Of a stretch of 64,000 nucleotides of DNA, positions 1 through 64,000 are shown piece after piece. A program made the position numbers and the translations under genes. Below the pieces are notes generated by a model. The model had not been told where the DNA came from, ran no database searches, and worked only from the letters and a program-made list of their open reading frames with translations. Origin of the DNA: Halobacterium jilantaiense (GTDB taxonomy: Archaea; Halobacteriota; Halobacteria; Halobacteriales; Halobacteriaceae). Positions within the stretch are counted from its first letter, which is position 1; the number at the start of each line of letters is the position of its first letter. The DNA lies in contig NZ_FOJA01000001.1 of the NCBI RefSeq assembly GCF_900110535.1, forward strand, positions 2,329,393 through 2,393,392. The letters run 5' to 3'.

Positions 1-189
1 ACGAATCGGTGGTCGACACTGGCGGCGCTGCGGAGAAGTAGGGTCGAACACGCCGAAGCTCGACGAGTTCGGCCCTAGTGCGGCCTTACGATTCGCGGCA
101 CGCGACCCGCTCAGGAAAACACGTCGGCCACGAAACCAGTAGGGTCAGGGGCGCTGAAAGTAGCGCGCCGTTTGGTGATTCGGGCCAGA

Positions 190-196
190 TTATAAC
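190..196 (+). promoter_or_regulatory. TATA-like element of the repeat surface protein gene
   Basis: An AT-rich TTATAA-type element stands alone in GC-rich DNA about 36 bases before the ATG at 230. It would give a transcript with a leader of roughly ten bases. The DNA from 1 to about 185 shows no gene I can support. Confidence 0.5.
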
Positions 197-229
197 AATG
201 CGTGTGGCGGCCGACATGTTCTCTTGCGC

Positions 230-2473
230 ATGACAGGCACGAGTACCAGACGCAAAATCGGGGCCCTGCTGATGGCGCTGACAGTCGTTCTCTCCGCGGG
301 AACGGCTGTCACAGCCACGTCTGGCGGGGTCTCGACACAGGCGAGTACAGTAGCGCAACAGGACGACGACGAGTCGCCGGCATCGGTCGCCACAGCCGAG
401 GACGTCGAAGCCGACAGCATCGCGATGCAGAACGTCACCGTGACGGACCTGACGTTCCAGCTCGACGAGATCGAGGGCACCGAGGACGCCCTCCGTGACG
501 GCTTCGCGTCCACGCTCGGCAACAACGTCGAGGGCTTCGACGCCGACGCCATTCAGATAGACAACATCCAGTCCGCTTCGATTACCATCGAGAACAACAC
601 GGTCACCGTCGACGCCGACATCGGGTCTCTCGGGCTCGAAGGTGTTGAGGCCGACACCGTGAACTGGAACCGCTCGAACGGGAACGTCGTCGAGGGGATG
701 CTCCTCGGCGGCAGCCTCACGTTCGAGTCGCTGTCCATCGAGGGGCTCAGCGTGGGTTCCCTGACAGTCGATGCGGGTCCGTCCGAGCCGGCGGAGCCAC
801 CGGAGAACGAGACCACTGAGGAACCAACCACGGAAGAGCCGACCACGGAAGCACCGACGACTACCGAGGAGCCAACCACTACGGAGGAACCGACCACAGA
901 AGAGCCGACCACCACCGAGGAGCCGACCACTACGGAGGAGCCGACCACTGAGGAGCCGACTACGGAAGAGCCGACTACGGAAGAGCCGACTACGGAAGAG
1001 CCGACGACTACCGAGGAGCCAACCACTACGGAGGAGCCGACCACTGAGGAGCCGACCACGGAAGAACCGACCACCGAGGAACCGACCACCGAGGAACCGA
1101 CCACCGAGGAACCGACCACCGAGGAACCGACCACCACCGAGGAGCCAACCACTACGGAGGAACCGACCACTGAGGAACCGACAACCACGGAAGAACCGAC
1201 GACCACCGAGGAACCGACCACTGAGGAGCCGACAACCACGGAAGAACCGACGACCACCGAGGAACCGACCACTGAGGAGCCGACGACCACCGAGGAGCCG
1301 ACCACTGAGGAGCCGACAACCACGGAAGAACCGACGACCTCCGAGGAACCGACCACTGAGGAGCCGACGACCACCGAGGAGCCGACCACCACCACGATGG
1401 CCCCACCCGGTGACGGGGACGGCGACGACGGTGGTGCCGGTGACGGCGACGAGAACGACACCGCGACCGTGACGTTCCAGAACCAGACGTCGAACGGGAC
1501 GGCTGTGAACGTCTCGTCCGTGACGCTGCCCGAGGACGGCTACGTGGCCGTCCACAACGACTCGCTGCTCGACGGTGACGTCACGGATAGCGTCATCGGC
1601 GTCTCGGAGTACCTCGAAGCCGGCACGCACGAGAACGTGACGGTGACGCTGTTCAACGTCTCTGGTGCCGACTTCAATGCCACGGGTGGTGAGAACATGA
1701 CTCTCGATGCGAACCAGACGCTCATCGCGATGCCGCACGAGGAGACCACTGGTGACGAGAGTTACGACTTCGTCTTCACCGGCGGAGTCGACGACGGGCC
1801 GTTCACCGCCGACGGTGAAGCGGTGACCGCGTCTGCGATGGTGTCCGTCGAGAACGCCACGGCGTCCGACGAGATGGACAACAACGAGACGACGACCAAC
1901 GACACCACCACGATGACGACCAACGGCAACGACACCACGACCGTCGCACCGCCGAACGGTGACGACGGCGACAACGGTGCCGGTGCCGGGGACGACAACG
2001 ACACCGCCACGCCGGACGTGGCGAACGTGACGTTCCAGAACCAGACGTCGAACGGGACGGCTGTGAACGTCTCGTCGGTGATGCTGCCCGAGGACGGCTA
2101 CGTCGCCATCCACAACGACTCCCTGCTGGAGGGACAGGTCGTGAGTAGTGTCGTCGGCGTCTCGGAGTATCTCGAAGCCGGCACGCACGAGAACGTGACG
2201 GTGACGCTGTTCAACGTCTCTGGTGCCGAGTTCAACGCGACCAGCGACGCGATGGAAATCGACGGCGAGCAGAACGTGACGCTCGCGGAGAACCAGTCCC
2301 TCGTCGCGATGCCGCACGTCGAAGACAGCGGCAACGAGACCTACGACTTCGTCGCGTCTGACGGGCTCGACGACGGGCCGTTCACCGCGGACGGCGTGGC
2401 GGTGACCGACCGCGCGTTCGTCACCATCGTGATGAACGAGACGGCCGCCAACGAGACTGAGGGCGCGACCTGA
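230..2473 (+). CDS. Secreted Thr/Glu/Pro-repeat protein with two DUF7282-type modules
   Basis: This is an exported protein of about 747 residues and unknown function. The N-terminus has two Arg and a Lys followed by a hydrophobic stretch (residues 8-30), a Sec-type signal. Residues about 40-185 form a predicted beta-rich domain. Residues about 194-388 are roughly three dozen TTEEP/TTTEEP units, a likely glycosylated stalk. Two modules of about 130 residues follow, each with many N-x-S/T sequons and a DGPFTADG motif; they resemble the haloarchaeal DUF7282 family. I see no C-terminal membrane anchor, so the protein is probably released or bound non-covalently. The ATG at 230 is preferred over an in-frame TTG at 224. 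Cell-surface or matrix function is inference from composition. Confidence 0.85.
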   Translation: MTGTSTRRKIGALLMALTVVLSAGTAVTATSGGVSTQASTVAQQDDDESPASVATAEDVEADSIAMQNVTVTDLTFQLDEIEGTEDALRDGFASTLGNNVEGFDADAIQIDNIQSASITIENNTVTVDADIGSLGLEGVEADTVNWNRSNGNVVEGMLLGGSLTFESLSIEGLSVGSLTVDAGPSEPAEPPENETTEEPTTEEPTTEAPTTTEEPTTTEEPTTEEPTTTEEPTTTEEPTTEEPTTEEPTTEEPTTEEPTTTEEPTTTEEPTTEEPTTEEPTTEEPTTEEPTTEEPTTEEPTTTEEPTTTEEPTTEEPTTTEEPTTTEEPTTEEPTTTEEPTTTEEPTTEEPTTTEEPTTEEPTTTEEPTTSEEPTTEEPTTTEEPTTTTMAPPGDGDGDDGGAGDGDENDTATVTFQNQTSNGTAVNVSSVTLPEDGYVAVHNDSLLDGDVTDSVIGVSEYLEAGTHENVTVTLFNVSGADFNATGGENMTLDANQTLIAMPHEETTGDESYDFVFTGGVDDGPFTADGEAVTASAMVSVENATASDEMDNNETTTNDTTTMTTNGNDTTTVAPPNGDDGDNGAGAGDDNDTATPDVANVTFQNQTSNGTAVNVSSVMLPEDGYVAIHNDSLLEGQVVSSVVGVSEYLEAGTHENVTVTLFNVSGAEFNATSDAMEIDGEQNVTLAENQSLVAMPHVEDSGNETYDFVASDGLDDGPFTADGVAVTDRAFVTIVMNETAANETEGAT
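809..1395 (+). repeat. Tandem 15/18-base repeat encoding TT(T)EEP
   Basis: Units of 15 bases (TTEEP) and 18 bases (TTTEEP) alternate through the stalk of the surface protein. Longer blocks built from several units recur with the same codons, for example in 1150-1390, which suggests recent expansion by slippage or unequal exchange. The single TTEAP and TTSEEP variants mark older or edited units. Confidence 0.95.
1469..1670 (+). repeat. Direct repeat, first copy (DUF7282-type module)
   Basis: This 202-base segment is matched at 2027-2228 with no length change. The first about 50 and last about 50 bases are almost identical and the middle differs. It encodes the core of the first of two duplicated modules. 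Confidence 0.9.
2027..2228 (+). repeat. Direct repeat, second copy (DUF7282-type module)
   Basis: Second copy of the 202-base repeat starting at 1469. The conserved ends and diverged centre fit either gene conversion of the flanks or selection on the centre. Confidence 0.9.
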
Positions 2474-2568
2474 GGCCGGACGCCCGGCCGTCGCGGTGCG
2501 GCCCACGCGATCTCTTTTTCGTGACCGTCGAGTCACGAGCGACGACTCTCTGGTGGCGTGTCGACGGG

Positions 2569-2760
2569 TCAGACGCCGTCGTAGAACGCGCAGTTCTCGT
2601 CGTCGGCGAGATTGCGGAGGCGGCGGTCGTCGTCGCCGAACTGTCGCTGGCAGCGGTCGACCCAGGAGACGTCAGTGCTCGGCGGGTCGCTGTCAGTGGG
2701 GGCGTCGACGGGTGGGAGGCTGGGCTCGGGTGCTTCGACTCGTTCTGTTGCGGTCTTCAT
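2569..2760 (-). CDS. Small acidic hypothetical protein (63 aa)
   Basis: I do not recognise a family. The product is Asp-rich, with a Pro-rich N-terminal half and a C-terminal half that contains two Cys and a Trp, the usual look of small haloarchaeal cytosolic proteins. The overlapping plus-strand frame has an ordinary composition and looks like a shadow. An AT-rich patch at about 2850-2875 could be its promoter, giving a leader of 70-80 bases. It is downstream of and co-directional with the 2892-3662 gene. Confidence 0.5.
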   Translation of the reverse strand: MKTATERVEAPEPSLPPVDAPTDSDPPSTDVSWVDRCQRQFGDDDRRLRNLADDENCAFYDGV

Positions 2761-2891
2761 TCGGTGATGGCTGGACCAAGTGATTCGGAAGTCGACGCGG
2801 TGGCGGTGACTGAACGAGCGGCGTGGTGCATCGGAGTGTCTTCATCTCTGACCCCATATATCATAAAAGTTCATGTTGTATGTGTGGTCGC

Positions 2892-3662
2892 TCACAGGAA
2901 CCGCGCCTGCAGCCAGCCCGAACCGACGAGGCCGTCTCCAATTTCAGGCTCGTACGTGCCCGCAAGGTGAGACCCGAGAAAGAGTTGTGCTGTGACATCC
3001 CCGTCCTCTGGATTTCGGAAGAGCGGCGCTTCTAGCACGTATCCCTCGAAGAGCGTGTTCTCCACCTTCGTCACGTCCTCGACTACTGTCTGGATGTGGT
3101 AGTCGTCGGGCGCGCCCTCGTCGACTGGAAGTATCGCCGCCATCTCGGAGATGTCGAACTTGCCGGCGTCCGTCGATACTGTGTCCTCTTCGCGCGGTCC
3201 GGCGTCGTAGAGGAACGCTGCCACCGACACCTCACGTTCGCCGCCGAACGCGTCCCGCTCCCGTTCGAAGAAGTTTGTCGGGAACAGTCCCAGTGACGCC
3301 GGCCCGAACTCTCCGTGTATCCAAGCTTCCACGCCGTTCTCCCACTCTTCGAGTCCACCCGCGTAGAATGTCTGCTGGCTTCCCGACAACACTGGGTACG
3401 CCGTCACGGTGTCCCCTGTTCTGGTCACTGTGCGGACGCCGACTGGCCCGTCGTCGTAGCGGTACCCCATCACGCCCTCGCGGTCGCTGTTCACGGGCTC
3501 TCCGTCTTCTCTCGGGCGGTCCGTGAGTGATTCCACGCGATGAGGCCACTCGTCTTCTGCGACGACGGTCGTCCAGTGCCTGCCGTGGCTCTGATGGTTG
3601 TCACCAGCACCGCCACGGTCGTCCCCCCGAACCAACGACAGGAGCCCATTCAAGAGTTCCAT
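2892..3662 (-). CDS. Hypothetical protein (256 aa)
   Basis: I recognise no family. The protein is soluble and acidic with no signal peptide or membrane segment. An N-terminal Gly/His-rich linker (about residues 12-35) precedes a mixed alpha/beta body. The start ATG at 3662 is supported by a TATA-like element about 30 bases upstream at 3688-3696. The gene is divergent from aIF1A and shares a 128-base intergenic region with it. It could be lineage-specific. Confidence 0.7.
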   Translation of the reverse strand: MELLNGLLSLVRGDDRGGAGDNHQSHGRHWTTVVAEDEWPHRVESLTDRPREDGEPVNSDREGVMGYRYDDGPVGVRTVTRTGDTVTAYPVLSGSQQTFYAGGLEEWENGVEAWIHGEFGPASLGLFPTNFFERERDAFGGEREVSVAAFLYDAGPREEDTVSTDAGKFDISEMAAILPVDEGAPDDYHIQTVVEDVTKVENTLFEGYVLEAPLFRNPEDGDVTAQLFLGSHLAGTYEPEIGDGLVGSGWLQARFL

Positions 3663-3687
3663 GCACCGTGGCTCCCCGGCACTTGTG

Positions 3688-3696
3688 TTATATTTT
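3688..3696 (-). promoter_or_regulatory. TATA-like element of the 2892-3662 gene
   Basis: Read on the minus strand this is AAAATATAA, centred about 30 bases before the ATG at 3662. That spacing fits a leaderless or nearly leaderless transcript. Confidence 0.6.
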
Positions 3697-3761
3697 CTGC
3701 CACAATTCCGTTCGGTGATAACTGGCGGCGGCTGTCTCGCGCTACCACGCGTACCACGCCC

Positions 3762-3767
3762 TTTTAC
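3762..3767 (+). promoter_or_regulatory. TATA-like element of the aIF1A gene
   Basis: TTTTAC centred about 27 bases before the GTG at 3791. The spacing supports GTG as the real, leaderless start. Confidence 0.6.
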
Positions 3768-3790
3768 TGTGGTGGGTTCGTAGCAGTGGT

Positions 3791-4075
3791 GTGAGCGACG
3801 AGACAGGGCGCCGGAACCTCCGGATGCCCAACGACGACGAGGTGTTTGCGGTCGTCAAGCGGCACGACGGCGGGAACCACGTAACGCTGCAGTGCGCAGA
3901 CGGCGAGGAACGCATGGGCCGCATCCCCGGCCGCATGAAGTACCGGACCTGGATCAACGAGGGCGACGTCGTCCTCGCGGAGCCGTGGGACTGGCAGGAC
4001 GAGAAGGCCAACGTCGAGTGGCGGTACTCGGACCAGGACGCGGACCAGCTCCGCGAAGAAGGCCACATCGAGTAA
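3791..4075 (+). CDS. eif1A: Translation initiation factor aIF1A
   Basis: The 94-residue product is the archaeal S1/OB-fold initiation factor that binds the A site of the small ribosomal subunit and helps start-codon scanning and subunit dissociation. The family signature is clear: an N-terminal basic patch (RRNLRMP), then the OB-fold with the [13 protein letters not shown] segment and the [15 protein letters not shown] strand. Length matches the family. It starts with GTG. Confidence 0.97.
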
Positions 4076-4258
4076 TCGCGTCGCGACCCGCCGTCACGGG
4101 CGCACGCACCAGTATTTCTGACTCCCGAGCGACGGCGCTGCACTGACTTCCGGACTCGACGCCGACAGCACGGCCGCTGCCAGGTCTCGAATTTTGCGTC
4201 GCGGCCCGGTCGGCCGCCGCTCGTCACCAAACGCGCCGCTAGTCGGGTAGCGCCGCCG

Positions 4259-4264
4259 AAAAAA
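4259..4264 (-). terminator. T-run terminator after the cold-shock gene
   Basis: On the minus strand a run of six T lies about 30 bases past the stop codon at 4294, in otherwise GC-rich DNA. This is the usual archaeal intrinsic termination signal. Confidence 0.6.
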
Positions 4265-4293
4265 CCGCAGTTCGTTCGTAGTGGAAGTCCGAG

Positions 4294-4488
4294 TTACAGG
4301 CGAACGACGTTCGTCGCTCGCGGGCCCTTGTCGGCCTGCTCGATGTCGAACTCGATTTCGGTGCCTTCAGTGAGATCCTCGCCGCCGACGTCCTCCATGT
4401 GGAAGAAAACGTCCTCGTCCGCGTCCTCAGTCTCGATGAAACCGTAGCCGCCAGTGTCGTTGAAGAAGTCGACCTTACCTTCTGCCAT
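4294..4488 (-). CDS. Cold-shock domain protein
   Basis: A 64-residue single cold-shock domain, an OB-fold that binds single-stranded RNA and DNA. Both nucleic-acid motifs are visible: RNP1-like GYGFI and RNP2-like DVFFH, followed by the usual acidic linker and the GPRATNV C-terminus. The ATG at 4488 gives the canonical length; the open frame upstream continues without a stop but has no cold-shock homology. The gene is a single transcription unit, with a TATA-like element at 4515-4520 and a T-run after the stop. Confidence 0.96.
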   Translation of the reverse strand: MAEGKVDFFNDTGGYGFIETEDADEDVFFHMEDVGGEDLTEGTEIEFDIEQADKGPRATNVVRL

Positions 4489-5020
4489 TGCGACCGGAGA
4501 AACGCCGGACACACATAAAAGGGTGCCGCATTCGTCAAGCAGAGCTGGCGAACAGTAGACGAACGTCTGTTGAACCACCGAAAATCGTGTCTTTGTACAC
4601 CATACGGTCGGCGGTGAGCCGTTAACTGGCGTGCTTCTCCAGAATTCCACCGTCTTTCCGAGGAATCGCCAGTCCGGCCACGCTGAATCTCGGCGGTCGT
4701 CGCGCTCAGTACCGACCCTGCGACGGGCGGGTGTTCGCGCCGCGCGGCGTCCACCAAGCGCCGCCACACCGGCCGCTACGGCCACCGTTATCCAGTCCGA
4801 GTGTCGCGACCGAGGGGGCATATCCGCCGCCTGTCGGCGCTGGCGACGGCCTCGCGGCGGCGACTCGGAGCCGAGCAGCGAGTAAGACCGCGTTACGCGC
4901 GCCGCTGGCACCCGCCGCTCTGACTGGCTCCGTCGCCGGACACCGACCCCAGCGCACCGGGCCGCCAGCCCGCTCGGAATGACTGGAATAACGAAGGGAG
5001 TCAGAGCGGTGTCTCGTAGC
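4489..5020. other. 532-base stretch without a supportable gene
   Basis: It holds the cold-shock promoter at its left end and an AATAAC element near 4987 at its right end. All open frames across 4560-4980 are Arg-rich with the low-Asp look of shadow frames. One minus-strand frame runs straight into the cold-shock gene without a stop. I see no tRNA fold and no repeat. An RNA of unknown type cannot be excluded. Confidence 0.6.
4515..4520 (-). promoter_or_regulatory. TATA-like element of the cold-shock gene
   Basis: Minus-strand TTTTAT centred about 29 bases before the ATG at 4488, giving a leaderless transcript. There is no long 5' leader like the one that controls bacterial cspA. Confidence 0.65.
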
Positions 5021-6112
5021 ATGGCAGCGGGGACGCCCAGCGACGACGCGCACGGCGCGACGGTACTGTCGAGCATCCACGACGTCGGCCGGAACCAGTG
5101 GAACAACCTCGTGACCCAGTCCGACCGCGGGAGCCTCTTCCACCGCCACGAGTGGCTCGCGGCGGTCGAAGCGGGCATGGACCACGCGCCCCGTCACGCG
5201 CTCGTCACGAAGGACTCGAACCCCGTGGCGCTCGCACCGGCGTTCGCGACCGGTCTCGACCTCCCCCACGAGGCAGCCGACGCCGTCGTCGACGCGCTGG
5301 ACGTCACGGTGCTGCTGTCGGGCGAACCCGGGTACGGCGGCCCGGTCGTCTCCTCGAACGAGGCGGTGAACGTCGACCGCCTCTTCGACGCGCTGGAGGC
5401 CGCCTGCCACGACCGCGTGCTCTACCACCGCATCGCCACCCACGACCTCGGGAACGTCCGCTACGGCCAGTACCTCTCCGCGCGCGGCTACGACCTCTCC
5501 GCAGAAGTCGCGTTGCTCGTCCTCGACATCGACCGGTCGTGGGACGCGGTTCTCGCCGGCATGGACAAGGAGCGACGGAAGGCCGTCAGGGACGCCCGAG
5601 ACCAGGACTACGAGGTCGAAGTCCGTCGCCTCGGCGACGACCTCGACCGGACCTACGAGGCCTACGAGCGGAACATGGCGCGCGTCGGCGGGAACGCGCT
5701 CCCGGAGTCGTTTCTCGCGGCCGTCGCCGACGAGCTCGGCGACCGCGTGCGGGTGTTCACCGCCGTCGTCGACGGCGAGCCGGTCGGCCGGTACGTCCAC
5801 TTGCTCGACACCGAGCAGTCCGTGCTCGTCCACTGGCTGTCGGCCATCCCCGACGAGGCCTGCTACGAGTCGATGCCGTCCGAACTGCTGCACGCCGCGG
5901 CCATCGAGTGGGGTATCGCGGCGGGGTTCGATGCGTACAGCTTCGACAAGACCGGCGCGCACTTCGACAACTCCATCTTCCGCTTCAAGTCGAAGTACGG
6001 TGCCGACGCGGTGCCACTGTTGCACTGGGAGAAGGGCCAGAGCGCCGTCGTGTGGCCGCTGTTCGAGGCCGCACGCGACCGGTACCGCGCTCGCGCGCTC
6101 CGGGACGCGTGA
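5021..6112 (+). CDS. FemAB/GNAT-fold acyltransferase-like protein
   Basis: About 363 residues. The region DKERRKAVRDARD followed by a GNAT-like C-terminal half (FTAVVDGEPVGRYVH, later FDKTGAHFDNSIFRFKSKYGA) is typical of the FemAB-related/BioF2-like acetyltransferase group. That group transfers acyl or aminoacyl groups to cell-envelope or other substrates. The substrate here is unknown. I chose the ATG at 5021 because an AATAAC element lies about 31 bases upstream. The ATG at 4979 is also in frame and would add 14 mostly basic and hydrophobic residues. The following gene starts 22 bases after the stop, so the two may be co-transcribed. Confidence 0.8.
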   Translation: MAAGTPSDDAHGATVLSSIHDVGRNQWNNLVTQSDRGSLFHRHEWLAAVEAGMDHAPRHALVTKDSNPVALAPAFATGLDLPHEAADAVVDALDVTVLLSGEPGYGGPVVSSNEAVNVDRLFDALEAACHDRVLYHRIATHDLGNVRYGQYLSARGYDLSAEVALLVLDIDRSWDAVLAGMDKERRKAVRDARDQDYEVEVRRLGDDLDRTYEAYERNMARVGGNALPESFLAAVADELGDRVRVFTAVVDGEPVGRYVHLLDTEQSVLVHWLSAIPDEACYESMPSELLHAAAIEWGIAAGFDAYSFDKTGAHFDNSIFRFKSKYGADAVPLLHWEKGQSAVVWPLFEAARDRYRARALRDA

Positions 6113-6134
6113 CGCGGGCTCGCGTGGCTTCGAC

Positions 6135-7379
6135 ATGAGTGACGCCGCACAGCGCCGTGCCGACGCGCCGACACTCGTTGCGTCGGCCGGCGAGGACGCC
6201 AGCGACCGCCGGGTCGACGTCGGAGTGCTCGTCGCGCACGCGCCCGGCACCGACCCGGACCGCCTCGAATCGTTCGCGCACCGGGCCTGCGGAGACGCCG
6301 TGGCCGAACTCGCGTCGGCGACCGACGTCGCCTGGCGGTGCCACATGGAGCCCGCCAGCCGGCTCGCAGACCACAGTCGCCGTCGCCCCTCGGAGTTCCT
6401 CGACCGCGCCACCCAGCGGATGGTCGAGGGTCCCTACGACCTCGTCGTCGTCGTGACGGACGTCGCACTCGTCTCCAGCAGGGAGCGCGTCGTCCCCGGG
6501 CTGGCGTCCCCGCTCGCGCGGGTCGCCGTCGTCTCCACGCGCCACCTCCGCAGCGCGCCGCGCGGGGACCCACGCCGGTCGCTGGACGACGCGGCCGTGC
6601 GCTGGAACGCCGCGACGCTGCTCGTCCACCTTGTGGGCCATCTGCTCGGCGCGCGACACGGCGACGGCGGCGCGATGGAACCGTTCGACTTCGACCCCGA
6701 CCGGCGGTCTGTCCCGCGGTTCGACGCCGACGTGGCCCGCGACCTCCACCGGGTCGCCGACGAGATTCCCGCCGACGAGGCCGAACCCTGGGGTCGCCTC
6801 GGCCGGCTGGCGTTCCACGCTGCGAGCGCCGCCGGGAATCCCGGTCGTGTGCTGCGCGCGCTCGTTGACAGCCGCGCGCCGCTGCTGCCGCTGTCGCTGC
6901 CGAAGCTGTCGACGGCCGCGCTCGCGCCGACGCTCGTCATCGTCTTCAGCGCCGAGTCCTGGGACGTCGGCTTCCACATGGGGAACGCGACGGCGGCGCT
7001 GTTCGCCGTCGCGAGCGTCCTCGCTGCCGCGCTCTACCTCCTGTTCTCGCAGAATCTCTCCTTCCCCCGGAAGCGCCACCGGGTCGTCACCGAGCACACC
7101 GCGCTGGTGAACGTCACGGTGTTTCTCGTGCTCGTGTTCGCGATGGTCGGGCTGTTCGCGCTCGTCGGGACCGTCATGCTCGTCATCGAGCTGGCCGTGT
7201 TCCCGCCGAACCTGATGTCGAACTGGCCGAGCCTCGAAGAGCCCACCGTCGGCGTCGTCGACCTGGTGCGCACCGCCGCGTTCATCAGCACCGTCGGCGT
7301 GCTGTCGGGCGCGCTCGCCGGCGGTCTGGAAGACCCGGCCATCGTCGGCCACCTCGCGCTGTTCGCGCGGCGGCCGTGA
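6135..7379 (+). CDS. Membrane protein with an inactive-looking metzincin motif
   Basis: A 414-residue protein with a soluble N-terminal half and a C-terminal membrane half (about four segments between residues 255 and 402). Residues 165-175 read HLVGHLLGARH. This keeps all three His and the Gly of the metzincin zinc motif HExxHxxGxxH but has Leu166 where the catalytic Glu should be. Met181 is in a place that could act as the Met-turn. The layout resembles archaemetzincins, but their Cys residues after the motif are absent. The likely role is a zinc-binding but non-proteolytic membrane protein, or a protease using another base; both are inference. It follows the acyltransferase gene by 22 bases. 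Confidence 0.75.
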   Translation: MSDAAQRRADAPTLVASAGEDASDRRVDVGVLVAHAPGTDPDRLESFAHRACGDAVAELASATDVAWRCHMEPASRLADHSRRRPSEFLDRATQRMVEGPYDLVVVVTDVALVSSRERVVPGLASPLARVAVVSTRHLRSAPRGDPRRSLDDAAVRWNAATLLVHLVGHLLGARHGDGGAMEPFDFDPDRRSVPRFDADVARDLHRVADEIPADEAEPWGRLGRLAFHAASAAGNPGRVLRALVDSRAPLLPLSLPKLSTAALAPTLVIVFSAESWDVGFHMGNATAALFAVASVLAAALYLLFSQNLSFPRKRHRVVTEHTALVNVTVFLVLVFAMVGLFALVGTVMLVIELAVFPPNLMSNWPSLEEPTVGVVDLVRTAAFISTVGVLSGALAGGLEDPAIVGHLALFARRP

Positions 7380-7418
7380 GTGTCAGTCCTCGACTGCGTG
7401 CCGACCGGACCGACGTGA

Positions 7419-8795
7419 CTACCGAATCTCTTCGAGGGTCTCCTCGTCGTAGTCGCCGGTCAGCCGCACGTCGTCGTCGGTGATGGCGGCGATGCGGTCG
7501 GACGCCAGCGGGAGGTCGTCGTCGTCGCGGTCGCCCCAGCCGAGTTTCGCCATGATCTTCTCCGTCATGCCGGGGTGGGGGTCGACGTAGACGGTGTCGC
7601 CCTCCACCTCGGTGACCATCCCGATCTGGTCGCCGGTGGCGACGACGACGGGCTTCCCGACGTCGTCGTCCTGGGGCTCCAGCCGGACGTCCACGTCGTC
7701 GCTCCCGATGTGGTCGGTGTCCGTCGCGCCGGCGGCGCTCGCGCCAGCCCCCGCTGGTTCGCCCGCGGTCGTCGTCTGTTCGGTCTCGCCGACTGCCCCC
7801 ATCGCGCCGTCGCGCTCGGCGAGCCCGCTGTGCATCACCGTCTCGTCGAGGGTCTCCCGGGAGCGCAGTTCGCCCGCGACGACGTCCGTCGCGAGCTCCC
7901 ACTGCTCGGCGACCTCCTTCTGGACGGTGCGGTGGGAGGTCAGCGAGGTCGTGATGCGGTCGTTCTCCGTGAACTCGCTGTCGATGTCGTAGGTCTCGGT
8001 GTCGACGACCTCGGTGTCCTCGTCGTGGTCGAGGTCGATGGTCCGGAGCAGCTGGTCGTGGACGGCGTCGACGTCGACCTGCGTCTCGATGTCCTTGCTG
8101 TCGACCGTCTCGGACTCCGCGACGTCCACGTCGGTGATTCGCGTCTCGACCGTGTAGCGCTCCCGTTCGTCGATGGTCACCCGCCAGCGCTCGTCGACCT
8201 CGACCGTGACGTCGTACGGCGACTGGTCGTACTCCTCGCGCTGCCCGGTCGCCACCTCGTCGTCGGCGAGCACGAACCGGTCGGTGTCGACCCAGTCGTC
8301 CCGGTCGACGACGCCCGTGTCGCTCTCGACGCTGCAGGACCGGCAGTCGCGGTCGAGCAGTTCCACGTCGGTCACGTGGCGGTCCACGACGTCCTGGTCG
8401 ACAATCTCGCTCTCCAGGGTCGTCTCCTCGACGACGGTCTCGGTCACGACCGTCGTCTCGGTGACGGTCCCCTCGATGGTCTCGCCTTCGAGGAGCCGGT
8501 TCTCTATCTGGTCGCGGTCGTGGGCTTCCTCGAACTCGGCGCGGTCCAGGGCGTCCGTCCGGTTCGATATCTCGAACGGCTGCCGGTCGCTGGTCTCACC
8601 GTGGTACATGACGACCTGGTCGTTGTCGTCGACGTAGTGGTGGAAGGCGTCCCAGTCGATGCGCTCCTGGTCGGGCGTCGTCTCGTTCTCGGGGACGAGT
8701 TCGACCCGACCCGCCTCCCGGACTGGTACCGCGTCGTGGCTCTCCGCCCATCGCTCTACGTCGTCTCGGTCTGTCGTGAACTCCGAACGCGCCAT
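7419..8795 (-). CDS. Acidic PRC-barrel-like hypothetical protein (458 aa)
   Basis: Residues about 100-320 alternate hydrophobic and charged residues over many short strands, with a high content of Thr/Val/Glu/Asp and one CxxC (RDCRSCS). A low-complexity Gly/Ala/Thr linker follows near residues 325-365. The last 85 residues (VGKPVVVATGDQIGMVTEV onwards) resemble a PRC-barrel, a small beta-barrel found in ribosome maturation and photosynthetic proteins. The arrangement recalls stress proteins that pair a PRC-barrel with charged beta repeats, but I cannot name the family. A TTTAGT element sits about 25 bases before the ATG. Confidence 0.75.
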   Translation of the reverse strand: MARSEFTTDRDDVERWAESHDAVPVREAGRVELVPENETTPDQERIDWDAFHHYVDDNDQVVMYHGETSDRQPFEISNRTDALDRAEFEEAHDRDQIENRLLEGETIEGTVTETTVVTETVVEETTLESEIVDQDVVDRHVTDVELLDRDCRSCSVESDTGVVDRDDWVDTDRFVLADDEVATGQREEYDQSPYDVTVEVDERWRVTIDERERYTVETRITDVDVAESETVDSKDIETQVDVDAVHDQLLRTIDLDHDEDTEVVDTETYDIDSEFTENDRITTSLTSHRTVQKEVAEQWELATDVVAGELRSRETLDETVMHSGLAERDGAMGAVGETEQTTTAGEPAGAGASAAGATDTDHIGSDDVDVRLEPQDDDVGKPVVVATGDQIGMVTEVEGDTVYVDPHPGMTEKIMAKLGWGDRDDDDLPLASDRIAAITDDDVRLTGDYDEETLEEIR

Positions 8796-8913
8796 GGCAG
8801 AGACAACGCCGGGAAGGCGACTAAACGGGGTGCTTGCACCCTCCGGGTGTATAACCAGTCCCGGCGGTGTCGTCGTCTGCCCGACGACGCGTCGCGGTCG
8901 GAACGCGTGGCGA

Positions 8914-9627
8914 TTACGCGAGGCCGGCGACCAGTCCGTCGAGGTGGTCGACGCCGACCACCGCGACCACGTCGCCGCGCTCGCGGAGCGCCGCGAGCCG
9001 GTCGGCCATGTGTCTCTCCCGGGTCTCGTCTCGGACCCGTACCGGGTCGGCCTTCCCGAACGCGCCGAGGACGGCCCGCGCCTGCCGAATCTGGCGCTGT
9101 TCGTCGTCGGCCTGTCGCTCGGGCGCGTCCTCGCTGTCGACGTCGTGTTCGACGGGCGCGTCGACGGCGAGCCCGGCGGCGGTCGGAGCGCCGAGCAGCG
9201 CCGCGGCCCTGCACGCCACCGCGTGCGCGCTCACCGACAGGACGGCTCGCAGGACGGTCCGAACCGTCGACAGCGACGGGTCGCTCCGGCGGAGCGTCCG
9301 GGCGAGCCGAGCCAGGAACCCCAGGGAGGGGCCGTCGATGCCGACGACGTCGGCCGCGTCGACCGCCCGGACGCCGACGCTCATCTCCTCGCCGGACGCG
9401 GACACGCCGCCGTCGTCGGCGTACCGCTCGAACAGCGGCACCGCCAGCGGCGGCAACTCCAGCGCCAGCACGTCGGGGTCGGTCGCTTCGACGACGGTGC
9501 GCACGCGGTGTGCGCTGGCCGGGTGGTCGTGGACCACGCCGGCGAGAACGACGTCGCCGGTGCCGCCGCTACCGGGGAGTTGTCGGACGTGTCGCCCGCG
9601 CGTTCTCGGGTCGTCGGTGCCGAACAT
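8914..9627 (-). CDS. TraB/PrgY-family protein
   Basis: About 237 residues. The segment VVLAGVVHDHPASAHRV then DPDVLALELPP matches the start of the TraB/PrgY/GumN family, whose members bind metals through conserved His/Glu and are linked to pheromone shutdown or protein quality control. This copy ends with VVAVVGVDHLDGL, the usual second conserved motif. It lacks the C-terminal membrane segments of the longer archaeal TraB proteins. The start could also be the GTG at 9675, which has an ATTAAT element 25 bases upstream. The natural substrate is unknown. Confidence 0.75.
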   Translation of the reverse strand: MFGTDDPRTRGRHVRQLPGSGGTGDVVLAGVVHDHPASAHRVRTVVEATDPDVLALELPPLAVPLFERYADDGGVSASGEEMSVGVRAVDAADVVGIDGPSLGFLARLARTLRRSDPSLSTVRTVLRAVLSVSAHAVACRAAALLGAPTAAGLAVDAPVEHDVDSEDAPERQADDEQRQIRQARAVLGAFGKADPVRVRDETRERHMADRLAALRERGDVVAVVGVDHLDGLVAGLA

Positions 9628-9755
9628 TGTGGCGGTCCCGCCGGCGCGGCCGGCGAGTAGGACGCAGTTTCGCACGTGGCCGAAGCGGGTAGGACTACAT
9701 TAATCGCTCGCCGCGCGTCACGCCGCCGACAGGAACAGGGGTCGCGGTCGGTCGG

Positions 9756-10754
9756 TCAGGCGGACGCTGTCGGCCCGAACTCTTCGGCGAGTACGTCGAT
9801 GGTCGCCCGCAGCATCCCGATGAGGACCGGGCCGAAGAAGATGCCCATGACGCCGACGACGTAGATACCACCGAGGACGCCGACGATGATGACCGCGGGG
9901 TTGACTTTGGCGTACCGGTCGACCACGATGGGGCGGAGGTAGTCGTCGGAGACGCCGACGACGACGGTCCCCCAGACGACCAGGCCGGCGGCGGCCGCGG
10001 TGTCTCCGGTGGCAAACAGGTAGATGGCGGCCGGCCCCCAAACGAGGAACGAGCCGACGACCGGCAGCAGAGAGAGCACGGTCATCACGACCGTCCAGAA
10101 CGTCGCGTTCGGGATGCCGGTCGCGAACAGCGCGATGCCGGCGAGCAGCCCCTGAACGACGGCGACGAAGACGTGACCGACGAGCACTGCTTTCAGGATG
10201 CGGTCGAGTTCTCTTGCCAGCCTGTCGTGTGCGGTGTCCGGGAGCGGGGCGCGCGTGCGCACCCACGAGAGGAAATCCTCGCGGTCCTTCAGGAAGTAGA
10301 ACAGCAGAAACAGCGTCAGCCCGAGCCCGATGAGCGCGTGCGTGAGGACGCCGAAGACGGAGACGACGCTCCCGACTTCGATGCCGCCGACCGCCGCCTG
10401 CAGCTGGCTCCCGATGTCGACGCTCACGCCCGTCGCCGCCCGAATCTGGGCTTCGACGCCCGCGAACGACACGTCGCCCGCGCTGGCCGCGCGGTAGAGG
10501 TCGACGGCGTCGGCGGCCGCCGCCCGCACGACGTACAGCAGCGGCAACACGACGGTGACGGACGCCACGACGACGATGGTGGTGGCGGCGACCGTCGGCC
10601 GCAGCCGGCGCTCCAGGCGTTCCTGGATGGGCAGGAAGACGACCGTGAGCAGCACGGCCAGCAGGAAGAAATCGAGGAACGGGAGCACGAACGCGACGGC
10701 GAGCGCGAGCAACACGGCGGCGACTGCCAGCAGGAGGGCGCGGGCGCTGTCCAT
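9756..10754 (-). CDS. AI-2E/PerM-family membrane permease
   Basis: A 332-residue polytopic protein. Two N-terminal membrane segments (residues 5-35), another near 60-80 and a C-terminal bundle (about 140-320) match the UPF0118/AI-2E transporter family. Family signatures include the LLFYFLKDRE segment and the loop SDDYLRPIVVDRYAKVNPAVIIVGVLGG. Members export signalling molecules or act as Na+/H+ antiporters; the substrate cannot be told from sequence. Confidence 0.9.
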   Translation of the reverse strand: MDSARALLLAVAAVLLALAVAFVLPFLDFFLLAVLLTVVFLPIQERLERRLRPTVAATTIVVVASVTVVLPLLYVVRAAAADAVDLYRAASAGDVSFAGVEAQIRAATGVSVDIGSQLQAAVGGIEVGSVVSVFGVLTHALIGLGLTLFLLFYFLKDREDFLSWVRTRAPLPDTAHDRLARELDRILKAVLVGHVFVAVVQGLLAGIALFATGIPNATFWTVVMTVLSLLPVVGSFLVWGPAAIYLFATGDTAAAAGLVVWGTVVVGVSDDYLRPIVVDRYAKVNPAVIIVGVLGGIYVVGVMGIFFGPVLIGMLRATIDVLAEEFGPTASA

Positions 10755-10927
10755 ACGGGGGCGACGACGGCCACGACGTAGTACTGTCGGAAGAACGCAA
10801 CGTCGACCGGACGCGCCTGCGGTCGGACCGCCCTACCGAGCGACCCGAAGTAGCGCGCACGAGCCGGGGCGACCGAACGGCGGGTGTCGGCGCTACCGCC
10901 GCCCTCCGGAGCGGGTGTCGAGCGTCG

Positions 10928-11314
10928 CTACACGTCCGACGCGCCGCTGTCGGTGACGTCCTCGCTGTCGGCGTCGTCCACCCGTTCGAGGTCGCGTCCC
11001 TCGCTGTACTCGTCGCCGGTGTCCGCCGGCCCGGTGAGTTCGCTGTAGAGCACTTCGCGGGCCTCCGCCGGGGTCTCGAAGCGCTCGTCGACCAGCCGGT
11101 CGAAGACGCTGCCGAGGCTCTCCGTCTCGTTCGGGAGGTCGATGGCTTCGTCCGCGTACTCGACGGCGAGCTCCTCGCTCGTGGTCGGGTACTTGTCCTC
11201 GTCGAGCAGGCCGTCAACCCCGTTCAGGATGTCTTCGACGTGCTCGCTGCGCTCGTGCTGGCGCTCTCTGGCGTTGTCTTGCACGCTGCCGATGTCGGTG
11301 TCGTCCTCGGGCAT
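10928..11314 (-). CDS. Conserved haloarchaeal protein, DUF5789-like
   Basis: A 128-residue, very acidic soluble protein. The central part (YPTTSEELAVEYADEAIDLPN ... SVFDRL) matches a haloarchaeal family of unknown function that I know as DUF5789. In family members this core resembles small DUF2795-like domains. The C-terminus is disordered and Asp-rich. It is divergent from the GNAT gene at 11506. Confidence 0.75.
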   Translation of the reverse strand: MPEDDTDIGSVQDNARERQHERSEHVEDILNGVDGLLDEDKYPTTSEELAVEYADEAIDLPNETESLGSVFDRLVDERFETPAEAREVLYSELTGPADTGDEYSEGRDLERVDDADSEDVTDSGASDV

Positions 11315-11505
11315 AGCCTGTAGCCGTTCGGCCTACAACCCGAAAAGGCCTGTTGCGGCCGCGAGAGCCGCTAGAGAGCCTCATCTCTCGATTTCACTTG
11401 AACGGCCTGCGAGTGCAGGCGGAGTAACGGCACAAATGTCGTTATAGGGGTTCAGACGGGCTAACGCGCCCGTTACTTATCTGTGTCACCGACGAACGTC
11501 CACGC

Positions 11506-12324
11506 ATGGACCTCCGAGAGCCGACGGCCGACGACGCGGAACGCATCGCGGACGTCGTGGAGAGTTCGATGACCGCGTCGCACAGCCTCAGCCCCCAGCA
11601 GATAGACCGCATCGTCGACAGCGAGTTCGGCGGCGACGCGGTGTCGGAGAAACTGGACGGCGAGACGACGCTCGTGCGCGTCGCGGAGCGCGGCGAGAAC
11701 ATCGAAGGGGAGGCGGTCGTCGGCTACGTCGAGGGCGTCGTCGACGGCGACACCGGCGAACTGTCGTGGCTGTTCGTCGACCCCGAGCACCGCGGGCGGG
11801 GCGTCGGGACGGCGCTGTTCGAGTCGATGCGCGAGGCGCTGCGGGACGCCGGCGCGTCGACGCTCCGGGCGACCGTCCTCGACGCGAACACGGAGGGCGG
11901 CCAGTTCTTCGAACGCTTCGGTCTGGAGCACGCCGAGGAGCGCGACCTCTCGGTCGGCGACGAGTCGCTCGTCGAGGTCGTGTTCGCCGACCCGTCGACG
12001 GTCGACGCCGGCGACGACGAACAGCCCGGCGACGCGGGCGGCGACGACCTCCCCGGCACGGAGACCGAGGACGGGACGACGACGGCCACCACCGAGGACG
12101 GCCAGTCGGTGGTCGTCGCGCGCGACGAACGCGAGTCCGGGACCGACGCGCCGTTCTTCGTCGTGTACACGGACGACAGCCGCGAGGACCGCTACGGCTA
12201 CTACTGCGCGAACTGCGGGTCGCTGGACGTCACGATGGACGACACCGAGCGCCTGGAGTGCCCGGACTGCGGGAACGACCACGCCGAGCGGTCAAGCGAC
12301 GCCTACGACGACTCGTACCTCTGA
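11506..12324 (+). CDS. GNAT acetyltransferase with C-terminal zinc ribbon
   Basis: A 272-residue two-domain protein. Residues 1-155 are an N-acetyltransferase fold; the acetyl-CoA loop reads EHRGRGVGTALFE and is followed by ATVLDANTEGGQFFERFGL. A disordered Asp/Thr-rich linker (about 165-205) leads to a domain with two CxxC pairs (YCANCGSLD and ECPDCGND), a zinc ribbon like the DUF5816 family. The ribbon may bring it to RNA or protein targets. A TTACTTA element lies 30 bases before the ATG. Confidence 0.88.
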   Translation: MDLREPTADDAERIADVVESSMTASHSLSPQQIDRIVDSEFGGDAVSEKLDGETTLVRVAERGENIEGEAVVGYVEGVVDGDTGELSWLFVDPEHRGRGVGTALFESMREALRDAGASTLRATVLDANTEGGQFFERFGLEHAEERDLSVGDESLVEVVFADPSTVDAGDDEQPGDAGGDDLPGTETEDGTTTATTEDGQSVVVARDERESGTDAPFFVVYTDDSREDRYGYYCANCGSLDVTMDDTERLECPDCGNDHAERSSDAYDDSYL

Positions 12325-12371
12325 GGGCGGCGGCCGCCACACCGGCGCTGGCCCGAACAGTCAATACAGAC

Positions 12372-12391
12372 TGGTTCCTCTCTAGGAACCA
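12372..12391. promoter_or_regulatory. Perfect 7-base inverted repeat upstream of the PAS kinase
   Basis: TGGTTCC, six spacer bases, then GGAACCA. The 20-base element ends 21 bases before the ATG at 12413, overlapping the expected core promoter, so it could be an operator or a start-site hairpin. Confidence 0.55.
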
Positions 12392-12412
12392 TCACAGACC
12401 GTGGGAACTGAG

Positions 12413-15316
12413 ATGGATGCAAGGGACCAGTGCTGGTCGACAGCGCCAGCGACAGACGTACTCGACAGTATCGACGAACCGCTGTTCGCGGTCGACGGCG
12501 ACGGCAGAGTGGTGTTCGTCAATGAACCCGCAGCGGCGCTCCTCGGCCGGGACGGCGCGTCGCTGGTCGGCGAATCGGCGTGGGGCGTGCTGCGCGAGCG
12601 ATTCGACGCCAGCGCCCCCGACGCGCTCGAACGGGCGATGGCGGACGGAGCGGACGTCTCGTTCGAGACGTACGCCGAACCGCGGGAGGCGTGGTTCCGC
12701 GTCCGCGCGTTCCCGTTCCGGGACGGACTCACCGTGCGGCTGAACGAGGCCCCCGAGCAGCCGGTGGACGGGCTCTCTGACGCCGTGGACGCGGCCGACG
12801 ACGGCATCGCCGTGCTCGACGACGGGCAGTTCGTCTACGTGAACCGGGCCTACGCGGACACGTTCGGCTTCGCGGCCGACGAACTGCTTGGCAGCGACTG
12901 GCGGCGGCTGTACGAGGGCGACGCGGTCGAACGCCTCGAGGAGACCGTCCTCCCGGCCATCGAGCGGGACGGCCAGTGGCGGGGAGTGGCGGTCGGAACA
13001 AAGCGGGACGGCAGCAGCGTCGAGCACGAGGTCACGCTTTCGCGGGTCGAGGGCGACCGGCTGGTCTGCACGAGCCGCGACGTCACCGAGCGGAAACGCC
13101 GCGAACGCCAGCTTGAACGCCAGCGCACGCGGCTCCGCGTCCTGTTCGACAACTCGCCCGACGGCATCGTCATCCACGACGCCGAGGGGGCGGTGCTCGA
13201 CGCGAACCAGACCGAATGCGACACGCTCGGCATCGACCGCGAGACCCTGCTCTCGATGAACGTCGCCGAGTTCGAGGTCGGCTACGACCGCGAGGAACTC
13301 CAGGCGATGTGGGCGGAGATGGCGGAGGGCGACGTGCTCAAAGTCGAGGGGGAACACCGCCGGGGCGACGGCGAGGTGTTCCCGGTCGAAATCTGGGTCA
13401 ACAAGGTGACGGTCAACGGGACGGAGCAGTTCATCGCCGTGGACCGCGAGGTGACCGAGCGGGTGGCCCGCGAGCGGGAACTCGAACGCAGCCGAGAGTT
13501 CATCGAGACCGCCCAGGAGAGCGCGTCCATCGGCGGCTGGGGGGTGGAGTTCCCGAGCGAGTCGCTGCGCTGGACCGACGAAGTGTACCGCATTCACGGA
13601 CTGACGCCCGACGCCGACGTCACGCTGGCGGACGCGATCGAGTTCTACCACCCGGACGACCGGGAGACGATTACGGACGCCTTCGAGCGACTGCGGACGG
13701 ACGGCGAGCCCTACGACGTGCAGCTCCGCATCCGGACGCAGGCCAGCGAGACCCGGTGGGTCCGGGCGGTCGCCGAACCGCAGTTCGACGACGACGGTGC
13801 CGTGACTGGTGCCATCGGCATCTTCCAGGACATCACCGACCGGAAAGCCAGCGAGCGCGAACTCCGCGAGACGAAAGAGCGCCTCGACCTCGCCGTCGAG
13901 GGCGCGAACCTCGGCATCTGGGACTGGGACGTGGAGACCGACGGAGTCGCGTTCAACGACCGCTGGGCGACGATGCTCGGGCTGTCGCCCGACGAGGTCG
14001 ACCCCCACCTCGACACGTGGGAGGAGCGAGTCCACCCGGACGACATGGAGCGGGTCGAGGCGGCGCTGACTCCCCACATGGAGGGGGAGACGGAGCTGTA
14101 CGACTGCGAGCACCGGATGCGGACGACCGACGGCGACTGGAAGTGGATTCGGGACGCCGGGAAGGTCGTCGAGCGCGACGAGGACGGGACTCCGCTGCGG
14201 GCCGTCGGCATCCACCTCGACATCGACGAGCGCAAGGAGTACGAGAAGACGCTCGAACAGACCCGCGAGGAGCTCCGCCAAATTATCGACCTAGTTCCCG
14301 ACCTGCTGTTCGCCAAGGACGAGAACGGCGTCTACCTCCTCGCGAACGAGACGACCGCCGAGGCCTACGGCATGGAGCCGGACGCCGTCGAGGGAAAGAC
14401 CGAACGCGACATTCTCCCGGACGCCGACGAGTCGACTGACTTCCAGGAGGACGACCGCCGCGTCATGGAGTCCGGCGAACCGCTCGAGATTCCCGAGGAG
14501 GAGCTGACGACCGCCGACGGGGAGACCCGCCTCTTCCGCACGACGAAGATTCCCTACACGGTCGCGGGCCGGGACGAAACGGCGGTCCTCGGCTACGCCC
14601 GCGACATCACGGACCTCAAAACCTACGAGCGCCAGCTCGAGACCCAGCGGGACAACCTCAACATCCTCAATCAGATCGTTCGCCACGACATCCGGAACAG
14701 CCTCAACATCGTGGTCGGCTACGCCGAGTTCCTCGAAGACCACGTCGACGACGACGGCGTCGAGTACCTGGAGCCGGTGGTGAACGCCGCCCGCGAAGCC
14801 ATCGACATCACGACGTCCGCGCGGGAGGTGACGGAACTGCTGTTGCAGGCAGAGACCGACCTGTCGCGGACGAACCTGCAGCGCGTCCTCCAGCACCGCA
14901 TCGACGACGTCCAGTCCAGCGACCGCAGCGTCCTGGTCACGACCGACGGGTCGCTGTCGGACACGCCGGTGCTGGCCGACGACATGCTCGGCTCCGTCTT
15001 CCGGAACCTCCTCCAGAACGCGATTCTCCACAACGACGCCGACGTCCCCGAAATCCGGCTCTCGACGACGGAGTTCGAGGACTGCGTCCGGGTGTCTATT
15101 GCGGACAACGGCGGGGGAATCCCCGACGACCGCAAGGACGTCATCTTCGACGAGGGGGCGCGGGGCATAGACAGCGACGGCACCGGGCTCGGGCTGTACC
15201 TCGTGCGGACGCTGGTCAACCGCTACGACGGGGCCGTGTGGGTCGAGGACAACGAGAACGGCGGCGCGACGTTCGTCGTCGAACTCCCGCGCGCAGACAG
15301 CGCGACGAGCGCGTGA
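12413..15316 (+). CDS. Soluble histidine kinase with six PAS domains
   Basis: About 967 residues with no membrane segment. Six PAS units run from the N-terminus to about residue 745 (roughly 15-110, 120-230, 237-355, 360-480, 485-610, 615-745). Several end with the DITDRK/DVTERK type connector. The H-box (IVRHDIRNSLN) puts the phospho-acceptor His near residue 758. The C-terminal ATPase domain has NLLQNAILHN, DNGGGIP and GTGLGLYLV. No response regulator is adjacent, so its partner is elsewhere, which is common in haloarchaea. A GTG at 12401 is an alternative start. The signal could be redox, oxygen or light; no chromophore Cys is obvious. Confidence 0.93.
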   Translation: MDARDQCWSTAPATDVLDSIDEPLFAVDGDGRVVFVNEPAAALLGRDGASLVGESAWGVLRERFDASAPDALERAMADGADVSFETYAEPREAWFRVRAFPFRDGLTVRLNEAPEQPVDGLSDAVDAADDGIAVLDDGQFVYVNRAYADTFGFAADELLGSDWRRLYEGDAVERLEETVLPAIERDGQWRGVAVGTKRDGSSVEHEVTLSRVEGDRLVCTSRDVTERKRRERQLERQRTRLRVLFDNSPDGIVIHDAEGAVLDANQTECDTLGIDRETLLSMNVAEFEVGYDREELQAMWAEMAEGDVLKVEGEHRRGDGEVFPVEIWVNKVTVNGTEQFIAVDREVTERVARERELERSREFIETAQESASIGGWGVEFPSESLRWTDEVYRIHGLTPDADVTLADAIEFYHPDDRETITDAFERLRTDGEPYDVQLRIRTQASETRWVRAVAEPQFDDDGAVTGAIGIFQDITDRKASERELRETKERLDLAVEGANLGIWDWDVETDGVAFNDRWATMLGLSPDEVDPHLDTWEERVHPDDMERVEAALTPHMEGETELYDCEHRMRTTDGDWKWIRDAGKVVERDEDGTPLRAVGIHLDIDERKEYEKTLEQTREELRQIIDLVPDLLFAKDENGVYLLANETTAEAYGMEPDAVEGKTERDILPDADESTDFQEDDRRVMESGEPLEIPEEELTTADGETRLFRTTKIPYTVAGRDETAVLGYARDITDLKTYERQLETQRDNLNILNQIVRHDIRNSLNIVVGYAEFLEDHVDDDGVEYLEPVVNAAREAIDITTSAREVTELLLQAETDLSRTNLQRVLQHRIDDVQSSDRSVLVTTDGSLSDTPVLADDMLGSVFRNLLQNAILHNDADVPEIRLSTTEFEDCVRVSIADNGGGIPDDRKDVIFDEGARGIDSDGTGLGLYLVRTLVNRYDGAVWVEDNENGGATFVVELPRADSATSA

Positions 15317-15412
15317 CACGACCCGGTCGATAGCGGCCGATCGGTGCCCACGCCGCTGTCGCTCGCTGTCGCGCTGGAACAGCTACTTGCCGACCCGCTC
15401 CGTACCCGCTGC

Positions 15413-16840
15413 ATGGCAACCGCTGTCGTCTGGTTCCGGGACGACCTCCGGGTCACGGACAACGCGACGCTCACAGACGCCGTCGACGCCGCTGACGCGG
15501 TCGTTCCGGTGTACGTGTTCGACCCGCGGGACCGCCGCGAGACGCGGTACGGGACGGCGAAGTGCGGCCCGCACCGGACGCAGTTCCGCCGCGAGAGCGT
15601 CCGGGACCTCCGCGAGTCGATTCGGGACCGCGGCGGGGAGTTGCTCGTGCGGCGCGGCCGCCCCGAGGAACTCCTCTCGGAGCTGGCTCGGCGAACCGAC
15701 GCCGACGCCGTCTACGCGCAGACGAAGCCCGCGACCGAGGAGCGAGCGCGAGCGCACGCCGTCGAGGCGGCGCTCCCCGAGGGCGTCAGCTTCGAGCAGC
15801 GGTGGACGCACACGCTGTACCACGTCTCGGACCTGCCGACGCCCTGCGACCGAATCGAGGACACGTTCACGCCCTGGCGGCAGACCGTCGAAGGCGACGG
15901 CGAAATCCGGGACCTGGTGTCGGCCCCGGAGGCGATTCGGACGCCGGACCTCGACCCCGGCCCGATTCCGACGCAGTCCGACCTGGGCGTCGTCGACCCG
16001 CCGACCGACGACCGCGCCGTGTTGCACTTCGAGGGCGGCGAGTCGGCCGGCAAACGCCGGGTCGAAGACTACGTCTGGGACGGCGACCACCTCCGGGAGT
16101 ACAAGCAGACCCGGAACGGGCTGCTGGGCGCGGACTACTCCTCGAAGGTCTCGCCGTGGCTGGCGGCGGGCTGCCTGTCACCGCGGTGGATTCACGCCGA
16201 AGTCCAGCGCTACGAGGCCGACCGGGTCGAAAACGAGGACACGTACTGGCTGGTGTTCGAGTTGCTGTGGCGGGACTTCTTCCAGTTCCAGTTCCAGAAA
16301 CACGGCGGCGCGTTCTTCACGCCGACCGGCATCCGGGACGTGGACAGACAGTGGGACCGCGACCGCGAGGCGTTCCAGCGGTGGATAGACGGCGAGACCG
16401 GGGTGCCGTTCGTCGACGCGAACATGCGGGAACTGACCCAGACGGGGTACGTGTCGAACCGGGGCCGCCAGAACGTCGCCTCCTTCCTCACCGACGCGCT
16501 CGGCGTCGACTGGCGGTGGGGCGCGGCCTACTTCGAGGCGCGCCTCGTCGACTACGACGTCGCGTCGAACTGGGGGAACTGGGCGTACCAGGCCGGCGTC
16601 GGCAACGACTCCCGGGACGACTTCTTCGACGTGCTCTCGCAGGCCGAGTACTACGACGACGACGCCGAGTACGTGACGACGTGGCTCCCGGAGCTGTCCT
16701 CGCTGCCCCCGGAGTACGCACACCGCCCGTGGCGGATGGCTGCCGACGAGCAGGTCGAGTACGGTGTCGAACTGGGCGTCGACTACCCGGAGCCGATGCT
16801 AGACATCGAGGCCCGGTACGACGAACTCCGGGACGCGTGA
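15413..16840 (+). CDS. Cryptochrome-DASH / photolyase family flavoprotein
   Basis: A 475-residue member of the photolyase/cryptochrome family. The N-terminal antenna domain starts VVWFRDDLRVTDN. The FAD-binding helical domain has WLAAGCLSPRWIH, LLWRDFFQFQ and TGYVSNRGRQNVASFL, then SNWGNWAYQAGVGND, the pattern of DASH-type members. These repair cyclobutane dimers in single-stranded DNA and may also act as light sensors. The ATG at 15413 begins right at the conserved domain; the longer frame from 15344 adds a non-conserved stretch. It is convergent with the oleate hydratase gene. Confidence 0.93.
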   Translation: MATAVVWFRDDLRVTDNATLTDAVDAADAVVPVYVFDPRDRRETRYGTAKCGPHRTQFRRESVRDLRESIRDRGGELLVRRGRPEELLSELARRTDADAVYAQTKPATEERARAHAVEAALPEGVSFEQRWTHTLYHVSDLPTPCDRIEDTFTPWRQTVEGDGEIRDLVSAPEAIRTPDLDPGPIPTQSDLGVVDPPTDDRAVLHFEGGESAGKRRVEDYVWDGDHLREYKQTRNGLLGADYSSKVSPWLAAGCLSPRWIHAEVQRYEADRVENEDTYWLVFELLWRDFFQFQFQKHGGAFFTPTGIRDVDRQWDRDREAFQRWIDGETGVPFVDANMRELTQTGYVSNRGRQNVASFLTDALGVDWRWGAAYFEARLVDYDVASNWGNWAYQAGVGNDSRDDFFDVLSQAEYYDDDAEYVTTWLPELSSLPPEYAHRPWRMAADEQVEYGVELGVDYPEPMLDIEARYDELRDA

Positions 16841-16856
16841 CCCTGCTCCGGCCGAG

Positions 16857-18446
16857 TCAGCGGTAGGCCGCGCGAACGGCCTCCGCGAGCACGTCCGGGT
16901 CCCGGTAGTGTTTCGTGACGGGCGGTACGGACTCGTCGAGGTCGAGTTGCTCGTAGACGGCGGTCATCGCCGACCGTACGGAGTACTCGACCGTGAACAC
17001 CACGTCCCGCGGCTGTTCGGCGTACTGCCCGAGGAACGCCAGATTGTTCGACCCGTCCGGCACGACCTCGGGCCGGTCACCGGGCTCGCGGGGCTGGAAG
17101 TGCGCCGTGATGAACGGCATCATCGCCGGGATGCACGTCACGTCGTCGAGTATCTCGGGGAGCCGGTCCTCGCACTGGAGGTGGTAACACAGCTCCTCCA
17201 GAATCTCGCGGCCGGTGCACTCGGACATCGGCTTCTCCACGTAGTTCCCCTCCCGGTCCGGGAACAGCGCGTACCCCCAGAACACCTTCACGTCGTCCGG
17301 CTGGTTCGCGAAGTGCGGCTGGGCGGCGACGACCGTCGACAGCAGCCAGTTCGACCCGAGGTACGTGACGAGCCCGTTGCCCGGCTCCTCGTTGGTGAAG
17401 TCGACGATGTGGTCGAACAGCTCGGTGTTGTGCAGGGTGACGGTGAACGACTCCCACTTCGTCTCCGTGACGTTGTCGGCGAACACCGACGGATTCCCGA
17501 ACTGCGGATTGTCCTCCGCGATGGACTTCCACAGCTCCCAGGATGCGCCGGTCTCGTTCACGTCGGGTGCCTCGTCCATTCCGCCGATAGACGACCCGTC
17601 GGTCATCGAGCCATTTGTCATGAACACGAGGTCCGACGCGTCCACGTCCACCGTCTCGGTCCTGTCGTCTGTCTCGCAGTGGATGCGCTCGACGGTGCGG
17701 CCGCTCTGCGCCGGCACGATGTCCATGTCCGTCACCTCGTGGCCGTACTCGAAGTTGACGCCGCGGTCTTCGAGCCACCGCCGCAGCGGGAGAATCATCG
17801 AGTCGTACTGGTTGTACTTCGTCCGGTCGATGCCCTCCATGCTGTGCAACTGGGGGAACTCGTGGAGGAAGCGGTACATGTACCGCCGGACTTCCGCGAC
17901 GCTGTGCCAGGGCTGGAACGCGAAGATGGTCGCCCAGACGTACCAGAAGTTCGTCTCCAGGAACGACTCGTCGAACCACTCCTCGATGCGCGTGTCCCCG
18001 AGTTGCTCCTCGGATGTGAGCAGCAACCGGACCAGCGACTGCCGGTGCTGGTCTGTCAGCCCGTACTTCGAGGCGTCGATTCGGTCGCCCTCGTGCATCA
18101 GCCGCGTCTTCGCGTGCGAGGGGTTCGCGTCGTTGAACTCGTCCATCACGTCCTTCACCGACCGCGAGTCGTCTTCGAGGGACGGAATCGTCTCGAAGAG
18201 GTCCCACGTACACTCGTAGGTCGGGTAGTTGAACATCCGGCCGCCCCGGATGAGGTAGCCCTCGTCCGGGTCGCCGGCACCGTCCATCGCGCCGCCGGTG
18301 ACGTCGAGTTTCTCGTAGACGTGGATGTTCTCGCCGGGCATGTTCCCGTCGCGGACGAGGAACGCTGCGCCGGCGAGCGAGGCGATGCCGCCACCGACGA
18401 AGTGGGCGTGCCGGTCTGCGACGTGGGGTTGCTCGTGGATTGTCAT
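16857..18446 (-). CDS. ohyA: Oleate hydratase (fatty-acid double-bond hydratase, MCRA family)
   Basis: A 529-residue FAD enzyme that adds water to cis-9 double bonds of free fatty acids, giving 10-hydroxy acids. Residues 17-33 are the FAD-binding GGGIASLAGA loop and VYEKLDVTGGAMDGAG follows. The loop that is RGGREM in most members reads RGGRM at 67-71, with Met71 where the usual Glu sits. As I recall, this substitution is shared with the shorter monomeric enzymes such as that of Rhodococcus erythropolis; the length also fits that group. Unusually for haloarchaea, GGAGG lies about nine bases before the ATG and the TATA element is about 70 bases upstream, so the mRNA should have a leader. A Bat-type regulator gene lies directly upstream. 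Confidence 0.92.
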   Translation of the reverse strand: MTIHEQPHVADRHAHFVGGGIASLAGAAFLVRDGNMPGENIHVYEKLDVTGGAMDGAGDPDEGYLIRGGRMFNYPTYECTWDLFETIPSLEDDSRSVKDVMDEFNDANPSHAKTRLMHEGDRIDASKYGLTDQHRQSLVRLLLTSEEQLGDTRIEEWFDESFLETNFWYVWATIFAFQPWHSVAEVRRYMYRFLHEFPQLHSMEGIDRTKYNQYDSMILPLRRWLEDRGVNFEYGHEVTDMDIVPAQSGRTVERIHCETDDRTETVDVDASDLVFMTNGSMTDGSSIGGMDEAPDVNETGASWELWKSIAEDNPQFGNPSVFADNVTETKWESFTVTLHNTELFDHIVDFTNEEPGNGLVTYLGSNWLLSTVVAAQPHFANQPDDVKVFWGYALFPDREGNYVEKPMSECTGREILEELCYHLQCEDRLPEILDDVTCIPAMMPFITAHFQPREPGDRPEVVPDGSNNLAFLGQYAEQPRDVVFTVEYSVRSAMTAVYEQLDLDESVPPVTKHYRDPDVLAEAVRAAYR

Positions 18447-18455
18447 TGTCGGGGC

Positions 18456-18460
18456 CTCCT
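18456..18460 (-). promoter_or_regulatory. Shine-Dalgarno site of the oleate hydratase gene
   Basis: Minus-strand GGAGG about nine bases before the ATG at 18446. It supports this start codon and a leadered transcript, in contrast to most genes in the window. Confidence 0.6.
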
Positions 18461-18488
18461 CACGTCACGGTACGCTCGTGACACCGAT

Positions 18489-18526
18489 ACCCGTTCCCGA
18501 CATATGTCCAGCAATTTATAACGGGT
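18489..18526. promoter_or_regulatory. Promoter with inverted repeat upstream of the oleate hydratase gene
   Basis: The minus-strand TATA element TTATAAAT (about 18514-18521) is bracketed by ACCCGTT at 18489-18495 and AACGGGT at 18520-18526, a perfect 7-base inverted repeat. Between them is the palindrome GACATATGTC at 18499-18508. The arrangement suggests an operator around the core promoter. Confidence 0.55.
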
Positions 18527-18568
18527 GTCGTGTTCGGGGATTTCGGCGGGTCGCTGCCAGGTTCGCCG

Positions 18569-19213
18569 TCATCGCTCGGAGCTGGCGACCGTGTTGTCGA
18601 CGAGCGTCCGCGTGGCGCGGCGCAGCCGCTCCGAGAGCGCCGACGGCGTCACGTCGAGTTCGCTGGACACGTCTGCGAGGTCCGCCGTCCGGGGCACGTC
18701 GAAGTACCCCCGGCGGCGCGCCGCCAGCAGCGCCTCCCGCTGCGGGACGGTGAGTCCGTAGTCGTCACCGCCGTGCTCGGTCTCACACAGCCGGTGCGGG
18801 CAAAAGGTGAGGCTACTCGCCTGACAGATGTCTCGGAACGCTTCGAGGTCCGCCCGGTCCGCGAACTGCGTGCTCACTTTCCACCCGTGCGCCGTCACGA
18901 GCGCGCCCATCGGGTACGTCTCTCGGTCGACGAGTTCCGCGTACATCTCCACGTAGGCCGTGTCGATGACGGCCCGATACCGCGACTCGACGACGCCCGA
19001 GTCCATAGCAGTGAACTCAACGACGCAGTCGTCCCGACGCAAGGCGTCTTCGAGTGCCTCCGGGTCGACGCCGGTCGCGGAGAACACGAGCGCGGGTCGG
19101 CCGCTCGTCCCGGAGACGACGTTGTCGACGGTGAGTACTGCGTCGAGCTCGTCGACCGTGTCACACAGCGGCAGGTCCGAGGACTCCAGTTCGAACTCAC
19201 AGACGAGACCCAT
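18569..19213 (-). CDS. Bat-type HTH transcriptional regulator
   Basis: A 214-residue protein with the bacterio-opsin-activator layout: an N-terminal beta-rich domain of unknown ligand (residues 1-150) and a C-terminal HTH_10 domain from LTVPQREALLAARRRGYFDVP, then the helix pair DVSSELDVTPSALSERLRRA. It probably regulates itself or the downstream oleate hydratase gene, which is co-directional 122 bases away and has its own promoter. The start at 19213 is preferred; the frame extends to 19264. Overlapping inverted repeats lie upstream at 19284-19304. Confidence 0.88.
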   Translation of the reverse strand: MGLVCEFELESSDLPLCDTVDELDAVLTVDNVVSGTSGRPALVFSATGVDPEALEDALRRDDCVVEFTAMDSGVVESRYRAVIDTAYVEMYAELVDRETYPMGALVTAHGWKVSTQFADRADLEAFRDICQASSLTFCPHRLCETEHGGDDYGLTVPQREALLAARRRGYFDVPRTADLADVSSELDVTPSALSERLRRATRTLVDNTVASSER

Positions 19214-19283
19214 GTGGGTCACTCCGAGTACACGGAGGGTAAAACACGGTCGGGTGATTCTCACTGGCCAGTATCGGGATGAT

Positions 19284-19304
19284 ACAGTACATTTACTGTG
19301 TACT
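19284..19304. promoter_or_regulatory. Overlapping inverted repeats upstream of the Bat-type regulator
   Basis: ACAGTA-CATT-TACTGT at 19284-19299 overlaps AGTACA-N7-TGTACT at 19286-19304. Both are perfect 6-base arms. They lie 70-90 bases before the regulator start and 85-100 bases before the small membrane protein gene, so either gene could be controlled. Confidence 0.5.
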
Positions 19305-19387
19305 ATGGAAACTACGATACCGTTCTTGGTTCGAAATTATATAGTTAGAGAAAGGTTAGTGGTTCCGGCTATCCTTTCCGCAATTGT

Positions 19388-19687
19388 ATGGCTAGCCTAG
19401 GGGCGTTCGGCGTGCTGGAAGTGGTTGGGTTGATAGTCGCTGTACTCGGGCTGTTACCGGTCCTGAGTCAGTACAAAGACGAGACAAAGTGGTTCACTGC
19501 TGGCTACCTCCTGCTCGTCGTCGGCATGATTGCGACGAATCTCGAAGCCGTGGTACTGCCGGTCGTGTTGAACGTCACGGAACACGTCGTCGGTATCGGG
19601 CTCGCTGGCATCACGTTCCTGTTCGCAGCCTACCAGCGGCGACAGGACATCGTCGAACGGCAGACATCGGAGGTCACCGATGGTTGA
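19388..19687 (+). CDS. Small three-helix membrane protein coupled to a transducer
   Basis: A 99-residue hydrophobic protein with three predicted membrane segments (about 8-27, 36-56, 63-83) and a charged C-terminal tail. No catalytic motif is visible and I cannot name a family. Its stop overlaps the next gene by 8 bases, and a strong Shine-Dalgarno for that gene lies inside its end, so the two are translated together. A TATA element at 19335-19342 leaves a short leader. It may be a sensory or accessory subunit of the transducer; this is inference. Confidence 0.75.
   Translation: MASLGAFGVLEVVGLIVAVLGLLPVLSQYKDETKWFTAGYLLLVVGMIATNLEAVVLPVVLNVTEHVVGIGLAGITFLFAAYQRRQDIVERQTSEVTDG
19669..19675 (+). 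promoter_or_regulatory. Shine-Dalgarno site of the coupled transducer gene
   Basis: GGAGGTC ends four bases before the ATG at 19680, inside the preceding gene. It marks translational coupling. Confidence 0.65.
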
Positions 19688-21344
19688 CATCGCGGTCTTC
19701 GTAGACACAGTCGTCGCACCCCTCGGTGACGCTGTGGGGGCGCTGAGTTTCGCCGCAGCGGCCACGCTCGGGTACCGGAACTACCGAGACAGTGAGGCGG
19801 AAGCCGCTTTCTGGATGGCGTTCAGCTTCGCGTCACTGCTGGGCGTGACGTGGACGATCTCGCTGATGCTGGAGAAAGCCGGCGTCGCCACCGAGATTTT
19901 CAACCTCGCAACGGGACCGATCATGACCGCGACGGTCGCTGTGTTCGCAATTGGCGGGACGGCGACACTCGCCATCGTCGAAGACATGCAGACACTCGTC
20001 GAGGAGCGAGCGCAGCGCCGGGAGGAAGCCGAAGCGAAACGTCGCGAAGCAGAGCAAGCGCGCGAGGAAGCCGAACAGCAGAAAGCCGAAGCGAAACGGC
20101 AGCAAGCCGAAGCCGAAGCAGCCAAAGAGGAGGCCCGCGAGCAGAGCGAGGAGATCCAGCGCCTCGCCGACGACCTCGAAGCACAAGCGATGGAAGTCGG
20201 TTCGACGCTCGAAGCAGCCTCGGACGGCGACCTCACGGCGAGAGTCGAGACCACGACGGACAACGAAGAAATCGCCGAGGTGGCCGCAGTTGTCAACGAG
20301 ATGCTGACCACGATGGAGCGCACAATCGCCGAGATCCAGGGGTTCTCGACGGAAGTCACGACCGCCAGCCAGGAGGCGACGGCCGGCGCGAAAGAGATAC
20401 AGGACGCGAGCGAAACCGTCAGTCAGTCCGTCCAGGAGATTGCGGCCGGCACCGACGACCAGCGCGAACAACTCGAAGCCGTCGCCGAGGAGATGGACTC
20501 CCACTCGGCCACCGTCGAAGAGGTCGCGGCGACCGCACAGAGTGTCGCCGACACCGCCAGCGACACCGCGGACATCTCTGTCGACGGCGAGCAGACAGCC
20601 GAAGACGCGATCGAAGCCATCGAATCTGTCCAGAACACGATGGAGACGACCGTGCGGAACGTCGAAGAACTCGACCAGTTGACGACGGAGATCGACGACA
20701 TCGCGGAGCTCATCAGTGACATCGCAGCGCAGACGAACATGCTCGCGCTGAACGCCAACATCGAAGCGGCGCGGGCCGGATCGGGGAACGGCGGGTCCGG
20801 TGACGGCGACGGGTTCGCCGTGGTCGCCGACGAAGTCAAAGACCTCGCGACCGAAACCCAGCGCTCCGCCGAAGACATCGCAGAACTCATCGAGGAAGTC
20901 CAGACGCAGACGGAGACGACCGTCGAAGAGATTCGCGTCGCCGAACAGCGCGTCGACGACGGCGCGGCCGCCGTCGAGCAGACGGTCGACGCCTTCGGCG
21001 AGGTGACGACGAACGTCAAAGAGACCCGCAACGGTATCCAGGAGATCAGCCAAGCGATGGACGAGCAAGCCGAGCGGTCCGAGCGCGTCGTCGCGAACAT
21101 CGACGACATCGCCGAAATCAGTCAGGCGACGGCCGACCGCGCGGAGAACGTCTCCGCGGCGTCCGAGGAGCAGACGGCGTCGATTACGGAAGTGACGAGC
21201 AGTCTCCAGTCGCTCACCAATCAGGCCGACACGCTCAACGAGCGACTGAACGAGTTCCGTGTCGAGGTCAGCGGGACGGTCCACCAGACCGACGAAGACA
21301 CGCCACAGGACGGCGCGAACACGGCACCGCGGCGAACTGACTAA
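19680..21344 (+). CDS. Methyl-accepting taxis transducer without an extracellular domain
   Basis: A 554-residue halobacterial transducer (Htr). Three membrane segments (about 13-33, 43-65, 79-100) are joined by very short loops, so there is no room for an extracellular ligand domain. A long Glu/Ala/Lys/Arg coiled coil (about 100-170) leads to the cytoplasmic signalling domain. The tip has [19 protein letters not shown] and [12 protein letters not shown], with an extra Gly/Ser/Asp insert between them compared with other Htrs in this window. The sensed cue is therefore likely within the membrane or cytosol. MpcT of H. salinarum, a membrane-potential sensor, has a comparable layout, but I cannot assign orthology. 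Confidence 0.9.
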   Translation: MVDIAVFVDTVVAPLGDAVGALSFAAAATLGYRNYRDSEAEAAFWMAFSFASLLGVTWTISLMLEKAGVATEIFNLATGPIMTATVAVFAIGGTATLAIVEDMQTLVEERAQRREEAEAKRREAEQAREEAEQQKAEAKRQQAEAEAAKEEAREQSEEIQRLADDLEAQAMEVGSTLEAASDGDLTARVETTTDNEEIAEVAAVVNEMLTTMERTIAEIQGFSTEVTTASQEATAGAKEIQDASETVSQSVQEIAAGTDDQREQLEAVAEEMDSHSATVEEVAATAQSVADTASDTADISVDGEQTAEDAIEAIESVQNTMETTVRNVEELDQLTTEIDDIAELISDIAAQTNMLALNANIEAARAGSGNGGSGDGDGFAVVADEVKDLATETQRSAEDIAELIEEVQTQTETTVEEIRVAEQRVDDGAAAVEQTVDAFGEVTTNVKETRNGIQEISQAMDEQAERSERVVANIDDIAEISQATADRAENVSAASEEQTASITEVTSSLQSLTNQADTLNERLNEFRVEVSGTVHQTDEDTPQDGANTAPRRTD

Positions 21345-21412
21345 CCCGACCGGACGCCGCCAGACAGTCCGGCGTCAACAGACGAGGCCGCGAGCCCGAC
21401 TCCGGACGACGG

Positions 21413-23851
21413 CTACTCGCGGCCGGTGTTTCTGTGCTCTTCGACGTCGAACTTCGATAGCAGCGTTTCGAGTTGCTCGGCGCGATCGCTCAGCGACTCG
21501 ACGCTACCCGTAATCTCCGACATCGACGCCGCCTGCTCCTCTGCCGCAGCAGAGACGCTCTGGGCCTCCCCAGCAGTGGACTCACTGAGGTCCGCGACCT
21601 CCTCGGTCATCGACACCGCTTCCTCGGTGCTGGCGGCCTGGTCGTCAGTGGTGTCGCTGATTTCCTGAACGCCACTGTCGGTCTCCTCGGCGTGGCCCGC
21701 CACCTCAGTGAACGCCGACACGACTTCCTCGACTGCCTCGATGCCTTCCTCCATCGACTGCTCTGCGCTCCTAGCTTCCTCCACGGTCGTCTGCGTCTGC
21801 GTCTGGACTTCCTCGATGACCTCCTCGATATCGTTTGCCGACGCCTGCGTCTCCTCGGCGAGGTCCTTGACCTCGTCGGCGACCACGGCGAAGCCGTCGC
21901 CGGACTTGTCCGCTCGCGCCGCTTCGATGTTCGCGTTCAGCGCGAGCATGTTCGTCTGCTCCGCGATGTCCGAAATCAACTCGACAATCGTGCTGATTTC
22001 CGCCATCTGCTCGTCGAGTTGCTCGACGTTCTCGACGGTCGTGTCGATTGCAGACTGGACGGTCCGCGACCGCTCGATGGCTTGCTGCGCGGTCGACTCG
22101 CCGCTTCGCGCAATCTCGGCCGTCTGGTGGGAGTGTTCCGCGACCGAATCAGCGGACGCCGCCACCTCCTCGATGGCCGCCGACAGGTCGGTCATCTCCT
22201 CCGAGACCGTATCGAGCATGTCGCGTTGCTCGTCGGCAGCGCCCGCAATCTCCTGAACGGACTCACTCACTTGGCCGCTCGCCCGCTCCGCGTCGGCCGC
22301 GCCGACCTCGGCTTCCTCGCTGGCCGTCGCGACGGCGTCGGCGAACTCCTGGATGTCGACGATGGTTCGCTCCCACTCGGCGAGCATGTCGTTGAACGAC
22401 GCCGCGATGGCAGCCATCGCCTCGTTGTCCGCCTCGTCCTCCGGCATGCGCTGTGACAGGTCGCCGTCCGCACACGCCGCCATCACCTCGCTGTACGTCT
22501 CGGCCTGCTGTTCGAGTTCCGTTGCCAGCGCCTCAGCGGTCTCTTTGGCTTCCCGGGCGCGCTCGCGTTCGTCCTCGGCCCGAGCGCGCTCCTCCTCGGC
22601 TTCCTGCTGGGCGGCGGTCGCTTGCTCGCGGGCGCTCTCGGCCTCGTCGATCTTCGAGACGAGCGCGTCACGCATACTCCCCAGCGAGGTCGACAGCTGG
22701 CCGATTTCGTCGCGGCGTGAACTCGCAACGTCGACATCGTACTCGCCGTGCTCGATGGCTGTCGCCGCCTCAGAGAGGCGTTGTACCGACGTTGCCGTGT
22801 TCCGGCCGATCGTCCCGCCGACGACCACGACCCCGACGAGCGCGACGAGGATGAACACGAGGATGTTGCTGCGAATCTGCTCGCTCAGCGCGAACGCGTT
22901 CTCCGCTGGTGCGTGCTTGACGACGACCCAGTTCGTTCCGGGGATGGTCGCGTACGCAGCGACGTACTTCTCGTCGAGGACGGCGTTCTTCGTCGGCGCG
23001 TCTGTGAACGTCCCGTTCCGCGCCGCCGTGCTGATCTCCGGGATGTCGGCTTGCGTTCGGTTGCCGGCGTACGGCTGGCCGACGGTGTCTGTCCCGGCGT
23101 CCGAGAACAACACCTCCGTCGAATCTGACGTCGGCCGAACGACTTGCGTGAACGTTCCATCGATGCCGGCACTGAACTGGTTACTGAGGTCGCCCGCGTC
23201 GTACTCGACGACGAGTACGTGCGTGAAGTCCGCGGCGACGCTCATCGAACTGACGACTCGCTGTCCGTCAGCGTTCGCGTACGGATTCGTAGAGAGGACC
23301 GAGTCACGGCCGATCGACCGCGTTCGGTCGACCCACGGGTGAGAACTAGACGAGACGTTCGTGCCCCGGAGTTCGTCGTCGGTACTCGCGACGATTGCGG
23401 CTTCACTAGCACCACCAACAGTCGGGTCTGCAAGATGAACCGCTGCGACGCGGTCGGCCTGTAGCTCGTTCGCAGCAATCTTCTCCACGTACGCTTGCTG
23501 GTCCGCGGCTGTCGAATCGAGTCCGAGTGTCGGACTGTTAGACGCAATGAGGACCGGGCGCTCGTTGCGTTCCAGCCACTCGTTCAACAGGCCGGACTCG
23601 GACTCGACTTCCTGCACGAGCTGCTGTGCGGTGTCGTCCTCGAGTGTCGCAGTCGCGTTCCCCTGCACCCAGAACCCGCCGGCCGCGATGAGCGCGACAA
23701 TCACCAGCAGCGCCACGGCGAACTTCACGAGGTACGACCGAGCAGGTAGCATTACCACGTCTTTCACGCGGCTCAGCCCCGACGTGTCCGTCGATGCTGC
23801 ATCTGCCGCCTTGTCGCTCCTGTCTCCGGACGACTGTGTTGAGTCCTGCAT
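21413..23851 (-). CDS. cosT: Osmolyte taxis transducer CosT (Htr5)
   Basis: An 812-residue membrane transducer. One membrane segment (about 43-64), a large extracellular Cache-type domain (65-320), a second segment (about 327-350), then HAMP units and a signalling domain containing [19 protein letters not shown]. The ligand-binding lipoprotein gene lies four bases upstream on the same strand. This arrangement and length match CosB/CosT of Halobacterium salinarum, which mediates attraction to betaine-type compatible solutes. The assignment rests on the partner gene and overall pattern, not on an alignment. Confidence 0.85.
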
Positions 23852-23855
23852 CTGT

Positions 23856-24869
23856 TTAGATGAAGCCGTCGGCTCGAAGATGGTCGGCGACCGCTTGCTG
23901 GCTCCCGACCTCGTTTGCGCGACTGTTCAGCTCCTGCATGGTCGCTGCGTCAGGGATCGCGTCTGGCATCGTATTCAGCGCCGAAACGACGGCGTCTGTC
24001 GCGACGTCCTCGTGAACCACGCCGACGGGGTGGAAGAACGGCCAGAAGTTTCGGTCGTCTTCGAGGAATACGATGTCTTCGACCTCAGTCAGCCAGGCAC
24101 TCGTGCTGTATCCGAACCCCAAGTCTGCGTACTCCTCGTCGACAGCCGTACCGACGGCTTGTGCGGACGCAGCTTCGAGGAATTCGTTCTCATCCTCCCA
24201 GCGAGCCACCTGCTGGGAGTCGAACCCGTAGTAGTCGAAGAGGGCGTCCAGTCCGTCACTGCGGACTCTGAACCCGTCCCCGAACGCCGGCTTGATGCCG
24301 TAATTCCCGCTGTTGACGTGTGCCGCGAGGTCACTGATGGTCTCGATGCCAGTCCCTTCGATTGCTCGCTCCCGGACGAACACTGCCCACGTGTTCTGCC
24401 AGTCTGCACGGTCGAGAATCCGAATCGGGTGTTCGGACTCCATCTCGGATTTCAGTGCGTCGTACTGTTCGTCCGGCGTCTCGAAGTCGGCTTCGTCGTG
24501 TCGCGGCGGGTGTGACGCCCACAGCGACCCCATATAGTCGTAGTACGCGTGTATCTCCCCTGACTGGTACGCCTTGGCGTGTGCAGCGTTCCCGCCGAGT
24601 CCAGTTTCGTCCACGAGATTCGCGTTCGTGTTGTTGGCGAGCAGCTCGTACGCGACGTACCCGAGATTCAGCTGTTCGGTGTACCCCTTCGAACTGACGA
24701 CGACCGACAGTGAACCGTCGCTGTCCCCACTGGCACTGTCAGCACCGCCCTCACTGGTGTCGCTGCCGCCACCAACGCAGCCAGCGAGTGCCGCGGTTCC
24801 CCCTGCCGTTAGCGCCCCTAGCAGCTGCCGCCGATTCGTCAGCAGCGGCGGCTGTCTCTGTTCACGCAT
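23856..24869 (-). CDS. cosB: Compatible-solute-binding lipoprotein CosB
   Basis: A 337-residue periplasmic-type binding protein of the glycine-betaine/choline (OpuAC/ProX) family. The N-terminus carries a Tat motif (NRRQLLG) and a lipobox with Cys31 (LAGC), so it is a membrane-anchored lipoprotein. The body shows [22 protein letters not shown] and [15 protein letters not shown]. No ABC permease or ATPase gene is next to it; instead the transducer gene follows after four bases. That favours a dedicated chemoreceptor role over transport. A T-rich TATA element is 29 bases before the ATG. Confidence 0.88.
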
Positions 24870-25250
24870 GACGGCCGAGATTCTGCAACGGTAGTAAAAA
24901 ACCCTCTGCCGGTGCTATCACTACTGATACCAGAAGCTCTGGCGAAGATAAATTAATCTAATTCGATTCTGCATACATGCGAACCGTACCCATATCAGAC
25001 CCACAATATCGGCGTCGAACAGTCAGTGGGCAGTGCCAGTAGAACCACACTTCTCGTACCAGTCAGCGTCCGCGCTAGCGGCCGCTCCGAACTGACTGAA
25101 ACGAAGCGGCCTCGGCACTCATAGGGCTCGTCGTCCCGCGGGAGCCACCCCGGGTCGGCCCGGTGGCGTCGTCATCGGCCATCTGCGGGTACGGGCAGCG
25201 CCGAAAAGACGCTGGCGGTCGCCCGAGAGACAGTCGCGCCGGCGTGACCT
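24870..25250. other. 381-base stretch between cosB and the 25251 gene
   Basis: It holds the cosB promoter and an AT-rich block at 24948-24968, strikingly A/T-rich for this genome. From 25000 to 25250 I see only a 35-residue minus-strand frame (ending at 25075) of low quality. No tRNA or repeat is visible. Confidence 0.6.
24895..24901 (-). promoter_or_regulatory. TATA-like element of cosB-cosT
   Basis: Minus-strand TTTTTTA centred about 29 bases before the cosB ATG at 24869. A second AT-rich block at 24948-24968 lies farther upstream and could be a regulator site. Confidence 0.6.
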
Positions 25251-25754
25251 GTGAGTACCACCACGCAGATGCCCGTGCGGTCCACAGCAGTAGGTATGTT
25301 GTCGCCTGCACCCGCCGTGCCGGGGTTGTTCGTCGTCGGCGTCGCCGCCGCAGTCGTCGCCACGCTCGTCATGGACGCGGCGATGGCGCGACTACCAGAG
25401 GGAGAGACGTCGCCGTTCGTCGCCGCCGGCGTGCTCACCGAGCGGCCGCCCGGGGAGGCACCGGGACGGCTGGCGAGCGTTGTCCACTACGCCGCCGGGC
25501 TGCTGACCGGGCCGCTGTTCGCGTGGCTGTTCCTCGCTCCTGCAGCCGTCCTCGACGGCGTGGCGGTCACGGCTGTGGCCGCCGCGGTCGTGCTCTACGT
25601 GCTGATGGTCGGATTCTTCGCCGTCGTCGTGTTGCCGCGGTCGCTGGTCGACGAGCGTCGCGTGCCGGCGATTCGGCGCGACTGGGCGGCGGTCGCAGCG
25701 GTGTACGTCGCGGTGCTGGTGCCGGTCGTCGCCGGCGCAGCGACGGTGCTCTGA
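25251..25754 (+). CDS. Four-helix membrane protein of unknown function
   Basis: Up to 167 residues with about four membrane segments (roughly 22-45, 68-88, 95-120, 145-165 in the long form). No family motif is recognised. A GTG at 25251 gives the longest form; ATG codons at 25269 and 25296 are plausible starts. It is convergent with sopII, with 25 bases between stops, so a shared function is not implied. Confidence 0.65.
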   Translation: MSTTTQMPVRSTAVGMLSPAPAVPGLFVVGVAAAVVATLVMDAAMARLPEGETSPFVAAGVLTERPPGEAPGRLASVVHYAAGLLTGPLFAWLFLAPAAVLDGVAVTAVAAAVVLYVLMVGFFAVVVLPRSLVDERRVPAIRRDWAAVAAVYVAVLVPVVAGAATVL

Positions 25755-25779
25755 CCGAGCGAGCGGGAGAAACAGGGGT

Positions 25780-26517
25780 TCAGTCGTCGTCGGTCGCGGA
25801 CGGGGCCTCCACGGGGCTCGGAGTGGCGGTCGACGCGTCGCGGGTCGCCGTGACGAGCCGGTCGACGGCGTCCACGCCGATCGCGGCGAACGCGACGAAC
25901 CCGACCTTCGAGATGAAGTCCAGATAGACGACGACGATGGTGTACATCTCGTACTGGAGAAGGCCGAAGCCGGCCGGTCCGAGCAGCCAGACGACCGGGT
26001 ACAGCGTCCACAGCACGACGGTGATGTTCCGGAGCGTGACGAACAGCGAGTGGACCCGCGGGTCGGGGTTGCTGCCGAGCGACCGGGGCAGCACGCGGAG
26101 CAGGCCGAACGCGAGCACCAGGTACCCGAGGGCACCCGCCGCGAACAGCGCCCACCGGAGCGTTCCGTCCGTGAACGCCGCACCGATACCCGCAGCGATG
26201 ACGAAGATGTCCGCCACGAGCAGCCACACGTAGGTGCGGCGGGCCGGCCTCGCGAGCATCGCGAGGTAGGCCACGATGAGCGGCGTCGTCACCAGCCAGT
26301 CGATGTACCGCGCGACGAAGATGGTGTGGTCCGCGACCGTCGTCTCGGTGAAGCCGAGTCCCATCGCGGCGTACGCGATGGCGGCCAAGCCGGTGATGCC
26401 GGCGAGCACGAGGTCGTAGCGTCGATGCGACGGATACCGAATCATGTCCCGGAGCGGCAGCACCGTCCCGACGACCATGCCGACTGCACCGACCCAGAAC
26501 CAGGTAGTGAGTGCCAT
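25780..26517 (-). CDS. sopII: Sensory rhodopsin II
   Basis: A 245-residue seven-helix retinal protein, the blue-light receptor for photophobic responses. Retinal forms a Schiff base with Lys204 (in LDFISKVGF). The counterion Asp73 and Arg70 lie in ARYIDWLVTTP. The proton-donor Asp of proton pumps is replaced by Tyr84, as expected for a sensor. The N-terminus and the segment TLRNITVVLWTLYPVVWLL closely match H. salinarum SRII as I remember it. It starts one base after the htrII stop, so receptor and transducer are made from one mRNA. Confidence 0.97.
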   Translation of the reverse strand: MALTTWFWVGAVGMVVGTVLPLRDMIRYPSHRRYDLVLAGITGLAAIAYAAMGLGFTETTVADHTIFVARYIDWLVTTPLIVAYLAMLARPARRTYVWLLVADIFVIAAGIGAAFTDGTLRWALFAAGALGYLVLAFGLLRVLPRSLGSNPDPRVHSLFVTLRNITVVLWTLYPVVWLLGPAGFGLLQYEMYTIVVVYLDFISKVGFVAFAAIGVDAVDRLVTATRDASTATPSPVEAPSATDDD

Positions 26518-26518
26518 C

Positions 26519-28801
26519 TCAGTTCACCTCCTCGCCGCCGCGCGCGTCGAAGTCCGCGAGCAGGTCGTCGAGGGTCGCGGCGCGCTCCGCGAGGTCGGCG
26601 GCGGCGTCCCCGACCGTCGAGAGCGTCTCTGTCTGTTCGTCGGCCGATTCGGCGACGTCGGTGGCCTGCGCGGCGGTCTCCTCGCTGATGCCGGCGACCT
26701 CGTCGACCGCGCCGGCGACGCGGGACGCGGCCTCCGCCTGTCGGTCCGTGGCGTCCCGAATCTCGCCGGCCGCGGAGTCCGTCTCCGCGACGAACTCCAC
26801 GACGTCGTCGAGTGCGGTCGCGGCGTCCCCGACCGTCGTCCGGCCGTCGGCGACGTTCTCGCTCGTATCGCGCATCTCGTCAGCGACGTCGCTGACCTGT
26901 CCCTGCAGGTCGAGCAGGCGCGCTTCGATGTCCTCGGCGGCGTCCCGGGACTCCTCGGCGAGCCCCTTGACCTCGTCGGCGACCACGGCGAAACCGTCGC
27001 CTTCGGCCCCCGTACGGGCAGCCTCGATGGAGGCGTTCAGCGCGAGCATGTTCGTCTGCTCGGCGATGTCGGCGATGACGTCGACGATTTCGCCGATGTC
27101 CTCCATCTCGCTGTCGAGGGCGTCCATCGCGTCGGCGGCGGCCTCGGCGTCGTCGGCCACGTCGTCCATCGTCGCGACCGCTTCGTCGGTCGCCTCGCGG
27201 CCGTCTTCGACCGCGTCGGCGGCCTGTCCGGCGGTGTCGGCCAGCGACGCGACGGTCTTCGCGACCTCCTCGGCGCTCGCGGAGAGGTCGTCGACCTCGC
27301 CCGCGACCTCGTGGAGGCGGTCGGTCTGCTCGGTCGCGCCGTCCGAAATCTCGTCCACAGCGGACGACACATCGGTGCTGGCGTCCATTGCGTCCCCAGA
27401 CCCGGACTCCACGCGCAGCGCCGCGTCAGAGACGTGGTCGGCGAACTGGGACGCGGCGGCGACGCTCGTCTCGATGTCGTCCAGCATCTGGTTGACTGCG
27501 CGGCCGACACGCGCCATCGCGTCGTGGTCGCGGTCGGCGTCGACGCGCCGCGTCAGGTCGCCGTCGGCGACCGCGGTGAGCGCGTCCTCGTAGTCGGTCG
27601 CGGCGTCTTCGAGCACGCGGGCGGTCTCCTGCGCCTCCTGCCGCGCTTCTTCCGCGCTCTCGCGGGCCGCTTCGGCTTCCTGGCGCTGCTGCTCCGCTTC
27701 CTCTTTGGCCTGCTGGGCTTCCGCCTGCGCGGCCTCGGACTCTGAGAGCGAGGTCGACAGCGAGTCACGCATCTCGCTGAACGAGCGCGCCAGCGTCCCG
27801 AACTCGTCGCTGCGGCCGGTGGCAATCTCGGCGTCGAGGTTGCCTTCGGCCATCTCGTCGGCGCGCTGCGAGAGGTGCTGGAGGGACGTGACGGTCGTCG
27901 ACCCGACCGTGACCCCGACCAGCGCGAGGCTCACGACGGTGATGAGCACGAGCCCCAGCAGGCTCGACGCGACGAAGTCACCGAGTGCGAACGCCTGGCT
28001 CTGGGGCGCGTGAACCATCACAGTCCACGGCGCGCCCTCGACCGGCGAGGCCGCCATCACGGTGTCGCCGTGCTCCATGAACGTCGACCCGGCCAGCGAC
28101 TGTTCGAGCATCATGTCGCTGCCGTCGTGCTGGGTCAGAACCCGGGACTGGTCGGGGTGAGCGACGTACGTGCCGTCCTGGTCGACGACGACCGTGCTGC
28201 TGCCGTCGACGGCCTCGCTGAAGCTGTCGGTGAGCGAGTTCACGTTCACCATGTAGACGAGGCGCTTGTCTTCGGTGCCCTCGACGGGAGAGAGCACCGC
28301 CAGAACCGGGAAGTCCGCGGCCGGCACCGTGAACGGCTTCGTCACGGCCACGTCGTCTGTCCCCTCGAACGTCGGTGGGTCGGTGGCGAACGGCGCGCCC
28401 TGCTCGGCCGGGTTCAGGCCGGCGAACTCACCAATCGAGCTGGCTTCGATTGTCGTCGAGGGCGCGTCGTAGTAGTGGACGGCGACGACGCCCTTGGGTA
28501 GCTCGCTGCTGTCGGCGAGTCTGTCGAGGGCCGCCTGTCTCTGGTCCTCCGACGCGAGCGCGGGCTGACTGGACGCTAACTGCGTCTGCCCGCGGACGTT
28601 CGACAGCCAGGCGTCGAGGTGGTCGGCGCGGGCGTCAGCCGACCCGACCAGGTCTGCCTCGACGTCTTCTTCGAGTTGGTCGGTGGTCTGCTGGTAGACC
28701 AGCGACCCGACCCCCACAGAGAGTGCGACGACCAGAACGAGCGCGAGAGCGAGCTTCGTCCCATAGCTCTCTCGTACGCGAGTGAGTAATCCGGACCCCA
28801 T
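26519..28801 (-). CDS. htrII: Sensory rhodopsin II transducer HtrII
   Basis: A 760-residue transducer that binds SRII in the membrane and passes the signal to the CheA/CheW kinase complex. The first membrane segment (about 14-35) is followed by a large extracellular domain to about residue 280, as in H. salinarum HtrII, where this domain also mediates serine taxis. A second segment, two HAMP-like regions and the signalling domain ([19 protein letters not shown]) follow. The ATG at 28801 is chosen because a TATA element lies 28 bases upstream and the length then matches the family; the frame extends to 28879. Confidence 0.95.
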
Positions 28802-28825
28802 GTAGCCCGTCGATAGGGATTGCCC

Positions 28826-28833
28826 ATAAAAAA
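28826..28833 (-). promoter_or_regulatory. TATA-like element of htrII-sopII
   Basis: Minus-strand TTTTTTAT centred 28 bases before the htrII ATG. It would drive a leaderless two-gene transcript. Confidence 0.65.
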
Positions 28834-28891
28834 GAGTTGGTACCCGATTTTCACGCCTGATAGCGTCTATCAGCGACAATTACCGGCTTCT

Positions 28892-29653
28892 CTACAGGCT
28901 CGTCGGGTGCGAGAGAAACGCCGTCTCGACGCCCCACTCGCCGGCGAGCGACTGGAGCGCGCGCACCCCGAACGTCTCCGTCGCGTAGTGGCCGCCGAGG
29001 AACACCGAGACGCCGGCCTCTCGGGCCTCGTGGTAGAGTTTGCCCTTCCCTTCGCCGGTGACGAGCGCGTCGACGCCCGCAGCCTCGGCCTCCCGCAGCC
29101 AGTCCGAACCGCTGCCGGTGAGGATGGCGACCTCGGAGAGCTCGTCGGGCCCGAAATCGAGCGTCTGGACCGGCTGGTCGCCAGTGTCCAGTTCCGCCTC
29201 CAGCGTCGACGCGAGGTCGTCGGCCGTCGTCGGCTCCGTGAACGTTCCCCGGACGCCCACATGTTCACCGGCGTGCGCGCCGAACGGCGCGCGGTTCTCC
29301 ACGTCGAGCGCGTCCGCCAGTTGCGCGGCGTTCCCGAGTTCGGGGTGGCCATCCAGCGGCAAGTGAGCGGCGTACAGCGCGCACCCGGCGTCCACGAGCG
29401 GCCGGATTCGGTCGTACTCGCGGCCCGTCACGGCGTCGAGACCGCCCCAGACCACGCCGTGGTGGACGACGAGGAGGTCCGCGCCCCACTCGATGGCTTC
29501 CTCGACCGTCGCGACGGCCGCGTCGACAGCGAACGCGACGCGCTCGACTTCGCCATCGAGCGGCCCGACCTGAACCCCGTTCGTGGCCGCGTCCTCGTAG
29601 TCGCCCGGGCACAGCCGCTCGTCGTACCTGTCCGCGATATCGGAGACCTGCAT
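28892..29653 (-). CDS. Nif3-like dinuclear metal protein
   Basis: A 253-residue member of the Nif3/YbgI (GTP cyclohydrolase 1 type 2 homolog) family. The two-metal site residues appear in LLVVHHGVVWGG and ALYAAHLPLDGH at the N-terminal side, and in FLGGHYATETFGV near the C-terminus. Members form hexameric rings; their biochemical role is still uncertain. The ATG at 29653 fits the family start. It lies upstream of htrII but has no obvious link to phototaxis. Confidence 0.93.
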   Translation of the reverse strand: MQVSDIADRYDERLCPGDYEDAATNGVQVGPLDGEVERVAFAVDAAVATVEEAIEWGADLLVVHHGVVWGGLDAVTGREYDRIRPLVDAGCALYAAHLPLDGHPELGNAAQLADALDVENRAPFGAHAGEHVGVRGTFTEPTTADDLASTLEAELDTGDQPVQTLDFGPDELSEVAILTGSGSDWLREAEAAGVDALVTGEGKGKLYHEAREAGVSVFLGGHYATETFGVRALQSLAGEWGVETAFLSHPTSL

Positions 29654-29708
29654 ACCCGAGCGAGCGAGCGCCGGCCCCTTCTAGGCGTCGGCAGCGAGCG
29701 CGCCCGGG

Positions 29709-30527
29709 TCAGGCGTCGGCGTGGTGGTGGACGAACGCCCGGAGGAGCTTCGCCGCCAGCGTCGCGGTCTGGCCGTCGTCGTGGTCGTTCACCTCGACGA
29801 CGTCGAAGCCGACGGCCTGCGGGGCGACCGCGCGCACGGCGTCCCGCATCTCGCGAGGGGCGAGGCCGAACGGCTCCAGCGTCCCGGTTCCGGGCGCGAA
29901 CCCGGGGTCGGCGGCGTCGATGTCCACGCTCAGGTAGACCTCGCGGTCCTCGGCGAAGTCCGGACTCCAGTCGGCCGCGTCCTCTGGCGGAACCGCGGTT
30001 ACGTCGCTCTCGGTCGCGCGCTCCCACTCGTGTTCGTTGCCTGCCCGGGCACCCACGACGACGGCCTCGTCGGCCACGTCGAGGGCGTGCCGGGTGACCG
30101 TCGAGTGACTCAGCGGGTCGCCGTCGAGGTCCTCACGGAGGTCGAGGTGGGCGTCCAGCGCGACGAACACGTCCGGGTCCAGCGCGCGCACCGCCGCCAC
30201 AGTGACGGTGTGCTCACCGCCGACCAGCAGCGGCGTCGCGTCGTTCCAGTGGACGTCAGTCAGGACGCCCTCCAGATAATCGAGGTACGCGGTGGCGTCG
30301 TTCCAAGCGCGCACGTCGCCGTAGTCGGCCACGGAGCAATCGGAGAAGTGCGTGCGCGTCTCGGGGTGGTAGTCCTCGAACGTCGCGGCGTGCTTCCGGA
30401 GTTCACCGGGACCGAAGCGGGTCCCGGGCCGGAACGACGTAGAGACGTCGAGTGGCGCGCCCACGAACACGTAGTCCGCCGCCGACCCGGGGTCGTCGGG
30501 GTCGGCGTCGCGGGCGCCGGGGAACAT
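29709..30527 (-). CDS. speB: Agmatinase (ureohydrolase family)
   Basis: A 272-residue binuclear manganese hydrolase that removes urea from agmatine or an agmatine-modified substrate. Metal ligands are intact: GGEHTVT, DAHLDLRED and SVDIDAADPGFAPGTGT. Its ATG directly abuts the stop of the aIF5A gene, so the two form an operon. This matters because aIF5A needs a (deoxy)hypusine built from a polyamine. Work on haloarchaea, as I recall it, ties the agmatinase next to aIF5A to that modification. The exact substrate here is inference. Confidence 0.92.
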   Translation of the reverse strand: MFPGARDADPDDPGSAADYVFVGAPLDVSTSFRPGTRFGPGELRKHAATFEDYHPETRTHFSDCSVADYGDVRAWNDATAYLDYLEGVLTDVHWNDATPLLVGGEHTVTVAAVRALDPDVFVALDAHLDLREDLDGDPLSHSTVTRHALDVADEAVVVGARAGNEHEWERATESDVTAVPPEDAADWSPDFAEDREVYLSVDIDAADPGFAPGTGTLEPFGLAPREMRDAVRAVAPQAVGFDVVEVNDHDDGQTATLAAKLLRAFVHHHADA

Positions 30528-30911
30528 CTAGTCCTGGAGAATCTTCCGCTTGCCCTCGAACTCGAGGTACTCGATGTCGTCGTCGGCCTGAATGTCGAGG
30601 TCTTCGGGAATCTGCATCGTCACCGTCTCGTACGTGTCGAGGTCCATGACCTGCGCGACGGTCTCGGACTCCTTCGAGACGATCTGGCCCTGCTTCCGGT
30701 CGACAATCGGGACGTAGATCTTCTGGTCGACCGGCTGGCTCAGGGACCGCTTCTTGCCGTCGAAGACGCCACGAGCCTCGATTCGGGCCTTCGCGCTGCC
30801 GTGCTTGCCGGGCTTCGCAGTGCTGTACGCGTTGATCTGGCAGGCGGCGTCTTCCATCATCACGTAGTTGCCTTCCTGCAGGTCACGCACTTCCTTCTGC
30901 TCTTTCGCCAT
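30528..30911 (-). CDS. eif5A: Translation factor aIF5A
   Basis: A 127-residue factor that helps ribosomes pass difficult peptide bonds. The modification loop reads [12 protein letters not shown], with Lys36 as the residue expected to become hypusine or deoxyhypusine. The SH3-like N-terminal domain and OB-fold C-terminal domain are both full length. The start is supported by a TATAAA-type element 28 bases upstream. It is first in a two-gene unit with agmatinase. Confidence 0.97.
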
Positions 30912-30935
30912 GTGCCCGGATTCTCGCCTGCCCAG

Positions 30936-30941
30936 TATAAA
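30936..30941 (-). promoter_or_regulatory. TATA element of the aIF5A-agmatinase operon
   Basis: TTTATA on the minus strand, centred 28 bases before the ATG at 30911; among the best TATA matches in the window. Confidence 0.7.
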
Positions 30942-30963
30942 CCGTTTGGAACGGAGCCGCCGC

Positions 30964-32037
30964 CTAGAGTACGCCAGCCACGCGTTCCAGCCCGTCCCGG
31001 AGCTCCTCCGTCGGCAGCCCGAACCCGAGCCGGAACGTCCCCTCGACCCCGAAGCAGTCCCCCGGAGCGAGCACGACGGACGCCTCGTCGACGACGACCC
31101 GGCAGAACGCCCGCGAGTCGTCGAAGCCGTCCGGGACGTCGAGTAAGACGTTACAGCCCACCGGGTCGTCCCAGTCGAGGTCGTGCTCTCGCGCCCACTC
31201 CGCCGTGATTTCGGCGTTCGTCTCGACGTGGTCGAGCGCCGCCTGCCGAAGTTCCGCTTCCCGTGACTCGAAGCCGCCGACGCCGAACACCTGCTCGGCG
31301 ACGTGGTGTCCGAACGTCCCGGGCGAGATGGTCGTGTAGTCTTTCCACGCCTCCACGTCTTCGACCGCGTCCTCGGGGCCGGCGAGCCAGCCGAACCGGC
31401 AGCCCGCGAGTCCGTAGGACTTCGACAGGCCCGCGGTGCTGATGCCGTGCTCGCCGAGGCTCGCGACGGCCGGCGCGGGGTCCGGGGCGAGCCGCCGGTA
31501 CACCTCGTCCCCGAGCAGGTAGGCGTCGGCGTCCGCCGCGAGGTCGTAGACCGCTTCGACCGTCTCGGCGTCGTGTTGGTGGCCCGTCGGATTGTTGGGG
31601 TTGTTCAGCACCACCAACTCGGTCTCGGGTCGAATCGCCTCGGCGACGGCGTCCACGTCGAGCGTCCAGTCCGGTGCCGCCAGCTCGACCCGCGTCACGT
31701 CGCAGATGGAGTCGGGAATCGCGTGCAGGCTCTGGTACGTCGGCGTCACGACGACGGCGTGGTCGCCGGGCGACAGCAGCGACTGGAAGGCGAGGAAGTT
31801 CGCCTCCTGCGTCCCGACGGTGCAGACCACCTCGTCGGCACTCCGGCCGTACCGTTGGCCGATAGCCGCCCGCAGCGCCGGCTCGCCGTTTGTCGGAATC
31901 ACGTACCCCAGTTCCCCGAGGTCCGTGTCGAAGTCGCTCGCCGGGAGGCTGCGCACGCCGCTCTCCGCGAGCATCACGTCCGCGCCGGCCTCGACCTCGG
32001 CAAACCACCGCTCTAGCTCGAAGGTGGGAGCGTCCAT
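30964..32037 (-). CDS. PLP-dependent aminotransferase, class I
   Basis: A 357-residue fold-type I aminotransferase. PLP-binding residues are visible: NNPNNPTG at 145-152, Asp177 in LLGDEVYR and the Schiff-base Lys206 in [11 protein letters not shown], followed by the RFGW motif. The N-terminal region (LAESGVRSL) is short. Substrate is unclear: family members of this size act on aspartate, aromatic or branched amino acids. The ATG at 32037 starts right before conserved sequence; the upstream extension to 32160 is Arg-rich and looks untranslated. Confidence 0.9.
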
Positions 32038-32158
32038 ACACGCCGTTCGCGGGCGGCCGTGAAAACAGCGCGGGCGGCGGAACCCAGTGACTCGGACCGG
32101 CCCGCCGCTCCGCCACAACACAGATACGGGCACCGGTCGAAGCGCCGGACGACCCGCC

Positions 32159-32368
32159 ATGCCTCGCTCGCAGTTCGTTCCGAACCGACTTCTCCTGCTC
32201 GTCCTGCTGCTGGTCGTGATTCCCGGCTACGGCCTGGTCACAGGCCAGCGGTCCGACCCGATAGTGTACTCTCTCGTCCTCGGTGCCGTGCTGTGGGTGT
32301 GGAAGTGGCGGTGGTGGTGGGAGCCGATTCGGGACTTCGTGGACCGTCGCACCCACGAGCGTCGGTAG
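32159..32368 (+). CDS. Small two-helix membrane protein (69 aa)
   Basis: Two hydrophobic segments (about 10-28 and 36-50) separated by a short loop, then a Trp/Arg-rich stretch (VWKWRWWWEPIRDF). No family is recognised. It is the only plus-strand gene between 28.8 and 41.8 kb and is divergent from the aminotransferase gene. Confidence 0.6.
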   Translation: MPRSQFVPNRLLLLVLLLVVIPGYGLVTGQRSDPIVYSLVLGAVLWVWKWRWWWEPIRDFVDRRTHERR

Positions 32369-32380
32369 GGCGCTCCCTCG

Positions 32381-33151
32381 CTACACCCGGTCCTTCGGCA
32401 GCAGGTCTTCGAAGCGCTGGTCGTCGAGCCACTCGCAGAGCTGGACGAGCTGGTCGCTGGCGGCCTCGAACAGCCGTTCGCCCTTCTCCGCGGTCGCGTC
32501 CGTCTGGTCGCCGAGCACGCCGTTGTCGGTGTTGTCGATGGCGTCGTAGAACGTCCGGGAGCCGTGCTTGACGGTGTCGGCGTCCGCGACGCTCGCGACG
32601 CCGCCGTCCCGCGCTGCTTCGAGGCGGTCGTCGTGGACGTGCTCGCCGTCGAGGTACTGCATCATCGCGGTCTCCTTCGGGCCGCCGTGGGGGCCGTTCT
32701 GCTCGAAGACCTCGTCGACCAGTTCCGGAATCGACTCGTCCCACATCCACTCGACGGCGTACGCCGTGCCGTCGTCGCGCACCCGACGCCCGACCTCGCG
32801 GAGGTGCTGGACGTTCCCGCCGTGGGCGTTCACGAACACGACGCGGTCGATTCCGTGGTACGCGAGGTTCCGCGTGAACGACTCGACGTAGTCCCGGAAC
32901 TCGGGCGGGTCGACCCACATCGTCCCCGGGAACTGGCGGTGGTGCGGGCTCACGCCGACGTTCACGGTCGGCGTGCAGAGGAAGCCGGTGCGCTCGGCGG
33001 CCTCGCGAGCGAACGCCTCAGCGATGGTGTGGTCGGTCGACTCCGGCAGGTGCGGGCCGTGCTGTTCGGTCGACCCCAGCGGCACGAGCGCCAGCGACTC
33101 CTCGGCGAAGTACTCCTCTAGCTCCGGCCACGCTTCGTCGGCGAGGTACAT
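32381..33151 (-). CDS. Creatininase-family amidohydrolase (possibly ArfB-like)
   Basis: A 256-residue metal-dependent amidohydrolase. The metal-site motif GSTEQHGPHLPESTDH (Glu29, His31, Asp40) and NAHGGN are intact. In archaea this family includes ArfB, a deformylase of riboflavin and coenzyme F420 synthesis, and mycofactocin-linked and creatininase members. The neighbours give no pathway clue, so the function is left open. Confidence 0.88.
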   Translation of the reverse strand: MYLADEAWPELEEYFAEESLALVPLGSTEQHGPHLPESTDHTIAEAFAREAAERTGFLCTPTVNVGVSPHHRQFPGTMWVDPPEFRDYVESFTRNLAYHGIDRVVFVNAHGGNVQHLREVGRRVRDDGTAYAVEWMWDESIPELVDEVFEQNGPHGGPKETAMMQYLDGEHVHDDRLEAARDGGVASVADADTVKHGSRTFYDAIDNTDNGVLGDQTDATAEKGERLFEAASDQLVQLCEWLDDQRFEDLLPKDRV

Positions 33152-33203
33152 GGCTCACAGGCGGGCCGGCACGAGCAAGAAACCAGCGTTCGCGTCACTC
33201 CCC

Positions 33204-34862
33204 TCAGTCGCGCTCCCGGAGGTTCTGGCGCGTGAACTGCGGGCTCGCCCGCAGCCCGCTCTTCCGCCGCCGGAACGACCGATAGAGCGCGAGCGCGATT
33301 GCGGTCGTGAACGCGGCCGACACGCCCGCCGAGAGGAGGTCCGCGGTCACGTACAGGAACGCCGTCGTCGGCACGCTCGTCGCCAGCACCAGCCCGAGGA
33401 CGACCCGGCGGCCGAGCTTGTCGATGACGCGGTTGTCGTCCTCCAGGTCTGCCCGGATGTGGAGGTCCTCGCGTTCGACTCTGTCCAGTGCGCGCTCCAG
33501 TTTCGGCGGTACGCGGACCGCCGACGTGGCCGCCGCCTGGAAGTCCTCCGCGGTACCCTCTACGAACTGCTTGATGGACTCCTCGCGGTAGCCCTCGTCG
33601 GCGAGGTAGTCCGTCGCGACCGTGATGAAGTCGAAGTCCTGGTCGAGCGTGACACAGACGCCCTCCACGACCGTCGCGACGCGCAACACGAGCGCGAGGT
33701 TCGGCGGCAGCCGCAGCGGGAACTCGTAGATGGTGTCCTCGACTTTCCCGATGATCTGCTGGACGCGGTACGTCTCGATGTCCTCGCCGCGCGCGTCCTG
33801 GATGGCGAGTTCCATCACGTCGGCCATCACCGCGCGGTCGGCCTCGGGTGAGAGCGTCCCCATCTCGATGAGCGCGTCCAGAATCCCGTCGATGTCCTGG
33901 TTCGCCACCCCGATGTAGAACTCCACGATCTTGTCCTGGACGAACGGGTCGACGCGGCCGCTCATCCCGAAGTCGTAGAAGACGATGGAGCCGTCGTCCT
34001 GCACGGCGAGGTTCCCCGGATGGGGGTCGGCGTGGAACACGCCGTCCGTGATAATCATCTGGAGGTACGCCTCTTCGAGCGTCTCGGCGACCTCCGACCG
34101 GTCGACGTTCCGCGCCTCGAGCTCGGAGACGCTCGATATCTTCGTCCCGGAGATGTACTCCATCGTGAGGACGCGAGCGTCCGAGTAGTCGTCGTACACG
34201 CGCGGAATCACGATGTCGGGGTTGTCGGTGAAGTTCCCCCGAATCTCTTGGAGCATCCGGCCCTCGCGGGCGTAGTCCATCTCCTCGCGGATGGTCTTCG
34301 CGAACTCGTCGGCGAGGTTCTCCAGACTGAACGCCTGGCCCTGTCCGACGAACCGGACGATGAGCGGAATCGACCACCGGATGACACGGAGGTCGGCTTC
34401 CACGAGTTCCTCGATGCCGGGCCGCCGAATCTTCACGGCGACCGGGTCGCCGTCGACCTTCGCGGTGTACACCTGCCCGAGGCTCGCGCCGCTGATGGAC
34501 TCCCGGTCGAAGTCGTCGAACACCTCGTCGACCGGCCCGAGCTCGTCCTCGATGACCACCTTCGCCGCCGACCAGTCAGCCGGTGGGACGCGGTCCTGGA
34601 GCTCTTCGAGGACGTCGATGTACTCGGGCGGCAGCACGTCGGGGCGCGTCGACAGCAACTGCCCGAGCTTGATGAACGTCGGCCCGAGCGCGAGCAGCGA
34701 GTCCAGCAGTATCTGTGCCCGCTCCCGGCGCATCTCGGGCGTGACAGACCGGCTCCCACCGAACAGCAGGAACCGGCGTTTGTCGCGTGCCCACCCCCAC
34801 AGCAGCGGGAGGAACTGCCAGAAGACGACGACGAACCGCCGGTACGACCTGAGTACCGCCAC
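33204..34862 (-). CDS. UbiB/ABC1 (AarF) family atypical kinase
   Basis: A 552-residue atypical kinase with two C-terminal membrane segments. Family hallmarks: KLGQ at 65-68, the Ala-rich nucleotide loop SGASLGQV at 124-131, Lys144 in VAVKIRRPG, HADPHPGN at 277-284 and DFG at 297-299. In bacteria and mitochondria the family supports quinone biosynthesis; in haloarchaea a role in lipid or menaquinone metabolism is likely but unproven. It starts with GTG, three bases after the Hsp20 stop, so the two genes are probably one transcript. Confidence 0.93.
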   Translation of the reverse strand: MAVLRSYRRFVVVFWQFLPLLWGWARDKRRFLLFGGSRSVTPEMRRERAQILLDSLLALGPTFIKLGQLLSTRPDVLPPEYIDVLEELQDRVPPADWSAAKVVIEDELGPVDEVFDDFDRESISGASLGQVYTAKVDGDPVAVKIRRPGIEELVEADLRVIRWSIPLIVRFVGQGQAFSLENLADEFAKTIREEMDYAREGRMLQEIRGNFTDNPDIVIPRVYDDYSDARVLTMEYISGTKISSVSELEARNVDRSEVAETLEEAYLQMIITDGVFHADPHPGNLAVQDDGSIVFYDFGMSGRVDPFVQDKIVEFYIGVANQDIDGILDALIEMGTLSPEADRAVMADVMELAIQDARGEDIETYRVQQIIGKVEDTIYEFPLRLPPNLALVLRVATVVEGVCVTLDQDFDFITVATDYLADEGYREESIKQFVEGTAEDFQAAATSAVRVPPKLERALDRVEREDLHIRADLEDDNRVIDKLGRRVVLGLVLATSVPTTAFLYVTADLLSAGVSAAFTTAIALALYRSFRRRKSGLRASPQFTRQNLRERD

Positions 34863-34865
34863 CGG

Positions 34866-35216
34866 TCACCCCTCGACCGGCACGCGTTGACCGGACTCCC
34901 CGCGCCGCGGCAGGTGGACTTCGAGGACGCCGTCGTCGACGGACGCCGTCGCGCCGTCGGCGGTAGCGTCCGGCGGCAGCGGCAGTTCGAGGTCGAGGAA
35001 CAGCGGCCGCTCCTCCTCGCGGTAGTCGAACCCGTCCGGCACCGACTTCCGGCGGTGAGCGTCGACGACGACCGTCCGAGCGCTCACACGCACGTCCAGG
35101 TCGGCAGCGGACACACCCGGGACGTCCACGACGAACAGGTACTCGTCGTCGCGTTCGTGGACGTCGGCGAACACCGCGTCGGGTAGATTCCCCAGCGCTT
35201 CGCGCAGGCGGGACAT
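34866..35216 (-). CDS. Small heat-shock protein, Hsp20 family
   Basis: A 116-residue alpha-crystallin-type chaperone. The core DEYLFVVDVPGVSAADLDVRV is followed by LDLELPLPPDATADGATASVDDGVLEVHLPR, the conserved final strands. The N-terminal arm is short. The ATG at 35216 is supported by a TATA-like element 28 bases upstream. It is co-directional with, and three bases from, the UbiB kinase gene. Confidence 0.93.
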   Translation of the reverse strand: MSRLREALGNLPDAVFADVHERDDEYLFVVDVPGVSAADLDVRVSARTVVVDAHRRKSVPDGFDYREEERPLFLDLELPLPPDATADGATASVDDGVLEVHLPRRGESGQRVPVEG

Positions 35217-35529
35217 GGACGCAGGTTGGGACGGCGAGGCGTTAAAGCCGGTGGTCTCGGCACTCGGTGTCGAGTGGCCCGAAGCGGACGGCAGAACGAG
35301 AGCGGGCGGGGCGAGATGGTGGGAGTACGGGTGTGGTTCCCGCCCCGGGGGAGGCCGCACGAAGGGGGTCCGGCGAGTGCGGCCGACAGCCGGCGACTGG
35401 AAGGGGGAACAGCGCCGGCGTGGTGTGCTCTGAACCGTGCCCTGACAGGCGACGAGCGGTCGTCGCCATCTGAGTCGTGGCACGCCGGGGTATTGAACTG
35501 GTGGCTCGCTGACACCGAATTCAGCCCGA
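35217..35529. other. 313-base stretch between Hsp20 and the HAD gene
   Basis: It holds the Hsp20 promoter at 35241-35246. The rest is GC-rich, with several Arg- and Gly-rich shadow frames. The last 50 bases before 35530 are more AT-rich (TTAAGTCGAATTATCC near 35530-35545 continues into the HAD gene end). I see no further gene. Confidence 0.55.
35241..35246 (-). promoter_or_regulatory. TATA-like element of the Hsp20-UbiB unit
   Basis: Minus-strand TTTAAC centred 28 bases before the Hsp20 ATG, fitting a leaderless heat-shock transcript. Confidence 0.6.
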
Positions 35530-36192
35530 TTAAGTCGAATTATCCGGTGCTCCAGCGCCGAGGAAGCCGTCGAAGGACGTGACGCGGTGGTCACCGAGCA
35601 CGCAGTGGCCGCGCTTCCCGGGGTCGTGGCGTTCCACGTGGACCGCGTCCAGGCCCGCGTTCTTCGCAGCGCCGACGTCACTGACGGCGTCGCCCGCGTA
35701 GACCCCGCGGGCGTCACGGTCGGTACCGATGTCTCGGAGCGCGAGTTCGATGGGGCGCGGGTCGGGCTTCCAGCCGGTGTCGTCGTCACAGCACACTACG
35801 ACGTCGAACCAGTCGCCGACGTCGAGGTGGTCGATGATGGGGTCGGCGAGGAACTCCGCGCAGTGCGTCACGACGCCGGTCGGCGCGTCGATGTCGCCGA
35901 CGGACTGGGCGTCGTCGTAGAGATACGTGGCCTCCGCGCGCTCCATCGGGTCCTCGACGGCGTGGAACGCCGGCCAGAACTCCGCGGGGTCGATTCCCCA
36001 GTTCTGGAGGCGGACGTCGCGGCTGCCGCCGAGGCCGTGCCAGAGCACTTCGGCCTCGCGGTCCGTGAACCGCCGTCCGAGTCGGTCGCCGACCCGGTCG
36101 AAGACCTCCCGCGTGTACGCCCACTCGGTGTCCACGAGCGTCCCGTCGAAGTCGAACAGCCACACGTCGTAGTCCGGGGACGGGGAACCCAT
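35530..36192 (-). CDS. HAD-superfamily phosphatase (phosphoglycolate phosphatase-like)
   Basis: A 220-residue haloacid-dehalogenase-fold hydrolase. Motif I is LFDFDGTLVDTEWA near the N-terminus, motif II is VTHCAEF, motif III Lys is in GWKPDPRP, and motif IV is YAGDAVSDVGAAKNAG. The helical cap is of the type seen in phosphoglycolate and beta-phosphoglucomutase-like members. The ATG at 36192 is preferred because a GATATTC element lies about 24 bases upstream. Confidence 0.9.
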   Translation of the reverse strand: MGSPSPDYDVWLFDFDGTLVDTEWAYTREVFDRVGDRLGRRFTDREAEVLWHGLGGSRDVRLQNWGIDPAEFWPAFHAVEDPMERAEATYLYDDAQSVGDIDAPTGVVTHCAEFLADPIIDHLDVGDWFDVVVCCDDDTGWKPDPRPIELALRDIGTDRDARGVYAGDAVSDVGAAKNAGLDAVHVERHDPGKRGHCVLGDHRVTSFDGFLGAGAPDNST

Positions 36193-36278
36193 AGGGCTGG
36201 AAGGTACGGACGCGGAGAATATCAGCGTTTTGGGTGGTCGGGACGGCGTCCCGGGGACGCGTGCCGACGGGTCGGCAG

Positions 36279-37385
36279 TCAGGCCGCGTCCGGCTCCGGC
36301 CACTCGCCCAGCGTCACCTCGACCTGCTGGCGCTCGCCGTCGCGAACGACTGTGAGCGTGACCGTGTCTCCGGGCCGGGTCTCCGTGAACAGATACGCAC
36401 CGAGGTCCTTCGTGGTGTTCACCTGGCGGTCGTCGATAGCGACGATGACGTCACCGCCGACCGGGACGCGACTCTCGTCGACGACGGTGATTTCAGTCGT
36501 CCCCTGCAGAACGTCGGCCGCGGGCGACCCGGCTCTGGCCTGGTGGACGTAGACACCCTCCATCGTGTCCAGGTCGTTTGCCGACGCGAGCTGTGGAGTG
36601 ACCGGGCGCACGGAGACCCCGAGGTTCGAGTGGTCGTAGCTCCCGTTCTCGACGAGCGCCGGGACGACGCGCTCGACGAGCGTCGACGGAATCGCGAAGC
36701 CGATGTTGTCTGCTCGTGACGCCTGCAGGCCGGCCGTGTTGACGCCGACGACGGTGCCATCACAGGTGACCAGCGGGCCGCCGCTGTTCCCGGGGTTGAT
36801 CGGCGCGTCCGTCTGGAGGACGGTCGGGACGGCGGCGTTCTGGCCGGTCGGCAGCGAGCGGTTCACGCCGCTCACGATGCCGTGCGTGATGGTCTCGTCG
36901 AGGCCGAACGGGCTCCCGATGGCGGCGACCTTCTCGCCGGGGTCTGGCGTCGACGACGCGACCGAGAGCGCTTCGACGCCGCTCGGCACGTCGGCGACAC
37001 GGACGACCGCGAGGTCCGCGATAGCGTCGGTGCCGACGACTTCGCCCGTGCTGGACGCCTCGTTCGAGAACTGGATGGTGACCGAGTTCGCGTCACCGAC
37101 GACGTGGGCGTTCGTCACGACGTAGCTCGCGTCGTCGCCGGACGCGCCCTGATAGACGAACCCGGAGCCCTGCCCGGACGACGTCCGGACGCCGACGACG
37201 GAGTCGATTGTCTGGTCGTACAGCGCGGCGTAGTCACACGACGCCTGCTGTGCTTGCTGGGTGGTATCGGCGGACTGTGCACCGGTCGCTCCACCGACGG
37301 CCGCGGGAGACTGCGCGCTGACGACACCGAATCCCGCGGTGACGAGGAGGAGCGCGACGCCGACGACGAGGTACTCACGACGCAT
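36279..37385 (-). CDS. HtrA/DegP-like serine protease with PDZ domain
   Basis: A 368-residue exported protease. A Sec-type signal or anchor spans residues 5-24. The catalytic triad is complete: His94 (VTNAHVVG), Asp124 (AIADLAVV) and Ser201 (NPGNSGGPL). A C-terminal PDZ domain (about 255-362) binds unfolded or C-terminal peptides. Cys50 and Cys208 could form a disulfide outside the cell. The role is extracytoplasmic protein quality control. Confidence 0.94.
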   Translation of the reverse strand: MRREYLVVGVALLLVTAGFGVVSAQSPAAVGGATGAQSADTTQQAQQASCDYAALYDQTIDSVVGVRTSSGQGSGFVYQGASGDDASYVVTNAHVVGDANSVTIQFSNEASSTGEVVGTDAIADLAVVRVADVPSGVEALSVASSTPDPGEKVAAIGSPFGLDETITHGIVSGVNRSLPTGQNAAVPTVLQTDAPINPGNSGGPLVTCDGTVVGVNTAGLQASRADNIGFAIPSTLVERVVPALVENGSYDHSNLGVSVRPVTPQLASANDLDTMEGVYVHQARAGSPAADVLQGTTEITVVDESRVPVGGDVIVAIDDRQVNTTKDLGAYLFTETRPGDTVTLTVVRDGERQQVEVTLGEWPEPDAA

Positions 37386-37480
37386 CGTCTGTGGGTTGGG
37401 GAGACCCCGGAAAACGCGTTGTTACCAGTTGGGTCGGTAATCTCACCCACTACCGGCGACGTATTCTGGTTAGCCGGTCC

Positions 37481-37849
37481 TTATCGCCGAATCTCCACCG
37501 AACTCCCGAGGTACTTCGAGACGACTTCGTCGACGCTGTCGGCGTTGAACGGCGCGAGGTCCGCCGCGATAGCCTCGCGGAGCGCGTCGTAGTACTCGCG
37601 GTCGGTCTCCAGCGCGCGGTACTCGACCGATTCCACGAGAACGCCGAGCGCGTCGGCAGTCAGCCCGCGGAACGACTCGGCGTCCGCGAGGTCACCGCGC
37701 CAGAGGTTGTCCCGGAAGAACAGCCAGCCCGACTCACCGGGGTCGTCGGCCGGCCGCCGCAGTCGCGTCTCGAACGTCTCCGGCTCGACGGCGACGCCGC
37801 GGTCGGGGTCGAGCCGGAACCGCACCGCGAACACGTACGCCGCGTCCAT
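37481..37849 (-). CDS. LWR-salt family protein
   Basis: A 122-residue haloarchaeal protein of unknown function. It carries the signature GWLFFRDNLWRGDLAD from which the family is named. No catalytic motif is evident. Its ATG directly abuts the stop of the pterin dehydratase gene upstream, so both are on one transcript. Confidence 0.88.
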   Translation of the reverse strand: MDAAYVFAVRFRLDPDRGVAVEPETFETRLRRPADDPGESGWLFFRDNLWRGDLADAESFRGLTADALGVLVESVEYRALETDREYYDALREAIAADLAPFNADSVDEVVSKYLGSSVEIRR

Positions 37850-38125
37850 CTACCGGAGCGCGTCGGTTCGCTCGGCCATGTCGATGTCCTGGTCGGTGAC
37901 GCCGCCCTCCTCGTGGCTCGTGAACCGCACGTCGACCTTCCCGTACCGGATGCGAATTTCGGGGTGGTGGAACTGCTCTTCGGCGATTTCGCCGACCTCG
38001 GAGGCGAACGCCACCCCTTCGAGGTAGTCGTCGAACTCGTAGGTGCGCGTAATCTCGTCGCCGTCGAGGTGCCAGTGCTCGGGTAGTCGGGACTCGATGG
38101 TGTCGTCGTCGAGGAGTTCTGCCAT
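37850..38125 (-). CDS. Pterin-4a-carbinolamine dehydratase
   Basis: A 91-residue protein that dehydrates 4a-hydroxy-tetrahydropterin, recycling the pterin cofactor of aromatic hydroxylases; it can also have a molybdopterin-related role. The active-site segment EEQFHHPEIRI and the downstream TSHEEGGVTDQDIDMAERTD are intact. The ATG at 38125 is preferred; an ATTATG element lies about 27 bases upstream. It is followed directly by the LWR-salt gene. Confidence 0.93.
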   Translation of the reverse strand: MAELLDDDTIESRLPEHWHLDGDEITRTYEFDDYLEGVAFASEVGEIAEEQFHHPEIRIRYGKVDVRFTSHEEGGVTDQDIDMAERTDALR

Positions 38126-38189
38126 ACGCGAGTACTCTCCGTCCAGCCACATAATCCTAGTCGCCGGGAACCACGCCGGCAGAACAGGC

Positions 38190-39500
38190 TTAGTCCTCGG
38201 ACTCGGCCGGAGCCACGTCGCCGCCCGGCACCTCGAACGGCATCTCGTCCTCGAAGTCCGGATTGAACAGCTCCAGCGCGGTCGCGATGGTCGACCAGTC
38301 GTCCTCCGCGGCCGCGTCCCGAAGACTCCGGGTGGGTGCCGCCAGCAGCTGGCTCACCAGCGCGTCCGCCATCGACTCGACGACCTCGCGCTCCGCGTCG
38401 TCCAGGTCCTCGCCGCGCTCGGCCTCCAGGCGCTGCACCGCCGTCTGGACCTCGCGCCCCTTCAGGCGGTCCGCGCTCTCGTACATCCGCGCGATGACCT
38501 CGTCTGCGCGCTTGCGCTTGTACTGCGCGAGCAGGTGCTCGAACTCCTCGGTTATCATCGCCTCGACCTCGCGGGCGGCGTCCTCGCGGCGCTCCCGGGT
38601 CGCCGCCGTCACCGCCTCCAGGTCGTCGAGGTCGTGGATGGATACCGCATCGTGCGTGCCCGCAGCCGGCGCGACGTCACGCGGCTGCGCGAGGTCGACG
38701 ACGACCGTCTCGCCCGCGTCCGAGAACGCCTGCCCCGGGAACACGTGTTCGGGGCTGCTGGTCGCCGTCACCACCACGTCGGCCGCGCCGAGGCGACCGC
38801 GGGCGTCGGCGAGGTCGGTCGTCTCGGTCGGCGCGTCCACGCTGTCGGCGACCCGGTCGGCGCGCTCGGGCGTCCGGTTCGCCACTACGACCTCGGCCAC
38901 GTCCGCGCTCGCGAACGCTTTCGCCGCCAGCGCCCCCATCTCGCCGGCACCGACCACGAGCGCGCGAGCGTCTTCCAGGTCGGTCTTCCGCTTGGCGAGC
39001 CGCACCGCCGCCGTCCCCAGCGAGGTCGCGCCCTCGTTGATTGCGGTCTCGGTGCGGGCGCGCTCGCCGACGTGCATCGCCTTCGTCACCGCCTCCCGAA
39101 GCACCCGGTCGATGCCGCCCGCGTCCTTCGCGGTGTCGTAGGCGTCCCGGAGCTGGCCGAGAATCTGGTCTTCGCCGACCACGAGCGACTCCAGACCGGC
39201 GGCCACCCGCAACAAGTGACGCAGGCTCTGCTCGTGCCCCATCGACACCGCGCCCGCACCGGCCGGGTCGAAGCCAGCCGTTCCCAGTGCCCGCCGGCCG
39301 GACGCCTGGTCTGCGGTCACGACGTAGGCTTCCACGCGGTGACACGTCTGGAGCACGAACGCCTCCTCGACGGGCGGCTGCTCGAGCAGGGCGTCCAGTG
39401 CTGCCTGCGTGGACGCGGCGCTCGCGGCAGCCAGTTCGTCGAGTGAGGCCGTCTCGTGCGAGACGCGGACGCCGGAGACGACACCAGTGTTTCCATTCAT
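38190..39500 (-). CDS. hemA: Glutamyl-tRNA reductase
   Basis: A 436-residue enzyme that makes glutamate-1-semialdehyde from glutamyl-tRNA, the first committed step of tetrapyrrole synthesis. The catalytic Cys53 lies in TCHRVE; GEDQILGQLRDAY and the NADPH-binding VVGAGEMGALAAKA follow. The ATG at 39500 overlaps the sirC stop as ATGA, marking translational coupling; a GTG at 39509 is a weaker alternative. It is the third gene of ahbAB-sirC-hemA. Confidence 0.97.
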   Translation of the reverse strand: MNGNTGVVSGVRVSHETASLDELAAASAASTQAALDALLEQPPVEEAFVLQTCHRVEAYVVTADQASGRRALGTAGFDPAGAGAVSMGHEQSLRHLLRVAAGLESLVVGEDQILGQLRDAYDTAKDAGGIDRVLREAVTKAMHVGERARTETAINEGATSLGTAAVRLAKRKTDLEDARALVVGAGEMGALAAKAFASADVAEVVVANRTPERADRVADSVDAPTETTDLADARGRLGAADVVVTATSSPEHVFPGQAFSDAGETVVVDLAQPRDVAPAAGTHDAVSIHDLDDLEAVTAATRERREDAAREVEAMITEEFEHLLAQYKRKRADEVIARMYESADRLKGREVQTAVQRLEAERGEDLDDAEREVVESMADALVSQLLAAPTRSLRDAAAEDDWSTIATALELFNPDFEDEMPFEVPGGDVAPAESED

Positions 39501-40171
39501 GTCGACCACTCTACGTCGCCGACGGCGCGCCCTACGGCGGCCTCGGCTCTCTTCCGAGCGTTAGCATCTCCGGTACGTAAAGCCTTCCAAACCGGCTCCG
39601 AACGCACGACAGCCCGTACCGCATCGCGGCGCTCCGCCGGCGGCGTTCCCGACGCCTTCAGCTCCGCCCGGAGGTCCGCGGTAAGCTCGGCCATCTCACC
39701 GGCACCGGCGAATTCGGCGTCCACCCGCTCACGGAGGTACTTCGAGAGCGCGGGGCTCCGCCCGCCGGTCGACACCGCGACGGTTACGGGGTCCTCGCCC
39801 GTCGTCGCCGGAACGACGACGTCGTCGACGCTCCGCTCCGCCTCGCCGCTGTCGCGCGCCGACGAGTCGGCGCGATTCACCAGCGCGCCGGCGTCGCGGG
39901 CCGCGTCCGCGAACGCCGCGTTCACCGCGGCAACGTCGGTCGCTGCGACGACGAGCGCGGGGTCGACCCTGGCGACCCACTCCGCGGCCTCGTCGGGACT
40001 CGGCGCAGCCTGAACGAGGGCCGCGTCGCCGAACTCGCGGTCGCCGAACTCGGGCGACAGCACGGTCACGTCGGCTTCCGCGGCGAACCGCCGGGCCTTC
40101 CGAGCGCCGACGCTGCCGCCGCCGACGACCAGCACCGACTCGTCGCGGAAGTCGTGGAACAGGGGAATCAT
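39497..40171 (-). CDS. sirC: Precorrin-2 dehydrogenase (siroheme synthase N-terminal type)
   Basis: A 224-residue NAD-dependent enzyme that oxidises precorrin-2 to sirohydrochlorin. The Rossmann motif is VLVVGGGSVGARKARRF, and the Met-initiated start PLFHDF is typical. It ends with the family's C-terminal helical domain. It lies two bases after ahbAB and overlaps hemA, so the three genes act together in the siroheme branch of tetrapyrrole synthesis. Confidence 0.93.
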   Translation of the reverse strand: MIPLFHDFRDESVLVVGGGSVGARKARRFAAEADVTVLSPEFGDREFGDAALVQAAPSPDEAAEWVARVDPALVVAATDVAAVNAAFADAARDAGALVNRADSSARDSGEAERSVDDVVVPATTGEDPVTVAVSTGGRSPALSKYLRERVDAEFAGAGEMAELTADLRAELKASGTPPAERRDAVRAVVRSEPVWKALRTGDANARKRAEAAVGRAVGDVEWST

Positions 40172-40173
40172 GC

Positions 40174-41226
40174 TCACGCGGTGTTCGCCGTCGCGCGCTC
40201 CTCCAGTCGAATGCCGGTCTTCTTCAGGATGCGCGTCGAGAACAGAGTGTCCCAGTCGTCCTCGCCCACGTCCCAGTACTCGTCCATCACCTCGCGGACC
40301 TGTTCGACGCGCTCGGCGCTCTCTTCCTCGCTGCGGCCGTGGGTCATCGCGAAGAAGTTGTACTCCCAGACGCCCTCGTGGCGCGGCCGCTCGTAGCAGT
40401 GCGTGACGAAGTCCATGCTCGCCACCGCCGGCCCGACCTCGTCGACGACCTCGTCGGGCACGTCCCAGACGGTCATCCCGTTCTCCGTGTACCCGAGCGC
40501 GTAGTGGTTCGGGATGACGCCGACACGCCGCACCTTCCCCTCGGCGTTGAACCGCCGGATGGTCTCGACGACCCACTCAGGGTCCCGACCCAGGTCGTCG
40601 GCGACCGCGCGGAACGGCGTCTCGACGACCGGCAGCCCGTCCTGAATGGCGACCACGAGGTCGCGCTCCGCCGGCGACAGACTGTCGCGGTCGGTCGGCT
40701 CGGGAGCCGTCCCCAGGTGGGAGAGGTCCACGTCCCCGTCCGACACCGGGCCGTCGACGAGGAACTTCGCCTCGACGCGGAACTCCTGTTGCTTCGGGAG
40801 ATTGTACGTCTCCTGGCCGGTCTCCTCCTCGATTTCGGCGAGGACGTCCTCGACCTCCCGGTCGGCGACGGACACGACGAACCACATGTTCAGGTGCGGG
40901 TGTTCGCGCTCGTAGTTGTGCGCGACCGCCCGCACGTCGTTGACGGTCTCCGCAATCTCGTCGAAGCGCTCCTCGGGAGCGTGCATCGCCACCAGCGACG
41001 CCGCACCGCCGATCTCCTCGGCGTTGATGAGCGCGCCGAACCGCGTCAGCACGCCCTCGTCGTTCAGGTGCTGTACCCGTTCGAGCAGTTCCTCCTCGTC
41101 CATCTCCACGCCGCGCGACCGGAGCGCCTGTGCCGCGGGCTCGAACGGTCGCTGTACGACCGGGAACCCGCCCTGGAACGCGTTCAGGACGGCACGGTCC
41201 CGGTCGTCTAGCTCCCCGATTTCCAT
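40174..41226 (-). CDS. Fused siroheme decarboxylase AhbA-AhbB
   Basis: A 350-residue protein with two Lrp/AsnC-type halves (about 1-165 and 180-350), each with an HTH-like N-terminal part and a ferredoxin-like part. AhbA and AhbB are usually separate proteins that together decarboxylate siroheme to didecarboxysiroheme in the alternative heme pathway; here they are joined in one chain. The conserved NAHYEREHP-like segment reads VAHNYEREHPHLNMWF in half one and THCYERPRHEGVWEYNFF in half two. A TTTATT element lies 28 bases before the ATG. Confidence 0.92.
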   Translation of the reverse strand: MEIGELDDRDRAVLNAFQGGFPVVQRPFEPAAQALRSRGVEMDEEELLERVQHLNDEGVLTRFGALINAEEIGGAASLVAMHAPEERFDEIAETVNDVRAVAHNYEREHPHLNMWFVVSVADREVEDVLAEIEEETGQETYNLPKQQEFRVEAKFLVDGPVSDGDVDLSHLGTAPEPTDRDSLSPAERDLVVAIQDGLPVVETPFRAVADDLGRDPEWVVETIRRFNAEGKVRRVGVIPNHYALGYTENGMTVWDVPDEVVDEVGPAVASMDFVTHCYERPRHEGVWEYNFFAMTHGRSEEESAERVEQVREVMDEYWDVGEDDWDTLFSTRILKKTGIRLEERATANTA

Positions 41227-41250
41227 GCACGGTTCTCGGGAGTCACGCCC

Positions 41251-41257
41251 AATAAAC
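41251..41257 (-). promoter_or_regulatory. TATA-like element of the ahbAB-sirC-hemA operon
   Basis: Minus-strand GTTTATT, 28 bases before the ahbAB ATG; it is the only promoter-like element found for the three coupled genes. Confidence 0.6.
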
Positions 41258-41289
41258 AGCCCGAATGCCTCCCAGTTCGCTGGAACTCC

Positions 41290-41706
41290 CTACGCGTCGA
41301 AGCCGTCCTCGGTGACGGCGACGACTTCCTCGACACCGTCGACCGCCCGGATGTCGTCGAGGACCGCCTCGTGGTCGCCGGTCGCCTCCCAGTACAGCAC
41401 CACCGAGAAGACGCCCTCGCGAAGCAGCTGCTGGCACTCCCAGACGAACTCGTCGCCGTCGATGGTGAGTCCCTGGTGCTGGTTCACGCCGAACTCGTTG
41501 CTGTCGTTGCCCGAGTAGACGTACGTGTCGCCCTTCTCGGCGTGGCTGGCGATGGCAGTCCCCGCGTCCAGCGTGAGCTGGTGGAGTTTGCTCTCCTCGT
41601 CGTTGTCGTAGGCGGTGTGGACGACCGCGCCCGCGAGCTCGATGTCGCCGGGCTGCAGCAACTCGACCGTCTGCCGGTACAGGTCGGCGTTCGCCGTCTC
41701 GCTCAT
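41290..41706 (-). CDS. Conserved haloarchaeal protein, DUF5778-like
   Basis: A 138-residue soluble protein. The pattern YRQTVELLQPGDIELAGAVVHT and later DEFVWECQQLLREGVFSVVLYWE matches a haloarchaeal family I know as DUF5778. Function unknown. It is divergent from uppS and co-directional with the heme operon, 63 bases upstream of ahbAB. Confidence 0.8.
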   Translation of the reverse strand: MSETANADLYRQTVELLQPGDIELAGAVVHTAYDNDEESKLHQLTLDAGTAIASHAEKGDTYVYSGNDSNEFGVNQHQGLTIDGDEFVWECQQLLREGVFSVVLYWEATGDHEAVLDDIRAVDGVEEVVAVTEDGFDA

Positions 41707-41845
41707 ACCCGAGACGTCTCGGCTCGCCGGCTTACGTGTGGCGATTGCCCGGCTGTCGCCCCCGCAGCCGGCCGAACTCGTTCGGTTGCACGGATACCCC
41801 CAGCGAACGGAAAGCTGATACGTGAGAGCGTTGTCGTCTCCGACG

Positions 41846-42754
41846 ATGCGAGACCGGCTGCGAGACGCTGCCAGCGCCGTCTACGAGCGCGTGCTCCGCC
41901 GGGAAATCGACGGCGCGCCCGCCCACGTCGCCGTCATTCAGGACGGGAACCGTCGGTACGCCCGCGAGCACGGCGACGACGCCAGCGACGGCTACCAGTC
42001 CGGCGCGCAGACTACCGAGCAGGTGCTGGACTGGTGTGCCGACCTCGGCGTCGAGGAACTCACCCTCTACGCGTTCTCCACGGAAAACTTCGAGCGGCCC
42101 GAAGAGCAGCAGGAACACCTCTTCGACCTCCTCGAAGAGAAGCTCACGGAGTTCGCGGAGGCCGACCGCGTCCACGACGAGCGCGTCCGAATCCGCGCCA
42201 TCGGCGACACCGACCGCCTCCCCGAGCGCGTCCAGGAGGCCGTCCGGTACGCCGAATCCCGGACCGCGGGCTACGACGGCTTCGCGCTGAACGTCGCGCT
42301 CGCGTACGGCGGCCGCGACGAACTGCTGACCGCCGCCCGCGGCGTCGCCGAGGCGGTCGACACCGGCGACCTCGACCCCGCGGACGTGAACTTCGAGGCT
42401 ATCGAATCCCGACTGCACACCAGCCCCGTCGCGGACGTCGACCTCATCATCCGCACGGGGGGCGACGAGCGCACCTCGAACTTCCTGCCGTGGCACGCCA
42501 ACGGCAGCGAGGCCGCCGTCTTCTTCTGCACGCCGTACTGGCCGGAGTTCTCGAAAGTCGACTTCCTGCGTGCGGTCCGCACCTACGAGTCCCGGGAGGC
42601 GTCGTGGCGTCGGACGCGGGCCGAGCGGTCGCTCGCGCTCGTTCGCGCGCTCGGCTCCGAAGTGAAAGAGGCTCGCCGTATCCTCGACCGCTTCAAGGGG
42701 ACGCTGCCCGACCCGCCCGAGGACGTCGAGGCGGAGACGCAGTCGGCGGACTGA
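41846..42754 (+). CDS. uppS: Cis-prenyltransferase (UppS family), catalytic copy
   Basis: A 302-residue enzyme that adds isopentenyl units in cis to make the polyprenyl diphosphate precursor of the dolichol-type carrier for N-glycosylation. The catalytic Asp33 lies in IQDGNRRYAREHG. The pyrophosphate and isopentenyl diphosphate binding segment is IIRTGGDERTSNFLPW (about 201-216). Unlike many single-subunit enzymes, its C-terminus has no RxG tripeptide. It is convergent with a second, degenerate family member. The GTG at 41822 is another possible start. Confidence 0.95.
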   Translation: MRDRLRDAASAVYERVLRREIDGAPAHVAVIQDGNRRYAREHGDDASDGYQSGAQTTEQVLDWCADLGVEELTLYAFSTENFERPEEQQEHLFDLLEEKLTEFAEADRVHDERVRIRAIGDTDRLPERVQEAVRYAESRTAGYDGFALNVALAYGGRDELLTAARGVAEAVDTGDLDPADVNFEAIESRLHTSPVADVDLIIRTGGDERTSNFLPWHANGSEAAVFFCTPYWPEFSKVDFLRAVRTYESREASWRRTRAERSLALVRALGSEVKEARRILDRFKGTLPDPPEDVEAETQSAD

Positions 42755-42769
42755 CGCTGCCCGACCGAG

Positions 42770-43378
42770 TCACCGTCCGAACCGCCGCTGTCTGTTCTGG
42801 TAGTCCAGCACCGCCCGCAGGTAGTCCCGCTTCCGGAAGTCCCGCCAGTTCACGTCCGTGAAGTAGAGTTCAGAGTAGACGGACTGCCAGATCATGAAAT
42901 CTGAGAGGCGCTCGGCTCCGGTCTTGATGACGAGGTCCGGCTCGGCGGGGAAGACGAGTTCGGACTCGACGACGTCCTCGTCGATGTCCTCGGGGTCGAG
43001 GTCGCCCGAATCCACGGCCTCGGCGACGTTCCTGACGGCGGTCGCGAACTCCTGTTTGCCGCCGTGCCCGACGCTCACCTGGATGGGGGCGTCGGCGCGC
43101 TCGTCGTCGTCCGGTCCCCGGACGGCCATCTCCCGGGGAGTGTCGACGCTCGCGAGTTCGCGCTCCAGCGTGGGGACGGCGGCCTCGTCGAGGACGCTGA
43201 CGTAGACAGTGACGCGGTCGGCACCGTAGTCGAACGCCCAGCCGTAGAAGTCCGCGAGCGTGTCGTACGCACCGGCCTCCAGCAGGTCGCGTTCCGTGAT
43301 GACCACCGCGACGTGGTCGGGGCCGGCGGCGGGGTGACGGCGAACCCGGGCAGCGAGATAGTAGTCGTAGAGGGCCAC
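42770..43378 (-). CDS. Degenerate cis-prenyltransferase-like protein (possible partner subunit)
   Basis: About 202 residues of the UppS fold. In the position of the catalytic DGNRR, the aligned segment (HVAVVITERDLLEAG) has no Asp-Gly-Asn. The C-terminal part is kept: VSVGHGGKQEF, IKTGAERLSDFMIW, and the chain ends RQRRFGR, with RFG at 199-201. So this copy lacks the catalytic Asp but has the RxG end, the reverse of the neighbouring UppS. This is the arrangement of NgBR/Nus1 in two-subunit eukaryotic enzymes. The GTG at 43378 is the best start; the longer frame to 43594 is Arg/Thr-rich and lies upstream of the divergent promoter. Confidence 0.85.
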   Translation of the reverse strand: MALYDYYLAARVRRHPAAGPDHVAVVITERDLLEAGAYDTLADFYGWAFDYGADRVTVYVSVLDEAAVPTLERELASVDTPREMAVRGPDDDERADAPIQVSVGHGGKQEFATAVRNVAEAVDSGDLDPEDIDEDVVESELVFPAEPDLVIKTGAERLSDFMIWQSVYSELYFTDVNWRDFRKRDYLRAVLDYQNRQRRFGR

Positions 43379-43457
43379 GTCGGGGTCGACGCCCGCCGCC
43401 GTCCAAAACGTTGCGGGTCGCGGGTTCGGGGAAGTTAAGTGCGGGGCCGGCAAATCG

Positions 43458-44789
43458 GTGGCAGACGTGAATTGGAGTCTGCGTCGCGCCCTGGCGTTCG
43501 CGCTGGTGGCGACGCTGTCGCTGTCCGCCCCCTTCCTGGGCCGGGCAGCCGCGGTGCCGTTCGCGGTCGTCGCCGTGCTCGGAGCCGTCGTCACCGACGG
43601 CTGGCTGTTCGAGGTGTTCTCGACCGCGCAGGACCGCCGCGAGGAGCGACTGCGGACGCTCGTCGCGTTCGCGCTCGCGGCGGCCGTCGTCGGCCTGCTC
43701 GTCCCCCTGTTCGAGGTGCCGGTCGGCGTGTTCGTGGCGTCCGTGCTCGTCGTCGGCTACGGCGACCTCGGCCGCCGGCTCGTCCTGCAGGTGCGGGAGA
43801 ACCGCACGCTCTCGATGGTCGGATTCGTGGTGGTGGCGGCCGCCGCTGCGTTCGCCGGCCAGGCCGCGGTCGCGTCGTTCACCGACGGCGCTGCGAGCTA
43901 CCCGGAGTTCGTGTTCGTCGCGGCGAGCGCGGCGCTGCTCGCCGGCATCATGCGGGCGTTCTTCGTCGCGCGCGACGACCCGCTCGTGCTCGCGACCGTC
44001 GCGCTCCTGCTGTGGCTGTTCGCCGTGCTCGCGCCGCTGTCGGAACTCCCGACTGCGCTGGCGTGGGAGCGCGTGCTCGTCGCGCTCGCCGTCACCTCGG
44101 CGTTCGGGTGGGTGTCCCGGGCGCTCGGCGCGACGTCCGTCGCGGGGATGTTCACCGGTGTCTTCCTCGGGCTGCTCGCGGTCGTACTCGGCGACTACGG
44201 CTGGTTCATCGTGCTCGTCTCGTTCTTCGCGGTCGGCAGCCTCTCCACGAAGTTCCGCTACGAGCAGAAGGCCGACCGCGGCGTCGCAGAGCCGAACGAC
44301 GGCGCGCGCGGCACCGGGAACGTTCTCGGGAACTCGGCGGCCGCACTCATCGCGCTGTTGCTGTACGCCGCACACGCGCATGTGCCGCTGTCGGGCGACG
44401 TCTTCCTCTACGCGTACACCGGCAGCGTCGCGACGGCGCTGGCGGACACGCTCTCCTCGGAGGTCGGCGGGCTGTTCGACGCGCCTCGGCTGGTCACGAC
44501 GCTCGAGCGCGTCGACCCCGGGACCGACGGTGCCGTCACCTGGCAGGGCGAACTCGCCGGCCTGACCGGTGCCGGCGTCATCGCCGGGCTGTCCTTCCTC
44601 CTGTTCGACATCGGGACCACGGGCGCGGTCGTCGTCGTCGCCGCCGGCGTCGTCGGGATGACCGCCGACAGCCTCGCCGGTGCGACCATCGAGGGTCGGC
44701 GGCTCGGCAACCAGAGCGTGAACTTCCTCGCGACGCTCACGGGTGGCGTCGCTGGCGGGCTGCTCGCGCTCGCCGTCGGCCTGGCGTAG
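43458..44789 (+). CDS. DUF92/TMEM19-family membrane protein
   Basis: A 443-residue protein with about ten membrane segments. The C-terminal half carries the DUF92 signature: KFRYEQKADRGVAEPNDGARGTGNVLGNSAAAL, DTLSSEVGG and TADSLAGATIEGR. A plant member, VTE6, is a phytyl-phosphate kinase, so a role in phosphorylating a prenyl phosphate is plausible. It shares an 80-base divergent region with the degenerate prenyltransferase gene, which supports a lipid-carrier link. It starts with GTG. Confidence 0.88.
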   Translation: MADVNWSLRRALAFALVATLSLSAPFLGRAAAVPFAVVAVLGAVVTDGWLFEVFSTAQDRREERLRTLVAFALAAAVVGLLVPLFEVPVGVFVASVLVVGYGDLGRRLVLQVRENRTLSMVGFVVVAAAAAFAGQAAVASFTDGAASYPEFVFVAASAALLAGIMRAFFVARDDPLVLATVALLLWLFAVLAPLSELPTALAWERVLVALAVTSAFGWVSRALGATSVAGMFTGVFLGLLAVVLGDYGWFIVLVSFFAVGSLSTKFRYEQKADRGVAEPNDGARGTGNVLGNSAAALIALLLYAAHAHVPLSGDVFLYAYTGSVATALADTLSSEVGGLFDAPRLVTTLERVDPGTDGAVTWQGELAGLTGAGVIAGLSFLLFDIGTTGAVVVVAAGVVGMTADSLAGATIEGRRLGNQSVNFLATLTGGVAGGLLALAVGLA

Positions 44790-44835
44790 CGCGGCCTGTC
44801 CGGTCGTCTGCCCGCCGCCGAGTCCTGCTTCCGAA

Positions 44836-46194
44836 TCAGATTTCGTCGGCCGTGTGGACGCGCGTGCCGACGGGCTGTTTCACGAACTCGCCGGTCGCCG
44901 TCCCGACGAGCGACGCGACGCCGCGCTGGGCGGCCAGGTCGAGCAGCCGCTGGGTGACCGTGCCGTCGAGTACGACCGCCTTCGGTGTCGCCGCCGCGCC
45001 CTCCAGCGTGTCGAAGGCCTCGTCGACCGGCGACTCGGCGAGCACGTCGAGGTCGTCGTCGAGCAGACGGACCGTGCCGCCGCCCACCACCTCGTCGACG
45101 TGGTCGGCGAGCGTCATCGGGACGTCCGCGACGCCCGCGTCCTCGGACTCGCCCGACTCGGTGTCCGGGGTGGCCGTCCCGGAGTCGCTCTCGTCGTCCG
45201 TCGCGCCGTCCGGCGTATCGGTCACACCGTCGGCGTCTGCTCGCTCGCCGGCCGAATCGGGCGCGGAGGCCGTCTCGGTCTCGCCGCCGTTTGTCCCGCC
45301 TGCCGTCGTCGCGTCGGTGTCGGCCGGTGGGGCCGGCGTCGCGCTGCCGTCTGTGGCCGCGGTCGCGTTCTCGTCCGCATCGCCCTCGTCGTCGTCCACG
45401 ACCGACGCCGGACGCTTCTCGCGGAGCGCGGCGTCGACGGCCGACCGCGAGAGGTCCTCGACGGACTCGCCGTCGGGCGCGCGAGCCACGAAGTCGACGT
45501 CCCCGACCTGGTCGAGTTCGCGGAGAATCATGTCGCCGCCGCGGTCGCCGTCGAGGAACGCGGTCGTCGTCTTGCCCTGTGTGAGGTCCGCGACCTCCTC
45601 GGGGACGTTCGTGCCTTCCACGGCGACGGCGTTCTTGATGCCGTACCCCAGCAGCGTCACCACGTCGGCGCGCCCCTCCACGACGACGACGGCGTCACTG
45701 GACTCGACGTTCGGGCCGGCGGGGTAGCCGGCGTACTCCGTGATGTCCTCGACGCGCACGCTCTCCCGGACCTCCTCTAAGATGTCGTCGGAGTCGATTG
45801 CGCCCTCGTCGAAGGCGGTCGCGAGCAGCTCTTTCGCGCGGTCGACGACCTCCCGGCGTTTGGCCGCCCGGACGTCCTCGATGCGTTCGACTTCGACGTC
45901 CGCCCGGCACGGGCCGATGCGTTCGACGGCTTCGAGCGCGGCCGCGAGCGTCGCGGTCTCGACGCGGTCGAGGCTCGACGCGATGGTGATGTGACCGAAG
46001 GACTGCCCGCCCTCGCTCTCCACGGAGACGTCGATGCGTCCGAGCTTCGCGGAGTCCTGCAGGTCCGGGATGGCGAGGTCGTCGCCGAGCAGGCCTTCCG
46101 TCTGCCCGAACGCGGCACCGACGACGTCGCTGCGTTCGACGACGCCGTCGACGACGAAGTCCGCGTGGATCAGGTACTTGGCGGTGTCCTCCAT
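44836..46194 (-). CDS. dnaG: Archaeal DnaG (TOPRIM-domain protein)
   Basis: A 452-residue DnaG-type protein with an N-terminal DnaG domain and a TOPRIM fold; key acidic residues are Glu173 (VVEGRADV), Asp215 and Asp217 (FLDGDRGG). In archaea DnaG can prime DNA and is also tied to the RNA exosome. A very long Asp/Glu/Thr/Gly-rich linker (about 266-358) separates the core from a C-terminal domain of about 90 residues. The ATG at 46194 begins at conserved sequence. It is convergent with DUF92. Confidence 0.95.
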   Translation of the reverse strand: MEDTAKYLIHADFVVDGVVERSDVVGAAFGQTEGLLGDDLAIPDLQDSAKLGRIDVSVESEGGQSFGHITIASSLDRVETATLAAALEAVERIGPCRADVEVERIEDVRAAKRREVVDRAKELLATAFDEGAIDSDDILEEVRESVRVEDITEYAGYPAGPNVESSDAVVVVEGRADVVTLLGYGIKNAVAVEGTNVPEEVADLTQGKTTTAFLDGDRGGDMILRELDQVGDVDFVARAPDGESVEDLSRSAVDAALREKRPASVVDDDEGDADENATAATDGSATPAPPADTDATTAGGTNGGETETASAPDSAGERADADGVTDTPDGATDDESDSGTATPDTESGESEDAGVADVPMTLADHVDEVVGGGTVRLLDDDLDVLAESPVDEAFDTLEGAAATPKAVVLDGTVTQRLLDLAAQRGVASLVGTATGEFVKQPVGTRVHTADEI

Positions 46195-46347
46195 CGGTAC
46201 GTAGTTGTGGTTTGGTAGGAACGCGCCCGTCAAATACCTGTCGTGGGAGCGACGGACCGAGCCGTTCGAAGAATATTTCTCTACAACCGGCGCGGTACGA
46301 CACCAATACCAACACTTAACCGAGAAAGAGACAGACGAAGTGGCACA

Positions 46348-46560
46348 ATGGTGTCTCGGAGCGCACTGGCGTGGGCGGCCTGCTTCGCCGTCCTGCTCGC
46401 ACTCGCAATCCCGTGGTTCCTCTGGCGCAGCGACGCGCTCGTCGCCGGCCTCCCGGTCTGGCTGTGGTGGCACGTCGCCTGGATGGGCGTCACCGCCGTC
46501 GCGTTCGCCGCGTTCGCGCGCCGCGACTGGGGGCTGTTCGTCGAGGTGGACCAGCGATGA
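46348..46560 (+). CDS. DUF3311 small membrane protein of the symporter pair
   Basis: A 70-residue protein with two membrane segments and a Trp-rich middle (WLWWHVAWMG). Proteins of this family (DUF3311) are commonly encoded just before sodium:solute symporters. Its stop overlaps the symporter start by four bases (ATGA), so the two are translationally coupled. An ACTTAAC element lies about 30 bases before the ATG. Confidence 0.85.
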   Translation: MVSRSALAWAACFAVLLALAIPWFLWRSDALVAGLPVWLWWHVAWMGVTAVAFAAFARRDWGLFVEVDQR

Positions 46561-48050
46561 CTGGCGGTTCGCTCGTCGAACTCGGCGTCGTCACCGCCTA
46601 CATGCTGGTGGCGCTCGCCGTCGGGCTCGTCGCGTACCGCGTCACCGACCGCAGCGCCGAGGACTACTACCTCGCGGGCCGCGGCCTCGGTACCGGCGTC
46701 CTCCTGTTCACGACGTTTGCCACGCTCCTGTCCGCGTTCACGTTCTTCGCCGGCCCGAACATCGCGTACCAGAACGGCCCCGAGTGGATTCTCGTCATGG
46801 GCCTCATGGACGGCGTCCTGTTCGGCCTGCTGTGGTACTTCCTCGGCTACCGGCAGTGGCTGCTCGGCAGGGAGAACGGCTACGTCACGCTCGGCGAGAT
46901 GCTCGGCGACCGCTTCGGCTCCCGTGGGCTCCGCGGACTCGTCGCGGGCGTCAGCATCTTCTGGCTGTTCCCGTACGTGATGCTCCAGCAGATCGGCGCG
47001 GGCGAAGCCCTCGTCGGCCTGACCGGCGGGGCTGTCCCCTACTGGGCCGGCGCGGGTCTCATCACCCTGTTCATGGTCGTCTACGTCGGCATCTCGGGGA
47101 TGCGCGGTGTCGCGTGGACGGACACCCTGCAGGGCGTGTTCATGCTCGGCATCACGTGGGTGGCGTTCCTCTGGGTCGCCACCGAAATCGCGGGCACCGG
47201 CGGCGGCCTCGCCGGCGCGCTCCCGGCGGAGTTCCGCGCGCTCGGCGGCGGCGCGTACTCACCGCAGTGGATGCTCTCGCAGGCCATCGGCATCGCCGTC
47301 GGCGTCGCGATGTTCCCGCAGGTGAACCAGCGGTTCTTCGTCGCGAACTCCGAGCGCACCCTCAAACGCACGTTCGCTGTCTGGCCGCTGCTCGTCGTGC
47401 TCCTGTTCGTCCCGGCGTTCCTGATGGGCGCGTGGGCGAACGGCGTCGGCCTCGCGCTCCCGGCCAACGAGAACATCGTCCCCATCCTCCTGAACGAGTA
47501 CACGCCCGGCTGGTTCGCGGCGCTCGTCGTCGCCGGCGCGCTCGCCGCGATGATGTCCTCCAGCGACTCGATGCTGCTGTCGGGCTCGTCGTACTTCACG
47601 CGGGACATCTACCGGCCGTTCGTCAACGCCGACGCCTCCGAGCGCCGCGAGGACGTGCTCGGGCGGGTCGGCGTCGCCGTCTTCGCCATCGCCGCGTTCG
47701 GCGGCAGCCTCCTCCGCCCGGGCAGCCTGCTCGAAGTCGGGTCGACCGCGTTCGGCGGGTTCGCGCAGCTCGCGCCGCCGGTCGCGCTCGCGATGTACTG
47801 GCAGCGCACCACGAAGGCCGGCATGTTCGCGGGTATCGCCGGCACACAGGCGTTCTACCTCGCGACCGTCTTCGGCCCGACGGTCACGCTCGGCGGCGTC
47901 CCGATACTCGCGTCGTCGTACTTCGGGTGGTTCGCGCAGGTCGTCGGGCTCGGCCTCGGCCTCGTGCTCACTGCCGGCGTCTCCGCCGTCACGACTCCGG
48001 CCACCACCGAGAACCCGACCACCTACGTCGACGCGCTGCGCGCCGACTAA
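46557..48050 (+). CDS. Sodium:solute symporter (SSS family)
   Basis: A 497-residue transporter with 12-13 membrane segments of the LeuT-fold sodium:solute family (PutP/PanF/ActP-like). Family motifs include the DRSAEDYYLAGRGLG loop after segment 1 and the SSSDSMLLSGSSYFTRDIYRPF region. Small organic solutes such as acetate, pantothenate or proline are typical cargo; the substrate here is not evident. The last four bases overlap the convergent PadR-like gene. Confidence 0.93.
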   Translation: MTGGSLVELGVVTAYMLVALAVGLVAYRVTDRSAEDYYLAGRGLGTGVLLFTTFATLLSAFTFFAGPNIAYQNGPEWILVMGLMDGVLFGLLWYFLGYRQWLLGRENGYVTLGEMLGDRFGSRGLRGLVAGVSIFWLFPYVMLQQIGAGEALVGLTGGAVPYWAGAGLITLFMVVYVGISGMRGVAWTDTLQGVFMLGITWVAFLWVATEIAGTGGGLAGALPAEFRALGGGAYSPQWMLSQAIGIAVGVAMFPQVNQRFFVANSERTLKRTFAVWPLLVVLLFVPAFLMGAWANGVGLALPANENIVPILLNEYTPGWFAALVVAGALAAMMSSSDSMLLSGSSYFTRDIYRPFVNADASERREDVLGRVGVAVFAIAAFGGSLLRPGSLLEVGSTAFGGFAQLAPPVALAMYWQRTTKAGMFAGIAGTQAFYLATVFGPTVTLGGVPILASSYFGWFAQVVGLGLGLVLTAGVSAVTTPATTENPTTYVDALRAD

Positions 48051-48325
48051 TCTCCGAGGTACTCGGCCACCCACTCGCGGTGCGCGCGCAGCCGTTTCTC
48101 GCCGCCGTCCGTGAGCGAGAGCCGGTCGTGGAGGCCGTCCTGTTCGCGCTCCACGAGCCCCCCGGACTCCAGCTTCTGGACCGCGCCGCGGAACCGCTTC
48201 GGGTCGATGCGGTCGTCGTTCTTCCGCTCGACCGCGCGCTTCACGGACTGCTGGGTGGGGTTCCCTTCGCCAGCCACCACGACGCAGATGTCTCGCCGCA
48301 GCCCGGACTCCAGCCACTTGCTCAT
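48047..48325 (-). CDS. Small winged-helix regulator (PadR-like)
   Basis: A 92-residue protein. MSKWLESGLRRDICVVVAGEG, KRFRGAVQKLESGGLVER and LSLTDGGEKRLRAH form a winged-helix domain close to haloarchaeal PadR-like proteins. The ATG at 48325 begins at the conserved sequence. Its partner or target is unknown; it is divergent from the CARF-like regulator gene. Confidence 0.85.
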   Translation of the reverse strand: MSKWLESGLRRDICVVVAGEGNPTQQSVKRAVERKNDDRIDPKRFRGAVQKLESGGLVEREQDGLHDRLSLTDGGEKRLRAHREWVAEYLGD

Positions 48326-48413
48326 AGCCGACGGTGGGTACGCGCGGGTATTACTGCTGGCGGTGTCGGCCGCCACGGGTAGCCTTTTGCCGTCGATGCT
48401 CCAAAGCGGAGGC

Positions 48414-49325
48414 ATGCAGACGCACGTCGTGCCGGTCGGTTTCGACTACGACCGGCTCATCGCGCCACTCGTGCGCGAGCAGTTGACCGTCGACCGCGTG
48501 ATTCTCCTGGAGGGCGCGGTGGGGAGTCAGGCGAACGTGGAGTACAGCCAGCGCATCTCCGAGAAACTCGAACAGGACTTCCGGAACCTGCTCGGGGCGG
48601 AGACCGAGCGCGTCTCGGTCGTGGACGTCTACGACTACGACGCCGCGTTCGAGCAGGCGTTCGCGCTTATCGAGGACGAACTCGACGCCGACCCGGAGGG
48701 CGAGGTCTGGGTGAACATCGCGTCGATGCCCCGCACCGTCTCGTTCGCGTTCGCGACGGCCGCCCACTCGATGATGGTCGAGCGCCCGGAGGACCGCGAC
48801 CGCATCCACACGTACTACACGGCCCCCGAGAAGTACCTGGAGACCGAACTGGCCGAGGAGCTGCGGGCGAGCGCCGACCTGCTGGAGGCCGTCGCAGACG
48901 GCGGCCTCGGGGACGGCATCGACGGGGCGGACCTCGAGGAGCGCCTGACGGCCGCCCGCGACCTGCTCTCGGAGTTCGACGAGCGAGGGACCACCATCGG
49001 AGCGAAACGCATCGGCGGCAGCCACATCGTGGAACTGCCGGTGGCGTCGTTCTCGAACGTCAAACCGTTCGAGGAGCTCATCTTGTTCACGCTCGGCGAG
49101 CACGGCGAGTTCGAGTCCGTGAGCGAACTCGCGTCCGCGCTCGCCGACGACCTGAACGAGGAGTACACGGACAGCTTCCGGTCGAAGGTCACGTACACCG
49201 TCGACAAGCTCGGCCCGGGCGGGAAGGGGTACGTCGAGCGCGAGGAACACGGCAAGTCGTACCGGACGCGGCTCTCCCGAATCGGCGAACTCTGGGTGCG
49301 CGCGCACCACCAAGACGGGAACTGA
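48414..49325 (+). CDS. CARF-like winged-helix regulator (HFX_2341/DUF6293 type)
   Basis: A 303-residue protein. The N-terminal domain (residues 1-145) has a Rossmann-like pattern, HVVPVGFDYDRLIAPLV then RVILLEGAVGSQANVEYSQ, recalling CARF domains of Csa3-type regulators that bind cyclic oligoadenylates. A middle helical region follows, then a C-terminal winged helix (EELILFTLGEHGEF ... YTVDKLGPGGKGYVERE). Proteins of this kind in haloarchaea are annotated as HFX_2341-type regulators. No CRISPR locus is in the window, so the ligand is open. Confidence 0.85.
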   Translation: MQTHVVPVGFDYDRLIAPLVREQLTVDRVILLEGAVGSQANVEYSQRISEKLEQDFRNLLGAETERVSVVDVYDYDAAFEQAFALIEDELDADPEGEVWVNIASMPRTVSFAFATAAHSMMVERPEDRDRIHTYYTAPEKYLETELAEELRASADLLEAVADGGLGDGIDGADLEERLTAARDLLSEFDERGTTIGAKRIGGSHIVELPVASFSNVKPFEELILFTLGEHGEFESVSELASALADDLNEEYTDSFRSKVTYTVDKLGPGGKGYVEREEHGKSYRTRLSRIGELWVRAHHQDGN

Positions 49326-49385
49326 CGGCTCGGACGGCGTCCACACCCCCACAGTTATCTCTCGGCGGGCCGACCAGTCGGTCGA

Positions 49386-49745
49386 ATGAACGCTCCACAC
49401 GGAGTCGTCGTCCACGTCACGAGCGACGAGGCGAGCGACTGGCAGACGGCCCTCCGGAACCTCGCGAATCTGGTCCGGGACGACACCGTCGAACTGCGAC
49501 CCGAACAGATACAGCTCGTGGTCAACGGACCCGCGGTGCGGTTCCTGCTCGCGACCTCGCCGGAGGCCCCGAGCGTCCGGCGGATGGCCGAGGCCGGGGT
49601 CGTGCTGAAGGTCTGTGGCAACTCCCTGGAGCGGTTCGACCACGACGAAGCCGACCTCGCCGAGGGCGTGGACGCCATCGGCTCCGGCGTCGCGGAGGTA
49701 GTGCGCGCACAGCAGCACGGCGCGAACTACCTGAAGCTCCCGTAG
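49386..49745 (+). CDS. DsrE-family protein
   Basis: A 119-residue Rossmann-like protein. GVVVHVTSDEASDWQTALRNLANLV, then IQLVVNGPAVRFLL and GVVLKVCGNSLERF, match the DsrE/DsrF-like family of sulfur-relay-linked proteins. The Cys (KVCGNS) is where family members keep a conserved Cys. A TTATC element is about 30 bases before the ATG. Confidence 0.88.
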   Translation: MNAPHGVVVHVTSDEASDWQTALRNLANLVRDDTVELRPEQIQLVVNGPAVRFLLATSPEAPSVRRMAEAGVVLKVCGNSLERFDHDEADLAEGVDAIGSGVAEVVRAQQHGANYLKLP

Positions 49746-49778
49746 CCGGTGCGACCGGCCGGCTCCGGCACGCGGCAG

Positions 49779-50822
49779 TCAGTAGCCGAAGCCGACGTGG
49801 TCGCTCGGGACCGCAAGCGGGCTCGTTGGCGGTTCCTCGGGGAGTTCGGGGTCGTTGAAGACGCCGGGCGCGACGTCGTTCGGGCCGTCCGTGTAGAAGA
49901 GGGCCGCGAGTTCCTGAATCTGGCCGCGGCCGGCGTCGAGTTCGAACTGGCCGCCGCCGTACATCGTGACGCCGTGCTCGTCGGCCCACGAAACCGTCTC
50001 GAACAGTGACTCGACCGTGCCGAACCGCGAGGGCTTGACGTTCAGCCAGTCCGGCGCGACTGGCTGTGCGCGCACGTCGTCGAGGCTGTGGATGGGGGCG
50101 TCCCAGGAGACGCGGTCGGCGTGCGGTTCGACGACCGCGCGAGTGTCGTCGGTCACGGCCGGGTCCTCCACCACGGCGTCCGGGAAGCCCTCGAAGACGC
50201 GCCGGTAGAGGTCGGGGTCGGGGGCCTGGTCGACGTCCGTCCCCTCGTAGGCTCCCTTGAGGTCGAGGATGCGGACGGCGTCGGTCTCCCGGAGGTAGTC
50301 GAACGTCGCTTCGGGCCAGTCGCTCGTGGGGTCGAGCTTGAGTTCGGCGTCCGGGGAGCGCGAGAGCAGTGTCTCGACGCGCTCGGTGTCGCCCTCCGGG
50401 AGCCGGCTGCTGACGACGAACCGCACGGGGTCGTGGGTCGCGTCGAGGCGGTCGGCGAGCGTCTCGCCGGCCTGCCGGAGCGCCAGGTCGAGCGCGGCGG
50501 CCTCGAACCCCCAGCGCCGGTAGTCCACGAAGTCCCGGCGCTCGGGCTGCCCGGCCGGCCAGAGGTCCACCTCGTCGAGGCGCTCGGAGAACTCGCTGAA
50601 CGTCCAGTCGCCGGCGAGCGCGCTGCCCAGGTCGGGGTCGGCGTCCAGCAGGTCGTCGTGGTGCTCGATCTCGTAGGTCACGTCCTCACCGCGACCGGTC
50701 GTCCCGTCCCCGCGCAGGGCGACGACTGTAGACACGCGCTCGAAGGCGGGCGTCTGGCGCGCCCGTCGCTTCAGGTCGACGGACTCGACGGTCAGCGGGA
50801 GGTCGGCGACTGCGTCGTACAT
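49779..50822 (-). CDS. Enolase-superfamily enzyme (muconate-lactonizing-like)
   Basis: A 347-residue TIM-barrel enzyme. Segments DAELKLDPTSDW, VRILDLKGAYEGTDVD, VVEDPAVTD, and VTMYGGGQFELDAGRGQIQELAALFY follow the enolase-superfamily barrel order. The KxK catalytic lysines are not clear: the first barrel strand reads ELKLD. The reaction is unknown; o-succinylbenzoate synthase or sugar-acid dehydratase are family options. The ATG at 50822 is preferred over 50849. Confidence 0.75.
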   Translation of the reverse strand: MYDAVADLPLTVESVDLKRRARQTPAFERVSTVVALRGDGTTGRGEDVTYEIEHHDDLLDADPDLGSALAGDWTFSEFSERLDEVDLWPAGQPERRDFVDYRRWGFEAAALDLALRQAGETLADRLDATHDPVRFVVSSRLPEGDTERVETLLSRSPDAELKLDPTSDWPEATFDYLRETDAVRILDLKGAYEGTDVDQAPDPDLYRRVFEGFPDAVVEDPAVTDDTRAVVEPHADRVSWDAPIHSLDDVRAQPVAPDWLNVKPSRFGTVESLFETVSWADEHGVTMYGGGQFELDAGRGQIQELAALFYTDGPNDVAPGVFNDPELPEEPPTSPLAVPSDHVGFGY

Positions 50823-50867
50823 ACCCTTCTCGACGTGAGCGACTGACAAAAAGCCGGGCGCGAACAG

Positions 50868-51563
50868 TCAGTCACCGCGCCGCAGATACGCGACGCGAGT
50901 GGCGAGCGCGAGGAAGACGGCGAGCATCGTGAGCGCGACGGCGCAGGCCGCCGCGAGGTCGTGGGCGTACAGCGAGTGGTCGAAGCCGCTACCGACGACC
51001 TGTTCGCCGCGCAGCACCGTGTGATGCGGGCCGTCGAGGACGCGCAGGAAGTAGTCCACGAGGTCGTTGCCGCCGTACCACGCGAGCGCCAGCCCCACGG
51101 CGGGCACCGAGAAGGTGGCGTAGCGGTGGACGACGAACGCCTCGACGGCCATTCCGAAGTGGCTCACGACGAGGAACCAGTACATCCCCCACCAGAGCGC
51201 GCCCTGTCCGTTCACGACGAGCTGGACGAACGGCGTCCACAGCCCGAGCTTGAGACAGCCGAAGAACGCCAGCGCGTGCAGCCAGTCGGCGTCCCAGTCG
51301 AGCTTGTACGCCGTCAGTGAGAGCGCGATGAACAGCGTCGCGACCGGGCTGTCGGGGACCAGCACCCACGCCGCCAGCGGCGTGTCCGCGAGCTGGAACC
51401 GGTAGTACCAGAAGCCGAACGCGGTGCCGGCGAAGTTGATTGCGGCGATGACCCACGCCAGCCGGAGCGCGAGGTCCTCCAGTCGCTCGGGGAGCGGCGC
51501 GACGTACCAGGGGAGGCCGTCGCCGCGGGACGAGGACTCGGCGGCGGCGTCGCGGGTCGACAT
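50868..51563 (-). CDS. DUF1405-family membrane protein
   Basis: A 231-residue protein with six to seven membrane segments. The start LPERLEDLALRLAWVIAAINFAGTAFGFWYY and the WHM-like helix WWGMYWFLVVSHFGMAVEAF match the DUF1405 family. Function unknown. Confidence 0.85.
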   Translation of the reverse strand: MSTRDAAAESSSRGDGLPWYVAPLPERLEDLALRLAWVIAAINFAGTAFGFWYYRFQLADTPLAAWVLVPDSPVATLFIALSLTAYKLDWDADWLHALAFFGCLKLGLWTPFVQLVVNGQGALWWGMYWFLVVSHFGMAVEAFVVHRYATFSVPAVGLALAWYGGNDLVDYFLRVLDGPHHTVLRGEQVVGSGFDHSLYAHDLAAACAVALTMLAVFLALATRVAYLRRGD

Positions 51564-51630
51564 CGATACCTCGGGCGTCACGCGACCGCTGCATATCGCT
51601 TGCGGTCGCGGGCGGCGTCGCCGGAGCGAG

Positions 51631-53475
51631 CTACCGGCCGAAGATGCGACGCCGGATGCTCCGGGCGGTCGCGGCCTCCGCGAGCACGACGGAGCCGTCG
51701 AAGTCGGCGACCACGCCGAAGTGCAGGGAGTCGGTGAGCAGCCGCGACAGCAGGCCCTGTTCGGTCGCGCCGACGAGCAGCATCGTGTGGTCGTCGAAGC
51801 GCGCGGCGATAGCGCCCTCGACGTCCCCGGAGTCGTCGACGACAATTTCGGCGTCCCCGAGGTCGTGTTCGGCGGCCCACGCGTCGAGGAAATTACGGGC
51901 CTCCTCGCGGCCGTCGGGGTCCGGAGCGACCCGGAGCAGCGTGATTTCGGACTGCGCGGTCTCGCGGAGCGCTCGCGCGACCCTGGCGTTCAGGTCGGCG
52001 TGGGCGTTGTCGGCGACGGGAACGAGGATGCGGGAGGCGTCGAGACCGCGGTCGCGGAACACCAGCACGTCCGCCGGCAGGCTGTTCGTGAGTTCGTCGA
52101 GCGGGCGCTCGGCGCGGCCGTTCGACCAGAGGCGATCCTCGCCCCAGCCCATCACGACGAGGTCCGCGCGCTTGCGCTCGGCGACGTCGAACAGCTCCTG
52201 GAACGAGCGGTGGGAGACGACTGTCGAGGTCTCGCATCGGACGTCGAAGTCCGCCGCGACCTCGCGCATGTCGCCCATGAGTTCGTCGGAGTTCTCGACG
52301 ATGCGCTCGCGCTGGTCGAGGCGGTACCCCCGGGGTTTGCGGTCGGGCATCTGGACGATGTGGACGACGTGGACGGTGGCGTCCGGCGTCTGGCTGGCGA
52401 GCGTACACGCCAACTCGACGAGCCGAGTCTCGGTGCGGGGGTTCGAGATGGGGACGACGATGCGGTAGTCGTCGCCGCCCGCCTCGGTCTCGGCGGTGTC
52501 GATGAGGGGGACGTAGGACCGCCCGACGAGGCCGCCGAGTAGCCACTCGCGGACCGAGAGCTGGCGGTCCGCGCCCTCGAAGCGCGCCGACGCGAGGCGG
52601 TGTTCGGTCGTCTGGAAGTAGTTCACGACCGTGACCAGCACGACGCCACCGGCGGTGTTCCCGAGCAACACTGGGAGCACGAACTCGTAGAGCCCGGTCG
52701 AGACGAGGAGGTCGCCCTGCAGCACGAGGTAGACCATCTCCGTGAAGGAGACGACGGAGTGGTAGAGCCCGCCGAGCGGGATGGCGAGGAAGGCGATGTA
52801 GACGACGACCAGCCGCGAGATGGTGTCGCGGGCGGCGTACTCCACCCAGACGACGCCCGCGACGATGAGCCCCGCGAACGCCGCCTTCGAGAACAGGCTC
52901 CACCACGCCGTCGAGACGCCCTTCTCGCCGAGGGAGACCGCGACTGCGGCGGCCTCGGGGGAGATGACGCCGCCGTACGCGAGTGCGAGCGCACCGAGCG
53001 CGCCGCCCAGAAAGTTCCCAGCGAGCACGACGACCCAGTTCCGTAACAGCGCGGGGACGCTGGCGAGCCGTTCGAGCGTGAGTGCGACCGGTGGCAGCGT
53101 GTTCTCGGTGTACAGCTGGTAGCCGCCGATGATGATGTAGATGAACCCCAGCGGGTACAGCAGCGCGCTCAGGACGGGGTCGCCGCCGGTCGAAGCCGTC
53201 AGCGAGACGTACAGCATGAACGTGATGGTGATGGCGAAGCCGGCTGCGAGCGCGCTGAAGAACAGCTCGCGGCTCCCGGACGTAATCTCCTCGTCGGCGG
53301 CGGCGATGATGCGCTGGAAGATCTCGTCCGACGTGAACCGGTCTCTGACCACCGAGCCGACGGCCGGCGCGCCGGCCCGCGAGCGCTCGACGGCGTCCCG
53401 GATGCCTTCCTCGTCGTCCGGCTCGCCCCTCGGAGACGTCCCCGACAGGTCCGCCGGCGCGTCGTCGGCTGTCAT
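51631..53475 (-). CDS. FNT-type channel fused to two UspA-like domains
   Basis: A 614-residue fusion. Residues about 45-300 are a formate/nitrite-transporter (FNT) six-helix pore, with GNTAGGVVLVTVVNYFQ typical of the family. Residues about 345-460 and 470-600 are two universal-stress-protein-like domains; the second includes VGATEQGLLSRLL. USP domains bind nucleotides, so channel activity may follow energy state. The substrate could be formate, nitrite, chloride or other small anions. Confidence 0.9.
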   Translation of the reverse strand: MTADDAPADLSGTSPRGEPDDEEGIRDAVERSRAGAPAVGSVVRDRFTSDEIFQRIIAAADEEITSGSRELFFSALAAGFAITITFMLYVSLTASTGGDPVLSALLYPLGFIYIIIGGYQLYTENTLPPVALTLERLASVPALLRNWVVVLAGNFLGGALGALALAYGGVISPEAAAVAVSLGEKGVSTAWWSLFSKAAFAGLIVAGVVWVEYAARDTISRLVVVYIAFLAIPLGGLYHSVVSFTEMVYLVLQGDLLVSTGLYEFVLPVLLGNTAGGVVLVTVVNYFQTTEHRLASARFEGADRQLSVREWLLGGLVGRSYVPLIDTAETEAGGDDYRIVVPISNPRTETRLVELACTLASQTPDATVHVVHIVQMPDRKPRGYRLDQRERIVENSDELMGDMREVAADFDVRCETSTVVSHRSFQELFDVAERKRADLVVMGWGEDRLWSNGRAERPLDELTNSLPADVLVFRDRGLDASRILVPVADNAHADLNARVARALRETAQSEITLLRVAPDPDGREEARNFLDAWAAEHDLGDAEIVVDDSGDVEGAIAARFDDHTMLLVGATEQGLLSRLLTDSLHFGVVADFDGSVVLAEAATARSIRRRIFGR

Positions 53476-53573
53476 TACCCGGAGCGTACCGCTGGCGGGG
53501 CCTAAGTGGTTTAGGTTCGCGGTGCTCGCTCGGCATCCCGCAGGCAGTCTGGGGCGCGTGCCGCGACCGACCC

Positions 53574-53580
53574 AATTAAG
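53574..53580 (+). promoter_or_regulatory. TATA-like element of pdxS
   Basis: AATTAAG centred 27 bases before the pdxS ATG at 53604, consistent with a leaderless transcript. Confidence 0.55.
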
Positions 53581-53603
53581 CAGCGCCGCGCTAACGTTCA
53601 GGT

Positions 53604-54512
53604 ATGGCTACGGAGACCGACCTCGAGGAACTGCGGCGCGGCAGTGAGCTGGTGAAGCGAGGGTTCGCGAAGATGCAGAAGGGCGGCGTCATCATGGATG
53701 TCGTCGACCGCGAGCAGGCGCGCATCGCGGAGGACGTCGGCGCGGTCGCCGTGATGAACCTCGAAGCGGTGCCGGCGGACATCCGCAAGCGCGGCGGCGT
53801 CGCCCGGATGGCCGACCCGGCGAGCCTCGAAGGCGTCATCGACGAGGTGTCGATTCCCGTGATGGGGAAGGCCCGCATCGGCCACACGAAGGAAGCCCAG
53901 ATTCTGGAGGCCGTCGGCGCGGACATGATCGACGAGAGCGAGGTCCTGACGCCCGCCGACGACGAGTACCACATCGACAAGCGCGAGTTCACTGCTCCGT
54001 TCGTGTGCGGCGCGCGGAACCTCCAGGAGGCCCTGCGTCGCATCGACGAGGGCGCGGCGATGATTCGCACGAAGGGCGAGGCCGGCACCGGTGACGTGAA
54101 CCAGGCCGTCCACCACCAGCGCAACATCAAGTCCGCGATTCGGAAGCTGGAGGGCATGAGCCACGAGGAGCGCAACATGTGGGCCCGCGAGCACGAGGCA
54201 CCCGCCGACCTCGTCCACGAGACCGCCGAGATGGGTCGGCTGCCGGTCGTGAACTTCGCTGCTGGCGGCATCGCGACGCCCGCCGACGCCGCGCTGATGA
54301 TGCACCACGGCTGTGACGGCATCTTCGTCGGCTCCGGCATCTTCGGCGCAGAGGACCCCGAGGCGATGGGCCGCGCCATCGTGGACGCCGTGAACAACTG
54401 GGACGACCCCGAGCGCCTCACCGAAATCGCGTCGAACATCGGCGACGGCATGAAGGGCGACCCGAACGTCGACCTGCCCGAGGACGAGAAGATGCAGGGC
54501 CGCGGGAACTGA
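53604..54512 (+). CDS. pdxS: Pyridoxal 5'-phosphate synthase, lyase subunit
   Basis: A 302-residue TIM-barrel enzyme that makes vitamin B6 from ribose 5-phosphate, glyceraldehyde 3-phosphate and ammonia. The expected residues are present: Asp32 (VIMDVVD), Lys89 (MGKARIGH) and Lys157 ([10 protein letters not shown]), each 8 higher than in the bacterial enzyme because of a longer N-terminus. The ammonia-producing glutaminase gene pdxT is not adjacent, so it must lie elsewhere. Confidence 0.98.
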
Positions 54513-54515
54513 CGG

Positions 54516-55346
54516 CTACAGCAGCGCGTCGAAGCCGAGGACGCGCCACCGAATCAGCACCATCGTCCCGACGACGACTAGCTGGAAGGCCCCCTGAACG
54601 CCGCCCAGTTTCGCGTTCCGCATGCCGATGTCCGCGATGAGTTCTTCGTCCGGGTTCTCCGAGGTCATCTCCCTGTACATCCTGACTTCGCCGGGCATCA
54701 GCACGCCGAAGCCGAGAACGTTCAGGACCGCGACGACAGCGAGTGCGACGACGAAGACCGGCTCGGTCCACGCGAAGTCCGGCAGCGTGGCGGCGAGGTA
54801 CGCGCCGCTCCCGAGGGCGACGACGCCGAACCAGGCCTGCCAGCGCCAGTCGTCGAAGGCGTCGAACTGCCAGCCGACGAGCACGAGCGTCGGAACGAGG
54901 GAGACGGCGGTGAAGATGGCGAGCCAGACCTGTGCGTGCGAGAACAGGCCGTTCATGCGGAGCGCGAGCGTGATGCCGCCGGCGATGGTGACCCCCGCCA
55001 GCGACGGCAGCAGGAACGCGGTCTTCGGGGTGAGCTGCCGGAAGAACTTCGCCCGGTCCTCGACCGCGAGGCCGCCGACTGCGGGGCCGAGCGCGGCCGC
55101 CATGAACACGTCGATGCCCGTCCACAGCACGCCCGTCATCACGTGGACGTACGTGTGGAGTTGCTGGCCGCCGACCGTCGCCGCGTAGGCGAGCGCCGCG
55201 ACCGGCACCAGCACGACGCCGACCGCGAACGCGGGGTTCGCGCGCCGCGCGAGGCCGGCGATAGTGCCGCGAACGGTTTCGGTCCCTGTACTCCGGGGCG
55301 TCGTCTGGCCGTCGTGGTGACCGACAGCGTCCTCCGCTTCTGACAC
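54516..55346 (-). CDS. Polytopic membrane protein of unknown function
   Basis: A 276-residue protein with about six to seven membrane segments after a soluble N-terminus of 35 residues. One His is followed by HVMTGVLWTGIDVF, a pattern reminiscent of CopD-like heme or copper membrane proteins. I cannot assign a family with confidence. Its stop is three bases from the pdxS stop, convergent. Confidence 0.75.
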   Translation of the reverse strand: MSEAEDAVGHHDGQTTPRSTGTETVRGTIAGLARRANPAFAVGVVLVPVAALAYAATVGGQQLHTYVHVMTGVLWTGIDVFMAAALGPAVGGLAVEDRAKFFRQLTPKTAFLLPSLAGVTIAGGITLALRMNGLFSHAQVWLAIFTAVSLVPTLVLVGWQFDAFDDWRWQAWFGVVALGSGAYLAATLPDFAWTEPVFVVALAVVAVLNVLGFGVLMPGEVRMYREMTSENPDEELIADIGMRNAKLGGVQGAFQLVVVGTMVLIRWRVLGFDALL

Positions 55347-55415
55347 ACCCCCGACGTTTCAGTGGCGTGTACTAATCGTTGTCGTGGCAGGCGGTGTTGC
55401 CACCGCCTCCTCGGG

Positions 55416-58253
55416 TCAGTAGCTGTACACGTCCACGGTGACGCCGTCCGCGTCGGCCAGCGTGGCCGTGTCGCCACCGCCGTTCCAGACGTAGCCCTGG
55501 TCCCAGTTGTAGGTGTAGTCGACCGACGGCGTCGCGTCGTCCGGCGTCTCGTTCGTCGTGACTGCGACCGTCTCTCCGGCCGCGAGGGTGGTCGCAGGGA
55601 ACGTGAACGTCTTGTCCGCCTCGTCGGAGAGCGTCCAGTCGGTCACATCGACGCTTTCCGCGCCAGTGTTCTCGACGACGACGTACTCGCTGCCGTCGTC
55701 GAGTTCGGTGATTTCGACGCTCGCCGTCGACCCGCCGTCGGGCGTGAACGCCGTGAACAGGTCGGCCGGGCCGGGGAAGTTCGTCGTCGCGGGCAGCGAC
55801 TCGTCGCCGCCGATGTTGTTCGTCGCGTCCGTGACCGCGTTCCCGGTGAAGCCGACGCTCGTCCCGAGGTCGGCGGTGAGGTTGTCGAAGTTCGAGAGCG
55901 CGTCGGTGTCCTCGGCCGTGCCGACGAGTACGACTGCGCCGCCGGCGGCCGCGAAGTCCGCGACTGCGCTCCGCTCGTCGGCCGTGAAGGCGTCGACGGG
56001 GGTGGTGACGACGAGCGCGCTCGCTGCAGGCTCACCGTCGTCGTCGAGCAGGGCCGGACCCTCGTCGTCGGTGAGATTCACGGTCCCCTCCAGAGCGATG
56101 CTGTCGGCGGCGTCCGTCGACTGCCCCTCCAGGTAGCGCTGGAAGTACGCCACGTCCTCCGCGGACAGCGCGAAGTCGCTGTTGAACTGGCCGTGACCGC
56201 CGTCGAACAGCACCGGCCCCTCGATGCCGCCGTCGGCGAGGTAGTCGACGACGTTCGTGACAAACGGGTACACCTGCTGGCCGTCGTTCGTCGGCCCGTC
56301 GCCCGCCTCGGCCGGCTCGTAGCCCTCGTCGACGAGCGGACCGCCCACCGCGGCGACGCCCGCCGACTCGTCGACGGCCACGAGCGGGTCGCCGCCCTCT
56401 GACGCGACGACTGTCTCGCCGCCCTCGACGGCGACCGGACTCGGGAAGAACAGCGACTCCACCGGGTCGTCGCCGGACTCCGGGATATTCGCGGGGTCCG
56501 AGATTTCCCAGATACCGCTCCCGGCGGCCTGCGCGGCGTCCTCGGCGTCCCAGTAGTCGTCGTGGGCGTCGAAGCCCGAAGAGTAGACGCGCGCCCAGCC
56601 GTCTGCGACCGCTTCGCGGTTGTAGACGTCCCCGTTCGGGAGTTCGAGGAAGCCCAGCAGCCGACCGAAGTTCCCGCGCGTCGGCTCGTTCTCGTCGAAG
56701 GACAGCGTCACCGTCTCGCCACCGAGGTGGTTCTCGGCGTACGTCGTCGCTTCGTCGCCCTTCGCTTTCAGTGCAGCCTCGTCGGTGATGCCTTCGTACT
56801 CCGCGATGCGTTCGTCGGTCGACCCCGTCTCCGGGGTGTCGATGCCGACGATGCGGACGGTGTCCGTCTGACCGTTCGAGAACTGGACGTCGACCGTGTC
56901 GCCGTCGGCGACGCTCACGACGTCGACCTCGTACTCCTCGGAGGGGTCGAGGTCGATTCCGAGGCCCTCGCGGTTCTCGAAGTACGCGGCGAAGTCGTCG
57001 GTGTTGAAGTTCGACGTCGCCGGAACGAAGGGCGCACCGGTGTTGTTCTCGTTGTCGACGATCTGGGCGTCGTTGAAGCGGAACGACGCCGACAGGGCGG
57101 CCGCAATCTCGTTCGAGTTGCCCGGTGCGTCGAAGTCGTTGTAATCGGACTGCTCGTGGAGGAAGACGACACCGCCGTCGTCGACGAACGACGAGACGGC
57201 GTCCAGTTCCGTGTCCGTGAACGCCTCGCTGGGCGTCGTGACGACGAACGCGTCGGCGTCGTCGGTGCTGCTCGGGACGCTCTCGGTGGCCTCGTAGGTG
57301 TAGCCGTTGGATTCGGCGTAGCTGGCGAACGCCTGGAAGTCGTCCCCGCCGTTCGGGGAGCGGGTGTAGAACTGGCCGTGGCCTTCGTCGTGGCGCACCG
57401 TCCCGCTGCCACCGAGCAGGTCGTCGTAGACGTTCAGGAGGAACTCCTCGTTACCGTAGTCCCCGAACTGCGTGGTTGTCGGGACGAACGGCCCGGTGAT
57501 ACCGACCACGTCCCCGTCGACTGCCGCCACCGGGATGTCGGCGTCGTCGGGATAGGAGACGGCGTCACCGTTGCCGTCGCTGTCCTGGATGGCTGCCGTC
57601 GGCTCGGCCCAGATGGCGACCGTGTCGTCGTCGGTGAGCGGCTGCTGGTTCGCGTCCAGCAGGCTCGACACCGAGTCGAGCTGGACGGCCGGAATCGGGT
57701 CTTCGACCGGGTCGTCCGGCGGTGCTTCCGGGTCTTCGCCGCCGTTCGGCGGTTCGTCGCTGGCGTGCAGGGTGATGGTGGGGTTGTACGTGTCGGTGTC
57801 GACGTTCCCGGTGTCCACGAAGAAACCGAGGTCGAGGCTGCCGCCGATGCCGACCTCCGCGGCGTTCGCGGCGTTCAGCGGCGTGCCGGTCTCGCCCCGA
57901 TAGACGTAGAGGTCGTCGCCGGCGAACGCGGCCGACGAGAGCTCCGCCCAGACGTAGACCGGCTGAGTGCCCTGGTTGCCGACGCGCAGCGTGCGGTCGA
58001 ACTCGTAGGTGGCACCTTCGGTCAGGCCCGCCTGAGCGTCGCCCAGCGCGACAGCCACACGGTCGCCGCCGCCGTCGACGTACTCACCGTTGGGGCCCGC
58101 TGCGGGCTCCAGAGAGAGCAGGCCCGCCGCGTCGTCAGACACGGTCACGGCGACCTGGCGGTCCGCGGAGGCGTTCGAGAACGCGCCGGAGCTGATTGCC
58201 GCGCCGGCACCGACTGTCGCACCGATTCCGAGCAGGAGTTGTCGTCGTTTCAT
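55416..58253 (-). CDS. Tat-exported nuclease with GATase-like modules and lamin-tail domain
   Basis: A 945-residue multidomain protein. The N-terminus (MKRRQLLLGIGA) looks like a Tat signal. After a beta domain (about 30-165) come a GATase-like module (243-420, VTTPSEAFTD and DEGHGQFY), a staphylococcal-nuclease domain (441-585, with VADGDTVDV, VRIVGIDTPET and Arg531 in NFGRLLGFL), a second GATase-like module (617-840, DGGHGQFN and VTTPVDAFTA), and a lamin-tail domain (845-945). The two modules share the same motifs, so one arose by duplication. Nucleic-acid degradation outside the cell is likely. Confidence 0.85.
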   Translation of the reverse strand: MKRRQLLLGIGATVGAGAAISSGAFSNASADRQVAVTVSDDAAGLLSLEPAAGPNGEYVDGGGDRVAVALGDAQAGLTEGATYEFDRTLRVGNQGTQPVYVWAELSSAAFAGDDLYVYRGETGTPLNAANAAEVGIGGSLDLGFFVDTGNVDTDTYNPTITLHASDEPPNGGEDPEAPPDDPVEDPIPAVQLDSVSSLLDANQQPLTDDDTVAIWAEPTAAIQDSDGNGDAVSYPDDADIPVAAVDGDVVGITGPFVPTTTQFGDYGNEEFLLNVYDDLLGGSGTVRHDEGHGQFYTRSPNGGDDFQAFASYAESNGYTYEATESVPSSTDDADAFVVTTPSEAFTDTELDAVSSFVDDGGVVFLHEQSDYNDFDAPGNSNEIAAALSASFRFNDAQIVDNENNTGAPFVPATSNFNTDDFAAYFENREGLGIDLDPSEEYEVDVVSVADGDTVDVQFSNGQTDTVRIVGIDTPETGSTDERIAEYEGITDEAALKAKGDEATTYAENHLGGETVTLSFDENEPTRGNFGRLLGFLELPNGDVYNREAVADGWARVYSSGFDAHDDYWDAEDAAQAAGSGIWEISDPANIPESGDDPVESLFFPSPVAVEGGETVVASEGGDPLVAVDESAGVAAVGGPLVDEGYEPAEAGDGPTNDGQQVYPFVTNVVDYLADGGIEGPVLFDGGHGQFNSDFALSAEDVAYFQRYLEGQSTDAADSIALEGTVNLTDDEGPALLDDDGEPAASALVVTTPVDAFTADERSAVADFAAAGGAVVLVGTAEDTDALSNFDNLTADLGTSVGFTGNAVTDATNNIGGDESLPATTNFPGPADLFTAFTPDGGSTASVEITELDDGSEYVVVENTGAESVDVTDWTLSDEADKTFTFPATTLAAGETVAVTTNETPDDATPSVDYTYNWDQGYVWNGGGDTATLADADGVTVDVYSY

Positions 58254-58506
58254 CGTTAGAGATGTCCCTCGTGGGCAGAGAGCAGCCATCCGGGGTCGAC
58301 GGGGGTTCCAGGCCGCCGACCCAGCGGATACGTGGCGCTCGCTCCGGCCCGACAAAAACCCCGGCGATGTTTCACGCCGAAATCGCCCGCCTGCGCCGGT
58401 TCAGGCAGTCCTTTCGGCCGGCTCAGCTACCGAGAACAATATAGGGCTCGCGGTGTCTCCCGAGTCCCCGAGGGCACAGAACCGTGGCAGACGGCGTGGG
58501 TCTGGG
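58254..58506. other. 253-base region between thrB and the nuclease gene
   Basis: The minus-strand element TATATTG at about 58437-58443 is the only TATA-like site seen and is about 185 bases before the ATG at 58253, implying a leader of roughly 160 bases. The frame is open to 58355, but that part has no signal peptide. No further gene is visible. Confidence 0.5.
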
Positions 58507-59382
58507 TCAGACGAACGTCGCGCCGTCGCCGACCTCGGTCGGGTAGGCGGTCGCGTCGACGCCGGCGTCCTCGAAGCCGTCGACGAGCGCGGCCGCGACC
58601 TGTTTTCGGTCCGCGCGCCGGCAGACCGCGAGCACGCCCGGGCCGGAGCCACTGACTGTGACGCCCGTCGCACCCGCGGCGCGGGCGGCGTCGCAGGCCG
58701 CGTCGTAGCCGTCGACGAGCGCCGCGCGGGCAGGCGTGACGAGGTGCTCTTCGACGCCGCGCCCGACCTGCTCGGGGTCGCCCCGGCACATGCCGAGCGT
58801 GAGGGTCGCGGCGGACCCGACCGTGTCCACGAGGTCCGCCATCGCGGCCGATTCGGGCACGACGCCGCGGGCGTCACGCGTGGAGACGACAATGTCCGGC
58901 AGGCAGACGGCCAGCGCGAGGTCGGCGTCGACGCACTCGACGCCGTCCTCGCGCACGATGGTGAACCCGCCGAGGATGGCGGGCGCGACGTTGTCGGCGT
59001 GGGCATCCCCAGAGACGGCGGCCTCGCCCTCGGCTGCCACCCGGACGAGTGCCTCGTCGGTCAGGTCGCGGTCGTAGAGGTCGGCGAGCGCCACCGTCGC
59101 CGCGGCGGCGCTGGCGGCCGACGACCCGAGCCCCGAGGACGGCCGGACGCCCTTGTCGATGTGGATGTGGGCGGGCGCGTCGAGTTCCCGGGCGACGACG
59201 CCGGCGGTGTTCTTTCCGGGGTCCTCCGGGATGTACTGAGCGCCAGCGCCCGTCACGTCGATGGTGGTCTCGTCGGCGCGCTCGACGCGCACGACGTCGG
59301 CGGGCCGGTCGAGCGCGACGCCGAAGACGTCGAACCCGCTGCCGAGATTCGCGCTCGTGGCGGGTGCGCGCACCGAAATCAT
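58507..59382 (-). CDS. thrB: Homoserine kinase
   Basis: A 291-residue GHMP kinase that phosphorylates homoserine before threonine synthesis. The ATP-binding loop reads PSSGLGSSAASAAAA, and the N-terminal VRAPATSANLGSGFDVFGVAL and the C-terminal TVSGSGPGVLAV are family signatures. The ATG at 59382 is the canonical start. A TTTTGA element lies about 29 bases upstream. Confidence 0.97.
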   Translation of the reverse strand: MISVRAPATSANLGSGFDVFGVALDRPADVVRVERADETTIDVTGAGAQYIPEDPGKNTAGVVARELDAPAHIHIDKGVRPSSGLGSSAASAAAATVALADLYDRDLTDEALVRVAAEGEAAVSGDAHADNVAPAILGGFTIVREDGVECVDADLALAVCLPDIVVSTRDARGVVPESAAMADLVDTVGSAATLTLGMCRGDPEQVGRGVEEHLVTPARAALVDGYDAACDAARAAGATGVTVSGSGPGVLAVCRRADRKQVAAALVDGFEDAGVDATAYPTEVGDGATFV

Positions 59383-59429
59383 GGCGCACTCTCTCTCGGG
59401 GCCGGTCAAAAGGGTAGCGGACGACGCAA

Positions 59430-61100
59430 CTACGTGTCGAACTCGAAGCGCGCGCCGCCCGCGTCGTCGTCGACGAGGTCGACTGTCCACCCGTGGTTGT
59501 CCGCGATCTCCGCGACGATGGACAGCCCGAACCCGGTGCCGTCGGCGCTGGTCGTGTAGCCCGACTCGAACACGGTCTCGCGGTCGGTGTCCGGGACGCC
59601 CGGGCCGTCGTCGGAGACGTAGAAGCCGTCCGCGGTCGCGCCAATTCGGACGGTGACTCCGGAGCCGCCGTCGTCGGGCGGCTCCCCTGTCGTCTCCACC
59701 TCGGGGTTCGAACCGTGTTCGACAGCGTTCCGAAAGAGGTTCTCCAGGAGGCGAATCAGTGCGGTCTCGTTGGCAGTAACCGTCGTGTCCTCCTCGACGT
59801 CTAGGGTGGCGTCGACGTCGCTGGCCGCCACGAACTCCCAGGCGGTGTGGGCGGCCGCTGCCAGCGACACCGGTTCGGCGTCCGGTGCCGTCTCGCCCTC
59901 GCGGGCGAGCGTGAGGAGGTCGTCGATGATGTCCTCCATGCGGTCGAGTGCGCCGTCGACCTCCTGGAAGTGCTGCTCGTCGCCCGACTCCCGGCCGAGC
60001 TGCAGGTGGCCGCGTGCGACGTTCAGCGGATTCCGGAGGTCGTGGCTGGCGACGCTCGCGAACTCCGCGAGGCGCTGCTCGCGGCGCTCGCGTTCGGTGA
60101 CGTCCCGAACGACGAGGACGTGGCCGGCGGTCGCGCCGTCCCGGTCGACGGGCGTGACGGACACCGACAGCGCTCGCGTGCCGTCGCAGCCGTCGTGTGC
60201 GACGGTGTGGTCGCCGGGCTGTCGCCAGTACGGCTCCTCGAAGACGTGGCCGAGCGCGTCGGCGGCGGGCGTGCCGATGTCTGCGCCCGCGAACGCGCGG
60301 CCCGCGGGGTTGGCGGCGACGATGCGTTCGCGGCTGTCCACCACGAACACGGGGTCGTCGAGTTCGGCGACCGCGGTCTCCCAGGCCACCGGTTCGAGCG
60401 TGAACAGGTCGCTGCTCACGACGCTGTACGCGACGACAGTGCCCGTCGCGACGAATCCGAGCGCGGGGAGGTTGAGCGCGGGGATGGGGCTGATTCCCGT
60501 GATGTAGACGACGCCGGCGACCGCGGGGACGAGGGAGCCAGCGAGCAGTGCCATCGCCTGCCGGCGGTAGACGCCCTGTGTGAACCAGACGCGTTCGGCG
60601 AGCATCGCCGTGGCGACGAACACGAGGGCGTACACGTACACGATGAACACGTCGAACAGCGGGCCACCGGCCGTGTCGAACAGGACGTACCCGTCGACGG
60701 TCACTTGCGTCGTGGCCGTCCAGAAGAGCGTCGTCGCGGGATAGCTCGCGACGAACGCCACGAAGAACGCGGGCGGTACTGCGAGCGCGCCCCACGCCCA
60801 TCGCGGAACGATGTCGTCGTAGCCGACGTACGCCGTCACGTACGCGAGCCACAGCACGGGGACGGTGGCGGTCCCGGCGTACTGCAGTCTCCCGAAGAAC
60901 AGCTGCGCCTCGTAGCCGGTGACGGTGAGTTCGGCGGCGTAGGTGAGCGTCCAGAACCCGGTCGCGAGGAACAGCGGGACGGCGAGCCAGGTCGAGCGCA
61001 TGCCGGGGTCGGTGCGGCGGCTCACCCAGGCTGCGGTGACGAGGAACGCCACGCCTGCGGCTGCGAGCGGCGGCGTGTACGGCGTCACCTGGAGTGCCAT
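59430..61100 (-). CDS. Membrane histidine kinase with seven-helix sensor and PAS domain
   Basis: A 556-residue kinase. The N-terminal half holds seven predicted membrane helices (about 8-240), a sensor module common in haloarchaea. A PAS domain follows (about 250-350), then HisKA with the H-box ASVASHDLRNPLN and an ATPase domain with NLFRNAVEHG, DDGPGVP and GTGFGLSIV. No response-regulator gene is adjacent. The sensed signal is unknown. Confidence 0.92.
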   Translation of the reverse strand: MALQVTPYTPPLAAAGVAFLVTAAWVSRRTDPGMRSTWLAVPLFLATGFWTLTYAAELTVTGYEAQLFFGRLQYAGTATVPVLWLAYVTAYVGYDDIVPRWAWGALAVPPAFFVAFVASYPATTLFWTATTQVTVDGYVLFDTAGGPLFDVFIVYVYALVFVATAMLAERVWFTQGVYRRQAMALLAGSLVPAVAGVVYITGISPIPALNLPALGFVATGTVVAYSVVSSDLFTLEPVAWETAVAELDDPVFVVDSRERIVAANPAGRAFAGADIGTPAADALGHVFEEPYWRQPGDHTVAHDGCDGTRALSVSVTPVDRDGATAGHVLVVRDVTERERREQRLAEFASVASHDLRNPLNVARGHLQLGRESGDEQHFQEVDGALDRMEDIIDDLLTLAREGETAPDAEPVSLAAAAHTAWEFVAASDVDATLDVEEDTTVTANETALIRLLENLFRNAVEHGSNPEVETTGEPPDDGGSGVTVRIGATADGFYVSDDGPGVPDTDRETVFESGYTTSADGTGFGLSIVAEIADNHGWTVDLVDDDAGGARFEFDT

Positions 61101-61183
61101 AAATTCCGGTGAGCGCCCACCGCGGATAGAGGTAACGGCCAGCGACCGTAACGCTAACCCGGTCCGGTGTCGGACGATTCGAC

Positions 61184-62506
61184 ATGATTGCCATCGTCGG
61201 CGGCGGCATCGCGGGGCTGGCGGCCGCGCGACGCCTGCAGGCCCGCGGCGTGGACGCCCGGGTGTTCGAGGCGTCCGACCAGGTCGGCGGGCTCGCGGCG
61301 ACCCACGAGACGGCTGGCGACCCCATCGAGGCGTTCTACCACCACCTCTCCGCGTCCGAGGAGACCATCGTGGAGGTCATCGAGGAACTCGGACTGGGCG
61401 ACGACCTGCACTGGCCCATCGGGAAGAACGCCTACTACGTGGACGGCACGGTCCACCCGATGGACAAGCCCTGGGAGATTCTGGCGTTCCCGTACCTTTC
61501 GACGTACGACACGTTCCGGCTGGCGATGCTCACGCAGACAGTCGACGTGCGGGGCGGCGTCCCGAGGTTCGACTCCTACGACAACATCGAGGACTACGAG
61601 GACGTGGGCGTCGAGGAGTTCATCGTCGACCACACGACGCGGGGCGTCTACGAGCAGTTCTTCGAGCCGCTGCTGGAGGCGAAGTTCGGGAGCCGGATGG
61701 ACGACGTGAGCGCGGCGTGGCTGCTCGGGCGCGTCAAGTTCCGGGGGGAGCGCGACCTGCTGCGCGGGGAGCCGCTGGGCTACCTCGACGGCGGCTTCGG
61801 CCGCCTGCTGGACGCGCTCGTCGAGGACGTGGGCCGCGAGCACATCGAGACCGGGACGCGCGTGACGGGCATCGAGCGCGACGAGACCGGGAGCGTCGAG
61901 ACTGTGACCGTCGACCGCGGGACGGACGCAGGCCCGGAGTCCGTCGACGCGGACGGCGTGGTGGTCGCGGCGATGCCGAACGTCCTCGAAGCCCTCACCG
62001 GCTACGAGTGCGACATCACCTTCCAGGGGACGGTCTGCTCCATCGTCTCGATGGACGAGCCGCTGACGGACACGTACTGGCTGAACATCGCCGACGAGGC
62101 ACCGTTCGGCGCGCTCATCGAGCACACGAACTTCATCGGCCCGGAGCAGTACGGCGGCGAACACCTGCTGTACGTCCCGAAGTACGTCCAGAGCCGCGAG
62201 GACGAGGTCTGGCAGATGAGCGACGACGAGGTCCGCGACCACTGGCTGTCCGGCATCGGGGACCTCTTCCCCGGGTTCGACCGCGACGCCGTGAACTGGG
62301 TGGAGACGATGCGGAACCCCCGGACCGCGCCCGTCTACGAGCGCGGCTACCTCGACATGGTGGTGCCCTACGACCTCGCGAGCGAGGGCCACGAGGGCGT
62401 CTACTACGCGGGCATGGCGAGCCGCGCCCAGTACCCCGAGCGGTCGCTGAACGGCGGCATCGTCGCCGGCTACGAGGCCGCCGACCGGATTCTGGACGGC
62501 GCGTAG
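61184..62506 (+). CDS. FAD-dependent oxidoreductase (protoporphyrinogen-oxidase-like)
   Basis: A 440-residue flavoprotein. It starts with the dinucleotide-binding motif IAIVGGGIAGLAAARRL and has DQVGGLAAT. The C-terminus has GVYYAGMASRAQYPERSLNGGIVAGYEAADRI. It resembles the amine-oxidase/protoporphyrinogen-oxidase-like family; some members are sugar mutases or desaturases. The actual substrate cannot be read from sequence. A six-base T-run at 62549-62554 lies 43 bases after its stop. Confidence 0.85.
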   Translation: MIAIVGGGIAGLAAARRLQARGVDARVFEASDQVGGLAATHETAGDPIEAFYHHLSASEETIVEVIEELGLGDDLHWPIGKNAYYVDGTVHPMDKPWEILAFPYLSTYDTFRLAMLTQTVDVRGGVPRFDSYDNIEDYEDVGVEEFIVDHTTRGVYEQFFEPLLEAKFGSRMDDVSAAWLLGRVKFRGERDLLRGEPLGYLDGGFGRLLDALVEDVGREHIETGTRVTGIERDETGSVETVTVDRGTDAGPESVDADGVVVAAMPNVLEALTGYECDITFQGTVCSIVSMDEPLTDTYWLNIADEAPFGALIEHTNFIGPEQYGGEHLLYVPKYVQSREDEVWQMSDDEVRDHWLSGIGDLFPGFDRDAVNWVETMRNPRTAPVYERGYLDMVVPYDLASEGHEGVYYAGMASRAQYPERSLNGGIVAGYEAADRILDGA

Positions 62507-62548
62507 TCTCGCCCGGTCGACTTCGCGTGCGGCGAACTCACACTGGTC

Positions 62549-62554
62549 TTTTTT
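62549..62554 (+). terminator. T-run after the FAD oxidoreductase gene
   Basis: Six consecutive T on the plus strand 43-48 bases after the stop at 62506. It is also 25-30 bases before the 62579 gene, so it may serve as that gene's TATA region instead or as well. Confidence 0.45.
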
Positions 62555-62578
62555 GTCGCCGCTGCCGTTCACCGCCGT

Positions 62579-63031
62579 ATGGTCCGACGCAGCCCCGACG
62601 ACGGTCGCCTCTCCGAGACGTGGCGGGACGCCCTGCTCGGCGGCGTCGCGTCGATGCCCGTGACGGCCGCGCTCTACTGGCTGTCCGGTGGCGGCCGCGA
62701 GTTCCCACTGAACGCCGTCGCGGTCGCCGGACTCGTCGCCGGGTACCTGGCCGCCGGTCGCGCTGCCGACACGGACGCCGTCGGCCTGCGTGCCGGCGTC
62801 GTCGGCGGCCTCCCTGCGGTCGCGTGGCTGCTCGCGACGATTCTCGGGGGCGCGACGGCGCTGTCCGGGCCCGCCTGGTTCGAGGTCGCTGGTCTCGCGT
62901 TCGCCGTCGGAGCCACCAGCACGGTCGCAGCGCTCGTGCTCGCGCTCGCCGCAGTTGTCGGTGTCCTCGGCGCGAGAGTCGGCGGCTGGGTTGCGGCCCG
63001 ACGCGGCCGGCGAGTCGGCCACGCCGGGTGA
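62579..63031 (+). CDS. DUF5518-like membrane protein
   Basis: A 150-residue protein with four predicted membrane segments (about 20-40, 47-63, 70-90, 105-130) and many Ala/Gly/Val residues. Layout matches small haloarchaeal membrane proteins of the DUF5518 type. No functional motif. Confidence 0.7.
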   Translation: MVRRSPDDGRLSETWRDALLGGVASMPVTAALYWLSGGGREFPLNAVAVAGLVAGYLAAGRAADTDAVGLRAGVVGGLPAVAWLLATILGGATALSGPAWFEVAGLAFAVGATSTVAALVLALAAVVGVLGARVGGWVAARRGRRVGHAG

Positions 63032-63056
63032 GCGTCGGTTCCGCGGGGTGCGCCGG

Positions 63057-63305
63057 CTACCGGTCTGCGGCGAGCGCGTGGTGGTAGTCGAGCGTGCGGT
63101 ACGCCACGTACAGAATCGCGTTCAGGACGCCCGCGTAGACGAACACCTGTCCGAGGCGGGCGAACGCGCGGCCGAACACGCCGAGTTCGGTGGCACCGTA
63201 CAGGAAGAACGCTGCGACGACGCCCCACACGAGGAGGATGGCGGCGATGCGGGCACCGTCTTCGACGTACATCCCGACGCTGTCGGGGGAGGGCGGTCGA
63301 CTCAC
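63057..63305 (-). CDS. Small two-helix membrane protein (82 aa)
   Basis: Two membrane segments (about 18-40 and 48-68) flanked by short charged tails. No family is recognised. A TATA-like GTAAAT site on the minus strand at 63331-63336 lies about 29 bases before the ATG. It is divergent from the TetR gene. Confidence 0.65.
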   Translation of the reverse strand: MSRPPSPDSVGMYVEDGARIAAILLVWGVVAAFFLYGATELGVFGRAFARLGQVFVYAGVLNAILYVAYRTLDYHHALAADR

Positions 63306-63389
63306 GCCACGTGGTCTCGTTTTCGGCCGTGTAAATCTACTGGGCGTTCCGGCGAGCGGTTCGGCGTTCCGAAGCCCTTACCCGCGCGC

Positions 63390-63407
63390 TGACTAACTGG
63401 TCAGTCA
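63390..63407. promoter_or_regulatory. Palindromic operator abutting the TetR gene start
   Basis: An imperfect 18-base palindrome TGACTaAC-tgGT-cAGTCA with 14 of 18 positions symmetric ends one base before the ATG. Its position would block transcription or translation start, as expected of self-regulation by a TetR protein. Confidence 0.65.
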
Positions 63408-64000
63408 ATGAACGGGGGAGACGACGACGGCAAGCCGGAGGCGCACGGCGCTGTCATGGACGGCGTCTACGACGCGCTCGTCGCCGACGGGTTCGCCGAC
63501 CTCACGATGCAGGATATCGCCGACGAAGCGGGCGTCTCGAAGAGCCTGCTGCACTACCACTACGACACCAAACAGGACCTCCTCGTGGCGTTCCTCGACC
63601 ACCTCATCGAGCGCGGGAAGGCCCGGGCCGCCGAACACGAGGACGAGCCCGCGCCCGAACACCTCCGGAAGTTCGTCGGGGGCGCGCTCGTCGACAACGA
63701 CGACGAGGACTGGGCGTTTGCCACCGCGCTGCTGGAACTCCAGGCGCAAGCACCCTACGACGCCGCCTACCGCGACCAGCTCGCGCGCAACGAGGCGTTC
63801 ATGCGCGACCACGTCGCCGACATCGTCCGCGACGGCGTCGACGCCGGCGAGTTCCGGGACGTCGACCCGGACGCCGTCGCCCGGCTCGTGCTCGCGGCCG
63901 TCGATGGTGCCCGCGTCGACCGCGTCGTCGTCGACGACGACACGCCCGAGGTGGTCCACGACGCTCTCCTCGACCACGTCCTCGCCGACCTCGAAACCGA
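63408..64000 (+). CDS. TetR-family transcriptional regulator (partial, cut by the right edge)
   Basis: The 197 visible residues start MNGGDDDG. An HTH (about residues 15-60; FADLTMQDIADEAGVSKSLLHYHYDTK) is clear and typical of TetR. The ligand domain follows with ALLELQAQAPYDAAYRDQLARNEAFM and VDGARVDRV. The gene runs off the window in the last codons, so the C-terminus is missing. Regulates a nearby membrane protein or itself; the target is unknown. Confidence 0.92.
   Translation, partial: MNGGDDDGKPEAHGAVMDGVYDALVADGFADLTMQDIADEAGVSKSLLHYHYDTKQDLLVAFLDHLIERGKARAAEHEDEPAPEHLRKFVGGALVDNDDEDWAFATALLELQAQAPYDAAYRDQLARNEAFMRDHVADIVRDGVDAGEFRDVDPDAVARLVLAAVDGARVDRVVVDDDTPEVVHDALLDHVLADLET

Follow-up and report, generated by a model that had tools for sequence, protein, structure and literature searches.

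The closest described systems are heteromeric cis-prenyltransferases (cPTs). In the human enzyme, the C-terminal RxG motif of NgBR crosses the subunit interface and takes part in the active site of DHDDS (PMC7573591), and the kcat of DHDDS alone is about 500-fold lower (PMC6921004). MM_0618/MM_1083 of Methanosarcina mazei is a heteromeric cPT with C45-50 products (Emi et al., 2019, as cited in PMC8131916), and a 2019 paper lists the UPPS of Methanosarcina acetivorans as belonging to a heteromeric complex (PMC6921004). Heteromeric cPTs are thus an enzyme kind already known from DHDDS/NgBR and, through the citing paper, from MM_0618/MM_1083. The literature searched, which did not include Emi 2019, Grabinska 2016 and Grabinska 2017, contained no paper on haloarchaeal UppS pairs. 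Relative to that literature, the extension of the split to haloarchaea and across the phylum is new, and so are the loss of the pair together with AglB, the linkage to DUF92 and the contrast with Asgard archaea.

The locus and the motifs on its two chains

The window is the whole 64,000-nucleotide stretch of DNA analysed, from the 2.95 Mb genome of the haloarchaeon Halobacterium jilantaiense. Two of its proteins are named U and N in this work (Table 1). The earlier note had described three genes here, and all three were found where it had placed them. U and N are encoded convergently, with stop codons separated by 15 bases, and are the only PF01255 genes in the whole genome. Human DHDDS matches U with an E value of 3.6e-42. 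A DUF5778 gene (41290-41706, minus strand) adjoins U and stands next to it in 90 of 149 haloarchaeal loci. At 38190-41226 a siroheme decarboxylase-like gene (Pfam) is located beside precorrin-2 dehydrogenase-like and glutamyl-tRNA reductase-like ORFs, probably forming a heme-via-siroheme cluster.

Table 1. Genes and motifs of the U/N locus (positions in the window).
Feature	Position	Strand	Evidence
U, predicted catalytic cPT subunit (UppS/DHDDS-like), 302 aa	41846..42754	+	PF01255 positions 1-216 of 219, E 3.6e-69
U D33-G34-N35, catalytic (E. coli D26-G27-N28)	41942..41950	+	Each 99% in 229 U sequences
U S253-W254-R255, at the single-chain RxG position	42602..42610	+	Alignment columns; helix continues instead (model, 237-284)
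N, predicted non-catalytic RxG-donating subunit (NgBR-like pseudo-enzyme), 202 aa, GTG start	42770..43378	-	PF01255 positions 115-219 only, E 8e-28
N R199-F200-G201, C-terminal RxG, presumed to complete the U active site	42776..42784	-	R[FY]G in 151/152 haloarchaeal N
N T28-E29-R30, in place of catalytic DGN	43289..43297	-	DGN in 0/152 haloarchaeal N
DUF92 membrane protein gene (VTE6-related family)	43458..44789	+	PF01940, E 3.3e-53; divergent from N

For the analysis of motif columns, 229 U, 197 N and 44 single-chain cPT sequences were aligned with E. coli UppS, the numbering of which is used here. In the single-chain cPTs the catalytic and RxG motifs are both conserved at 97-100%. U carries the full catalytic set (D26, N28, R30, E73, N74, R77, R194 and R200), together with G27, S71 and S202, all at 99-100%, and has no C-terminal RxG: the RRxG columns R241, R242 and G244 are occupied mainly by E/A, S and R, respectively, with no conservation. 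N has other residues in the catalytic block (T for D26 in 75%, E for G27 in 87% and R for N28 in 73% of sequences), and the region of H43, W75, R77 and E81 is mostly deleted, leaving a cPT-fold chain without the catalytic Asp/DGN and without the tunnel segment. The RRxG tail of N is conserved, with R241, R242 and G244 at 99-100% (R242 99%, G244 100%), and N of H. jilantaiense ends in R199-F200-G201-R202. Neither U nor N is a single-chain UppS by its motifs, DGN and RxG lying on different chains, and the split of motifs between them is not due to chance. These columns agree with the earlier description of a UppS that keeps the catalytic Asp33 and has no C-terminal RxG, next to a neighbour that has lost DGN and ends in RFG; the RxG position of U reads SWR, and the DGN position of N reads T-E-R.

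Single-chain models were calculated with AlphaFold2 using the window proteins aligned with related loci as input. The U model (pLDDT 91.9) folds as a cPT (Z about 28-32) and ends in one long helix (residues 237-284, pLDDT about 78-95), with no helix-turn-helix of the DHDDS type. The N model (pLDDT 86) has the cPT fold over a chain of 202 residues with a low-confidence tail. A comparison by Foldseek/VIA-align of the nearness of N to NgBR and to UppS was set aside because the Z values are tied: UppS, DHDDS and NgBR all match at Z 16-18 (NgBR at Z 16.6 over 181 residues). N starts MALYDYYLAARVRRHPAAGPDHV and has no hydrophobic stretch ahead of the domain that could correspond to the membrane anchor of NgBR.

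Distribution within and outside the Halobacteriota

At least two PF01255 genes were found in 388 of 391 haloarchaeal genomes (86 genera), and a search with N as the query gave the same distribution. The proposal that the pair is co-conserved across haloarchaea is borne out by these counts, and N is not often absent while UppS stays. The three others come from incomplete or fragmented assemblies: G072 (120 contigs) with N only, G381 (88% complete) with U only and G389 (82% complete) with neither. We read 178 haloarchaeal U and 152 haloarchaeal N sequences directly. DGNRRY is present in 173 of the 178 U, and four of the remaining five are cut by the end of the locus. N was fragmented or partly matched in G183, G235 and G385, and the broken gene of G385 is the one haloarchaeal N without a terminal R[FY]G. 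In one genus (g9 of family f4) N was matched in two pieces by the window protein and whole by the profile, which suggests a lineage-specific insertion in N. A minority of haloarchaeal genomes, G068 and G194 among them, have a second full-length catalytic copy of U.

The two genes are convergent in all 134 haloarchaeal loci that hold both in one stretch, and the gap between them has a median of about 250 bases. The linkage is not absolute: of the haloarchaeal genomes compared, about a quarter (10 of 44 with both places known) have the genes at least 20 kb from one another (20-700 kb) or on separate contigs, and both are still present.

N-profile relatives were found in 386 of 393 Halobacteriota genomes. 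Outside the haloarchaea, 54 of 60 examined genomes of the phylum combine a U-type gene of full length, which reaches Pfam position 212-218, with a degenerate N-type gene, which spans positions of about 110-219 and in family f16 begins at position 21; one genome, 64% complete, has U only. All 53 N sequences of these other Halobacteriota have a terminal R/K-x-G and no DGN, and in three divergent families (f11, f20 and f26) the similarity to N is mostly gone and the RR[FY]G ending is kept. Many of the non-haloarchaeal families also have U and N adjacent and convergent, so the arrangement is old.

Neither U nor N was found in any of the five genomes of family f18. STT3/AglB was not found in four of these five, and was present in seven of seven other Halobacteriota tested; the STT3 match of the fifth f18 genome is at a contig end in a genome that is 75% complete with 5% contamination. 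Family f18 is apparently an archaeal lineage without the carrier-lipid and N-glycosylation route, and the joint loss of the pair and STT3/AglB speaks for a part of the pair in the synthesis of the N-glycosylation carrier.

In a GTDB scan for prokaryotic relatives of human DHDDS, archaea lead. A single chain with an RRxG ending was seen in Bathyarchaeota, Hadesarchaea, Thermoplasmatota, Methanobacteria, Woesearchaeota and Thorarchaeota, and the catalytic chains of ANME-1, Syntrophoarchaeum and Methanothrix have no RRxG ending. Whole-genome checks agree with this pattern. A cPT is present in 110 of 119 Asgard genomes, and an N-type partner is absent from all 110. Essentially all complete Asgard copies span Pfam positions 1-219, RxG included, and in 20 Asgard sequences read directly a single chain, about 256 aa long, carries both DGNRR and RR[FY]G. 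Judged from these sequences, the cPT split is common to almost the whole phylum Halobacteriota and not to the archaea closest to eukaryotes.

A predicted heteromeric enzyme, its alternatives and its origin

U and N are very probably the two subunits of one heteromeric cPT that makes the glycosyl-carrier lipid. This prediction is drawn from the complementarity of the motifs, co-occurrence, co-loss, the single clade formed by each protein and the fold of each chain; the human and Methanosarcina heteromers are precedents for it. The earlier idea that the catalytic residues and the RxG of a cPT are divided between two chains passes the computational tests applied (motifs, co-retention at a distance and co-loss). 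U would bind the allylic primer and IPP and carry out the chemistry with its DGN block, S71/E73/N74/R77 and R194/R200/S202 (E. coli numbering). N, having lost the DGN block and the tunnel segment, would be a pseudo-enzyme with the cPT fold. It would dimerize with U by the interface usual in cPTs and insert its RRFG tail into the U active site, where the tail would act in trans to organize the pyrophosphate and IPP site; activity would then depend on the mixture of U and N. The product would be a long cis-polyprenyl diphosphate leading to the dolichyl-phosphate carrier (C55-C60) that serves the oligosaccharyltransferase AglB; haloarchaeal dolichols are the basis for this predicted length. Several points count against this reading: in the alignment columns N retains the equivalents of R200, S202 and E213, so N may have some other binding role; U and N are not linked in every genome; and N has no NgBR-type membrane anchor and U no helix-turn-helix tail like that of DHDDS.

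It is very unlikely that U is instead a self-sufficient homodimer in which other residues replace RxG, with N a regulator or an unrelated lipid-binding pseudo-enzyme. Some activity of a catalytic chain by itself has precedent in human DHDDS homodimers, which keep some at an about 500-fold lower kcat (PMC6921004), and in M. mazei MM_0014, which is active as a single cPT (PMC8131916). However, U has no conserved replacement for RxG (the G244 column holds R in 58%, Q in 24% and K in 4% of sequences), an RRxG tail that stays invariant as the remainder of N diverges would not be needed in a regulator, and the pair is retained together in nearly every haloarchaeal genome. A further reading would add to the heteromeric enzyme rather than replace it: U, N and DUF92 might form a dedicated dolichol module with DUF92 as a (poly)prenyl phosphate kinase. 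Among 147 haloarchaeal genomes with sufficient flanking sequence, 143 have the DUF92 gene next to N and divergent from it, as do 17 of 18 haloarchaeal stretches where U is not near and 23 non-haloarchaeal Halobacteriota genomes. The plant relative of the DUF92 family, VTE6, is a phytyl-phosphate kinase. DUF92 is also present, however, in the cPT-less family f18, in Asgard archaea and in one Methanobrevibacter genome with a single-chain cPT, and in Methanosarcinaceae it is not adjacent to N, which makes the dedicated module rather improbable. Of the earlier suggestion that DUF92 belongs to a polyprenyl/dolichol module, the conserved neighbourhood with N stands and the three-part module keeps a low probability; DUF92 is better regarded as a conserved neighbour with a presumably broader isoprenoid role than as a proven third component. 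The linkage of DUF92 to N is tighter than that of U to N.

In a careful tree calculated without NgBR, U forms one clade (99/97) and N forms one clade (100/99), which makes a single origin of each in the phylum likely; the branching order between U, N and DHDDS is not fixed by this tree. The split into U and N probably arose once, before the Halobacteriota radiation, by duplication and complementary loss. A profile built from 40 N sequences aligns with human NgBR over nearly its whole length (15-202, E 4e-10), and clades of N with NgBR (p-AU 0.787) and of U with DHDDS (p-AU 0.473) were not rejected in tests with one human sequence of each. Both results would fit descent of the archaeal pair and DHDDS/NgBR from one heteromeric ancestor, a history compatible with the heteromeric function of U and N. 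We nevertheless consider it doubtful: DHDDS falls outside the U clade of the free careful tree, and the 110 cPT-bearing Asgard genomes hold single-chain enzymes and no N-type copy. The Asgard contrast suggests that the archaeal split is of separate origin from the eukaryotic one. Since Asgard archaea keep the single-chain enzyme, we lean, if only slightly, towards a cPT that split at least twice, at the base of the Halobacteriota and on the way to eukaryotes; a homodimer in which the active site is completed by the tail of the partner would be prone to such complementary decay. Other signals were considered for the relationship of N. The C-terminal half of N is nearest by sequence to bacterial UppS (E 7e-31), and phmmer with the N-terminal half alone gave chance matches only. 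LVITE, present in haloarchaeal N and in NgBR, was rejected as a signature of common descent because other archaeal N have LVLDETD, IILKETD or LVIAEDD. Quick trees that included NgBR were dropped; they were poorly searched and long-branched, and trees with the clades constrained reached higher likelihoods than the unconstrained one.

The heteromeric reading assigns both haloarchaeal cPT genes to one enzyme and predicts that annotation of N as a second UppS is wrong. Haloferax volcanii would offer a genetically tractable system in which to study the activation of an enzyme by its dead partner subunit, a matter that bears on disease mutations of NgBR and DHDDS. As the archaea nearest to eukaryotes have single-chain enzymes, the origin of the eukaryotic dolichol-making heteromer also becomes testable.

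Comparison with known cis-prenyltransferases

The earlier note had compared the locus with the eukaryotic DHDDS/NgBR split. The comparison holds as a parallel; the split is not only eukaryotic, given the M. mazei heteromer as cited in PMC8131916, and it is a parallel rather than an established orthology, the Asgard enzymes being single-chain and the trees favouring neither view. Methanosarcina genomes have one U, one N and in some cases also an MM_0014-type cPT, so that by elimination MM_0618/MM_1083 represent the U and N families. According to the citing paper, that enzyme makes a C45-50 precursor of the glycosyl carrier. Unlike at the H. jilantaiense locus, the Methanosarcina U and N genes are unlinked and no DUF92 gene lies beside N.

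As in human DHDDS/NgBR (NUS1), the catalytic residues are on one chain and RxG is on the other, with the cPT fold in both. NgBR resembles N in having T-E for the catalytic D-G and K for R194. Unlike NgBR, N has no membrane anchor. Unlike DHDDS, U ends in its single long helix and has no helix-turn-helix of the kind used for tetramerization, and E213 is kept in U whereas DHDDS has Cys. E. coli UppS and the Asgard single-chain cPTs share the fold and catalytic residues of U but, unlike the U/N pair, hold DGN and RxG on the same chain.
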